From an archaeon (GTDB lineage Archaea; Nanobdellota; Nanobdellia; SCGC-AAA011-G17; GW2011-AR20), in assembly GCA_002688355.1 (NCBI GenBank), contig NZCT01000013.1, forward strand, positions 1 through 37,593: DNA of 37,593 nt. Reading direction: 5' to 3'. The notes under the pieces were generated by a model. It was not told where the DNA came from and ran no database searches. It saw only the letters and a program-made list of their open reading frames with translations. Below are positions 1-37,593 of this stretch, piece after piece. The position numbers and the translations under genes are program-made. Numbering within the stretch: position 1 is the stretch's first letter; each line of letters starts with the position of its first letter.

Positions 1-182
1 ATAAAAACTTGATTAGCTGCTTTAGAGATTTCATTTGTAATTGCATCAACTTTAGAAGCAGCAATAGTATCACTAGTCTCTCCAGAATATCTTATATACA
101 AAAATAAAATAGGAACTAAAATTATCATAACAATAATTATTATCCCTAAATATTCAGTAGACGCTTGACCTCTTTTTTTCAT
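1..182 (-). CDS. Type IV pilin-like protein, class III signal peptide (C-terminus cut off by window edge)
   Basis: This ORF is missing from the supplied track because it runs off the left edge. Reading the minus strand from the ATG at 182 gives a short basic start (MKKRG), then QASTEY, then a hydrophobic stretch of about 20 residues (LGIIIIVMIILVPILFLY). This is the archaeal class III signal peptide: a prepilin peptidase of the EppA/PibD type would be expected to cut after the glycine, leaving Gln at +1 and Glu at +5 of the mature pilin, with the hydrophobic helix forming the fibre core. Sixty residues are visible and the rest lies outside. A TATA-like sequence (minus strand CATTTATAAAT, near 204-214) lies about 27 nt upstream, so the mRNA is probably leaderless. 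It probably works with the secretion ATPase and platform genes at 8.1-11.4 kb; that link is inferred from family membership, not adjacency. Confidence 0.82.
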   Translation of the reverse strand, partial: MKKRGQASTEYLGIIIIVMIILVPILFLYIRYSGETSDTIAASKVDAITNEISKAANQVF

Positions 183-203
183 ATTTTTCCAAAGATTACT
201 AAA

Positions 204-214
204 TTTATAAATGT
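204..214 (-). promoter_or_regulatory. TATA-like promoter of the pilin gene
   Basis: The minus strand reads ATTTATAAAT about 25-30 nt before the pilin ATG, the normal distance for an archaeal TATA box driving a leaderless transcript. It lies in the 32-nt gap between the end of rad50 and the pilin start, so the pilin need not depend on rad50 transcription. Confidence 0.5.
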
Positions 215-2266
215 TTATAATATATTCGTAATATGTTCTCTTTTCTCTAACCTTATCACATTATCCACAAAACTCTCAACTTTAGGTTCATGGCTAACAA
301 TAATTATCTGTTTCATATTTAATTCTTTCAAAACATCTCTTATCCTATCAATTTGCTCCTCAGAAAATCCGTCAGTAGGTTCATCTAATATAATCAAATC
401 CTTAGTCTTAATTACTCCAACAACATTATTTATAACTTGATTTAGAGCTAATCTATAAGCTAAAGCAGTAGCAGTCTTCTCTCCCCCTGATAAATCTTGA
501 TACTCTATAATAAAACCATTTTGCTCTATAATTGGAGTAAAATCTCTTTCCAAAGAAACTTGGATATCCTCATTATTTATTAAAAACCCAAACCATTTCT
601 GGAACAGGGAACTAAAATCAGCATAAATCTTTAGCATAATACTTTTTTCCATGTTTTCAACTAAACTCAAAAAATGTTCATTAACTAAAAAATGAATTTC
701 CTCTAGTTTAGAAATATCTTTTTTTACTTTTATCTTATCTTCAATGCTTTCTTTTAATCTTTCAATATTACTTAGCTTAGCAGAAATATCAGTTTCTACT
801 CGCGCTTTATTTAATTGTATTTCTTTTTCTTGAGAATTTAAATTTTCTAGTTTACTTTTAACTTCATCAACATTACTTTCTGGAATTAACTTTATATTAT
901 TCATAATTACTTCTTTTTCAGAATTGAAAACAGAGATTTCCTTTATTGATTTTTCCTCTTCTACTTTTATAAAATTTAACTGTTTATTTTTATCTTCTAA
1001 ATTAACTTTCTTAAGATTTAAAACATCATATTTACTTTTCAATTCCCTTATCTCAGATAACTTATTTTTGTTTTCCTCTTGTTCATTATTTAAAACTAAA
1101 TTTTTAGATTCTAATTCTTTTAACTCATTATCCAATTCAAGAATCTTATTATTTTCCTCAGAATTTATAGATTTCTTATGGTCATGTATAACATTTTGTT
1201 TACACAAAGGACAAAAATCCATTGTATTTATTTTCTCTACAATTCCTTGAGAGGCTAATTTCTTAGTTCTAATATCTTGAATCTTATTGGAAATCTCTTG
1301 AACTTCGCTATTTAAAACACTAATTTTATCGTCGATAGTTTTAATCTCTAAACTAAAGTCTTTACTCTCCTCATTAACAGTAACTTCATTTTTCAAAACT
1401 TCAACTTCTTTAATCAATCTTTCCTTATTTAGCTTATTTCTCTCTACTTCTGAATTCTTATTAGAAATCTTTAACTCTATAATATTTTCTTGATTTTTTA
1501 ATTCTTTTAGTTTATTACTTAACTCTTCCTTCTCTGAAATTTCTTGTTTAATAACATTAATTTCCTTAACTAAATTATTTATTTTTAAATCCAAACCTTC
1601 TTTCTCTTTATTTAATTCTAGAATATTACTCTCTAAACTTTTCTTCTCTTCTTGTTCTTTTTGTAAATTCTCAACCCTAATTAATAATTCAGCTTTCCTT
1701 CCTTTTACTTTACTTAGAAATAATTTAGAATTTTCCTTTACTTTTTTATATTTATCAATTCCAAATATTCTTCTTAAAATATCTAATCTTAATTCATTAT
1801 TACTAAATAAGATCTGTTTCATCTCTTCCTGTGGTGTATAAACAGTATATCTATAAATTAAAGATTTAGTCTGTGTTAAAAATTCTTTAGGATAACTTAT
1901 TGTATCTAGCACAAATTGTTTAATTTCTATCGGCGATAGTAAAGTTTCTTCCCCATTTACAATAACAGAACCAGAATCTTGTGAAACAGATTTACTTCCT
2001 CTTTTCAAAACTCTTTTAATTGTAATTTCTTTATCTTCAACATTTAAAGACAATTCAACAAAACCTTTCTTAGTTCCATTTCTTAACAAACTAGAACCAG
2101 TTAAATCTCCTTTTAACAATCCAAACAACGCAAACTCTATAGAAAATAAAATAGTGCTTTTCCCAGAACCAATATTTCCTGCTAGTAAAACATTACCTTC
2201 TGGAAAATTAATTTCCTGATTAACATAGCTTCTAATATTTTCTAATTTAATTTTATTAATAATCAT
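215..2266 (-). CDS. rad50: DNA double-strand break repair ATPase Rad50
   Basis: Rad50 is the SMC-like ATPase of the Mre11-Rad50 complex that tethers and resects broken DNA ends. Visible features in order: Walker A GNIGSGKST (residues 30-38), a long Glu/Lys/Asn-rich coiled coil, a zinc-hook CPLC near residue 352 at the coil apex, the returning coil, the ABC signature LSGGEKTA near residue 590, Walker B LIILDEPTD near 625, and a following SHE switch motif. At 683 residues it is shorter than many archaeal Rad50 proteins (roughly 850-900), and the shortening is in the coiled coil while both ATPase lobes look intact. Its start overlaps the mre11 stop by 4 nt (ATGA), showing an operon with mre11 first and translational coupling. 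The herA and nurA genes that often accompany this pair are not in the window. Confidence 0.97.
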   Translation of the reverse strand: MIINKIKLENIRSYVNQEINFPEGNVLLAGNIGSGKSTILFSIEFALFGLLKGDLTGSSLLRNGTKKGFVELSLNVEDKEITIKRVLKRGSKSVSQDSGSVIVNGEETLLSPIEIKQFVLDTISYPKEFLTQTKSLIYRYTVYTPQEEMKQILFSNNELRLDILRRIFGIDKYKKVKENSKLFLSKVKGRKAELLIRVENLQKEQEEKKSLESNILELNKEKEGLDLKINNLVKEINVIKQEISEKEELSNKLKELKNQENIIELKISNKNSEVERNKLNKERLIKEVEVLKNEVTVNEESKDFSLEIKTIDDKISVLNSEVQEISNKIQDIRTKKLASQGIVEKINTMDFCPLCKQNVIHDHKKSINSEENNKILELDNELKELESKNLVLNNEQEENKNKLSEIRELKSKYDVLNLKKVNLEDKNKQLNFIKVEEEKSIKEISVFNSEKEVIMNNIKLIPESNVDEVKSKLENLNSQEKEIQLNKARVETDISAKLSNIERLKESIEDKIKVKKDISKLEEIHFLVNEHFLSLVENMEKSIMLKIYADFSSLFQKWFGFLINNEDIQVSLERDFTPIIEQNGFIIEYQDLSGGEKTATALAYRLALNQVINNVVGVIKTKDLIILDEPTDGFSEEQIDRIRDVLKELNMKQIIIVSHEPKVESFVDNVIRLEKREHITNIL

Positions 2267-3468
2267 TTTCCAAATAGTTTCTCAATATCTAAAGATTTCA
2301 AACATTCTTCTATCAACCTATTCTCAAAATCTAGAACTTTCTCACCTTCTTCTTTTTCTTTATTCAAAGACAATAACAAATTATTAATTAACGGTTTATA
2401 CGTTTCTAAATCTTTTACCTCAATCTTCTCTAAATGTTCATTAATTATTTTACTCTCAGCAACTTCAATATTTTCCTCAACGTCAATATTCTCAAATTCT
2501 TTAGAAACTAATTTAGTAGTATTCTTCAATATTGCGTAAGAATCTTTAAAACTCTCAAAAATTTCTTTAAAATTTATATCATTAGGCTTACCACTTTCTA
2601 ACGTACCCTCAATTCGTAACATAACTATCTTATCTTTAAAATCACTAACAGTGTTTAAAATTTCTTGCTCAACTTGTAATGGTGTTTTCTTATTAGCATC
2701 AAAGTAATAAGTTTTAACTTCTTTTTCACTTACAATAATACGTTCTATATTTGCAACTTTATTATCTTGAACTTCAATTAAATTAAAACCACCTTCTTTT
2801 AATTCTTCTAATTCCTTAAAACTATTTGGAAATAAAGGTCCTGGATAACATAAATAACCTCTATCATACTTTTCTTTTAAAATATAATGCACATGTCCTC
2901 CAGCATAATAATCAAAATTCTTAGGGAATAACGTAACATTAATAGAATCAACTTTTTCTAAATCTTTTGGTTTATACTCTTCAATTGAACAATGAAATAT
3001 AAATATCTTAAATCCTTCTTCATCTTCAACCTCTTTAAAATCTAAAGTTTTAAAATATTCCTTTTCTAATCCTAATCGTAAACCTAATACCCCTGTAATC
3101 TTAGTATTTGTTTTATCTTCAGTAAATTTTAATTTATTTTCTTTAACTTTCATAACATTAATTAGTAATCCTGATTTCTCTAAAACATCAATCATAGACT
3201 TACCACTTGGAGAAAAATCATGACTTCCAGGAACAACATATAAACTAATATTTTTGTTTTTTAATTTTCTAATTATTGAAGCAACATCTTTAATAGAATC
3301 TATACTAGGTAAAGCTGTATTAAACAAATCTCCTGCAATTAACACAAAAGCAGTATGTTTTTCTATACAGATATCAATAGCTCTTCTAAACGCATCTAAA
3401 TTTAATTTACTTAATTTAGGATCTTGCCATCCTCCAATATGTACATCAGCTAAATGTGCGAATTTCAT
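2263..3468 (-). CDS. mre11: DNA repair nuclease Mre11 (SbcD-like metallophosphoesterase)
   Basis: Mre11 is the two-metal nuclease subunit of the Mre11-Rad50 complex. The calcineurin-like phosphoesterase motifs are visible: DVHIG (8-12), GDLFN (46-50), GSHD (81-84), FHCSIEEY (near 158) and AGGHVH (near 190). The Asp, His and GHVH ligands are present, but the third motif is GSHD where the family usually has GNHD, so the metal-coordinating Asn is replaced by Ser. The capping region after about residue 240 and the C-terminal helices expected to bind the base of the Rad50 coil are present, and the length (401) is normal. It is the first gene of the mre11-rad50 operon. The 158-nt gap upstream should hold its promoter. 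Confidence 0.95.
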   Translation of the reverse strand: MKFAHLADVHIGGWQDPKLSKLNLDAFRRAIDICIEKHTAFVLIAGDLFNTALPSIDSIKDVASIIRKLKNKNISLYVVPGSHDFSPSGKSMIDVLEKSGLLINVMKVKENKLKFTEDKTNTKITGVLGLRLGLEKEYFKTLDFKEVEDEEGFKIFIFHCSIEEYKPKDLEKVDSINVTLFPKNFDYYAGGHVHYILKEKYDRGYLCYPGPLFPNSFKELEELKEGGFNLIEVQDNKVANIERIIVSEKEVKTYYFDANKKTPLQVEQEILNTVSDFKDKIVMLRIEGTLESGKPNDINFKEIFESFKDSYAILKNTTKLVSKEFENIDVEENIEVAESKIINEHLEKIEVKDLETYKPLINNLLLSLNKEKEEGEKVLDFENRLIEECLKSLDIEKLFGK

Positions 3469-3626
3469 TCAATTAAATATGAAAATTTTATTATAAAGAT
3501 TCTTACAATTTTATCTATATATCTTAAAATAAATTTTAGAATTCTTTAATATTATAGAACTTAAATATCATAAAAGAAATGATAGGAATGGTAGACCTTA
3601 TACTAGTGTTAGGTTGAAGAGTTAAA
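3469..3626. other. AT-rich spacer between mre11 and the small-protein cassette
   Basis: This stretch should contain the mre11 promoter (minus strand) and the end of the upstream minus-strand cassette. TATA-like runs are present, but AT content is so high that I cannot pick one with confidence. A 12-codon ATG frame at 3579 on the plus strand has no support as a gene. No tRNA-like or GC-rich folded element is seen. Confidence 0.4.
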
Positions 3627-4028
3627 TTAAGGATAAACAACTTTTGTTTTCTCGTATATTCCTGTTTTTTCGTTAAAGTAAACAGCTTTTTGTTCATTAA
3701 TTGGTTGTCCTTCATAAGTTTCTACTATTCCAATTGTACCATCACTATGCCGATCATAAGTGAACATAGATGCAACAGGCATACCATTTTCATCATCAAG
3801 TAAATAGCGAATTCTTCTAGTGCTATCAGAATCTACATATATTGAATCGACTTTTACAATGGCATTTGGATATTTGTTGAGAAATTGGTTTTTAGCTTCG
3901 GAAGCTGAGCTAGGAACTGAAGACTGTTCACAAGATAACATTAACCCAATTAAACCTACTAGTTTTCCAGCTGAGAGGACTTGTTCTTTAATTTTTTTAT
4001 ACCAATTCATCATTTGTTTTTCTTCCAT
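3627..4028 (-). CDS. Small exported lipoprotein-like protein, unknown function
   Basis: No family is recognised. Near the N-terminus a basic segment (WYKKIKEQ) is followed by a hydrophobic stretch ending in LIGLMLSCEQSS, which resembles a lipobox with a modifiable Cys, followed by a Ser-rich linker; a lipid-anchored exported protein is the simplest reading. The remainder (about 100 residues) is polar with repeated Asp-Ser and Tyr motifs and probably forms a small beta-rich domain. The track start at 4037 is a TTG; the ATG at 4028 is preferred because a GGAG lies about 11 nt upstream of it. This is the last gene of an apparent four-gene minus-strand cassette in which each member has its own SD-like sequence, 37 nt after the preceding stop codon. 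Function unknown. Confidence 0.7.
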   Translation of the reverse strand: MEEKQMMNWYKKIKEQVLSAGKLVGLIGLMLSCEQSSVPSSASEAKNQFLNKYPNAIVKVDSIYVDSDSTRRIRYLLDDENGMPVASMFTYDRHSDGTIGIVETYEGQPINEQKAVYFNEKTGIYEKTKVVYP

Positions 4029-4065
4029 CGTTCTCAATACTCCAAAGAATTAACTTTAGAGGTTT

Positions 4066-4590
4066 TTATATTTCCTGATTATCGATTTCATCAAAAGATT
4101 GTGTTCTTGTCAACACCTCTGAATTCATTGTAACATAATTGCAGATGTAATCTACAGTTTCTCTTAGAATGTTTCTCATTTTTGTAGCTGTTGTCTTATA
4201 TTTTTTAAATGCAATAAAATAAATTAGATTCATTTCTCCATCTTTGAAAGTATCCCTATTTGCACATAAACCAATAATAGGTTGTTTTGTATAATCCTCA
4301 TTAAAAAGACTACCAATTAATTCAGTTCTTGGTGGTATGACTTTTTCTCCAGTATGTTCTGAAAAACCTTCAGGTAAACTATAATTTAAAAGGAGATATA
4401 TGCTATTATATTCTGGTTCCTCTGGAGAGATATCGTCTTGTTCAATCCCAATTTGGAATCCTACCAGATTATCCAATTTTTTGTATCTAACTACTTCATC
4501 TTCTTTTGGCTCAATTTTAGAAAATCCTCTTTGATCTAAATCCGTAGTTAAATCTTCAAGGATATCTTCAATCTTTGAATGATCTGTCAT
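4066..4590 (-). CDS. Hypothetical acidic protein
   Basis: A 174-residue protein with no family I recognise. The N-terminus is acidic (KIEDILEDLTTDLDQRG), and the middle alternates charged segments with short beta-strand-like runs (SIYLLLNYSL, EMNLIYFIAF). A helical segment with a CNYV near residue 150 follows, then a polar tail. No signal peptide or membrane helix is evident, so it is probably cytoplasmic, unlike its two exported-looking neighbours. An SD-like TAGGAG lies about 9 nt before the ATG. The gene starts 5 nt after the stop of the gene at 4596, so it belongs to the same transcript. Coding status rests on length, a clean SD and tight spacing. Confidence 0.68.
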   Translation of the reverse strand: MTDHSKIEDILEDLTTDLDQRGFSKIEPKEDEVVRYKKLDNLVGFQIGIEQDDISPEEPEYNSIYLLLNYSLPEGFSEHTGEKVIPPRTELIGSLFNEDYTKQPIIGLCANRDTFKDGEMNLIYFIAFKKYKTTATKMRNILRETVDYICNYVTMNSEVLTRTQSFDEIDNQEI

Positions 4591-4595
4591 TTTCT

Positions 4596-4871
4596 TTATT
4601 CTCCTATATCTTCTAATTTTTGTTTTACAATTCCTGCTCTTGGAATAACAGTCACTAGTGTATCAAGAGTCCCATCTCCATCTCCATCAATTCTTGTCTG
4701 TGAGATTCCATAAGAAGGACTATCAATTGGCCAAAGTACTCTATATTCAGTAATAGATTGCATTTCATTCATGGCAACAGCTGTACCCATTATTACTTCA
4801 AATGCTATAGCAGATCCAACAATTGATGGAACTATTACTTCTTTGTAAATTTCTTTTATGATATTATACAT
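4596..4871 (-). CDS. Small membrane or exported protein with a DGDGDG calcium-loop-like motif
   Basis: Ninety-one residues. The N-terminal half is hydrophobic after a short charged start (KEVIVPSIVGSAIAFEVIMG) and could be a signal peptide or membrane anchor. The C-terminal half carries RIDGDGDGTLDTL, a DxDxDG-type loop like those of EF-hand, dockerin and thrombospondin type 3 calcium sites; only one copy is present. A strong SD (AGAAGGAG) lies about 8 nt before the ATG, and the gene start overlaps the previous gene by 16 nt, suggesting translational coupling. Its hydrophobic start (VPSIVGS) resembles that of the lipoprotein-like gene at 23222-23743 (IPLIVGS), which may only reflect similar export signals. 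Function unknown. Confidence 0.65.
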   Translation of the reverse strand: MYNIIKEIYKEVIVPSIVGSAIAFEVIMGTAVAMNEMQSITEYRVLWPIDSPSYGISQTRIDGDGDGTLDTLVTVIPRAGIVKQKLEDIGE

Positions 4872-5194
4872 TTTTGTACTCCTTCTTGTTCTAAAGGATC
4901 TATTTTATATGGAACAATGGCAATAACACGTTGAGTGGGATAATTTATACTAGTATCTCCTCTAAGAATTGCATTTGTTTCTTTTGGTAAAACATAATGT
5001 CTATTAATTGTTTCAACTAAATCTTCATCTGGGAAACCTACAGGATCATCCTCATCAGGAAGTTTTCTTTTTTCAATAGGAAAAGGTTTTCCAGTCATTC
5101 TACCTGTAACTATTTGTTCATTTAAAGTAAGATTTGAGTTATTATCTAAGCTTAATACATAAATACCCATTATACTAAGATCTTCTATTGTCAT
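4856..5194 (-). CDS. Hypothetical acidic protein, first gene of a four-gene cassette
   Basis: A 112-residue acidic protein of no recognised family. The first half contains short beta-like runs (IMGIYVLSLD), then a proline- and acid-rich stretch (KLPDEDDPVGFPDED), and the second half ends with a Cys. No membrane helix is evident. The SD AAAGGAG lies about 8 nt before the ATG and is flush against a pair of overlapping hairpins (5211-5239), so translation of the whole cassette could be controlled there. The start of the next gene lies inside its last codons (16-nt overlap). It leads the operon 5194 to 3627. A TATA-like run (minus strand TTTTAAAAA near 5270) would place transcript start near 5245, giving a leader of about 50 nt. 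Confidence 0.65.
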   Translation of the reverse strand: MTIEDLSIMGIYVLSLDNNSNLTLNEQIVTGRMTGKPFPIEKRKLPDEDDPVGFPDEDLVETINRHYVLPKETNAILRGDTSINYPTQRVIAIVPYKIDPLEQEGVQKCIIS

Positions 5195-5203
5195 TTTCTT
5201 ATT

Positions 5204-5210
5204 CTCCTTT
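5204..5210 (-). promoter_or_regulatory. Shine-Dalgarno of the four-gene cassette
   Basis: The minus strand reads AAAGGAG about 8 nt before the ATG at 5194. It is one of the clearest SD sequences in a window where many genes appear leaderless. It directly abuts the 3' arm of a hairpin, so folding of the leader could affect access to it. Confidence 0.6.
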
Positions 5211-5239
5211 ACCTAGAATTCCTAGGTGTTTTAACACCT
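5211..5239 (-). promoter_or_regulatory. Two overlapping, mutually exclusive hairpins in a 5' leader
   Basis: On the minus strand (transcript orientation) AGGTGT-TAAA-ACACCT (5239-5224) forms one perfect 6-bp stem, and ACCTAG-GAATT-CTAGGT (5227-5211) forms a second. The ACCT at 5227-5224 belongs to both stems, so only one full hairpin can exist at a time. The second stem ends flush with the SD. This geometry suits an attenuator or translational switch, but the two palindromes could also be a DNA operator. No known riboswitch class was recognised. Confidence 0.45.
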
Positions 5240-5300
5240 CTACTTACTATAAAATACTAAGAATTTGGGGTTTTTAAAACTACCTAAATAAAATAGAAGA

Positions 5301-5308
5301 ATATATAA
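5301..5308 (+). promoter_or_regulatory. TATA box of the antitoxin-like gene
   Basis: ATATATAA lies about 28 nt before the ATG at 5332 with no SD between, which is the classic layout of an archaeal leaderless promoter. Confidence 0.5.
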
Positions 5309-5331
5309 ATGCTCATTACACTTATATTAAA

Positions 5332-5475
5332 ATGGAAAAGCAAGAAATGATTACAATACCTAAGGAAGAATATAAGGAACTAAAAAAGCAATCCAAAATA
5401 GACATGGATATTTTAAAACAACTTATTAGTAGCTTTAAAGATATAAAAGAAGGAAGAGTTAGAAGAGTTAAATAA
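5332..5475 (+). CDS. Short antitoxin-like protein facing a RelE-type toxin
   Basis: This 47-residue gene is too short for the ORF track. It starts MEKQEMITIPKEEYKELK, continues with KIDMDILKQLISSFKDI and ends KEGRVRRVK. Short archaeal proteins of this pattern (an I-x-V/I-P-K-E-E-Y-x-x-L-K opening, an amphipathic helix, and a KEGR-basic tail) are commonly found as antitoxins beside RelE-family toxins, and I base the call on that resemblance plus the toxin next door. It has its own TATA box and appears leaderless. The unusual feature is orientation: its stop codon (5473-5475) directly abuts the toxin's stop codon on the other strand, with zero spacing, rather than lying upstream in a shared operon. 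It should bind and neutralise the toxin; that is inferred. Confidence 0.72.
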   Translation: MEKQEMITIPKEEYKELKKQSKIDMDILKQLISSFKDIKEGRVRRVK

Positions 5476-5793
5476 TTATTTTTTCTTTATCAAGTTTTTA
5501 ATTTCATCTTTGAATTGATCTATTAAAAGCCATATAGAGTTTATTACAGCTTGTTGATCTTTTTTACCGCTAATGCCAATCATATATACTGATTTTATAT
5601 CATCATAAATTAAATAGTAAATACGATATTTGCCTCTTTTTTTCTCACGAAGCCATTTTACTCTAATTTGATCTCCAACATAAGGACTCTCATTAAGTTG
5701 TTCCTCAATTTTAGTAACCCATTCTTTGAAATCCTTTGGAAATTTATTTAATTCTTGGTCAAAAGTCTGAGAATGAAATATAGAGTAAGTCAT
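5476..5793 (-). CDS. relE: RelE/ParE-family toxin
   Basis: A 105-residue RelE-fold protein. RelE toxins act in the ribosomal A site and cleave mRNA during translation. The sequence shows the expected N-terminal helices (FDQELNKFPKDFKEWV, KIEEQLN), then the basic beta-sheet core WLREKKRGKYRIYYLIYDD, where the GKYRIYY strand is the family hallmark, then a strand (VYMIGIS), a KKDQQAV turn and a C-terminal helix. The basic core residues that usually carry out cleavage are present, so it looks active. A TATA-like TTTATATAG lies about 27 nt before the ATG on the minus strand, so it has its own promoter, convergent with the antitoxin-like gene. It could equally be labelled ParE-like, since the two families share the fold. 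Confidence 0.85.
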   Translation of the reverse strand: MTYSIFHSQTFDQELNKFPKDFKEWVTKIEEQLNESPYVGDQIRVKWLREKKRGKYRIYYLIYDDIKSVYMIGISGKKDQQAVINSIWLLIDQFKDEIKNLIKKK

Positions 5794-5864
5794 GTCATTC
5801 TAAATTATGAATATTCTATATAAAATTTTCTTATTGTTAATCCAATATAATTATTGTACAAACG

Positions 5865-5889
5865 TTCAGTAACTCTAAAACTTACTGAA
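5865..5889. terminator. 8-bp inverted repeat overlapping the end of the 5882 gene
   Basis: TTCAGTAA (5865-5872) and TTACTGAA (5882-5889) are perfect inverted copies around a 9-nt loop, and they include the stop codon of the minus-strand gene. A partly alternative pairing, ACGTTC (5862-5867) with GAACGT (5895-5900), is also possible. It may mark the 3' end of that mRNA, but no poly-U tract follows, so a terminator role is uncertain. Confidence 0.3.
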
Positions 5890-6181
5890 ACTTCGAACGT
5901 AGAAAACTAAGGATTTTCTTTTCTAATTTACTTTTTCCAGGTCCATTTAGAACTAGTTTTGTTTTTGACCAAGAACCACCTTCTTCTGAATAATTCTGAA
6001 CTCTTTCACCTAAACCAACATCAGTATACATATTTTTCCCACCTTCTCTCTTAAATTTTGGTTCTCTATAGCTCATATCAAATTTATAACAACCTTTATG
6101 GTCTTGAAAAAGATGTCCTTTAACTTGAACATTATGTTTACCAATTCTATAAGTTTCTTCTATTATTGAATTTTCTACCAT
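5882..6181 (-). CDS. Hypothetical protein
   Basis: A 99-residue basic protein of no recognised family. It begins with strand-like alternation (EETYRIGKHNVQVKGHLF), contains KCYKF-like and MSYREPKFKREGGK segments, and ends in a lysine-rich helix (GKSKLEKKILSFLRSKF). No signal peptide or membrane segment is present. A TTTTAAAA run on the minus strand about 25 nt before the ATG fits a leaderless promoter, and the same run lies just past the aIF2-gamma stop, where its T tract could also end that transcript. An inverted repeat overlaps its stop codon. Function unknown. Confidence 0.6.
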   Translation of the reverse strand: MVENSIIEETYRIGKHNVQVKGHLFQDHKGCYKFDMSYREPKFKREGGKNMYTDVGLGERVQNYSEEGGSWSKTKLVLNGPGKSKLEKKILSFLRSKFQ

Positions 6182-6215
6182 ATAATTATTACTCTAGATA
6201 ATTTTAAAAAACTTT

Positions 6216-7466
6216 TTACTTCTTCAAAATACTTCCATATCCAATTAATCTCCATCTAGAACCAACAATTCTAGATATAGTAACTCTATCTTTTACATCA
6301 CAACAAACAGGAATTTTTAATTTAACATAAACTAAATCTTTCTTAACTGAATTTACAACTCCAATAGTAGCAGAACTATTAACATTTAACATTAAATTCT
6401 CATTCATCTTAATAGGATCAACTAATAATTCATCTTTAACACCAACAATTCTTTTCAGCAAACTAGGCTTCAAATATAGTTCATCAAAAACCAAAGGTAA
6501 TTTATCTTTTACCCCAACAACATTACCAGCTAAACTATCAGATTTGATTATACTAGGATCTAACTCTGTTAAAACTCCAATAGAACCACCAGGATGAACT
6601 TCATCAATATCATCTCCTCCAGTCTTTAACCCAACTATCTTAGTTCCAATTGAATTCCAAGAAACTTTACCATCTTTTTCTTCCTTCAATCCTGGTTTAA
6701 TTTCAATAGAATCATTTACTTTTAATTTTCCTTGTTTTAACGCTCCTCCTAAGATTCCACCAATTAATTTTTCTATACTAGTGCCAGGCTTATTAATATC
6801 AAAACTTCTAGCAACATACATTAACGGATCGAGTTTCAAATCTCTTTTAGGAGTCTTAATTACTTTTTCAATTGCTTCAATAACTTTTCCAATATTTACA
6901 TTATGTTGAGCGGAAATAGGAATAACAGGAGCATCTTCCGCTATAGAGCCTTTCAAAAACTTCTTAATTTGTTTATAATTCTTAATAGCCTCTTCTTTAG
7001 TTACTAGATCAATTTTATTTTGAACAACTACAATGTTCTTTACACCAATAATATCCAACGCCGTTAGGTGTTCTCTAGTTTGTGGCTGAGGGCATTCTTC
7101 ATTTGCAGCCACCATTAAAATAGCTCCATCCATTATAGCAGAGCCAGAAAGCATAACAGCCATTAACGTTTCATGGCCAGGAGCGTCAATAAAAGACACT
7201 TTTCTTAAAAATTCAGTTTTCCCTTTACATTTTAAACATTTGTCCTTAACAGTATATTCTTTACATTTCTTACAATAGTAAAATGAAGAATCAGCATAAC
7301 CCAATCTTATCGTAATGCCTCTCTTAATTTCTTCAGAATGAGTATCTGCCCATATTCCTGATAATTTTTCAGTTAGTGAAGTTTTTCCATGATCTACATG
7401 ACCTACAAGACCTATATTAACTTCAGGTTGCATAACCTTTCCTGCTTTAGCTTTGCTCTTGTCCAT
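6216..7466 (-). CDS. eif2g: Translation initiation factor aIF2 subunit gamma
   Basis: The GTPase core of archaeal aIF2, which delivers initiator Met-tRNA to the small ribosomal subunit. All G motifs are visible: G1 GHVDHGKTS, G2 RGITI, G3 DAPGH, G4 NKID and G5 SAQ. The zinc ribbon typical of the gamma subunit sits between G2 and G3 (CKKCKEYTVKDKCLKC), followed by two beta-barrel domains. Length is normal (about 416 residues). The ORF track begins at a TTG (7484); the ATG at 7466 is preferred because GGAGG lies 11 nt before it, actually inside the extra TTG-initiated codons. The gene is divergent from the pilus-like operon at 7576 and shares a 90-nt promoter region with it. Confidence 0.97.
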   Translation of the reverse strand: MDKSKAKAGKVMQPEVNIGLVGHVDHGKTSLTEKLSGIWADTHSEEIKRGITIRLGYADSSFYYCKKCKEYTVKDKCLKCKGKTEFLRKVSFIDAPGHETLMAVMLSGSAIMDGAILMVAANEECPQPQTREHLTALDIIGVKNIVVVQNKIDLVTKEEAIKNYKQIKKFLKGSIAEDAPVIPISAQHNVNIGKVIEAIEKVIKTPKRDLKLDPLMYVARSFDINKPGTSIEKLIGGILGGALKQGKLKVNDSIEIKPGLKEEKDGKVSWNSIGTKIVGLKTGGDDIDEVHPGGSIGVLTELDPSIIKSDSLAGNVVGVKDKLPLVFDELYLKPSLLKRIVGVKDELLVDPIKMNENLMLNVNSSATIGVVNSVKKDLVYVKLKIPVCCDVKDRVTISRIVGSRWRLIGYGSILKK

Positions 7467-7477
7467 TAATAGTATTT

Positions 7478-7482
7478 CCTCC
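7478..7482 (-). promoter_or_regulatory. Shine-Dalgarno that fixes the aIF2-gamma start
   Basis: The minus strand reads GGAGG 11 nt before the ATG at 7466. It falls within the codons added by the TTG start in the ORF track, which argues that the TTG is not the real start. Confidence 0.6.
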
Positions 7483-7575
7483 AAAATAACCTAAATAAAC
7501 GAATTTTTAAACCTTTCTTATACAAAAGATTTTTATTCCAAAACCTTTAAATACAAATCATCAAATATCATAAGA

Positions 7576-8130
7576 ATGCAATTAAGTATCAATACAGCTG
7601 TAGATTCTCTAGTAAATTTAATTAATGAAAAAAAGAGAATTTTATTACAAGATGCTTCAAAAGAGCTAAATATCCCTGATAATGTTATAATGGAATGGTC
7701 CACGTTCTTAGAAGAAGAAAAAATTATTTCAATAGAATACAAATTCTCCAAAACTTATCTAGTAGTAAGAAAGAAAAATAAAAAGGCAGCTAAAGAAGAA
7801 ATTGAAAACTTAAAATCACTTAAAAACGTATTAAAAAGAAGACTAGAATACATGCTAAAATTCGTAGAATCTCAAGATATTGAAAACTCTGGAAAAATAA
7901 AGTCCATGACAGATATTAAAAGATTACTAAAAGATTTTGTGTTTGAAGAAAATAATATAACAAATGAACTAGTTTTTTCACAAAAAATCATATTAGGTAG
8001 TATAATCAAAAATCTTTCAAAAAAAGTTTCAAAATTAAATTACAGTAACAAAGATAGAATATCAAGTGAAATAGAAAAAGTTGGAGAATGGAAGGCAATT
8101 TTTGAAAGAAATTTAAAAAAAATAAAATAA
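7576..8130 (+). CDS. Winged-helix plus coiled-coil protein at the head of a pilus-like operon
   Basis: A 184-residue protein. Residues about 1-65 look like a winged helix: helix (AVDSLVNLINEKKRI), helix (LQDASKELNIP), recognition-type helix (VIMEWSTFLEEE) and a beta wing (IISIEYKFSKTYLVVRKK). The rest is Lys/Glu-rich helical sequence likely to form a coiled coil. It is probably cytoplasmic. Its stop is 19 nt from the start of the secretion ATPase, so they form one transcript. It could regulate the operon, or the winged-helix fold may mediate protein contacts with the assembly ATPase; the sequence does not decide. A TATA-like CTTTAAATA about 27-33 nt before the ATG suggests a leaderless start. 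Confidence 0.75.
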   Translation: MQLSINTAVDSLVNLINEKKRILLQDASKELNIPDNVIMEWSTFLEEEKIISIEYKFSKTYLVVRKKNKKAAKEEIENLKSLKNVLKRRLEYMLKFVESQDIENSGKIKSMTDIKRLLKDFVFEENNITNELVFSQKIILGSIIKNLSKKVSKLNYSNKDRISSEIEKVGEWKAIFERNLKKIK

Positions 8131-8149
8131 TTTAAAAAAAGAGGGTGTA

Positions 8150-9607
8150 ATGGCTTTAGTTCAATCATATAATTTTTTATCAGGAAATATACCGATAACA
8201 GTTAACATAGAGACAACTAAAAACGAGTTCGTTCTAGGTTATAAAGTTTCAATTAGTAAAATTAGTCCAAATACAGAAATAATATTAGAAAAAATACGAG
8301 ATGAACTAGTAGAAAAGGTAAAACTAGGAGTAGCAGATATAACAGATCCTAAAAAAATAGAATTTATTAGGGGTAAATTTAAATCTACAATCATTTATTT
8401 AATTAATAAATACTTACCAGATATTACAGATGAGACAAAGAATTTTTTAACAACATATTTAATGCAAAAAAGCTTTGGTCTAGGTAAAGTAGAAATACTA
8501 ATGTCTGATCCTAATTTAGAAGAAGTTGTAATAAACAGTTCAGATGAACCAATTTGGGTTTATCATCATGAGTTAGGTTGGTTAAAAACTAATATTCATC
8601 TAAAAAACGAAGATCTAATCAAACATTATTCTGCTTTAATAGGAAGAAGAGTTGGAAGAAGTATCACATTATTAACACCTTTACTTGATGCACATTTAGA
8701 ATCTGGAGATAGAGTTAACGCTACTTTATATCCTATTTCAGCAAAAGGAAACACAATTACAATAAGAAAATTTGCTTCAAAAGCAATAACAATTGTTGAC
8801 ATGATAAAGGATGGAGTTGTTTCTTATTCTTCAGCTGCATTAATTTGGACAGCTATACAATATGAATTATCTTGCCTAGTTACTGGCGGAACTGCAACAG
8901 GTAAAACTTCTTTCTTAGGTGCAATCTGTAATTTCTTACCTCCAAATCAAAGAATTATTTCGATTGAAGATACTCAAGAAGTTAAACTTGCTAAATACTT
9001 ACATTGGGTTCCCATGGTTACAAGACAGGCAAACGTAGAAGGAAAAGGAGAAATCAAAATGCTTGACTTAATCTTAAATTCATTAAGAATGAGACCAGAT
9101 AGAATTATTGTTGGAGAAATTAGAAGGAAAAGAGAAGCAGAAACATTATTTGAAGCAATGCATACAGGCCATTCTGTTTACGCAACATTACACGCTAATG
9201 ATACAGAAGAAACAATTAACAGATTAACAAATCCTCCAATAGATGTTCCAAAAGTATTAATCCCTGCAATTAGTTTAGTTGTAGTAATGTATAGAAATAG
9301 AAGAACAGGTATAAGAAGAATATTTCAAATTTCAGAAGTTTTACGAGACTCTACATATAATGTTTTATTACAATTAGATATTAAAAATGATAAACTAGTA
9401 AGTGAAAATAAATCTCAAAGACTCTTCCCAGATTTAGAATTAACAACAGGTCTTAAAACCAATGAAATAAATGAAAGCTTAAAAGAAAAAACCCAAGTTC
9501 TTAGATGGTTAATTAAAAATAAAGTAGAAACTATAGATGAAATAGGTAAAGTAGTTGCAACATATTATACAAACAAAGAAAGTTTGTTAAAATTCATAAA
9601 CAAATAA
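8150..9607 (+). CDS. tadA: Type II/IV secretion system (pilus assembly) ATPase, TadA/FlaI/VirB11 family
   Basis: A 485-residue hexameric assembly ATPase that powers pilin insertion or fibre assembly from the cytoplasmic face. Visible motifs: an N-terminal domain (1 to about 230) with the VEILMSDPNLEEVVIN segment typical of the family, Walker A GGTATGKTS (near 246-254), the Asp box ISIEDTQE, Walker B RIIVGEIR and the His box HTGHSVYATLHAND. All catalytic elements are intact. An SD-like GAGG lies about 5 nt before the ATG. The gene lies one base before the first platform protein, followed without a gap by the second, which is the normal ATPase-platform arrangement of archaeal type IV pili and archaella. 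No archaellum-specific genes (flaF, flaG or flaH type) are nearby, so a pilus or secretion role is more likely than motility. Confidence 0.94.
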   Translation: MALVQSYNFLSGNIPITVNIETTKNEFVLGYKVSISKISPNTEIILEKIRDELVEKVKLGVADITDPKKIEFIRGKFKSTIIYLINKYLPDITDETKNFLTTYLMQKSFGLGKVEILMSDPNLEEVVINSSDEPIWVYHHELGWLKTNIHLKNEDLIKHYSALIGRRVGRSITLLTPLLDAHLESGDRVNATLYPISAKGNTITIRKFASKAITIVDMIKDGVVSYSSAALIWTAIQYELSCLVTGGTATGKTSFLGAICNFLPPNQRIISIEDTQEVKLAKYLHWVPMVTRQANVEGKGEIKMLDLILNSLRMRPDRIIVGEIRRKREAETLFEAMHTGHSVYATLHANDTEETINRLTNPPIDVPKVLIPAISLVVVMYRNRRTGIRRIFQISEVLRDSTYNVLLQLDIKNDKLVSENKSQRLFPDLELTTGLKTNEINESLKEKTQVLRWLIKNKVETIDEIGKVVATYYTNKESLLKFINK

Positions 9608-9608
9608 A

Positions 9609-10409
9609 ATGTTCAAGAATCTAGCTAGAAAATTTCCAGAATTAAAACTAGAGTTAATACAAACAAATATTAAAAAAACTCCAGAAGAATTTGTTAAAAG
9701 TAGTTTTACTCTAGCGTTAATTGCCACAATAGTTTTAATCTTTGTTCTAGTCTTAGTCTTATTAAAAATAGATAAAAGTTTAGTTCTAGCTTTACTTGCT
9801 CTTCCGGTATTCTTTATTTTATTTTTATTTTTCATTAAATCTCCAAAAGTCAAAGCAAAAAAAGAAATACGTGAAATTGATAAAGAAATTGTTTATGCTG
9901 GAAGATTTATGTTAATAGAACTAAGTTCAGGTATTCCTCTTTATGGTGCAATGTTAAACGTCTCTAACGTATACAAAAAAATAGGAAAACATTTTAGAGG
10001 TGTTACAGACAGAGTAGAAATTGGTAAGCCAATGGAAACTGCAATTAATGAAGTTATAGAGATAACTCCAAGTCCAAATTTTAGGAAAATGCTTTGGCAA
10101 ATCTTAAATTCGTTAAAAACAGGTTCTAATGTAAGTGTAACACTGAAAAGTATCTTAGACCAAATATCTAAAGAACAATTATTAGAAATAAAAGCATATG
10201 GTAAGAAATTAAATCCAATGGTAATGTTTTATTTAATGTTAGCAGTTATAGCTCCTTCCTTAGGTGTGGCAATGCTTTCATTATTATCTTCTTTTATTGG
10301 TTTAGCTTTAGATTTTAACTCTTTGCTTGGTATTGGAGTAGGTATAGCAATTTTACAATTAACATTTTTATCAGCAATCAAAAGTTCAAGACCAGGAGTT
10401 GAACTATAA
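9609..10409 (+). CDS. Pilus assembly platform membrane protein (T2SSF domain, TadB/FlaJ-like)
   Basis: A 266-residue inner-membrane platform protein. Two N-terminal membrane helices (about residues 34-52 and 56-76) are followed by a cytoplasmic T2SSF domain with the typical ELSSGIPLYGAML opening and the GKPMETAINEV segment, then two C-terminal hydrophobic segments (LMLAVIAPSLGVAMLSLL and the following region). It anchors the assembly ATPase to the membrane and contacts pilins. The start is one base after the ATPase stop, and its own stop is directly followed by the ATG of the second platform gene, indicating tight co-translation. Archaeal Tad-like systems often have two such proteins that pair with each other. 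Confidence 0.9.
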   Translation: MFKNLARKFPELKLELIQTNIKKTPEEFVKSSFTLALIATIVLIFVLVLVLLKIDKSLVLALLALPVFFILFLFFIKSPKVKAKKEIREIDKEIVYAGRFMLIELSSGIPLYGAMLNVSNVYKKIGKHFRGVTDRVEIGKPMETAINEVIEITPSPNFRKMLWQILNSLKTGSNVSVTLKSILDQISKEQLLEIKAYGKKLNPMVMFYLMLAVIAPSLGVAMLSLLSSFIGLALDFNSLLGIGVGIAILQLTFLSAIKSSRPGVEL

Positions 10410-11420
10410 ATGTCTTTAATAGAAGGATTATTCCTATCAAAAAAAATAAAAGCAAAATTAATTAATATCCTAGTTAGTGCAGGAATAAAGAAGAAAGTTT
10501 CTTCAATAGTTAAAAGAATATTAATATCAAGTTTTATATTAAGTTTGTTAGTTTTCTTCTTCTTCTTTACAGATAATGTAAGAAGATATTACGGTGCTCG
10601 TATCGGCGTAGCAATTCTTACATTTTGGCTTTTATCCTTAGCAATATCTATTGGTGTAATATTATTTTTTGGTTATAGTTATGTTTCAATTAAAAAATAC
10701 CAAAGAACAAAAGCAATAGAAACAATTCTTCCAGATTATTTGCAATTAGTAGCAGGTAATGTTAGTGCTGGAATGCCTATTGATCAAGCATTATGGTTTT
10801 CAGTTAGAGAACGTTTCGGAGCTCTAGGTGAAGAGATAGAATTAGTAGCAAAAAAAGCTATGACAGGAATAGATCTAAAAGTAGCTCTAGTTGAATTTTC
10901 AAATAAATATGATTCAGATATGCTAAACAAATCAATTGCATTACTTGTTGAAGGCTTAGAATCTGGTGGAGAAGTTGCAGAATTAGTAAATAGAATTGCC
11001 ATAAATATTAAAGAAAATCAAATATTAAAACAAGAGCTAGCAGGAGATGTTTTAACATATGCAATTTTCATAGGTTTCGCAGCAGCATTAGCAGCACCAT
11101 TTTTATTTGCACTCTCCCACAGAATCATAATAGTGATGTTAGACATAACAAGTAAAATAGATGTTAGTAGTTTATCTACAGTAAGTAGCCAGATTTCTTT
11201 AAAATCAGGCCAAGGCATTACACCAGATGATTTCAAAAAATTTGCACTTATAATGTTAGTAGTTACTTCTCTTATATCAAGTTCATTAATATCTGTTATT
11301 AGAAAAGGAACGATAAAAGAAGGTTTTAAATTTATTCCATTTATGGTAGCAATATCTGTTATAATATTTTTAATTGGTTCAGCAATACTATCAACATTCT
11401 TTTCAGGGTTCACGACATAG
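10410..11420 (+). CDS. Second pilus assembly platform membrane protein (T2SSF domain, TadC/FlaJ-like)
   Basis: A 336-residue partner of the preceding platform protein. N-terminal membrane helices (about 30-50 and 65-90) lead into a T2SSF domain with the typical LVAGNVSAGMPIDQAL opening, then a C-terminal membrane region with several hydrophobic helices (AAALAAPFLFALSH, LIMLVVTSLISSSLISVI, FMVAISVIIFLIGSAIL). Its ATG follows the previous stop with no spacer. Together the ATPase, two platform proteins and class III signal pilin make a minimal type IV pilus or secretion apparatus. No prepilin peptidase is present in the window, so it must be encoded elsewhere. Confidence 0.9.
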   Translation: MSLIEGLFLSKKIKAKLINILVSAGIKKKVSSIVKRILISSFILSLLVFFFFFTDNVRRYYGARIGVAILTFWLLSLAISIGVILFFGYSYVSIKKYQRTKAIETILPDYLQLVAGNVSAGMPIDQALWFSVRERFGALGEEIELVAKKAMTGIDLKVALVEFSNKYDSDMLNKSIALLVEGLESGGEVAELVNRIAINIKENQILKQELAGDVLTYAIFIGFAAALAAPFLFALSHRIIIVMLDITSKIDVSSLSTVSSQISLKSGQGITPDDFKKFALIMLVVTSLISSSLISVIRKGTIKEGFKFIPFMVAISVIIFLIGSAILSTFFSGFTT

Positions 11421-11423
11421 ATA

Positions 11424-11432
11424 GATTTAAAA
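11424..11432 (+). promoter_or_regulatory. TATA box of the 80-residue gene
   Basis: ATTTAAAAG lies about 27 nt before the ATG at 11455, right after the platform protein stop codon. It suggests that the small gene has its own leaderless promoter rather than being only part of the pilus-like operon. Confidence 0.45.
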
Positions 11433-11454
11433 GATTATATTATTTAGAATTACT

Positions 11455-11697
11455 ATGACAAATGAAAGATTAACACAACCAGAAATAGAAAAAATCGCTG
11501 ATGAATTATATTTGGAATTGTTAGAAAAATGGACTTCTGAAATAGATCTTCCAGGTAAAATTAGACTAATTACTACAACAAGACAAGCTTATGATATTTA
11601 TATGTTTGATGCAAGAGATGCAGTGAATCTTATGGAATCAAAATACAAATCAGAATTAACTGATATGAACTATTTGAGACCGCCTGTATACCACTAA
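11455..11697 (+). CDS. Hypothetical small protein
   Basis: An 80-residue, mainly helical, soluble protein (TQPEIEKIADELYLELLEKW, then TTRQAYDIYMFDARDAVNLM) with a short Pro-Tyr tail. No family is recognised. It has its own TATA-like box and no clear SD. Its last four bases overlap the 3' end of pheT on the other strand, so the two transcripts converge. Position after the pilus-like operon hints at, but does not prove, a related role. Confidence 0.65.
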   Translation: MTNERLTQPEIEKIADELYLELLEKWTSEIDLPGKIRLITTTRQAYDIYMFDARDAVNLMESKYKSELTDMNYLRPPVYH

Positions 11698-13340
11698 ATC
11701 AACTTACTTAACTCATCTAAATTAATTTCAAATCCAGAAATAGGCATATCTAAATGGAAGTTAGTAATAACTTCTGGTTTAACTTCTCCAATAAAACCAA
11801 TTTTCTTATTATTAACAAATATTGAACCACTTCTTCCATCTATAAAAGTTCCATTATCTCTATCTTCAACAGAAGCTTCTAATCCTAAAGAACTAATCAA
11901 AGAATCTAAAAATTGTTTAACTTCAGTATAATCAGCTTTAGCATGACAACTTGCTAAAGACAATTTATTAACTTCTTCAATTCCTGTCTCAGATTTACTA
12001 TCCTTAACAAATACTCTACCAATTTCAAATATTTTTTGAGGATAATCATTATGTCTATTTCTTTCTAAAACTTCTAATAAACTAGGTAATAACAAATTAC
12101 GTAAAACATTATATTCAGAAGTTAAAGCATTCTCTAATTCAATTATTTTATTATTAACTAACATTCTCTTATTCAAAACTTCTTTATTACTAATGGAAAA
12201 ACTATTAACTTCTATAAATCCAAAACCAATTAATACATTTGATAATTTCGATTTAAATATCTCAAAACTATTTTCCTCAGCAATAGTGGATATCTTCGGA
12301 ATTTCAACTTTAAAATTATTATAACCATAAGCTATTGCAATATCTTCAGCAATATCTATTTGATGTAAAATGTCAGTTCTATATGAAGGAATTAACACAT
12401 TTTTATTTTTATAATCAAATCCCATTTTTTCTAAATAACTTTTAATTTTACTTTCATTTAGATCTAAACCCAACATTTTATTCATGTATTTCAAATCAAT
12501 TTTTAACTTTTCAGGACTTAAATCAGGACTTACAATTTTCTTACTCCCATAAACTAAATCCATACTATAAATATCTCCTCCAATATCACTTAAAGCAGTT
12601 ACTAAAATATTCAAACATTTTTTACAAACATCAAAATCATGTCCGCTAACTTCAACAAAAACATCTCTTGTCCCCGTCGATACGCGACCAGCATATTCTG
12701 AATTAATCACTGGCGTTAAAGATAAAATATTATTATTTGCATCAATAAAAACAGGATACTTATCGTATTTTTCTAATAAATAACCATATTCCTTTCCAGT
12801 TGGGTGTTTCTCTAATATTTCAGTAACGTTTAACTCTTTTTTAAAATCTAATGGTCTAAAGTTAATATCTTTTTTATCCATAGCTTTAAATCTTATAGGG
12901 GTTCTAATATTTTCAAAAGGATAAACTCCAATAGCACATTTCTTTCTATTTCTTCCATACGTCACGTGTAATTTCTCTTGTATTTGAATAACTTCTCTAA
13001 TTTTCTCTTCATCAAATTTCAAATTCTTTACAATAGCTACAGCAGTATAAGGTCTTATGTCTTTTAAATTTTTATCAACAATAACTTCCTCATTACTTTT
13101 CTTAATATTATACTTACGTAAACCTTTTCTAACACCGAAAAATGATCCTAGCGCACGACCAAAACCAACCTCACTCATCATATCGGGTCTATTAGGAAAT
13201 ATCTCAACAGTTATTTCTTCTTTATAAATATGTTCTAAATCAACACCGATCATTGGCATTTTCTCCTTCAAAATCTTATCAGAATACTTTCTACCAATAT
13301 GCTTCAATACTTCTTTTTTGTTTAGTTTTACTGTTGGCAT
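11694..13340 (-). CDS. pheT: Phenylalanyl-tRNA synthetase beta subunit (archaeal type)
   Basis: The 548-residue beta subunit of the alpha2-beta2 PheRS, responsible for tRNA binding and editing. It is the short archaeal/eukaryotic form without the bacterial N-terminal EMAP-like domain. It opens MPTVKLNKKEVLKHIG and includes EIFPNRPDMMSEVGFGRAL, the B3/B4 editing region (VINSEYAGRVSTGTRDVFVE), a B5 domain (SYRTDILHQIDIAEDIAIAYGY) and a class II-like domain (LRNLLLPSLLEVLERN, KIFEIGRVF), ending in the FIGEVKPEVI segment. Length and order are normal. In many archaea it follows pheS directly; here about 4.7 kb of unrelated genes separate the two, on the same strand. Confidence 0.96.
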   Translation of the reverse strand: MPTVKLNKKEVLKHIGRKYSDKILKEKMPMIGVDLEHIYKEEITVEIFPNRPDMMSEVGFGRALGSFFGVRKGLRKYNIKKSNEEVIVDKNLKDIRPYTAVAIVKNLKFDEEKIREVIQIQEKLHVTYGRNRKKCAIGVYPFENIRTPIRFKAMDKKDINFRPLDFKKELNVTEILEKHPTGKEYGYLLEKYDKYPVFIDANNNILSLTPVINSEYAGRVSTGTRDVFVEVSGHDFDVCKKCLNILVTALSDIGGDIYSMDLVYGSKKIVSPDLSPEKLKIDLKYMNKMLGLDLNESKIKSYLEKMGFDYKNKNVLIPSYRTDILHQIDIAEDIAIAYGYNNFKVEIPKISTIAEENSFEIFKSKLSNVLIGFGFIEVNSFSISNKEVLNKRMLVNNKIIELENALTSEYNVLRNLLLPSLLEVLERNRHNDYPQKIFEIGRVFVKDSKSETGIEEVNKLSLASCHAKADYTEVKQFLDSLISSLGLEASVEDRDNGTFIDGRSGSIFVNNKKIGFIGEVKPEVITNFHLDMPISGFEINLDELSKLI

Positions 13341-13416
13341 TTTATTTCATCTTAATATAATAATTAAACGTAATATTAATACTTATATTAAACCTTTTTG
13401 ATTTTAAAGGGATAAA

Positions 13417-16251
13417 TTATTTTATCATTCCTATTTTCTTTAATTTATTTACATTATCTTTAGATAGTTTACCTTCATGATAAAATCTCTTTTGTCTTTT
13501 AATCCATATGGCTAGATTATGACTTTTTTTATTTTTTTTAGTATATTTTGGTTCTTGTTTATATTTTTTCTTAAATGTAACATAATTATTATAAATATTA
13601 TTCCATTTACTTTCGAGAGCATTCCACGTAAATCCAATTTTATTAAACTTGTTTAATTTATCATTAGAAAGCTTTCCTTTTCTTCGCAATCCTTTTTGAT
13701 TACTACACCATATTCCTAATCTCTTTTCTAATTTATTACTTGATTTATAAGAAGGATCTCTGCAGTATTTCTTTTTGAATGCAACATAGTCATTATAAGA
13801 TCGCTCCCATACATCTTCAACAGGGTTCCAAACAAAACCAGCTTTGTTTAACTTAAATATTTTATCCTTAGACAGCTTATTTTTTCTAAAATATATTCTT
13901 TGATCTATAGACCATTGTCCTAACCTACTTTCTTCTTTGTTTTTAGAGTGGGTAGAGGGCTCCTCTTTATGTTTTTCTTTAAAAGAAATATAATCTTTAT
14001 AATATCTATTCCAAATATTTTCAAAAGGGTTCAAATCAAAATTAATTTCTTTAAGTTTCTTTGCCCTATATATGGGGAGCCTATTTTGTTTATATTTTTT
14101 CCTATTAGTTCCAACCCAACCTGCAAGGCTTCTTTCTTCTTTCTTCTTGGAATGACTAAAAGGTTCTCTTTTATGTTCTTCTTTAAATGCTACATACTGA
14201 CCAAACCAATCATCCCAAGATTGTCCAACAACATCTAAAGTTCTTACACTAATCCTATCAACAAAATCTTTAATGTTAATATCTTTTGGTAAGATACTAT
14301 CTTCTAAATCAAAACGATTTGCTAAGTCTCTCCTTAGTCTAGCTTTCTCAGAATTATCTCTTGCCTTCAAACTACCAGGTCTTTTCTTTCCCTTTAAAAA
14401 ACTCAATTTTTCAATAATATGATTTAATTCTTCATCTTGTTCTTTCATAGCTTGTATAACTTTCCAAACTTGATCGAAAGCTGAGCTATGTATTATCTCA
14501 TCTATATCTTCATTACCTTTAATAAAAATAGGAATAACTATGTAACCATATTCTTTACCTTCTTTTTTCCTTATAGCCCTACCAGTTGCTTGAACAATAT
14601 CTATTAAGTTTCTTTTAGGATCTACAAAAAAGATACCATCGATAAGAGGAACGTCAACACCTTCAGTTAAACAACGAGCATTAGTAACTAGAGATTTTTT
14701 TTGTGATATAAATTCATCTAATATCTCTTTTCTTTTACTTGATTTAAAACTACCAGAAACATGATAGGATTTAATATCTAAAACTTTTCTTCCTTTTCTA
14801 CTTAATAACTTTTGAAGATTCTTTAAAATTTTTTGAAAATCTTTTGCCCCTTTAACGGATGAATGAAATGATACCACATGATTAGCAACCCTCATAGTCT
14901 TAGTTAGTGCTACAGCCTTTGCTACTTCATCTATCGTTACCTCTCTTTCTAAAACACTTGTCCAAAATCTTCTGTCTATTAATTCCTTAGTTTTATCATC
15001 TCTTACAACTATAATCTTAATCTTATAATCACTTAATAATTTCCTATCTATAGCTTCTCTAAATTTAATATTGTCAAATTCCTTACCATATATGCTTTCA
15101 TCATCCATAGAACATAATAAGATATTTTCTTCTTCAGCTAGTTTTTTCAAACGAAGAGCATACAATTTAGGAGTAGCTGTCATAAATAATTTCTTTTTAG
15201 TTGGCGTATCTAAACACCTAGTAAATAATTTATTTGATTTACTTGCTGTTCTATGTGCTTCATCAAATATTCCTAAATCAAATTTGAAACCCTTTAATGA
15301 TTTCATTATGTTTAATACAACTGGAGCACTTTGATACGTTGAGAAAATAATTCTATGTTTATCTTTATTTTTTAGATATTTCTCTACTTCTTCTCCATCT
15401 GTCGTCACAGGAACTCCTAATTCAGTAACATCTATATCTATCTCATCTCTATCTCCCACAACACTCTTATCTGAACATACACATTTAATAGAGAAATCTT
15501 GATTCTTATGTTTAGCCCATTCCTCTAAAGTTTGTTTTAATAAAGCTAAACTTGGAACATAAACAATTGTATTTTTTGCATTTAGTTTTTCTTTTATCCA
15601 CAGAGCTGTTAAGGTTTTACCTGTACCACAGGCATGAATCATTTTACCTTTATCATTATTCTTAAAATATTTTATTGCATTATCTATAGCTCTAGCTTGA
15701 TGTTCTCTTGGTTTGTGAATTACTTTTTGTATTTGTTGTCCAGCTAAATGTTTTCTTATTGCATCAAAATCTTCTTCCGTTAATTCTAGAAAATTATATC
15801 TTAAGATTGAGGAAAAACGAGATAGTTCTTCATGTGGATGTAATACTTCATTTATATTTCCTATAACTAACATGAAATCGGCTTTCTCACTTGAACTTCT
15901 AAATGTGCTTAGTTCTCTCCACTTAACTGTATCCGCTCCTCTGAACTTTACTTGTATAGTCCATATCTCATCACCTTCAGTTAAAGCAACTAAATCAATT
16001 CCATAATCTTGTCTAGATTTTAGATTAAGTTTTCTTAATATCTCTGGTTTAATTTTATCAAACAAATTGACTGATTTAAATTTTTGATTATATCTTGTTG
16101 GATAAATAATTTCTAGATATGCCTGAACAAATAACTCAAACAAATCACCTTTATATTTTTCAGGAGTTACTTGAAACAGTCTTCTCTCTAGTTCTTTAAA
16201 GTTCTTTACATCTTGCATAAACTTTAACAAGTCTTCCTTAACGTATCTCAT
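13417..16251 (-). CDS. Restriction-like nuclease plus DEAH-type SF2 helicase with four helicase-associated repeats
   Basis: A 944-residue multidomain protein. Residues about 15-170 look like an Mrr-type PD-(D/E)XK domain: YGIDLVA supplies the Asp and IWTIQVKF the QxK. From about 180 an SF2 helicase core follows: motif I CGTGKT (near 207), DEAH (near 330), TATP motif III, and QATGRAIRKK motif VI (near 555). After a linker come four tandem repeats of about 65 residues, each with a W-x(3-5)-Y-x(2)-Y/F-VxFK start, a LG-x-W or LAxW centre and a GKLS-x-(D/E)K end; these are helicase-associated (HA) domains, usually taken to bind nucleic acid. Such fusions (COG4889-like) occur in mobile elements and restriction or defence loci. 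It lies between pheS and pheT, downstream of ParB-like and LAGLIDADG genes on the same strand. Biochemical role is inferred. Confidence 0.88.
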   Translation of the reverse strand: MRYVKEDLLKFMQDVKNFKELERRLFQVTPEKYKGDLFELFVQAYLEIIYPTRYNQKFKSVNLFDKIKPEILRKLNLKSRQDYGIDLVALTEGDEIWTIQVKFRGADTVKWRELSTFRSSSEKADFMLVIGNINEVLHPHEELSRFSSILRYNFLELTEEDFDAIRKHLAGQQIQKVIHKPREHQARAIDNAIKYFKNNDKGKMIHACGTGKTLTALWIKEKLNAKNTIVYVPSLALLKQTLEEWAKHKNQDFSIKCVCSDKSVVGDRDEIDIDVTELGVPVTTDGEEVEKYLKNKDKHRIIFSTYQSAPVVLNIMKSLKGFKFDLGIFDEAHRTASKSNKLFTRCLDTPTKKKLFMTATPKLYALRLKKLAEEENILLCSMDDESIYGKEFDNIKFREAIDRKLLSDYKIKIIVVRDDKTKELIDRRFWTSVLEREVTIDEVAKAVALTKTMRVANHVVSFHSSVKGAKDFQKILKNLQKLLSRKGRKVLDIKSYHVSGSFKSSKRKEILDEFISQKKSLVTNARCLTEGVDVPLIDGIFFVDPKRNLIDIVQATGRAIRKKEGKEYGYIVIPIFIKGNEDIDEIIHSSAFDQVWKVIQAMKEQDEELNHIIEKLSFLKGKKRPGSLKARDNSEKARLRRDLANRFDLEDSILPKDINIKDFVDRISVRTLDVVGQSWDDWFGQYVAFKEEHKREPFSHSKKKEERSLAGWVGTNRKKYKQNRLPIYRAKKLKEINFDLNPFENIWNRYYKDYISFKEKHKEEPSTHSKNKEESRLGQWSIDQRIYFRKNKLSKDKIFKLNKAGFVWNPVEDVWERSYNDYVAFKKKYCRDPSYKSSNKLEKRLGIWCSNQKGLRRKGKLSNDKLNKFNKIGFTWNALESKWNNIYNNYVTFKKKYKQEPKYTKKNKKSHNLAIWIKRQKRFYHEGKLSKDNVNKLKKIGMIK
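13420..14220 (-). repeat. Four tandem HA-domain repeats inside the helicase gene
   Basis: The C-terminal part of the helicase encodes four related units of roughly 65 codons. Equivalent positions read WFGQYVAFKEEHKREP, YKDYISFKEKHKEEP, YNDYVAFKKKYCRDP and YNNYVTFKKKYKQEP, and each unit ends near a GKLS/NKLS-type helix. The similarity shows tandem duplication with divergence. Confidence 0.75.
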
Positions 16252-16345
16252 TATTAATCCTCAACAAATATACTGATAGTTTAGAATTTAAACCTAACTA
16301 ATTGTTGTTCTGTAACTTAAACTGTTGATAAGTAAGATTAAAAGT

Positions 16346-16702
16346 TTAAATCAAATTAATAACCTCAGCTTTCATTTTCCTTATTTTTAAATGTTTAAAA
16401 ACTAGAACTCTATTATAACCATCAGTTGTCACAAATAGATCATTATTTATCTCAAATAAGGTAGGGGGACACTCATAATTAAGATCATATTCCTTATCTT
16501 CTAACCATTTTTTGATTTTAAAAAATTTAGATGGGATCCAATTATCTATGCGATGACAGGATTCAGTTCCCTTAATTCTATCAACATTAACACACTTAAT
16601 TATACTTTTCTTTTGTTCTAGCTTATTCCAACCTGGATAAGCTTCATCCAAAGTATTCCAACTCTTAGGTTTATACTTAGAAGGTAATTTTTTAATAGTC
16701 AT
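16346..16702 (-). CDS. ParB/sulfiredoxin-like-fold small protein
   Basis: A 118-residue basic protein. The C-terminal part reads LFEINNDLFVTTDGYNRVLVFKHLKIRKMKAEVI, matching the core of ParB-like domains, where a D-G-x-x-R motif sits before a helix and a final AEVI-type strand. The more N-terminal part (ESCHRIDNWIPSKFFKIKKWL) is not a classic ParB box, and no helix-turn-helix DNA-binding domain follows, so it is not a chromosome partition ParB. Stand-alone ParB-like folds occur as nucleases or NTPases in mobile and defence loci. It starts 12 nt after the LAGLIDADG gene stop and is probably co-transcribed with it, followed 94 nt later by the helicase. Fold assignment moderately confident, function unknown. 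Confidence 0.72.
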   Translation of the reverse strand: MTIKKLPSKYKPKSWNTLDEAYPGWNKLEQKKSIIKCVNVDRIKGTESCHRIDNWIPSKFFKIKKWLEDKEYDLNYECPPTLFEINNDLFVTTDGYNRVLVFKHLKIRKMKAEVINLI

Positions 16703-16714
16703 TTTATTTTCAAC

Positions 16715-17938
16715 TTATCTTAATTTATAAAGAGTTTCACTCCACCAATATTTTCCATCTGTAATTTTTACTCCCTCTTTTCTTATCAAACCTGATTTTT
16801 CTAACAAATGAAGATATTTATATATTGTTGTATCTGCAACTTTAAGATTATCTTTTCTTAAACCCATTACAATATCTTTAATCTTACTTTTTTTAGTATT
16901 GTAAATATTTCTATAAACATCCCTAATCTGAATTTTTGATCTATGATGTTTTGGAAATAAATATTCTAATTGTTCTATACTATAAGATTTATTATCTAAA
17001 AAGAATTTCAACCTGTTATATTTCCAAGTTCCTTTTTCAAAATAATCTAACCATTTTCTTAAATATTCTTTTTTCCTTCCACTTCTTGATTCTATTTGCC
17101 AGCTTTTCTTTTTCTTATTATATTTTTTATTAACAGAAATTCCATCTAGCGATAATATTTCATAAATATTATCTATTAGCTGTTTGCTCATAGATGTTAG
17201 TGCTACCATTCCACTAGCCTTAACTCCTCCATCAAAATCCATAACACCTTTAGCAAAAGCTTTTCTAATTTTAAAATTACTCTTTTTTACTAATTCTGGT
17301 TCTTTTGCAATATCAAACTTCTTCCCAGTTGGTATATCAAATATTTTTTCAAAATATCTTCCAATTATTTTACTATTAAACCAACAGATCCAGTATTTAT
17401 TATTAAATCTTACTTGATATCCTACTATGGCCTTTTTAGAGAAAATATATTTAATATGTTCAGAATATCTTCGAATAATATCTTCTCTACCATCACAAAT
17501 TTTTAATCTGTATTCGTTATTATTCTTTTGTAAATAACCATCTGCCATATGAGCACCTATTATGCTTGCTAATTTTTCATCTAGCTTCTTGACAGCTGTT
17601 ATTCCTTGATTGCTTCTGTCAAATTTAGATATGAATAACTTAAAATTTTTAATTATTTTATTTTTCAAATTAGGATTTGTTAGCTTAATCATTTCTATTA
17701 TTATTGGGAGTGGCAAAATTAAGTTATGTCTAGAATTCTTTAACTTTATCAAATGCTTTACAACTGTACTAAAACCAGCATTAAGATTATTACTTATCTC
17801 CTTGCCTATTAAGTTTTGTTGTCTTTTTTTAAGTAATTTTTTATATTCTTTCCTAAGCAATTCTGAGTTAAACTTCACCCAAATCCATCCTTTTGGTTTA
17901 TCTTCTTTTGAATTCAATTTAAATAGATCAAATTTCAT
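16715..17938 (-). CDS. LAGLIDADG homing-endonuclease-like protein with N- and C-terminal helix-turn-helix regions
   Basis: A 407-residue protein with two LAGLIDADG helices: ASIIGAHMADGYL (near 124-136) and FAKGVMDFDGGV (near 227-238). Both keep the acidic residue that binds catalytic metal, so activity is plausible. The region before them (IGKEISNNLNAGFSTVVKHLIKL, about 44-66) looks like a helix-turn-helix, and the last 80 residues (DIVMGLRKDNLKVADTTIYKYLHLLEKSGLIRKEG) look like a winged helix. It is not embedded in another gene and shows no intein splicing motifs, so it is free-standing. It could be a mobile homing endonuclease or, by analogy with WhiA-type proteins, a regulator derived from one. 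A TATA-like CTTATAAGTA lies about 25-30 nt before the ATG. It heads the three-gene insert between pheS and pheT. Confidence 0.85.
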   Translation of the reverse strand: MKFDLFKLNSKEDKPKGWIWVKFNSELLRKEYKKLLKKRQQNLIGKEISNNLNAGFSTVVKHLIKLKNSRHNLILPLPIIIEMIKLTNPNLKNKIIKNFKLFISKFDRSNQGITAVKKLDEKLASIIGAHMADGYLQKNNNEYRLKICDGREDIIRRYSEHIKYIFSKKAIVGYQVRFNNKYWICWFNSKIIGRYFEKIFDIPTGKKFDIAKEPELVKKSNFKIRKAFAKGVMDFDGGVKASGMVALTSMSKQLIDNIYEILSLDGISVNKKYNKKKKSWQIESRSGRKKEYLRKWLDYFEKGTWKYNRLKFFLDNKSYSIEQLEYLFPKHHRSKIQIRDVYRNIYNTKKSKIKDIVMGLRKDNLKVADTTIYKYLHLLEKSGLIRKEGVKITDGKYWWSETLYKLR

Positions 17939-17964
17939 ATCTATACAACATCTTTTTTACTTAT

Positions 17965-17974
17965 AAGTGCTGCG
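17965..17974 (-). promoter_or_regulatory. TATA-like promoter of the LAGLIDADG gene
   Basis: The minus strand carries CTTATAAGT about 25-30 nt upstream of the LAGLIDADG ATG, consistent with a leaderless archaeal promoter. It lies directly beside a GC-rich block at 17968-17996. Confidence 0.45.
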
Positions 17975-17996
17975 CGGGTGTCTTGCACATGCAACA
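17968..17996. other. GC-rich block with a short perfect inverted repeat at the edge of the insert
   Basis: In the 96-nt spacer between the LAGLIDADG start and the end of pheS, about 29 nt (GTGCTGCGCGGG and what follows) are strikingly richer in G and C than their surroundings. They contain TTGCA-CA-TGCAA, an inverted repeat, and a GTGC/GCAC pair. It could be an operator for the insert, a recognition or scar site, or part of a small RNA. It is not a recognisable tRNA. Confidence 0.35.
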
Positions 17997-18034
17997 TTTG
18001 TAAGGAAAATATATATTAAAGAATATAAGAAATC

Positions 18035-19552
18035 TTACCTCATCCAAGATTTTATCTCTCTAATTTTTTTCAAATCATTTCCATAAAGATCTCTTAAATC
18101 ATGAATTTTATAATAATCCATGATAATTCTTCCTAATCCTAAACCCCAAGCTAAAACAGGAACATCTCTTCCAAGTAATGGAACAACAACTTCTGGTCTA
18201 AGTATTCCACTTCCACCTAACTCAATCCATTGTTTCTTTAGTGGGTGATATACTTCTATTTCGCAGCTACAAGAAACGTAAGGAAAAAACGCTGGTCTAA
18301 ATCTAATTTTATCAAAACCCATCTTATTAAAAAATTCTTTCAAATATCCAAGTAAATGTCTAAAATTAACATCTTCATCTATTACAATACCCTCTGTCTG
18401 TTCAAACTCAAAAGAATGTTTCCAATCAACAGTCTCATTTCTAAAAACTTTACCAACAGAGAAAAATTTAGCAGGTAAATCTTTACTTTTTAAAGAAGCA
18501 ATTGTCTTAGCACTTAAACAAGTTGTATGTGTTCTTAAAACATTTCTCTTAGACTCTTCTTCCTTCCAAGAGTATCCCCAACCTTTACTTCCATTAATTC
18601 CTTTTTCATGAGCTTGTTTAACATTATTTACAATTTTCTTATTACTTAATTTTCCTTTTATTGGATCTTTAATGTAAAAAGTATCATGCATCTCTCTAGC
18701 AGGATGATCCTGAGGTGTAAATAATGAATCAAAATTCCAAAACCCAGTTTGCACAAAACTTCCAGTCATTTCCTTAAATCCTAAGTCCAACCAAATTCTC
18801 TTAATGTATGAAATTGCATCATTAACAAAATGTTTTCTCCCATAATTTACCCTAGGAACCTCAGATTTTAGGTCATATCTTCTAAAATTTTTACCTTTCC
18901 ATCCTCCTCTTAACAACATCTCATGTGTAAGAGTTTCAACTAAATCATCTTTAATCTTAACATCTTTTAATTTTAAACCTAATTGTGTTAATGTAACTAA
19001 TCTTGTTTTTTCTATTTCTGTTTTTAAAATTTCTTTTCTCTTAAGTAAAAATTCAAAAGCAGATTTCTCTTGCTCACTTAATTTCTTTATGTCTATAGGC
19101 AACTTCTTTAATAATAATTCTTCAGCAAATTCCTTATTTAATAATTTTTTACCATTATTTGTTAATTTTATTTGTTTTCCTAATGTTATTGAATTACTTC
19201 TTTTCAATATTCCTAAAGAAATACTAGTCTCATTTTGGTCTAAGTCTCCTTTATCTTTAATATCTTCTAAAGAAAAACTACCTTCCCTTAAAACGTTTAA
19301 AAATCTTCTTTCTGGTAAACCTTTCTTCAAATATTTCTTGCCATTAGTATCAATCTTAATTACTTCTCTTTCATTTCTCTTAACTAAGATTATATCTTTA
19401 TTCTGTAACCATTGCAATGCTCTTAGAACTTCAATTTCCTGTAAATCACTTTTTTTAACTATTGAACTTGAATCTATAGAATCCTCTAAAATTGGTAAAA
19501 CTTTCCTCTCTAAAGGATGTAAACTCTGAATTAATTTTTCAATATCTTTCAT
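18035..19552 (-). CDS. pheS: Phenylalanyl-tRNA synthetase alpha subunit (archaeal type)
   Basis: The catalytic alpha subunit of PheRS. The first about 200 residues hold small winged-helix modules typical of archaeal and eukaryotic PheS (EVLRALQWLQNKDIILVKRN and similar). The class II catalytic core follows: FTPQDHPAREMHDTF, THTTCLSAKT, motif 2 FRNETVDWKHSFEFEQTEG, and motif 3 LGLGRIIMDYY. All signatures look intact. The track begins at a TTG (19573); the ATG at 19552 is preferred, with a TTTTTTAA run about 26 nt before it fitting a leaderless start. It lies upstream of the three-gene insert and pheT, all on the minus strand. Confidence 0.96.
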   Translation of the reverse strand: MKDIEKLIQSLHPLERKVLPILEDSIDSSSIVKKSDLQEIEVLRALQWLQNKDIILVKRNEREVIKIDTNGKKYLKKGLPERRFLNVLREGSFSLEDIKDKGDLDQNETSISLGILKRSNSITLGKQIKLTNNGKKLLNKEFAEELLLKKLPIDIKKLSEQEKSAFEFLLKRKEILKTEIEKTRLVTLTQLGLKLKDVKIKDDLVETLTHEMLLRGGWKGKNFRRYDLKSEVPRVNYGRKHFVNDAISYIKRIWLDLGFKEMTGSFVQTGFWNFDSLFTPQDHPAREMHDTFYIKDPIKGKLSNKKIVNNVKQAHEKGINGSKGWGYSWKEEESKRNVLRTHTTCLSAKTIASLKSKDLPAKFFSVGKVFRNETVDWKHSFEFEQTEGIVIDEDVNFRHLLGYLKEFFNKMGFDKIRFRPAFFPYVSCSCEIEVYHPLKKQWIELGGSGILRPEVVVPLLGRDVPVLAWGLGLGRIIMDYYKIHDLRDLYGNDLKKIREIKSWMR

Positions 19553-19586
19553 TAGAATTTTAAATAAACTCAATACTTAAAAAAGC

Positions 19587-20036
19587 TTATCTTTTTAATA
19601 TAATTATATTTCCTCTACCTTTCTTAATCTTTTCAACTTTATTCTTAGCCTCTAACTCTGAAATCAACAAGCTCATCTTAGCTTCAGACATAGCAAACAT
19701 TTTTCTTAAGTCTTTTTGATTAATTCTTCCACCTTCCCTTTTTAATATACTAAGAACTTTTCCCATATCTTCATCATTAAGTTCTTCAATTTCTTCTTTT
19801 TTCTCCCTCTCTTCTACTTCAAACTCTTCTTCAAGGTGTTTTTTAAACTTCTTAGGAAATAGCACATAAATTAAAACTAATATGCCTATGCCAGATAATA
19901 TAAACACCAATATTGTAAATCTACTATTGCTCTCAGGGTCTTCCACTTCAATATGACTAGTAACATTCTCATGAGTAGAACTTACTTGGTTAGACAACAA
20001 TACAAGAAAAATAAGGGGCAAATAAATTTTTTTCAT
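19587..20036 (-). CDS. Membrane-anchored winged-helix protein
   Basis: A 149-residue protein with a signal peptide (MKKIYLPLIFLVLLSNQVSS), a short Thr/Ser/Asn-containing external segment, one membrane helix (about 40-62, FTILVFILSGIGILVLIYVLF), a Glu/Lys-rich linker and a C-terminal MarR/DUF7343-like winged helix (GKVLSILKREGGRINQKDLRKMF, KMSLLISELEAKNKVEK and a basic wing GRGNIIILKR). The design places a DNA-binding type domain on the cytoplasmic side, so it may be a membrane-tethered transcription regulator. The track start is GTG at 20051; ATG at 20036 gives a standard signal peptide and has a TTTAAAAG run about 27 nt upstream. It is followed by pheS after about 34 nt. Confidence 0.78.
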   Translation of the reverse strand: MKKIYLPLIFLVLLSNQVSSTHENVTSHIEVEDPESNSRFTILVFILSGIGILVLIYVLFPKKFKKHLEEEFEVEEREKKEEIEELNDEDMGKVLSILKREGGRINQKDLRKMFAMSEAKMSLLISELEAKNKVEKIKKGRGNIIILKR

Positions 20037-20096
20037 AAATATAAGAAACACTTAACTTTTAAAAATATTTCTAATTCTTTAGTATTAAAGTTTCAT

Positions 20097-20113
20097 AAAG
20101 CTTCTAAAGCTTT
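20097..20113 (-). terminator. Hairpin just after the methyltransferase stop
   Basis: AAAGCTT and AAGCTTT form a perfect 7-bp stem with a 3-nt loop, 2 nt beyond the methyltransferase stop on the minus strand; a second small inverted repeat, CTTTA-GTAT-TAAAG, follows at 20077-20090. A 3' end role is plausible, but there is no long U tract. Confidence 0.35.
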
Positions 20114-20115
20114 AA

Positions 20116-20724
20116 TTATTTTTTTATTTTTTGAGCAAATATTTCAATCCATTTCTCATCTTCATCTTCTGTAACACCAGATTCTATTAGTAAGAAATCG
20201 TATTTCTTTAGTACTTGTTCAATCTCATGTATAGAATAATAAACATAAGGTATTGGAATCTCATTATATTTCTTCCTTTTAACAACCTCTTCAGTTCTAC
20301 CTTCTTTTGTAGCTAAGTATATAATTCCTTTATCTTTCAAAATTCTGTGAAATTCCTTTATTGTAACATCTAAATCTTCTTTAGGTAAATTAATCAAACC
20401 AGACATTGACCAAACACCATCAAAAGTTCCACCCTTATATTTTAATTTCCTAAAATCCATAACTTCAAACACACCATTTTCAACTCTCTTCTTAGCAGCT
20501 CTAATCATTCCAGAAGAAGCATCCACGCCAATAGCATTAATACCTTCATCTAAAAACAAAGAAACATCTCTTCCAGGACCACAACCAGCATCTAATACTT
20601 TCTTTCCAGGTAATAAAGAAATAAACTTATTTAACTGATATTGAAAAATCTTGCTATTATTATAATAAGCATAAAGTTCTGCAATCTTGTTATATGCGCT
20701 AATAGCTTGTTTTAATTTGTCCAT
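20116..20724 (-). CDS. Class I SAM-dependent methyltransferase
   Basis: A 202-residue methyltransferase of the small-molecule/ubiE-like type. Motif I is VLDAGCGPGRDVSLFL, the acidic end of strand 2 is INAIGVDAS, and the motif for strands 4-5 is GGTFDGVWSMSGLINLP followed by EFHRILKDKGIIYLAT. The catalytic fold is complete; the substrate cannot be told from sequence. It starts one base after the stop of the gene at 20726, so the two are co-transcribed. No membrane segment is present. Confidence 0.9.
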   Translation of the reverse strand: MDKLKQAISAYNKIAELYAYYNNSKIFQYQLNKFISLLPGKKVLDAGCGPGRDVSLFLDEGINAIGVDASSGMIRAAKKRVENGVFEVMDFRKLKYKGGTFDGVWSMSGLINLPKEDLDVTIKEFHRILKDKGIIYLATKEGRTEEVVKRKKYNEIPIPYVYYSIHEIEQVLKKYDFLLIESGVTEDEDEKWIEIFAQKIKK

Positions 20725-20725
20725 A

Positions 20726-21133
20726 TTAAATGTTTAAGTTATTGTTAATTTCACTTATTAAAGATTTAAATTCTTTTTTATCATCAAGAATATCGATCCA
20801 TTTGTCATGATTTACCAATCTTAACAATAAAACCTTATAATTCTCTTTATCTTTAATTAAAGTATAAATAATAACCTTATTCTTCTTATTTCCATCAACA
20901 CCTAAACCAGATCTAAATATTGGATATGTTTTAAACTTCTTCTCAAATTTATGTAAATTCTTAGAATTAATTTTTCCTGCGTCTAGTAAACTACTCTCTG
21001 TCTCTAAAATATTCCTTTCATGCTTACTTTCTTTTTTGTAAGGATTAGCTTTTACTAAACCATTAATCTTAGGAAAGTACTGAGCAAAATGTGATATTTC
21101 TTCTTCTTTTATTCCATTAACTTTAATATCCAT
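20726..21133 (-). CDS. Hypothetical protein in operon with a methyltransferase
   Basis: A 135-residue, lysine-rich, soluble protein. It begins MDIKVNGIKEEEISHFAQYF, has a basic middle (NPYKKESKHERNILETE, FEKKFKTYPIF), a strand-like run (NKVIIYTLIKDKENYKVLLLRLV) and an acidic helical end. No known family is recognised. The stop is one base from the methyltransferase ATG. A TATA-like ATTTAAATA on the minus strand lies about 15-25 nt upstream, overlapping the end of the beta-propeller gene. Confidence 0.65.
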   Translation of the reverse strand: MDIKVNGIKEEEISHFAQYFPKINGLVKANPYKKESKHERNILETESSLLDAGKINSKNLHKFEKKFKTYPIFRSGLGVDGNKKNKVIIYTLIKDKENYKVLLLRLVNHDKWIDILDDKKEFKSLISEINNNLNI

Positions 21134-21157
21134 AAAATAAAGAAAAGAAATTAATAT

Positions 21158-23140
21158 TTAAATCTTGACATTACTAATTTCTTGTAAATTAAACAAATCA
21201 TTAGCTTTTACTAAGTTATTTGAAATAGTATACAATGAATCTCCAATATACAAACTTCTTCTTATTCTTGAATCTTGATAACCATAGTAATTTCCATTTT
21301 CAACATAATTGTCATGACTAATTCTTCCTCTTAGTTTAAAACCCTCATTTAAATTCAAATTAAAAACATAAGCTCCTTCGAACGTCTTTTGTCCATATGT
21401 ATTTGGTGCAATTATTCCATTTGGTACAATTACATCTTCATAATTATTATTTTGATTTCTATTAATCTCATGTAAAGAAACAGGAATAACTAGTAATTCT
21501 TTTTCTCTATCAAATAAAAATGCCTTATGATCTCTTAAAGCTTCTGAATCAGTTCCTCTATCTCCAATATTAACTTTAGCAACTTCTTTTGGATTATTAG
21601 GATCAGTAACATCAAACAAACTCATCTTTAAACCTTGGTACCAAGCAAAATCTCTACTTCCAAATCCTGTATTTCCTGCATCAACAGCATCTTTTCCAAC
21701 TCCAATAACATGATTTTCATCATAAGGGTGTAAGTAATCAGAATAGCCTGGAATTTTTAACTCTCCTAAAACTTTTGGTTGTTCAGGAATACTTAAATCT
21801 ATAACAAATAATGGATCTATTTTCTTAAAGGTAACCATATATGCTCTCTCACCCATAAATCTAACAGAGTATATTTTCTCTCCTCTTGCTAATCCTTGTA
21901 TGCTTCCAACCACATTCATTCCATCATCTAAAACATACATATTATTTTCAGAATCACTTCCAAATTGTCCACTAGTTGTTGCAATTCTAAAGTATCCATT
22001 ATATTCGTCCATTGAAAATTGATTTAATGGTTTTCCAGGAACTTCACCATTTCCAGCAAATAAAATATTACCATTATCTATAGAAATTTTATGAACTAAA
22101 GTTCTTTCTCTACTATCTACAACTTTATTACTTAATTCATCAATAACTTCTCCGTAAACACTATTTGAAACTCTTTTTATTGAAGTTAAATAAATATTAT
22201 CTTTTGAAACAAAAATATTTTGAGTATATCCTGTTAAAACATTTAATTTTGAAGATTGTTTGTTTAAGTTATCAACATCAATAGCCATTATTGTAGTTAA
22301 TCTATAAGAAAAATCTTGGATATCATCAAAATAATAAACATCTTCTGCATCTATTTTTTGAGTATTACCATTTTCATTTATTTCTGGTAATTTTAATTCA
22401 TCTCTATTACGAATTCCAATATTATCATTTAAAATAATGTAAACATAATTGTCAATCATTCTAGAATCATAATACTGCCCCTCGAAGTTTATTTCCTTCT
22501 TTAAAACTGGGTTTTCTCTATCTTCAATATCATAAACTCTCACAAAAGATTTACTTTCATAATATTCTGGAGCAACTATTTGATCCACCACTCTACCTGG
22601 CAAAGACGACGTTGTTCCATAATAATTATATTGTTCATTTCCAAAAACAATTAATTTATCATCATTAACAAAAATTTCATTAACATTACCATTTATATTA
22701 ATACTTGATATAATATTTAAATTCTCAGCAGGATATGCATCCAAAATATTTAATTTATTATTAACTGCAGTATAAATATATCTTCCATCATTTTTTACAA
22801 TATCCGCTTCATCTACACCTTTAACTTGAATATTCGTTGTTGAAAAATCCAAAGGACTTCCACCACTTCCATAATCACTTGTATCTGAAGTAGCTTGAGC
22901 TCCTAAAGTTTGAAATTGTACTCCTCCACTTTTAAATACATCAAAAGATTCTAAAATTTCAAGACCACTCTTACCTTGATCTTGTTTAGATTTAATATAA
23001 TTCTTTATTTCTTCTTCTGATGAAAATTTCTTAACACCATCGAAATTACTAAAATCATTTCCTGGAATAATTGAAACTAAAAAAGCAATTAATAAAACAA
23101 TTCCTAACATTCCCATTAAAGTCTTATTTATTTTTTCCAT
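21158..23140 (-). CDS. Membrane-anchored C-terminal beta-propeller protein (PF09826-like)
   Basis: A 660-residue extracytoplasmic protein. An N-terminal helix (LMGMLGIVLLIAFLVSIIPG, about 8-28) anchors or exports it. After a low-complexity linker, the sequence DFSTTNIQVKGVDEADIVKN is the hallmark opening of the family of secreted proteins with a C-terminal beta-propeller distantly related to WD40 (COG4880, PF09826). The rest alternates short strands in blade-like units, with repeated LxVxD and DRENPxxxxE patterns (DIEDRENPVLKKEI, DVTDPNNPKEVAKV). The role in archaea is unknown; surface binding or cell-envelope functions are likely. A TATA-like AGTATATAAAC about 27 nt before the ATG suggests a leaderless, single-gene transcript. 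Confidence 0.88.
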   Translation of the reverse strand: MEKINKTLMGMLGIVLLIAFLVSIIPGNDFSNFDGVKKFSSEEEIKNYIKSKQDQGKSGLEILESFDVFKSGGVQFQTLGAQATSDTSDYGSGGSPLDFSTTNIQVKGVDEADIVKNDGRYIYTAVNNKLNILDAYPAENLNIISSININGNVNEIFVNDDKLIVFGNEQYNYYGTTSSLPGRVVDQIVAPEYYESKSFVRVYDIEDRENPVLKKEINFEGQYYDSRMIDNYVYIILNDNIGIRNRDELKLPEINENGNTQKIDAEDVYYFDDIQDFSYRLTTIMAIDVDNLNKQSSKLNVLTGYTQNIFVSKDNIYLTSIKRVSNSVYGEVIDELSNKVVDSRERTLVHKISIDNGNILFAGNGEVPGKPLNQFSMDEYNGYFRIATTSGQFGSDSENNMYVLDDGMNVVGSIQGLARGEKIYSVRFMGERAYMVTFKKIDPLFVIDLSIPEQPKVLGELKIPGYSDYLHPYDENHVIGVGKDAVDAGNTGFGSRDFAWYQGLKMSLFDVTDPNNPKEVAKVNIGDRGTDSEALRDHKAFLFDREKELLVIPVSLHEINRNQNNNYEDVIVPNGIIAPNTYGQKTFEGAYVFNLNLNEGFKLRGRISHDNYVENGNYYGYQDSRIRRSLYIGDSLYTISNNLVKANDLFNLQEISNVKI

Positions 23141-23162
23141 AATTTTACTAGAAATAAAAAGT

Positions 23163-23172
23163 TTATATACTT
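23163..23172 (-). promoter_or_regulatory. TATA box of the beta-propeller gene
   Basis: The minus strand reads AGTATATAAA about 27 nt before the beta-propeller ATG (23140). No SD is seen between it and the start. Confidence 0.5.
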
Positions 23173-23178
23173 AGTTTA

Positions 23179-23200
23179 AGCTTCAACTTGATTTGAAGCT
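23179..23200. terminator. 8-bp hairpin between two minus-strand genes
   Basis: AGCTTCAA (23179-23186) and TTGAAGCT (23193-23200) form a perfect inverted repeat around a 6-nt loop. It lies after the lipoprotein-like gene, just past a run of seven T on the minus strand, and before the TATA box of the next gene. A transcript end is the simplest role; an operator for the beta-propeller gene is also possible. Confidence 0.4.
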
Positions 23201-23221
23201 ATAAAAAAATTAGCATTAAAA

Positions 23222-23743
23222 TTATTCTTGAATTGGGTTGATATATCCTTGTATCAGATCTTGATGGATTCGATAAAAACCACTATATCTGTCTTTCTTA
23301 GCCTGAACAAATGCATTTATTCTAAATTTTCCTTGTGCTAAAGGTTCTAAAGACAAATTGTATTTCAATGTATCACCTTTTTCAACAGAGCCATGATTGA
23401 ATTTTAATTCTTGAGTATATCCTGTGCTAGTCAAATATGATCTTTCTGAACCATTTATATCTATATTAAAAAAATCTGTTCCTATATCTAAATCAAGGCT
23501 ATCAAGGTCAATTAAAGGTCTTAAAATAAAAGTAACTTTTGATGTCTTTCCAATTTCAAGTGGTGAATCAAAGATAGGTTCACCAAATAAGTATATGTCT
23601 GAAAAATTTTCAGCGATCTTAGGTAAAGGTTCGGGTATTTGAGGTGCAGTCGCTTCTTTGTAGAAAGTACCATCTTCACAGTTAAACAATAATGATGACC
23701 CAACAATTAAAGGTATAATTAATTTTTTTTCTAAGCTTTCCAT
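23222..23743 (-). CDS. Exported lipoprotein-like protein, unknown function
   Basis: A 173-residue protein. A short charged start (MESLEKK) is followed by LIIPLIVGSSLLFNCEDG, a hydrophobic segment ending in Cys like a lipobox, then a proline-rich linker (PQIPEPLPKI) and a beta-rich domain (GKTSKVTFILRPLIDLDSLDLDI, then TLKYNLSLEPLAQGKFRINAFVQAK) that looks like an immunoglobulin-like sandwich. No specific family is recognised. It is probably a lipid- or membrane-anchored surface protein. It stands alone with a TATA-like sequence upstream. Confidence 0.68.
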   Translation of the reverse strand: MESLEKKLIIPLIVGSSLLFNCEDGTFYKEATAPQIPEPLPKIAENFSDIYLFGEPIFDSPLEIGKTSKVTFILRPLIDLDSLDLDIGTDFFNIDINGSERSYLTSTGYTQELKFNHGSVEKGDTLKYNLSLEPLAQGKFRINAFVQAKKDRYSGFYRIHQDLIQGYINPIQE

Positions 23744-23788
23744 ATTTATTCTATATACCGAACATTTTTAAGGTTTTTTAAATCAAAT

Positions 23789-24244
23789 TTATTTTATTCT
23801 TCTCTCTTTCGGAACATAATTTAAGATTTTATTTTTAGTATGTTTTCCACAGCCTATATAATCTTCATTATTCTTTAGAATAATAAAAGTTTCATCTACA
23901 TCTTTAAAATTTAAACCCTCTAAATCGTGACCTTGCAACCATTCATTACTTTGTTCTTCATTTAACTCTAAAATATTTTTCTTAACGAATTTACCCAGTA
24001 ATTGACAACCCTCTGTCGTTAAGCGCAACTCTCTATCAAACTTAGCAAAGTACATTCCTAAAACACTAATGTTCAATTTTTCACTATTCAATTCTCTAAA
24101 TTCCTTATTAATTACATAAATCTTATTATCATTATTCTTAAAAAATAGAAAATCAATCTTCAAACTACTAATGCCATATTGCAATTCTATTTTCTTAATT
24201 AATAGTTTCTTTTCCTTATTACTCAATTGTTTCAAATTATGCAT
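23789..24244 (-). CDS. Stand-alone PUA-like protein (RsmF/NOL1 C-terminal domain type)
   Basis: A 151-residue protein resembling the C-terminal RNA-binding PUA-like domain of NOL1/NOP2/RsmF rRNA m5C methyltransferases, without the methyltransferase part. The telling region is ILELNEEQSNEWLQGHDLE followed by FIILKNNEDYIGCGKHTKNKILNYVPKERRI, where the WLxGxDL, a GxGK and the NYVPKERR tail match that family (COG3270-like). The N-terminal half is basic and helical, with a strand-rich middle. It likely binds rRNA or tRNA in ribosome maturation. It has its own promoter region, divergent from the small gene at 24303. Confidence 0.78.
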   Translation of the reverse strand: MHNLKQLSNKEKKLLIKKIELQYGISSLKIDFLFFKNNDNKIYVINKEFRELNSEKLNISVLGMYFAKFDRELRLTTEGCQLLGKFVKKNILELNEEQSNEWLQGHDLEGLNFKDVDETFIILKNNEDYIGCGKHTKNKILNYVPKERRIK

Positions 24245-24273
24245 ATTTTACTTAAAAACCTTAAATGAAAGAG

Positions 24274-24282
24274 CTTAAAAAA
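24274..24282 (+). promoter_or_regulatory. TATA box pointing to the ATG at 24303
   Basis: CTTAAAAAA lies 21-29 nt before the ATG at 24303. This is the normal leaderless spacing and supports that ATG, rather than the TTG at 24361 in the track, as the real start. Confidence 0.5.
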
Positions 24283-24302
24283 TTTATTGTTTAGTATTTT
24301 AT

Positions 24303-24717
24303 ATGGAAATCACAGAAACCTCAAAAAAAAAATGGAGAAATAATCGGAAATGTTGGTGATTTGACATTTATTATAAAATCCAACTATAGAAGATTCCGTA
24401 TAGAATCTGATCTCCCTAGTGATGAAGATGAAATTATTCATGATTTAAAATACGATGTTTTCATTTATGATCAGGAAGATAACTTTCCATTGTTAGGATA
24501 TTCTAGGGAAATTGGTCATGTTAAATCCACCTCAATGAAATCTAATCTAATTGCAAATGAATGGTTTAAATCAAATCCCGATGATCTTTTATCTAGAGTA
24601 AGTAGATTAAAAAAAGGGATTGAAGCACTTTTATATTTGCAGTCTTCTGGATACTTACAAAAAATTGAAACTAAAATATACACTGGCCTTGGATTGAAAT
24701 TGGAAATAACTAGCTAA
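24303..24717 (+). CDS. Small hypothetical protein with a frame break in an A10 run
   Basis: The track lists only 24361-24717 from a TTG. Upstream, an ATG at 24303 with a well placed TATA box starts MEITETSKK and then hits a run of ten A (24323-24332). In the sequence given, this frame stops at TGA 24357-24359; with one A fewer it continues directly as NGEIIGNVGDLTF into the downstream ORF, which has no stop between the run and the TTG. The full product would be about 137 residues: an N-terminal beta-rich part, an acidic middle (DLPSDEDEIIHDL), a helical segment and a GLGLKLEI end. The break may be an assembly error, a phase-variable or slippage-controlled switch, or a recent mutation. No family is recognised. 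Confidence 0.6.
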
Positions 24718-24759
24718 TTAAACAAAAACATATTTAAATTCCATATCTTTCTAAATAAC

Positions 24760-26436
24760 ATGGATAATCTAATTTTGCAATATACTTTAGAAAATGCTCT
24801 TAAGTATAGTGGAAAAGCAAACATTGGCTCAGTTATAGGGCAACTATTACAAAACGATCCAAAGTTAAAAGCTAACGTAAAAGAATTATCTCAAAAAGTT
24901 CAAGAAACAGTTAAACATGTAAATTCTTTATCAATAGAACAACAACAAAAAGAATTTGATAATTTTAATGAAAAACCCAGAAAGGAAAAAAAGAAAAGAC
25001 AAAGTAGAACTATTCCAAGATTAAAAAATGCAAAAGGAAAAGTAATAATGCGTTTTGCACCAAATCCTAACGGTTCATTATCTCTAGGTCATTGTAGACA
25101 AGCATTATGGAATTATTTCTTTGTTGAAAAAAATAAAGGTTCATATTTATTACGATATGACGATACAGATCCAAAAGTAAAAGTCCCATTAAAAGAAGCT
25201 TACAATTGGATAAAAGAAGATCTACAATGGTTAAATGTAAAAGTAAACAAAACTGCAATTCAATCTAAAAGATTAAGCACATACTACAAATATGCTGAAA
25301 AATTAGTAAAGCAAAATAATGCTTACGTTTGTACTTGTAATCCAGAAAAATTCAGAAAACTAATTCAAAAATCAATAATTTGTCCATGTAGAGAATTATC
25401 TTCTTTAGAACAATTAAAAAGATGGAAATCTATGTTCAAAAAATACAAAGAAGGAGAAGCAGTTCTAAGAATAAAAACAAATATCATGCATTCTAATCCT
25501 GCAGTAAGAGATTGGCCAGCATTTAGAATTGTTAAAAAATCAAAACATCCTCTAAATAAAACAAATAAAGTATGGCCATTACTAAACTTCGCTTCTGCTA
25601 TTGATGATCATGATTTTAAAGTAACTCATATTTTAAGAGGAACAGATTTAGAAATCTCAGATAGAAGACAAAAATACATTTATGATTACTTTAATTGGCA
25701 GTATCCTGAAACTATGTACTCTGGTAAATTATTATATGAAGGTGTAAAAAGCACAACACAAATTAAACAATTAATAGATGAAAACAAATTACTAGGTTGG
25801 GATGACCCAAGATTAGGAACAATAAGAGCATTAAGAAGAAGAGGCATACAAAAAGAAACAATAATCAATTTCATTAAAGATTCAGGTATAGGCAAATCAG
25901 ATATTCATGTTGCATTAGAAAATCTTTACGCATTAAATAAATCTTTCATAGACAAAACTTCAAATAGGTATTTTGCAGTTATAGATCCTATAAAATTAAC
26001 AATAGAAAACTCTCCTGAAAAAGAAGTTAAAATCAATTTCCATCCAGATTATCCTAAGAATGGTTCTCGTTCCTTTAACGTTAATAAAAATTTCTACATT
26101 CAAAAGCAAGATTTTACATCATTAAAAAAAGATAAACTATACAGATTAATGGATTGTCTAAATTTTACTTTTAACAATACTGAATATACTTACAATTCAG
26201 AAGATCATGAAACTTACGAAAAACAAGGAGAAAAGATAATGCACTGGTTACCACAATCTAAAGGCTTAATTGATATTGAAATATTAATGGATAACGGAAC
26301 TTTAGTTAAAGGCCTAGCAGAATCCTCTGTAAAAAAACTAAAAGTAGATGATATTATACAATTTTACAGAGTAGGCTTCGTAAGATTAGATAAAAAACAA
26401 AAGAACAAATTAACATTCTATTACGCTCATAGATAA
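24760..26436 (+). CDS. gltX: Glutamyl-tRNA synthetase (archaeal type) with altered signature motifs
   Basis: A 558-residue class I synthetase that charges tRNA(Glu), and in many archaea tRNA(Gln) for later amidation. The archaeal form is shown by MRFAPNPNGSLSLGH, RYDDTDPK, the catalytic-domain segment HILRGTDLEISDRRQKYIYDYF, and LLGWDDPRLGTIRALRRRGI, followed by an all-beta anticodon region. Two signatures are off: HIGH reads SLGH (first His is Ser), and the KMSKS-like loop reads KSTTQIK where STSK is expected (the catalytic Lys is Gln). The rest looks normal in length and order, so it is probably functional. Other explanations are a divergent clade-specific active site or misalignment by eye. 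A TATA-like ATTTAAAT lies about 25 nt upstream. Confidence 0.95.
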   Translation: MDNLILQYTLENALKYSGKANIGSVIGQLLQNDPKLKANVKELSQKVQETVKHVNSLSIEQQQKEFDNFNEKPRKEKKKRQSRTIPRLKNAKGKVIMRFAPNPNGSLSLGHCRQALWNYFFVEKNKGSYLLRYDDTDPKVKVPLKEAYNWIKEDLQWLNVKVNKTAIQSKRLSTYYKYAEKLVKQNNAYVCTCNPEKFRKLIQKSIICPCRELSSLEQLKRWKSMFKKYKEGEAVLRIKTNIMHSNPAVRDWPAFRIVKKSKHPLNKTNKVWPLLNFASAIDDHDFKVTHILRGTDLEISDRRQKYIYDYFNWQYPETMYSGKLLYEGVKSTTQIKQLIDENKLLGWDDPRLGTIRALRRRGIQKETIINFIKDSGIGKSDIHVALENLYALNKSFIDKTSNRYFAVIDPIKLTIENSPEKEVKINFHPDYPKNGSRSFNVNKNFYIQKQDFTSLKKDKLYRLMDCLNFTFNNTEYTYNSEDHETYEKQGEKIMHWLPQSKGLIDIEILMDNGTLVKGLAESSVKKLKVDDIIQFYRVGFVRLDKKQKNKLTFYYAHR

Positions 26437-26484
26437 AACCCTTAAAACGAACTTTTAAATATAACTTTTCTTTTCATTTTAAAT

Positions 26485-27855
26485 ATGAAACAATTTGATT
26501 TAATTGTTATTGGTACCGGTTCTGGTCTTGACGTAGCATACACTGCTTCAGAAAAAGGGCTAAAAGTAGCTTTACTTGAAAAAGATAAAATAGGTGGCAC
26601 TTGTCTCAATCGTGGCTGCATACCTTCTAAAATGTTAATCCATTCAGCAGATGTTGCAGATCAAATAAGAAATTCAAAAACATTTGGTATAGAATCTAAA
26701 ATAACTAAAATAAATTTTGAGGCTATAATTAAAAGAGTTAATTCTTTTGTTGATACTGAATCTAAAGGAATGGGTGATTATTACAAAACATCTAAAAATC
26801 CTGTTTTATTTAAAGGAGAAGCTAAATTCATAGATTTTAAAACATTACAAATTGGAAAAGAAACAATAAAAGCTGATAAAATTTTAATAGCAGCAGGAGC
26901 TAGGCCAAATATTCCACCAATTCCAGGATTAGATTCAGTAAATTATATTACAAGTACAGAAGCTTTAAGATTGAAAAAACAACCTAAAGAAATGACAGTT
27001 CTTGGAGGAGGTTATATTTCAACAGAATTAGCACATTTTTATAGAGCTCTAGGAACGAAAGTAAATATTATTCAAAGAAGTTCTTGGTTATTAACAAAAG
27101 AAGATCAAGAAATTTCAAAAGCATACACTGAAGCAGTAAAAGGAAATTACAATTTATTCTTAAATCATGATATAGTAAAAGTTTACAAAAATGGTAACAA
27201 ATTTATAACAGAAGTTAAAGATCAAAAAACAAAGAAGGTAAAAAAAGTATCTTCAGACGAGTTACTAGTTGTTCTAGGAGCAAAACCAAATTCAGATTTA
27301 TTAGATTTAGAAAAAACAAAAGTTAAAATTGATGATAAAGGTTTCATAAAAACTAACGATTATCTAGAAACAAATGTTCCAGGGATTTATGCATTAGGGG
27401 ATATTGCAGGTCATTACATGTTCAAACATTCAGCAAACTTAGAAGGAGAATATGCTACAAACAATATCTTAAACCCAAAAAATAAAAGAAAAGTAGATTA
27501 CTCAGCAATGCCTCATGCTGTTTTTACCACACCGCAAATAGCTGGAGTTGGTTATACAGAAGAAGAACTAAAGCAAAAAAAGATTCCTTATCTAAAAGGT
27601 AAACATATGATCTTACATACAGGAATGGGCAAGGCCTTAGAGGATAAAGTTGGTTTTGTAAAATTCTTAGTTGATAAAAAAACAAGGAAAATTCTAGGTT
27701 GTCATATCTTAGGAACAGAAGCATCTACATTAATCCATGAAGTTCTTGTAGCAATGAAATCAGGTTCTGGAACTATAGACAATATTCAGAATGTTACTTT
27801 CATACATCCAGCACTTTCAGAAGTTGTACAAAGGGCAGCTTTTAACTTAGAATAA
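26485..27855 (+). CDS. lpd: FAD-dependent pyridine nucleotide-disulfide oxidoreductase (dihydrolipoamide dehydrogenase/mycothione reductase-like)
   Basis: A 456-residue homodimeric flavoprotein. N-terminal FAD-binding GTGSGLD, the redox-active disulfide GGTCLNRGCIPSK, FAD/NAD segments (AAGARPNIPPIPGLD, VLGGGYISTELAHFYRALG), LETNVPGIYALGD near residue 300, and the C-terminal interface HPALSEVVQRA supplying the His-Glu pair are all present. The GTGSG opening resembles mycothione reductases as well as dihydrolipoamide dehydrogenase. No lipoate-dependent complex genes are in the window, so a role in general thiol or small-disulfide redox is as likely as a role in a 2-oxoacid complex. A TATA-like TTTTAAATA about 28 nt upstream fits a leaderless start. 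Confidence 0.92.
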   Translation: MKQFDLIVIGTGSGLDVAYTASEKGLKVALLEKDKIGGTCLNRGCIPSKMLIHSADVADQIRNSKTFGIESKITKINFEAIIKRVNSFVDTESKGMGDYYKTSKNPVLFKGEAKFIDFKTLQIGKETIKADKILIAAGARPNIPPIPGLDSVNYITSTEALRLKKQPKEMTVLGGGYISTELAHFYRALGTKVNIIQRSSWLLTKEDQEISKAYTEAVKGNYNLFLNHDIVKVYKNGNKFITEVKDQKTKKVKKVSSDELLVVLGAKPNSDLLDLEKTKVKIDDKGFIKTNDYLETNVPGIYALGDIAGHYMFKHSANLEGEYATNNILNPKNKRKVDYSAMPHAVFTTPQIAGVGYTEEELKQKKIPYLKGKHMILHTGMGKALEDKVGFVKFLVDKKTRKILGCHILGTEASTLIHEVLVAMKSGSGTIDNIQNVTFIHPALSEVVQRAAFNLE

Positions 27856-27894
27856 ATCGATAAATATATAAAAACAAATTCTTTAAGTTATATT

Positions 27895-28116
27895 ATGAAA
27901 AAGAAAGTACATAATTTTACTGTATTAATAGAAAAAGACGAAGATGGGTATTATGTTGGTAGCGTTCCTTCTTTAAGAGGATGCCATACTCAAGGTAAAA
28001 CAATAGATGAATTATTAAAACACATAAAAGAAGCAATAGAGCTATGTTTAGAAGTTGAGAAAGAAGTTCCAAAAGAGCAATTCATAGGTTTACAACAAGT
28101 TAAAGTAAGAGTATGA
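27895..28116 (+). CDS. hicB: HicB-like antitoxin
   Basis: A 73-residue HicB-fold protein: KKVHNFTVLIEKDEDGYYVGSVPSLRGCHTQGKTIDELLKHIKEAIEL, the degraded RNase H-like fold that binds the toxin. It lacks the C-terminal ribbon-helix-helix or HTH region found in longer HicB proteins, so how it represses its own promoter is unclear. It precedes hicA, the reverse of the usual hicA-hicB order though not rare, and the last 4 nt overlap the toxin start (ATGA). A TATA-like ATATATAAAA about 27 nt upstream gives a leaderless mRNA. Confidence 0.9.
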   Translation: MKKKVHNFTVLIEKDEDGYYVGSVPSLRGCHTQGKTIDELLKHIKEAIELCLEVEKEVPKEQFIGLQQVKVRV

Positions 28117-28334
28117 AACTCCCTGTTTTATCAGCAAGAGAACTGATTAAAATTCTTAAAAAAATGGGTTTTGAAGAAATAAGACAGAAAGGTAGCCATA
28201 GATATTTTAGACATCCTGATGGAAGAACAACAGTAGTTCCAATTCATCCTGGAAGAGATATTGGCAGAGGTTTATTAAAAACAATATTAAATGAAATAGA
28301 AACAGATAGAAAAGAATTTTTTAAATATTTATAA
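28113..28334 (+). CDS. hicA: HicA-like mRNA interferase toxin
   Basis: A 73-residue HicA protein with the double-stranded RNA-binding-like fold: LSARELIKILKKMGFEEIRQKGSHRYFRHPDGRTTVVPIHPGRDIGRGLLKTIL. The His of GSHRYF is the catalytic residue that cleaves mRNA, and it is present. The DIGRGLLKTIL end is typical of the archaeal and bacterial branch. It is translated with hicB through a 4-nt overlap. Its stop is 2 nt from the 3' end of the eL33 gene on the other strand. Confidence 0.92.
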   Translation: MKLPVLSARELIKILKKMGFEEIRQKGSHRYFRHPDGRTTVVPIHPGRDIGRGLLKTILNEIETDRKEFFKYL

Positions 28335-28336
28335 AT

Positions 28337-28603
28337 TTAATCTTCTAGAACAATTTTCTTACCAATTATTTGTCCAGGTAAACCTTTTTCAAATGCAGCT
28401 CTAACATTACCATTATTTCCATGTGTAGATTTAACTTGACCATTAATTACTCTTTTCAATTTGCCAGGAGATGTCCAAGATACTTTCTTACCAATTAACC
28501 CTTTAGCTTTATCTTTATCTTCATAACCTTTTAAATCTAAGATTAACTGATTAGTATGTTGTCTATGTCTTCCTCGTCTAAAATTAATAACTTTTGCTTC
28601 CAT
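28337..28603 (-). CDS. rpl35ae: Ribosomal protein eL33 (L35Ae)
   Basis: An 88-residue large-subunit protein found in archaea and eukaryotes, not bacteria. The family pattern is complete: VINFRRGRHRQHTNQLILDLKG, KAKGLIGKKVSWTSPGK, then VKSTHGNNGNVRAAFEKGLPGQIIGKKI, where HGNNGxVRAxFxKGLPGQ is the conserved rRNA-binding loop. Length is slightly above the short archaeal form and normal. It ends 2 nt from hicA, convergent, and forms a strong archaeal marker for the window. Confidence 0.94.
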   Translation of the reverse strand: MEAKVINFRRGRHRQHTNQLILDLKGYEDKDKAKGLIGKKVSWTSPGKLKRVINGQVKSTHGNNGNVRAAFEKGLPGQIIGKKIVLED

Positions 28604-28649
28604 AGTATAATTCTTAAAAACAATATTTAAAAACGTTTTGATTGCTCTT

Positions 28650-29180
28650 CTAAAGCATTTTCCCTAAGAATTCAGAACCTATTTCTACAAATACTTTCGT
28701 AAGTTTAGCAACATCATGAGTAGCCCAATCTTTGTCTCTAAACAAACATGCATAAGTTTCGACAAAAGCAGCATCAAAGGTATAGGGTAATGTAGCTACA
28801 AATGCCAACATCTTAACAAGTTTCTTTTTATCATCTTGAAAATGGTATTTCATAGTTTTATATAAACAAAAACCTGCTATAGCTAAAGTTAGAGGACTAA
28901 GATCATTATGACTTACTTCATGTTGAAGAGTACCTACAAAACTATGGGCATAGGTATCATAACCATAATGGCCCATATTTCGATCTAAATAAATTCTTCC
29001 TTCATTAATGAAAGGCACATGAGTATGAGAACCTTCATCAGATAAAATAACTTCATGCTCAACCCCATAAATATCAGTTATAGATTTTCCATCAAAATCA
29101 AGATTAATATCATTTCTCTTAATATGATATTTCATAGATTCAATTATTCTTTCGTCTAAATTTTCTCTGTTAGAATTCAT
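28650..29180 (-). CDS. Putative HEXXH metallopeptidase-like protein
   Basis: A 176-residue protein whose central helix reads GTLQHEVSHND, giving an HEXXH zinc-binding motif. A later FVETYAC could supply the third ligand Glu. The surrounding segments PLTLAIAGFCLY and KMLAFVATLPYTFDAAFV are hydrophobic and may associate with a membrane. The family is not recognised with certainty, and a motif alone does not prove protease activity. The track start is a TTG (29189); the ATG at 29180 is preferred because it begins one base after the stop of the nucleotidyltransferase-like gene, with which it forms an operon. Confidence 0.7.
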   Translation of the reverse strand: MNSNRENLDERIIESMKYHIKRNDINLDFDGKSITDIYGVEHEVILSDEGSHTHVPFINEGRIYLDRNMGHYGYDTYAHSFVGTLQHEVSHNDLSPLTLAIAGFCLYKTMKYHFQDDKKKLVKMLAFVATLPYTFDAAFVETYACLFRDKDWATHDVAKLTKVFVEIGSEFLGKML

Positions 29181-29181
29181 T

Positions 29182-31035
29182 TTAAACAATTATCTCGAAT
29201 TCAGCACCAAAAATATCTTCTAATTCTTTATAGAAATCATTACTTATAGAAATTCTTTTAGTACTTTGATTTTTCATAGAAACTTCTTCTAATTCCTTTA
29301 AACTAGATTTTTCAATAGAAGTAAATTGTTTATTTTTAATTACTGTTTTCTCAACTTGATCTTTAGATTTTAAATCTTTTATAATAAATACAGTATCATC
29401 AAAAACATAAACTTCTCCTAATTTATTAGAATCATATTTAATTCTTAATTTAGCATTTTCTAGTTGAATATTTTGTTTTCTTTGGATTAATTCCATCATA
29501 ACTTTCAAGTATTCTCTAGCTTCTCTCTTAATCTTTTCACTTTCCGTCTTACTCAACTTTTGTTTTCCTAAAGAATTTACTTTTTTAAATATTTCATAAT
29601 ACTTAACAGGAATATCTCCTTTAGAACTTAATTTTTTTAACTCTGCTTCAGGATCTTTAGTATCATTTACATTAAATATACTTAATACATCTCTAGTTAT
29701 TGCAACACATGCGTTGTAAATATCTTTAGAACCTTCACCTTCTTTCTTCTTATCAATTTCTTTAAATAATTTCTTTATCTTTTCTAAATATTCTTTAGTT
29801 TCTTTAACTAATTTATCAATTTCTTTACCTTCAATTTCTTTTAATTTACCATGTTCAATCTTTTTGTACAAAGTTCTTACGTTTTCTAAATGTTTAACAT
29901 ATTTCTCTTCTAATAATTTTTCTTTCTTAACAAAAATCTCTCTTAGTAAATCAATTGTTTCTAGTGGCGTCGGTGGATTAATTCCATATGCCATTAACAC
30001 AGCTTGTGCTGGATTTAAAACAGCATAGTATAAATCTTCAGCAACAACACTTATCATTTTACCATTAACTCTTTCTAATAGTTTTTCACCAATTTCCATT
30101 TGCTGATCAATAGCTTCAGGACTTGGTTTAATTCTACCCATTTTTAATAACAATCTCCAAGGATTAAATACTCCTCTATCAAATAAAGGAACTCCATCTC
30201 TTAGGAATGTAAATATAACAGGATTAGCATCTTTTACAGAATCCCAAAAATCAGTTAAAATATATGTTTGAATGTGAAATTCTTTATTCACCCCAGTTAT
30301 ATTTCTAGCTTCAAATCCTTGACTTATAATTATAGATCTTAATTTATCTTTTAATTCATATCTTGACATTCTTTTTACATCAGTATCATCTACAATAATG
30401 TAAACATCAATATCATGACTTTTTTTATCTCCTCTAAATAATGAGCCAGCTGCAACATAACTTACAATATACTTATCAAATTTCTTTAGCACCATTGTCT
30501 TATGAACTTCAGAAATTTTAATAGCTCCTAACATTTCCTTAGGATCGTAAATTGGAGCAGACATCGCAATTACTTGTAAAATATCATACTTTCCATCGTA
30601 ACAACTTTCTTTTAACTCTGATAAAACCATAGTTTCAGTTACAATATCTTTATCAACATCTTTACCTATTTTTTCAATAATTTTACCTAATTTTTCTTTT
30701 AATTCTAATTTAGACATTTTCTTACTATCAGAATCGTCAACTAAAATAAAAGCATTAATCTCATTAGGATTTTCTTTTTCATCTTTAGATTCTTCTTTCT
30801 TAACTTCAGGAGGTAAATTTTCTCCAGCTCTTTCTGGGAATCTTTGATTAAGAAATTTTTTAGGGGGCATTAAAGCAATTCCTATAATATATTCATTAAA
30901 TTCTTTTAGAACTTTATCTTTAAATGTATCTAATTTCTTTTTAATTTTATCAAACTTTTCCTTTAATTCAGGGGGTACTTCTTTTGGTAAGTTTCCTGGT
31001 TGAGGATTTTTAGTTTGTTTTTTATCTTCTGCCAT
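29182..31035 (-). CDS. Nucleotidyltransferase-like protein with duplicated fold and helical C-terminal region
   Basis: A 617-residue protein. A pol-beta-type nucleotidyltransferase signature, GSLFRGDKKSHDIDVYIIVDD (near 205-225), has the GS helix and the D-x-D that binds metal. A related but incomplete unit precedes it: NAFILVDDSDSKKMSKLELKEKLGKII mirrors IDVYIIVDDTDVKRMSRYELKDKLRSII, so the fold was duplicated, and the first copy lacks the GS motif. The region EDLYYAVLNPAQAVLMAYGINPPTP (about 340-370) resembles HEPN-like helices. The rest is Lys/Glu-rich coiled coil with a strand-rich tail. Substrate unknown; tRNA, protein and antibiotic modification are all possible. It is co-transcribed with an HEXXH protein and starts near a TATA-like AGTTTAAG. 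Confidence 0.75.
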   Translation of the reverse strand: MAEDKKQTKNPQPGNLPKEVPPELKEKFDKIKKKLDTFKDKVLKEFNEYIIGIALMPPKKFLNQRFPERAGENLPPEVKKEESKDEKENPNEINAFILVDDSDSKKMSKLELKEKLGKIIEKIGKDVDKDIVTETMVLSELKESCYDGKYDILQVIAMSAPIYDPKEMLGAIKISEVHKTMVLKKFDKYIVSYVAAGSLFRGDKKSHDIDVYIIVDDTDVKRMSRYELKDKLRSIIISQGFEARNITGVNKEFHIQTYILTDFWDSVKDANPVIFTFLRDGVPLFDRGVFNPWRLLLKMGRIKPSPEAIDQQMEIGEKLLERVNGKMISVVAEDLYYAVLNPAQAVLMAYGINPPTPLETIDLLREIFVKKEKLLEEKYVKHLENVRTLYKKIEHGKLKEIEGKEIDKLVKETKEYLEKIKKLFKEIDKKKEGEGSKDIYNACVAITRDVLSIFNVNDTKDPEAELKKLSSKGDIPVKYYEIFKKVNSLGKQKLSKTESEKIKREAREYLKVMMELIQRKQNIQLENAKLRIKYDSNKLGEVYVFDDTVFIIKDLKSKDQVEKTVIKNKQFTSIEKSSLKELEEVSMKNQSTKRISISNDFYKELEDIFGAEFEIIV

Positions 31036-31071
31036 TTTTTATTTTCAATATTTGCTTAAACTTTTGTGTTT

Positions 31072-31371
31072 TTAAAGGAATCTATTCAAAGCTTTATGTA
31101 AAAGTGATTCTGTTTGATCTAAATGTTTTGTTACTTTTTTTTCTAATTCTTCCACTTCTAAGTCTGAAAAATAATCCTTGAAATGTTCAATAGAAGTATT
31201 AACTTTAACACATTCTCTGCATATGGATAAATAAGATTGTAAATCAATTTCAGCTAATCTTCCTTCCATCACACTTCCTTTTAATAGAGAGTGAGTTAAC
31301 GCAACTTTATCGGAGATTTCTTTGTATCCATTTACAATTTCTCCTTTTAAGTATTTTTCAAAATCTGTCAT
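31072..31371 (-). CDS. Hypothetical helical protein
   Basis: A 99-residue, all-helical, acidic protein (VALTHSLLKGSVMEG, SYLSICRECVKVNTSIEHFKDYF, ELEKKVTKHLDQTESLLHKAL). A CREC motif is present but not an obvious metal site. It looks like a small four-helix bundle. No family is recognised. A TATA-like ACTTATAAA on the minus strand about 30 nt before the ATG gives it its own promoter, divergent from nrdR. Confidence 0.65.
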   Translation of the reverse strand: MTDFEKYLKGEIVNGYKEISDKVALTHSLLKGSVMEGRLAEIDLQSYLSICRECVKVNTSIEHFKDYFSDLEVEELEKKVTKHLDQTESLLHKALNRFL

Positions 31372-31482
31372 TTTATCTTAAATAATTAAGAATTTCTTGT
31401 TTATAAGTCTTTCTATTTGTAATTACTATAAAATAGTTAAATATAGAAATTTTCTAAAACCTCTACTTTCAACTTCAACAAT

Positions 31483-31491
31483 CTTTAAATA
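31483..31491 (+). promoter_or_regulatory. TATA box of the nrdR-nrdJ operon
   Basis: CTTTAAATA lies 26 nt before the first NrdR box. Transcript start would fall near 31510-31516, just at the edge of the first box, so a repressor bound there would block RNA polymerase. Confidence 0.5.
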
Positions 31492-31516
31492 TTAGTTTAA
31501 TTCTTAAGAATAAAAA

Positions 31517-31532
31517 ACACAACATATTGTGT
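31517..31532 (+). promoter_or_regulatory. NrdR box 1
   Basis: ACACAACATATTGTGT is a 16-bp imperfect palindrome close to the consensus NrdR box (acaCwAtATaTwGtgt). It overlaps the GTG that the ORF track uses as the nrdR start and lies 31 bp from box 2. Confidence 0.85.
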
Positions 31533-31547
31533 CAAAATTAATAAAAA

Positions 31548-31563
31548 ACACAACATATTGTGC
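31548..31563 (+). promoter_or_regulatory. NrdR box 2
   Basis: ACACAACATATTGTGC matches box 1 at 15 of 16 positions and is separated from it by exactly 31 bp, about three helical turns. Paired NrdR boxes with this spacing place two repressor units on the same face of the DNA. Confidence 0.85.
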
Positions 31564-31570
31564 TTACTCA

Positions 31571-31574
31571 GAGG
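31571..31574 (+). promoter_or_regulatory. Possible Shine-Dalgarno for nrdR
   Basis: GAGG lies 8 nt before an in-frame ATT at 31583, which starts the part of the protein that matches the NrdR family. It is a short and weak match, but the distance is standard. Confidence 0.4.
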
Positions 31575-31582
31575 CGATAAAA

Positions 31583-32044
31583 ATTAAATGTCCATATTGC
31601 TTACACGAAGAAAATAAAGTTATAGACAAAAGAAATACTGAAGTTAATTCAACTAGACGTAGGCGAGAGTGTCTAAAGTGCAAAAAAAGATTTACAACAT
31701 ATGAAAGAGTTGAAAGTATTGATCTTGTAATAATCAAAAAAGATGGTAGGCGCGAACCATTTGAAAAAGAAAAAATAAGAAAAGGTCTAATAAAAGCTTG
31801 TGAAAAAAGACCAGTCTCTTTAGAAAAAATCGAACAAGCTGTAGATAAAATCGAAGCAGAATTAAGAAAATTAAAATCAAAGGAAATTCAAAGTTCAATT
31901 GTTGGGGAAAAAATAATGAATAGACTAAAAAAACTAGACAAAGTTGCTTACGTAAGATTTGCCTCAGTTTATAGGTCATTTGCAGATATTACAGATTTTC
32001 AAAAAGAATTAAGGGATTTAACAAAAGGAGGAAATAAAAAATGA
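31583..32044 (+). CDS. nrdR: Transcriptional repressor NrdR (possible ATT start)
   Basis: NrdR senses ATP/dATP and represses ribonucleotide reductase genes. The N-terminal zinc ribbon IKCPYC...RRRECLKCKKRFTTYER and the ATP-cone (IIKKDGRREPFEKEKIRKGLIKACEKRPVSLEKI) are typical. The family starts at MKCPYC or MRCPYC, which aligns to an ATT codon at 31583; from there the length is 153 residues, normal for NrdR. No in-frame ATG exists before mid-protein, and the GTG in the track (31529) lies inside an NrdR box, so a non-AUG start is needed either way. GAGG lies 8 nt before the ATT. The last 4 nt overlap nrdJ. NrdR is mainly bacterial, so this gene and nrdJ may have been acquired together. Confidence 0.93.
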   Translation: MKCPYCLHEENKVIDKRNTEVNSTRRRRECLKCKKRFTTYERVESIDLVIIKKDGRREPFEKEKIRKGLIKACEKRPVSLEKIEQAVDKIEAELRKLKSKEIQSSIVGEKIMNRLKKLDKVAYVRFASVYRSFADITDFQKELRDLTKGGNKK

Positions 32045-34836
32045 GCATAACAGAAAATTTAGATAAAAAAGTTTCAAATAGTTATACAGAATCAGGATTA
32101 ACATTTTCAAGATTTTATACAACTCCAGAAGTTGATCCACTTGAAGATTTAGTTTACGAAAAAAGAACTGCCGAAGTTCCAAGCAGAGATGATCCAACTA
32201 AAATGGAGTTCCATATGGAAAATGTAGAAGTTCCAAAATCTTGGTCTCAAAATGCAACAGATATAATTGCTTCAAAATACTTTAAAAAATCAGAAGTTCC
32301 AGGAGATCCAGAAGGAACTGAAAGAAGTGCTAAACAAGTAATTTCAAGAGTTGCAGAAGCAACAAAATCTTTTGGGGAAGAAAGAGGATATTTTGCAACA
32401 GTAGAGGATGCACAAACATTTGAAGATGAATTGAAGTATATGCTAATCAATCAACATGCAGCTTTTAATTCTCCAGTTTGGTTTAATTACGGACTTAAGG
32501 ATAAGTATGGAATAACAGGAAAACCAACTGGAAATTGGACATGGGATTTTCAAAAACAAGAAGTTGTTTTAGCAGAAGATGGATACACAAATCCACAAAT
32601 TTCTGCTTGTTTCATCTTAGGATCAAAGGACAGTTTAAACAGTATGATGGAGTTACAAAAAGCAGAAGTAAATTTGTTCAGATATGGTTCTGGTGCTGGA
32701 TCTAATGTTTCGAAAATTAGGGGTAAAGGTGAAAAGCTCACAGCAGGAGGAATATCTTCAGGTGTAATACCATTTCTTAAAGGATTTGATGCTTGGGCTG
32801 CAGCCATACAATCTGGTGGAACAACAAGAAGAGCTGCCAAGATGGTTATTCTAAATCATGATCATCCCGAGATATTGGAATTTATAGATTTAAAGGCAAA
32901 GTCAGAAAGAATTGTACAAGCATTAATAGCACAAGGTTACAATTCTGATTTTGAAGGAGAGGCTTATACAGCAGTTACAGGACAACAAGCCAATAATTCT
33001 GTAAGAGTAACCGAGGAATTTATGCAAAAAGCTACAAAAGGTGAAACCTATTTTACAACTGCAAGAATTGATGGAAAACCAATAGAAGAATTAAATGCAA
33101 GAGAAGTTCTAGAAAAAATTGCTCAAGCTGTTTATGATTCAGGAGATCCAGGAATACAATTTGATACGACCATAAATGAATGGCATCCTGTGCCTAACGT
33201 AGGTAGGATAAATGCATCAAATCCTTGCTCAGAATTTATGCACCTAGATAATTCAGCATGTAACCTTGCCTCTATTAATTTGATGAAATATGTTGATCAA
33301 GATGGTAATTTCGATATTGAGGCTTATAAACATACAATAGATACTATCATAACTTCACAAGAGATATTTGTAGATCATGCATCTTACCCAACAGAAGAGG
33401 TTGCAAAAAATACTCATGATCTTAGACCTTTGGGATTAGGATATGCTAATTTAGGCACTCTGCTCATGGCTTTAGGGGTTCCTTATGATAGTGATGAAGG
33501 AAGATCAATTGCAGCAAGTCTTACAGCAATCCTAACTGGAGAAGCTTACAAAAAGTCAGCAGAGATAGCAGGAACAAGAATAGGATCATTTGAAAAATTT
33601 GAAGAAAATAAGGAGCCTTTCCTAAATGTGATGAATAAACACAAAGATGCTGCATACAAAATAAAAGGTTCTTCTGATCTTGAACTAGTTCTTGCAGAAG
33701 AAGCAAGAAAAATATGGGATGAGGCAGTTACTCTTGGAGAACAAAATGGTTATAGTAACGCTCAAACAACTGTTATTGCACCCACAGGAACAATTGGATT
33801 TCTTATGGATTGTGATACGCTTGGAGTTGAACCAGATTTAGCAATTGCTAAAAAAAAGAAGTTAGTTGGTGGAGGAGTAATGGAAATTATTAACCAAAGT
33901 GTTCCTTTAGCTTTAAAAGGATTAGATTACGATGATGATCAAGTCAAAGAAATGAAAGATTATGTTGATGAAAAGAATACTCTCGAAGGAGCTCCACATA
34001 TGAAAGATGAACACTTGGCTGTTTTTGATACTTCTTTCAAACCTGAAAATGGAACAAGATTTATTCATCACATGGGTCATGTTAAAATGATGGCTGCAGT
34101 GCAACCTTTTCTATCTGGAGCAATTTCAAAGACCGTTAACATGCCTGGTGAAAGCACAGTTCAAGATATTGTAGAAACATACAATGAAGCCTGGAAAATG
34201 GGATTAAAATCTATTGCTATTTATAGAGACGGTAGTAAACAATCTCAACCTTTACAAGCTAAAGGAACAGACTTAGGGAGTCAAGTTGAAGAGATTTTTG
34301 AACCAGTGAGAAGAAAGCTACCAAATACGAGAGACGCAATAACTCACAAATTTGATATCGTTGGGCATGAAGGATACATCACAATGGGAAAATATGAAGA
34401 TGGAACCATGGGGGAACTATTCGCTAGTATGTCCAAAGAAGGGAGTACTATTGGTGGTTTAATGAATGTCATAGGCACACTAACTTCTATCTCACTGCAA
34501 TATGGCGTACCATTAGAGAAATTAACAACTAAATTAAAAGGGCATATATTCGAGCCAAGAGGAATAGTATACGAAGGACATCCAGATATACATGAAGCAA
34601 AATCTATTTCAGATTATATCTATACCTATCTTGAAAAAATGTTTGTAGAAAAAAAAGATGAAGAACAAGATCTTAGTGCAATCTTGGAAGAAGATTCTGA
34701 AGACGGAACAAAAAGAATTTCCAATGGTCTTGGTGGATTTTGTTCCGGTTGTGGAGAACCAACGCATGCTGCAGGAAATTGTGTCGAAATATGCTTTGAT
34801 TGCAATATACAAATCACTAGTGGCTGTGGACAATAA
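32041..34836 (+). CDS. nrdJ: Adenosylcobalamin-dependent (class II) ribonucleotide reductase
   Basis: A 931-residue class II reductase that makes deoxyribonucleotides with a B12 radical, independent of oxygen. Landmarks in order: an N-terminal segment FSRFYTTPEVDPLEDLVY, INQHAAFNSPVWFNYG, NPQISACFIL with the first redox Cys, GSGAGSNVS, DPGIQFDTTINEWH, the radical-Cys motif NPCSEFMHLDNSACNLASINL, VIAPTGTIGFLMDCDT, and a C-terminal Cys cluster CSGCGEP...CFDC ending in SGCGQ that regenerates the active site. All key Cys are present. It overlaps nrdR by 4 nt (ATGA) and shares its promoter with two NrdR boxes, so it is under feedback control by dATP. No cobalamin riboswitch is visible; B12 must be made or imported elsewhere. 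By eye it is somewhat richer in G and C than its neighbours, consistent with transfer. Confidence 0.96.
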   Translation: MSITENLDKKVSNSYTESGLTFSRFYTTPEVDPLEDLVYEKRTAEVPSRDDPTKMEFHMENVEVPKSWSQNATDIIASKYFKKSEVPGDPEGTERSAKQVISRVAEATKSFGEERGYFATVEDAQTFEDELKYMLINQHAAFNSPVWFNYGLKDKYGITGKPTGNWTWDFQKQEVVLAEDGYTNPQISACFILGSKDSLNSMMELQKAEVNLFRYGSGAGSNVSKIRGKGEKLTAGGISSGVIPFLKGFDAWAAAIQSGGTTRRAAKMVILNHDHPEILEFIDLKAKSERIVQALIAQGYNSDFEGEAYTAVTGQQANNSVRVTEEFMQKATKGETYFTTARIDGKPIEELNAREVLEKIAQAVYDSGDPGIQFDTTINEWHPVPNVGRINASNPCSEFMHLDNSACNLASINLMKYVDQDGNFDIEAYKHTIDTIITSQEIFVDHASYPTEEVAKNTHDLRPLGLGYANLGTLLMALGVPYDSDEGRSIAASLTAILTGEAYKKSAEIAGTRIGSFEKFEENKEPFLNVMNKHKDAAYKIKGSSDLELVLAEEARKIWDEAVTLGEQNGYSNAQTTVIAPTGTIGFLMDCDTLGVEPDLAIAKKKKLVGGGVMEIINQSVPLALKGLDYDDDQVKEMKDYVDEKNTLEGAPHMKDEHLAVFDTSFKPENGTRFIHHMGHVKMMAAVQPFLSGAISKTVNMPGESTVQDIVETYNEAWKMGLKSIAIYRDGSKQSQPLQAKGTDLGSQVEEIFEPVRRKLPNTRDAITHKFDIVGHEGYITMGKYEDGTMGELFASMSKEGSTIGGLMNVIGTLTSISLQYGVPLEKLTTKLKGHIFEPRGIVYEGHPDIHEAKSISDYIYTYLEKMFVEKKDEEQDLSAILEEDSEDGTKRISNGLGGFCSGCGEPTHAAGNCVEICFDCNIQITSGCGQ

Positions 34837-34839
34837 TAA

Positions 34840-35565
34840 TTATTCTTTCTTTTCTTCTTTAACTTCTTTATTAAATTTCCAATTGTAAATTTTAACACCT
34901 ATATAAATAACAGCAAATACAATAGTTAATATTACTGCAATTTTAAAAGGTTCATTAATTTGTAAAGAAAACCAATCGACAATTATTTTCATAATCTTTT
35001 CAACAACAGAAAAAGGAACTTCACTTTCTTGTAACCTAGCTTGAATATCTGGAGAATTTAAAGCATCTTTTAACAATCCAGGAAATAATTTATAATATAT
35101 CATAGCAAAAGCACTTGTTAACATTCCAGAGAATGAAACTTTCTTTACAGTTTCTAATAAGGAAAATCCAGAACCTAAAAAAATAAAGAAAGCACCTATA
35201 ACAACTAAAATAAAAGTCAGAACTCTTAAACTAAAAGTATACTGAGAATAAGATTTAACCTGATCTACCATATCATTAACACCATTTTCTTCTAAAAATC
35301 TATTCTCTAGATTATCCAAATCTAAACATTCAACTATCTCAGGATTAGTTTTACATAATTCCTTAATTTGATTAATATCAACACCATAAACTTCAGATAA
35401 AACCTCATCACTAGTTAATTCATTAACTAAAGAATCTTTTAATCCATCTACACTAGATAAAACAGAAGCTACAAAAAAACTTAAAATAAATAGAGTTATT
35501 CCTAAAGATAATAAAAAACTACCAAAACCTTTACTTAAAAATTTTAAGATTTTAGATAAAGCCAT
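34840..35565 (-). CDS. Multi-pass membrane protein, unknown function
   Basis: About 241 residues from the preferred ATG. Four hydrophobic segments are visible: about 13-34 (FLLSLGITLFILSFFVASVL), 118-136 (LTFILVVIGAFFIFLG), 144-160 (SGMLTSAFAMIYYKLF) and 206-228 (KIAVILTIVFAVIYIGVKIY), with a Lys/Glu-rich tail. Between the first and second lies an outside or inside loop with two Cys (ELCKTNPEIVECLDLD) that could form a disulfide. No family is recognised. The start of the track (35607) is inside the upstream gene; the ATG at 35565 begins one base after that gene's stop. It is convergent with nrdJ. Confidence 0.75.
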   Translation of the reverse strand: MALSKILKFLSKGFGSFLLSLGITLFILSFFVASVLSSVDGLKDSLVNELTSDEVLSEVYGVDINQIKELCKTNPEIVECLDLDNLENRFLEENGVNDMVDQVKSYSQYTFSLRVLTFILVVIGAFFIFLGSGFSLLETVKKVSFSGMLTSAFAMIYYKLFPGLLKDALNSPDIQARLQESEVPFSVVEKIMKIIVDWFSLQINEPFKIAVILTIVFAVIYIGVKIYNWKFNKEVKEEKKE

Positions 35566-35566
35566 T

Positions 35567-35815
35567 TTAGTAATGCTCTTTTCTCCTAAATAAAAAGAAT
35601 AATGCAATTATAACCAAAGCTATTATCCAAAAAGGTAATGTTTCACTAGGAGGTAAAATACTGTCAAATTTATCTTGAGCAAAATAAACTCCCACTAAAA
35701 TTAATAATAAAAAAAATATTCCTGAAGAACTTTTTCTTTGAGGAAAAGGGTAATATCCTTTAGGCATATGTTTATGCATGTCCTTTGGATGATAGTATTT
35801 TTTCCTTCCAAACAT
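35567..35815 (-). CDS. Small two-helix membrane protein
   Basis: Eighty-two residues. A His/Lys-rich start (GRKKYYHPKDMHKHMPKGYYPF) is followed by two membrane helices (SSGIFFLLLILVGVYFA and PFWIIALVIIALFFLF) joined by a polar loop (QDKFDSILPPSETL), and a basic end. An SD-like GAGAGG lies about 7 nt before the ATG. It is the first gene of a two-gene operon with the membrane protein at 34840-35565. Function unknown. Confidence 0.7.
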   Translation of the reverse strand: MFGRKKYYHPKDMHKHMPKGYYPFPQRKSSSGIFFLLLILVGVYFAQDKFDSILPPSETLPFWIIALVIIALFFLFRRKEHY

Positions 35816-35882
35816 TCTTAACCTCTCTTTAAATAATGAATTTTAATTAGAATATTTAAACTTTACTAAAAAAAACAGTAAT

Positions 35883-35892
35883 CTTTTTATAG
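35883..35892 (+). promoter_or_regulatory. TATA box of the 90-residue gene
   Basis: CTTTTTATAG lies 21-30 nt before the ATG at 35913, consistent with a leaderless transcript. Confidence 0.45.
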
Positions 35893-35912
35893 AACTTTCA
35901 ATATATAAGATT

Positions 35913-36185
35913 ATGGCAGCAGACTTAGATACAATAACTTTTTTAACTGGTTTAGCAGGGTTAGGTGTTGGTCTTGGCACACTTAGTGTAACATTAGATT
36001 TTTTAGATTATCATCAACAAGTTGTTGAAGAAAAAAAACTAGCTTATAGAGATCAACAAAAAGTAAAATCTCAAAGTGAACTATATATGAAAAAACCAAC
36101 TTGGATTAATACTTTAAAAGATACAGTTCCAGAAGTAGTTTCAAATTATAAAAATTTTTTAAAACATCCAATTAAGAATCTTTAA
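35913..36185 (+). CDS. Small protein with a glycine-rich hydrophobic N-terminus
   Basis: Ninety residues. The start (MAADLDTITFLTGLAGLGVGLGTLSVTLDFLDYH) contains a weakly hydrophobic glycine-rich stretch that could be a membrane helix, then a Lys/Glu/Gln-rich helix and a basic tail. No family is recognised. It ends 2 nt from the 3' end of the DEAD-box helicase gene on the other strand. It has its own TATA-like box. Confidence 0.65.
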   Translation: MAADLDTITFLTGLAGLGVGLGTLSVTLDFLDYHQQVVEEKKLAYRDQQKVKSQSELYMKKPTWINTLKDTVPEVVSNYKNFLKHPIKNL

Positions 36186-36187
36186 TA

Positions 36188-37390
36188 TTACCTCCGATAA
36201 TTATTTCGTCTATGGTTTCCTCTTCTATTATTACCTTGAAAAGACCTTCTAGAATTATCCATTTGTAAAAAAGGAACTTTATCAATATAAGGTTTTTCAA
36301 CTTTATCAATTTTAAAATTTCTATGTTCTCCTTGCACTCTACCAAAATTATCATAATCATAATCACATAAGATATTAATTACTTTACCTTCTTTACCAGC
36401 TCTTGCTGTTCTCCCAATTCTATGAACATAATCTGTAGGATCTTTAGGAATATCATAATTGTATATATGGGAAACATCATCTATATGTAATCCACGAGCT
36501 GCAACATCAGTACAAACCAAAACTCCAACTCTTCCTTTATTAAAAGAATTTAAAGTATTACTTCTTTTGTTCTGAGACAAACCACCATGAATAGCAATAG
36601 CATCGATTTTATTTGCTCTTAAATTCTTAACTACAACATCTGTATTTCTTCTTGTATTACAAAAAACCATAACTAATCCAGATTTTTCATTTTTAAGTAA
36701 ATGAACTAACAAAGACATTTTCATATTTTTTTGAATATCATAATAAATTTGTTTTAATTTACTTGGATCAACATGTTTTCCAACAGAAATTGTTATTGGA
36801 TCAATCATATAATTCCTAGATAGATCACTAATCTGTGAAGATATAGTAGCTGAAAACAATAAAGTTTGTCTTTGCTTAGGACATTGTAATATTATTCTTT
36901 TTACATCATCAATAAATCCCATATCAAACATTCTATCTGCTTCATCTATAACAAGAAATTTAACTTTTCGTAAGTCAATAGTTCTTCTCTTAACATGATC
37001 TAATAATCTTCCCGGCGTTGCTATAACAATATCAGCATTTTTTAAACTATTCATCTGTGGACCAATAGCAACTCCACCATAAATAGAAGTAATATTTAAT
37101 CTCTTATAATGAGTTATTCCATGTAAAACTTGTCTTATTTGTTCTGCTAACTCTCTAGTTGGAGTTAAAACTAAAGCTTGAATCCCTTGGTTAGCATTTA
37201 CTTTCTCAATTATACCACAACCAAAAGCTAAAGTTTTTCCAGAACCTGTTGAGGATTCTCCTATAACATCTTTTCCGTCTAAAATAAGTGGAATAGTTTT
37301 TTCTTGAATTTCTGTAGGTTTCTCTAATCCTAATTTCTTAATTTCCTGTTTCAGCTCATTACTTATATTAAAGTTTTCAAATAAATTCAT
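36188..37390 (-). CDS. DEAD-box ATP-dependent RNA helicase
   Basis: A 400-residue DEAD-box protein that remodels RNA or RNA-protein complexes, often in ribosome assembly or cold response. All motifs are present: F-Q region (FENFNISNELKQEIKKLGLEKPTEIQ), I SSTGSGKT, Ia PTRELAEQ, Ib TPGR, II DEAD, III SAT, IV VMVFCNTRRNTD, V CTDVAARGLHI and VI HRIGRTARAG. The last 30 residues (NSRRSFQGNNRRGNHRRNNYRR) form an Arg/Asn/Gly-rich tail, a known RNA-binding feature. A TATA-like TTCTTAAG lies about 25 nt upstream. Confidence 0.95.
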   Translation of the reverse strand: MNLFENFNISNELKQEIKKLGLEKPTEIQEKTIPLILDGKDVIGESSTGSGKTLAFGCGIIEKVNANQGIQALVLTPTRELAEQIRQVLHGITHYKRLNITSIYGGVAIGPQMNSLKNADIVIATPGRLLDHVKRRTIDLRKVKFLVIDEADRMFDMGFIDDVKRIILQCPKQRQTLLFSATISSQISDLSRNYMIDPITISVGKHVDPSKLKQIYYDIQKNMKMSLLVHLLKNEKSGLVMVFCNTRRNTDVVVKNLRANKIDAIAIHGGLSQNKRSNTLNSFNKGRVGVLVCTDVAARGLHIDDVSHIYNYDIPKDPTDYVHRIGRTARAGKEGKVINILCDYDYDNFGRVQGEHRNFKIDKVEKPYIDKVPFLQMDNSRRSFQGNNRRGNHRRNNYRR

Positions 37391-37549
37391 TTTATCTTTA
37401 CTAGCACTCTTAAGAAAAAGTCAAATGTTCGTAACAAGTGCTCTCTCGTAATTCCTATGCTCTTATTTATAATACCATAAATTTCAGTATATAAAGCTTC
37501 CTATTAAAATGCATTGTTAAGTAAGCGGGAGCTATTTTAGCTAAAAAAA
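37391..37549. other. Spacer with helicase promoter and a possible transcript end
   Basis: It holds the minus-strand helicase promoter at its left end. At its right end, after the stop of the partial gene, the minus strand reads seven T followed by a small 5-bp inverted repeat (AGCTA-AAA-TAGCT), consistent with a poly-U archaeal terminator. No RNA gene is recognised. Confidence 0.4.
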
Positions 37550-37593
37550 TTATTTCTTCTTGATTTTTCTCACTCTGGGTTTATTCCAATATG
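37550..37593 (-). CDS. 3' end of an unidentified gene (starts beyond the window)
   Basis: The minus strand reads in frame through YWNKPRVRKIKKK and a TAA stop at 37552-37550. The strongly basic tail is like that of ribosomal or RNA-binding proteins, but 13 residues are too few to name it. A run of T follows the stop, supporting a real gene end. Its upstream part lies outside the window. Confidence 0.35.
   Translation of the reverse strand, partial: YWNKPRVRKIKKK

Follow-up and report, generated by a model that had tools for sequence, protein, structure and literature searches.

A free-standing LAGLIDADG gene with two companion genes separates pheS from pheT in a small archaeal genome, probably through intronless homing

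The genes for the two subunits of phenylalanyl-tRNA synthetase are held apart in the genome of a tiny symbiotic-type archaeon by an insertion of three genes: one for a free-standing LAGLIDADG protein, one for a 118-aa protein, and one for a nuclease-helicase. This segment was probably inserted by the LAGLIDADG homing endonuclease through intronless homing, the two remaining genes being passengers. In cells that do not have its gene, the endonuclease would cleave pheS or pheT, or DNA close to them, at a conserved site, and homologous-recombination repair from an occupied allele would then copy the endonuclease gene and everything else between the homologous flanks. Members of its family settle at conserved gene ends, in this case between pheS and pheT, and the 118-aa and nuclease-helicase genes would have entered between the endonuclease gene and pheT. 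The open-access literature yielded no paper on free-standing LAGLIDADG genes at gene ends across DPANN archaea and none on pheS-pheT as an insertion hotspot. The arrangement suggests how accessory genes may come to lodge inside an essential operon, by a route that is concrete and testable. The LAGLIDADG family comes with many natural target sites, in occupied and empty alleles, and target recognition by a stand-alone enzyme is thus directly testable.

Insertion of three genes between pheS and pheT

The window, i.e., the whole 37,593-nt stretch analyzed here, is a single contig of 37.6 kb from a genome of 0.96 Mb. pheS (alpha subunit; positions 18035 to 19573; PF01409, E = 6.7e-80) forms the left border of the insert and pheT (beta subunit; 11694 to 13340; PF17759, E = 4.2e-44, and PF03484) the right border, and both are complete open reading frames (ORFs). 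The gap between them is exactly 13341 to 18034 (4694 bp). It holds, all on the minus strand like pheS and pheT, the LAGLIDADG gene (16715 to 17938), the 118-aa gene (16346 to 16702), which begins 12 bp after the LAGLIDADG stop, and, 94 bp further on, the gene for the 944-aa nuclease-helicase (13417 to 16251). ORFs, Pfam matches, and gap length thus confirmed the statement of an earlier note on this DNA that about 4.7 kb with three co-directional genes parts pheS from pheT. The remaining spacer before pheT (13341 to 13416, minus strand) contains a TATA-like element (TTTAATATAA, at about 13383 to 13392) that, judged by its sequence, may be pheT's own promoter. Base composition did not set the insert apart (GC of 0.27 versus 0.28 for the window). 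A candidate remnant of the pheS 3′ end just before pheT (GATGAAATAAA) was rejected, as its similarity to the window's own pheS did not exceed the shuffled expectation. Elsewhere in the window, two overlapping ORFs of 179 and 617 aa (28650 to 31035, minus strand) had no Pfam match at an E value of 1e-10.

To place this junction in context, pheT and pheS were located in 103 genomes of the order, all genomes in the comparison being treated as metagenome-type assemblies, and 87 cases had both genes on one contig. The gap was ≤30 bp in 60 of these 87, 31 to 149 bp in 8, and at least 150 bp in 19. In its commonest form, the junction consists of the pheS stop codon, one base, and the pheT ATG (typically TAA-A-ATG). 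Since 60 of the 87 linked junctions are ≤30 bp long, the segment in the window is an insertion. The earlier note had read it in the same way, and the empty versions found in most of the order and within the window's own family (G001 and G006) support that reading. The note had also named an observation that would speak against it, namely, pheS and pheT lying apart throughout the clade without these genes. This applies in part: the junction is opened in most of the family, but by other genes. G001 and G006 have the uninterrupted form. The nearest genome, G004, is also disrupted, with pheS and pheT on different contigs. The bin of the window contains a second, uninterrupted pheS-pheT (G000:C28) that is closest to that of G020, a member of another family (73%); it is either a contaminant contig or a transferred copy.

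A LAGLIDADG protein whose relatives sit at the ends of conserved genes

The 407-aa protein has an HTH-like N terminus, two LAGLIDADG motifs (..IIGAHMADG.. and ..GVMDFDGG..) that both keep their acidic residues, and a C-terminal winged-helix-like tail. Asp133 of the first motif is invariant among 10 aligned members. A sequence search by itself gave a weak match to I-DmoI. A structure predicted from a four-sequence alignment with moderate confidence (pLDDT of 66) matched I-DmoI, PI-PfuI, and archaeal intein endonucleases in Foldseek (E values of 6e-7 to 1e-4). The protein is therefore predicted to have the LAGLIDADG fold. A putative archaeal promoter lies at 17959 to 17980 (minus strand), with a TATA-like sequence (CTTATAAG) some 20 bp ahead of the ATG, and a similar block is found in G072 (alignment GCACTTATAAGTAAAAA / GCATTTATAAATAAAAA). 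The pheS and pheT ORFs are whole and there is no Rfam match, to a group I intron or any other family, in or near the segment; the gene thus lies outside any intron or intein, and a group I intron origin for the segment was rejected for lack of an Rfam match. None of the three insert proteins had a relative on the viral contigs searched.

The sole close relative of the 407-aa protein (54% identical) is likewise encoded between pheS and pheT, in G072, a genome of another family. Only G000 (the window genome) and G072 have a LAGLIDADG gene of this kind at pheST; they represent the occupied allele of the site, and the uninterrupted majority of linked junctions represents the empty one. pheS and pheT are themselves only 55% and 51% identical between the two genomes, a distance over which a selfish gene is unlikely to have been passed on by slow vertical descent. 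The G072 LAGLIDADG gene has its stop codon inside pheT, with a 13-bp overlap. Two intervening genes keep the window copy from any such overlap. The G072 pheS-pheT gap also contains a diversity-generating retroelement (L062, 7042 to 9173, minus strand) comprising a variable protein, a template/variable repeat pair, and a reverse transcriptase (PF00078); the repeats differ by mismatches (9 by count) that all fall at template adenines.

More distant relatives (about 25 to 35% identity) were mapped together with their neighbors. In 10 of 10 mapped relatives with a readable end, G072 included, the LAGLIDADG ORF ends 8 to 30 bp inside a conserved gene. The overlap falls at the 5′ end of pheT or gatE, or at the 3′ end of nreA (three genomes in three families) or of genes for a Hef-like helicase, a Ygr210-like GTPase, an aminoacyl-tRNA synthetase, ilvD, or an MGMT-like protein. 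By a crude gene caller run on the neighboring sequence, 29 of 187 ordinary gene ends (15.5%) overlap their neighbor by that much, which puts the chance of 10 in 10 near 1e-8. The earlier note's suggestion of homing activity thus gains support for the LAGLIDADG gene from the 54% identical relative at the same junction and from the ten relatives at conserved gene ends.

In three loci, a relative of the LAGLIDADG gene lies directly upstream of an EF-2 gene that is broken within its P loop (..AHID / HGKTT..): L091 (2410 to 2475, plus strand), L094 (about 1390 to 1340, minus strand), and L095 (about 1365 to 1325, minus strand). The interruptions are roughly 30 to 37 nt long, break the frame, form a hairpin where folded, and resemble BHB mini-introns; none of the three had an Rfam match. 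This arrangement of an interrupted EF-2 gene beside a LAGLIDADG gene recalls collaborative homing (PMC6083498). Pilus-type ATPase genes are split by long in-frame segments in G002:C5, G006:C36, G008:C27, and G062:C20; the G006 frame contains a LAGLIDADG match, consistent with inteins.

Frequent insertions between pheS and pheT within the family

Among the 12 linked pheS-pheT junctions in the window's family, 9 are opened by at least 150 bp, and their cargo is mostly unrelated: an NTase-HEPN-like pair (G007), an AbrB-PIN pair (G009), an ORF6N protein with a hydrolase (G003), an AlaX-like gene (G012), an 11-kb set with a nucleotidyltransferase pair at its end (G002), and others. The same kind of ORF6N protein as in G003 occupies the pheS-pheT junction of G020, in another family. 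In G012 (L024, 3614 to 5114), where the AlaX-like gene fills the gap, pheS has frame breaks.

One tight junction, T2SSE-T2SSF, served as the control. Within the family it is opened in 1 of 11 cases versus 9 of 12 for pheS-pheT (Fisher P = 0.003, the genomes not being independent), and pheS-pheT is an insertion hotspot there. Order-wide, the excess is weak (19 of 87 versus 4 of 43; P = 0.09, the genomes again not being independent), and the contents of some gaps (f13 and f18) are small clade-specific genes, not mobile ones. T2SSE-T2SSF, itself a pilus junction, is opened by 1.2 to 2.1 kb in G007:C29, G068:C19, and G079:C6.

Alternatively, pheS-pheT might simply tolerate insertions in a family whose genomes rearrange fast, the LAGLIDADG gene being one arrival among many that settled there at random and its endonuclease being irrelevant to its placement. 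The weak order-wide excess speaks for this, as does the lack of a LAGLIDADG gene in most of the 19 opened junctions. We consider this explanation unlikely. It does not account for the shared location of the gene in two families, for the overlap of all ten relatives with conserved gene ends, or for the difference between pheS-pheT and the control junction within the family.

A possible extension of homing attributes the hotspot to endonuclease breaks at pheS-pheT or close by. Repair would have captured passing DNA and removed the target, and unrelated cargo would accumulate as immunity. The concentration of mostly unrelated cargo at one place fits this proposal, as do the ends of the inserts. 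In six genomes, the stop codon of the last cargo ORF lies within the first codons of pheT. G004 has a near-identical but degraded copy of the first 123 bp of pheT (118 identities), followed by cargo and then by intact pheT, and the G066 insert has on its borders a junction repeat that is missing in G065, of the same genus. The stops inside pheT and the repeats in G004 and G066 indicate that the junction underwent repair or recombination. However, flanking repeats are clearly above chance in these two genomes only, and most opened junctions have no visible endonuclease. Further, free-standing enzymes often cleave at a distance of hundreds of base pairs, as can happen in T4 (PMC2988022), and the target therefore need not be the junction itself. 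That breaks made the hotspot is thus improbable on present evidence. The same low probability attaches to the widest form of the idea, in which a DPANN homing endonuclease family repeatedly cuts the borders of essential genes and breaks at pheS-pheT take up genes of toxin-antitoxin, retroelement, and restriction-like kinds; every such event would destroy the target, immunize the operon, and shelter the cargo from easy deletion.

The nuclease-helicase and 118-aa genes as probable passengers

The 944-aa protein combines an Mrr-type nuclease with an SF2 helicase and four HA repeats (Mrr_cat_2, ResIII, Helicase_C, and HA) and may be a defense-type enzyme; proteins similar to it carry DEAD/DEAH helicase annotation on bacterial plasmids. 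Two relatives were found in the genomes searched, in G024 (39%) and G331 (55%), neither at pheST and neither with a 118-aa gene beside it. The G024 gene is preceded by a DNA methylase, and its locus has no LAGLIDADG match. In G331 (L114, 6705 to 13329), the relative has eight HA repeats and is flanked by two LAGLIDADG genes, one of which overlaps the start of the RNase HII gene. They are of another type than the window's, and the arrangement might point to a looser partnership between endonuclease and helicase.

The 118-aa protein could not be assigned to a family. The ParB-like fold that the earlier note saw in it found no backing: there was no Pfam match even at an E value of 10 and nothing relevant in NCBIfam or PDB, and an AlphaFold prediction from the single sequence was uninformative (pLDDT of 34). 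No convincing relative was found in 371 genomes of the phylum, and none in the phages and plasmids searched. Weak matches in G298 and G134 contain stops, and one in G452 is at about chance level over the 371 genomes; all three were rejected.

The earlier note had also proposed a compact three-component system, but none of the other loci and genomes examined has the three genes together. That they form one functional unit, e.g., a defense or anti-element system in which endonuclease, nuclease-helicase, and 118-aa protein act together, is very unlikely: their shared direction and close spacing, the LAGLIDADG genes around the G331 helicase, and the resemblance of the nuclease-helicase to Type ISP restriction translocases favor it, but no second genome among those searched has the trio, the G072 LAGLIDADG gene at the same junction has neither the 118-aa gene nor the helicase and has the retroelement instead, the G024 helicase keeps other company, and the 118-aa protein is an orphan. 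We infer that intronless homing brought in the endonuclease gene and that the helicase and 118-aa genes are its passengers.

Comparison with known systems

The 944-aa protein shares an N-terminal Mrr-type nuclease and an SF2 translocase with the Type ISP enzymes LlaBIII and LlaGI (E = 5e-70). In contrast to them, it carries four HA repeats where they have their methylase and target-recognition half; it corresponds to the nuclease-translocase half only and is not a Type ISP restriction-modification enzyme.

The LAGLIDADG protein has the same predicted fold as the endonucleases of archaeal group I and rRNA introns (I-DmoI; PMC6125680), which occur in the same archaeal groups, but its gene lies outside an intron or intein. 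Like phage HEG-islands (PMC10448857), the insert joins an endonuclease gene to passenger genes in a putative homing region. Those islands have at least two flanking endonucleases and essential genes, whereas the insert has a single LAGLIDADG gene and accessory cargo and is not an HEG-island.

SegA-G and MobA-E of T4-like phages (PMC2988022, PMC6083498) are likewise stand-alone genes between conserved genes, present or absent among relatives. In T4, such an endonuclease cuts a conserved site in relatives without it (PMC2988022), and by analogy, the archaeal gene would be expected to spread by cutting the empty allele and copying the flanks. The phage enzymes are GIY-YIG or HNH endonucleases, whereas the enzyme described here has a predicted LAGLIDADG fold and a presumed cleavage activity and is encoded on an archaeal chromosome, and the 3′ end of its gene overlaps the neighboring gene in all mapped relatives.
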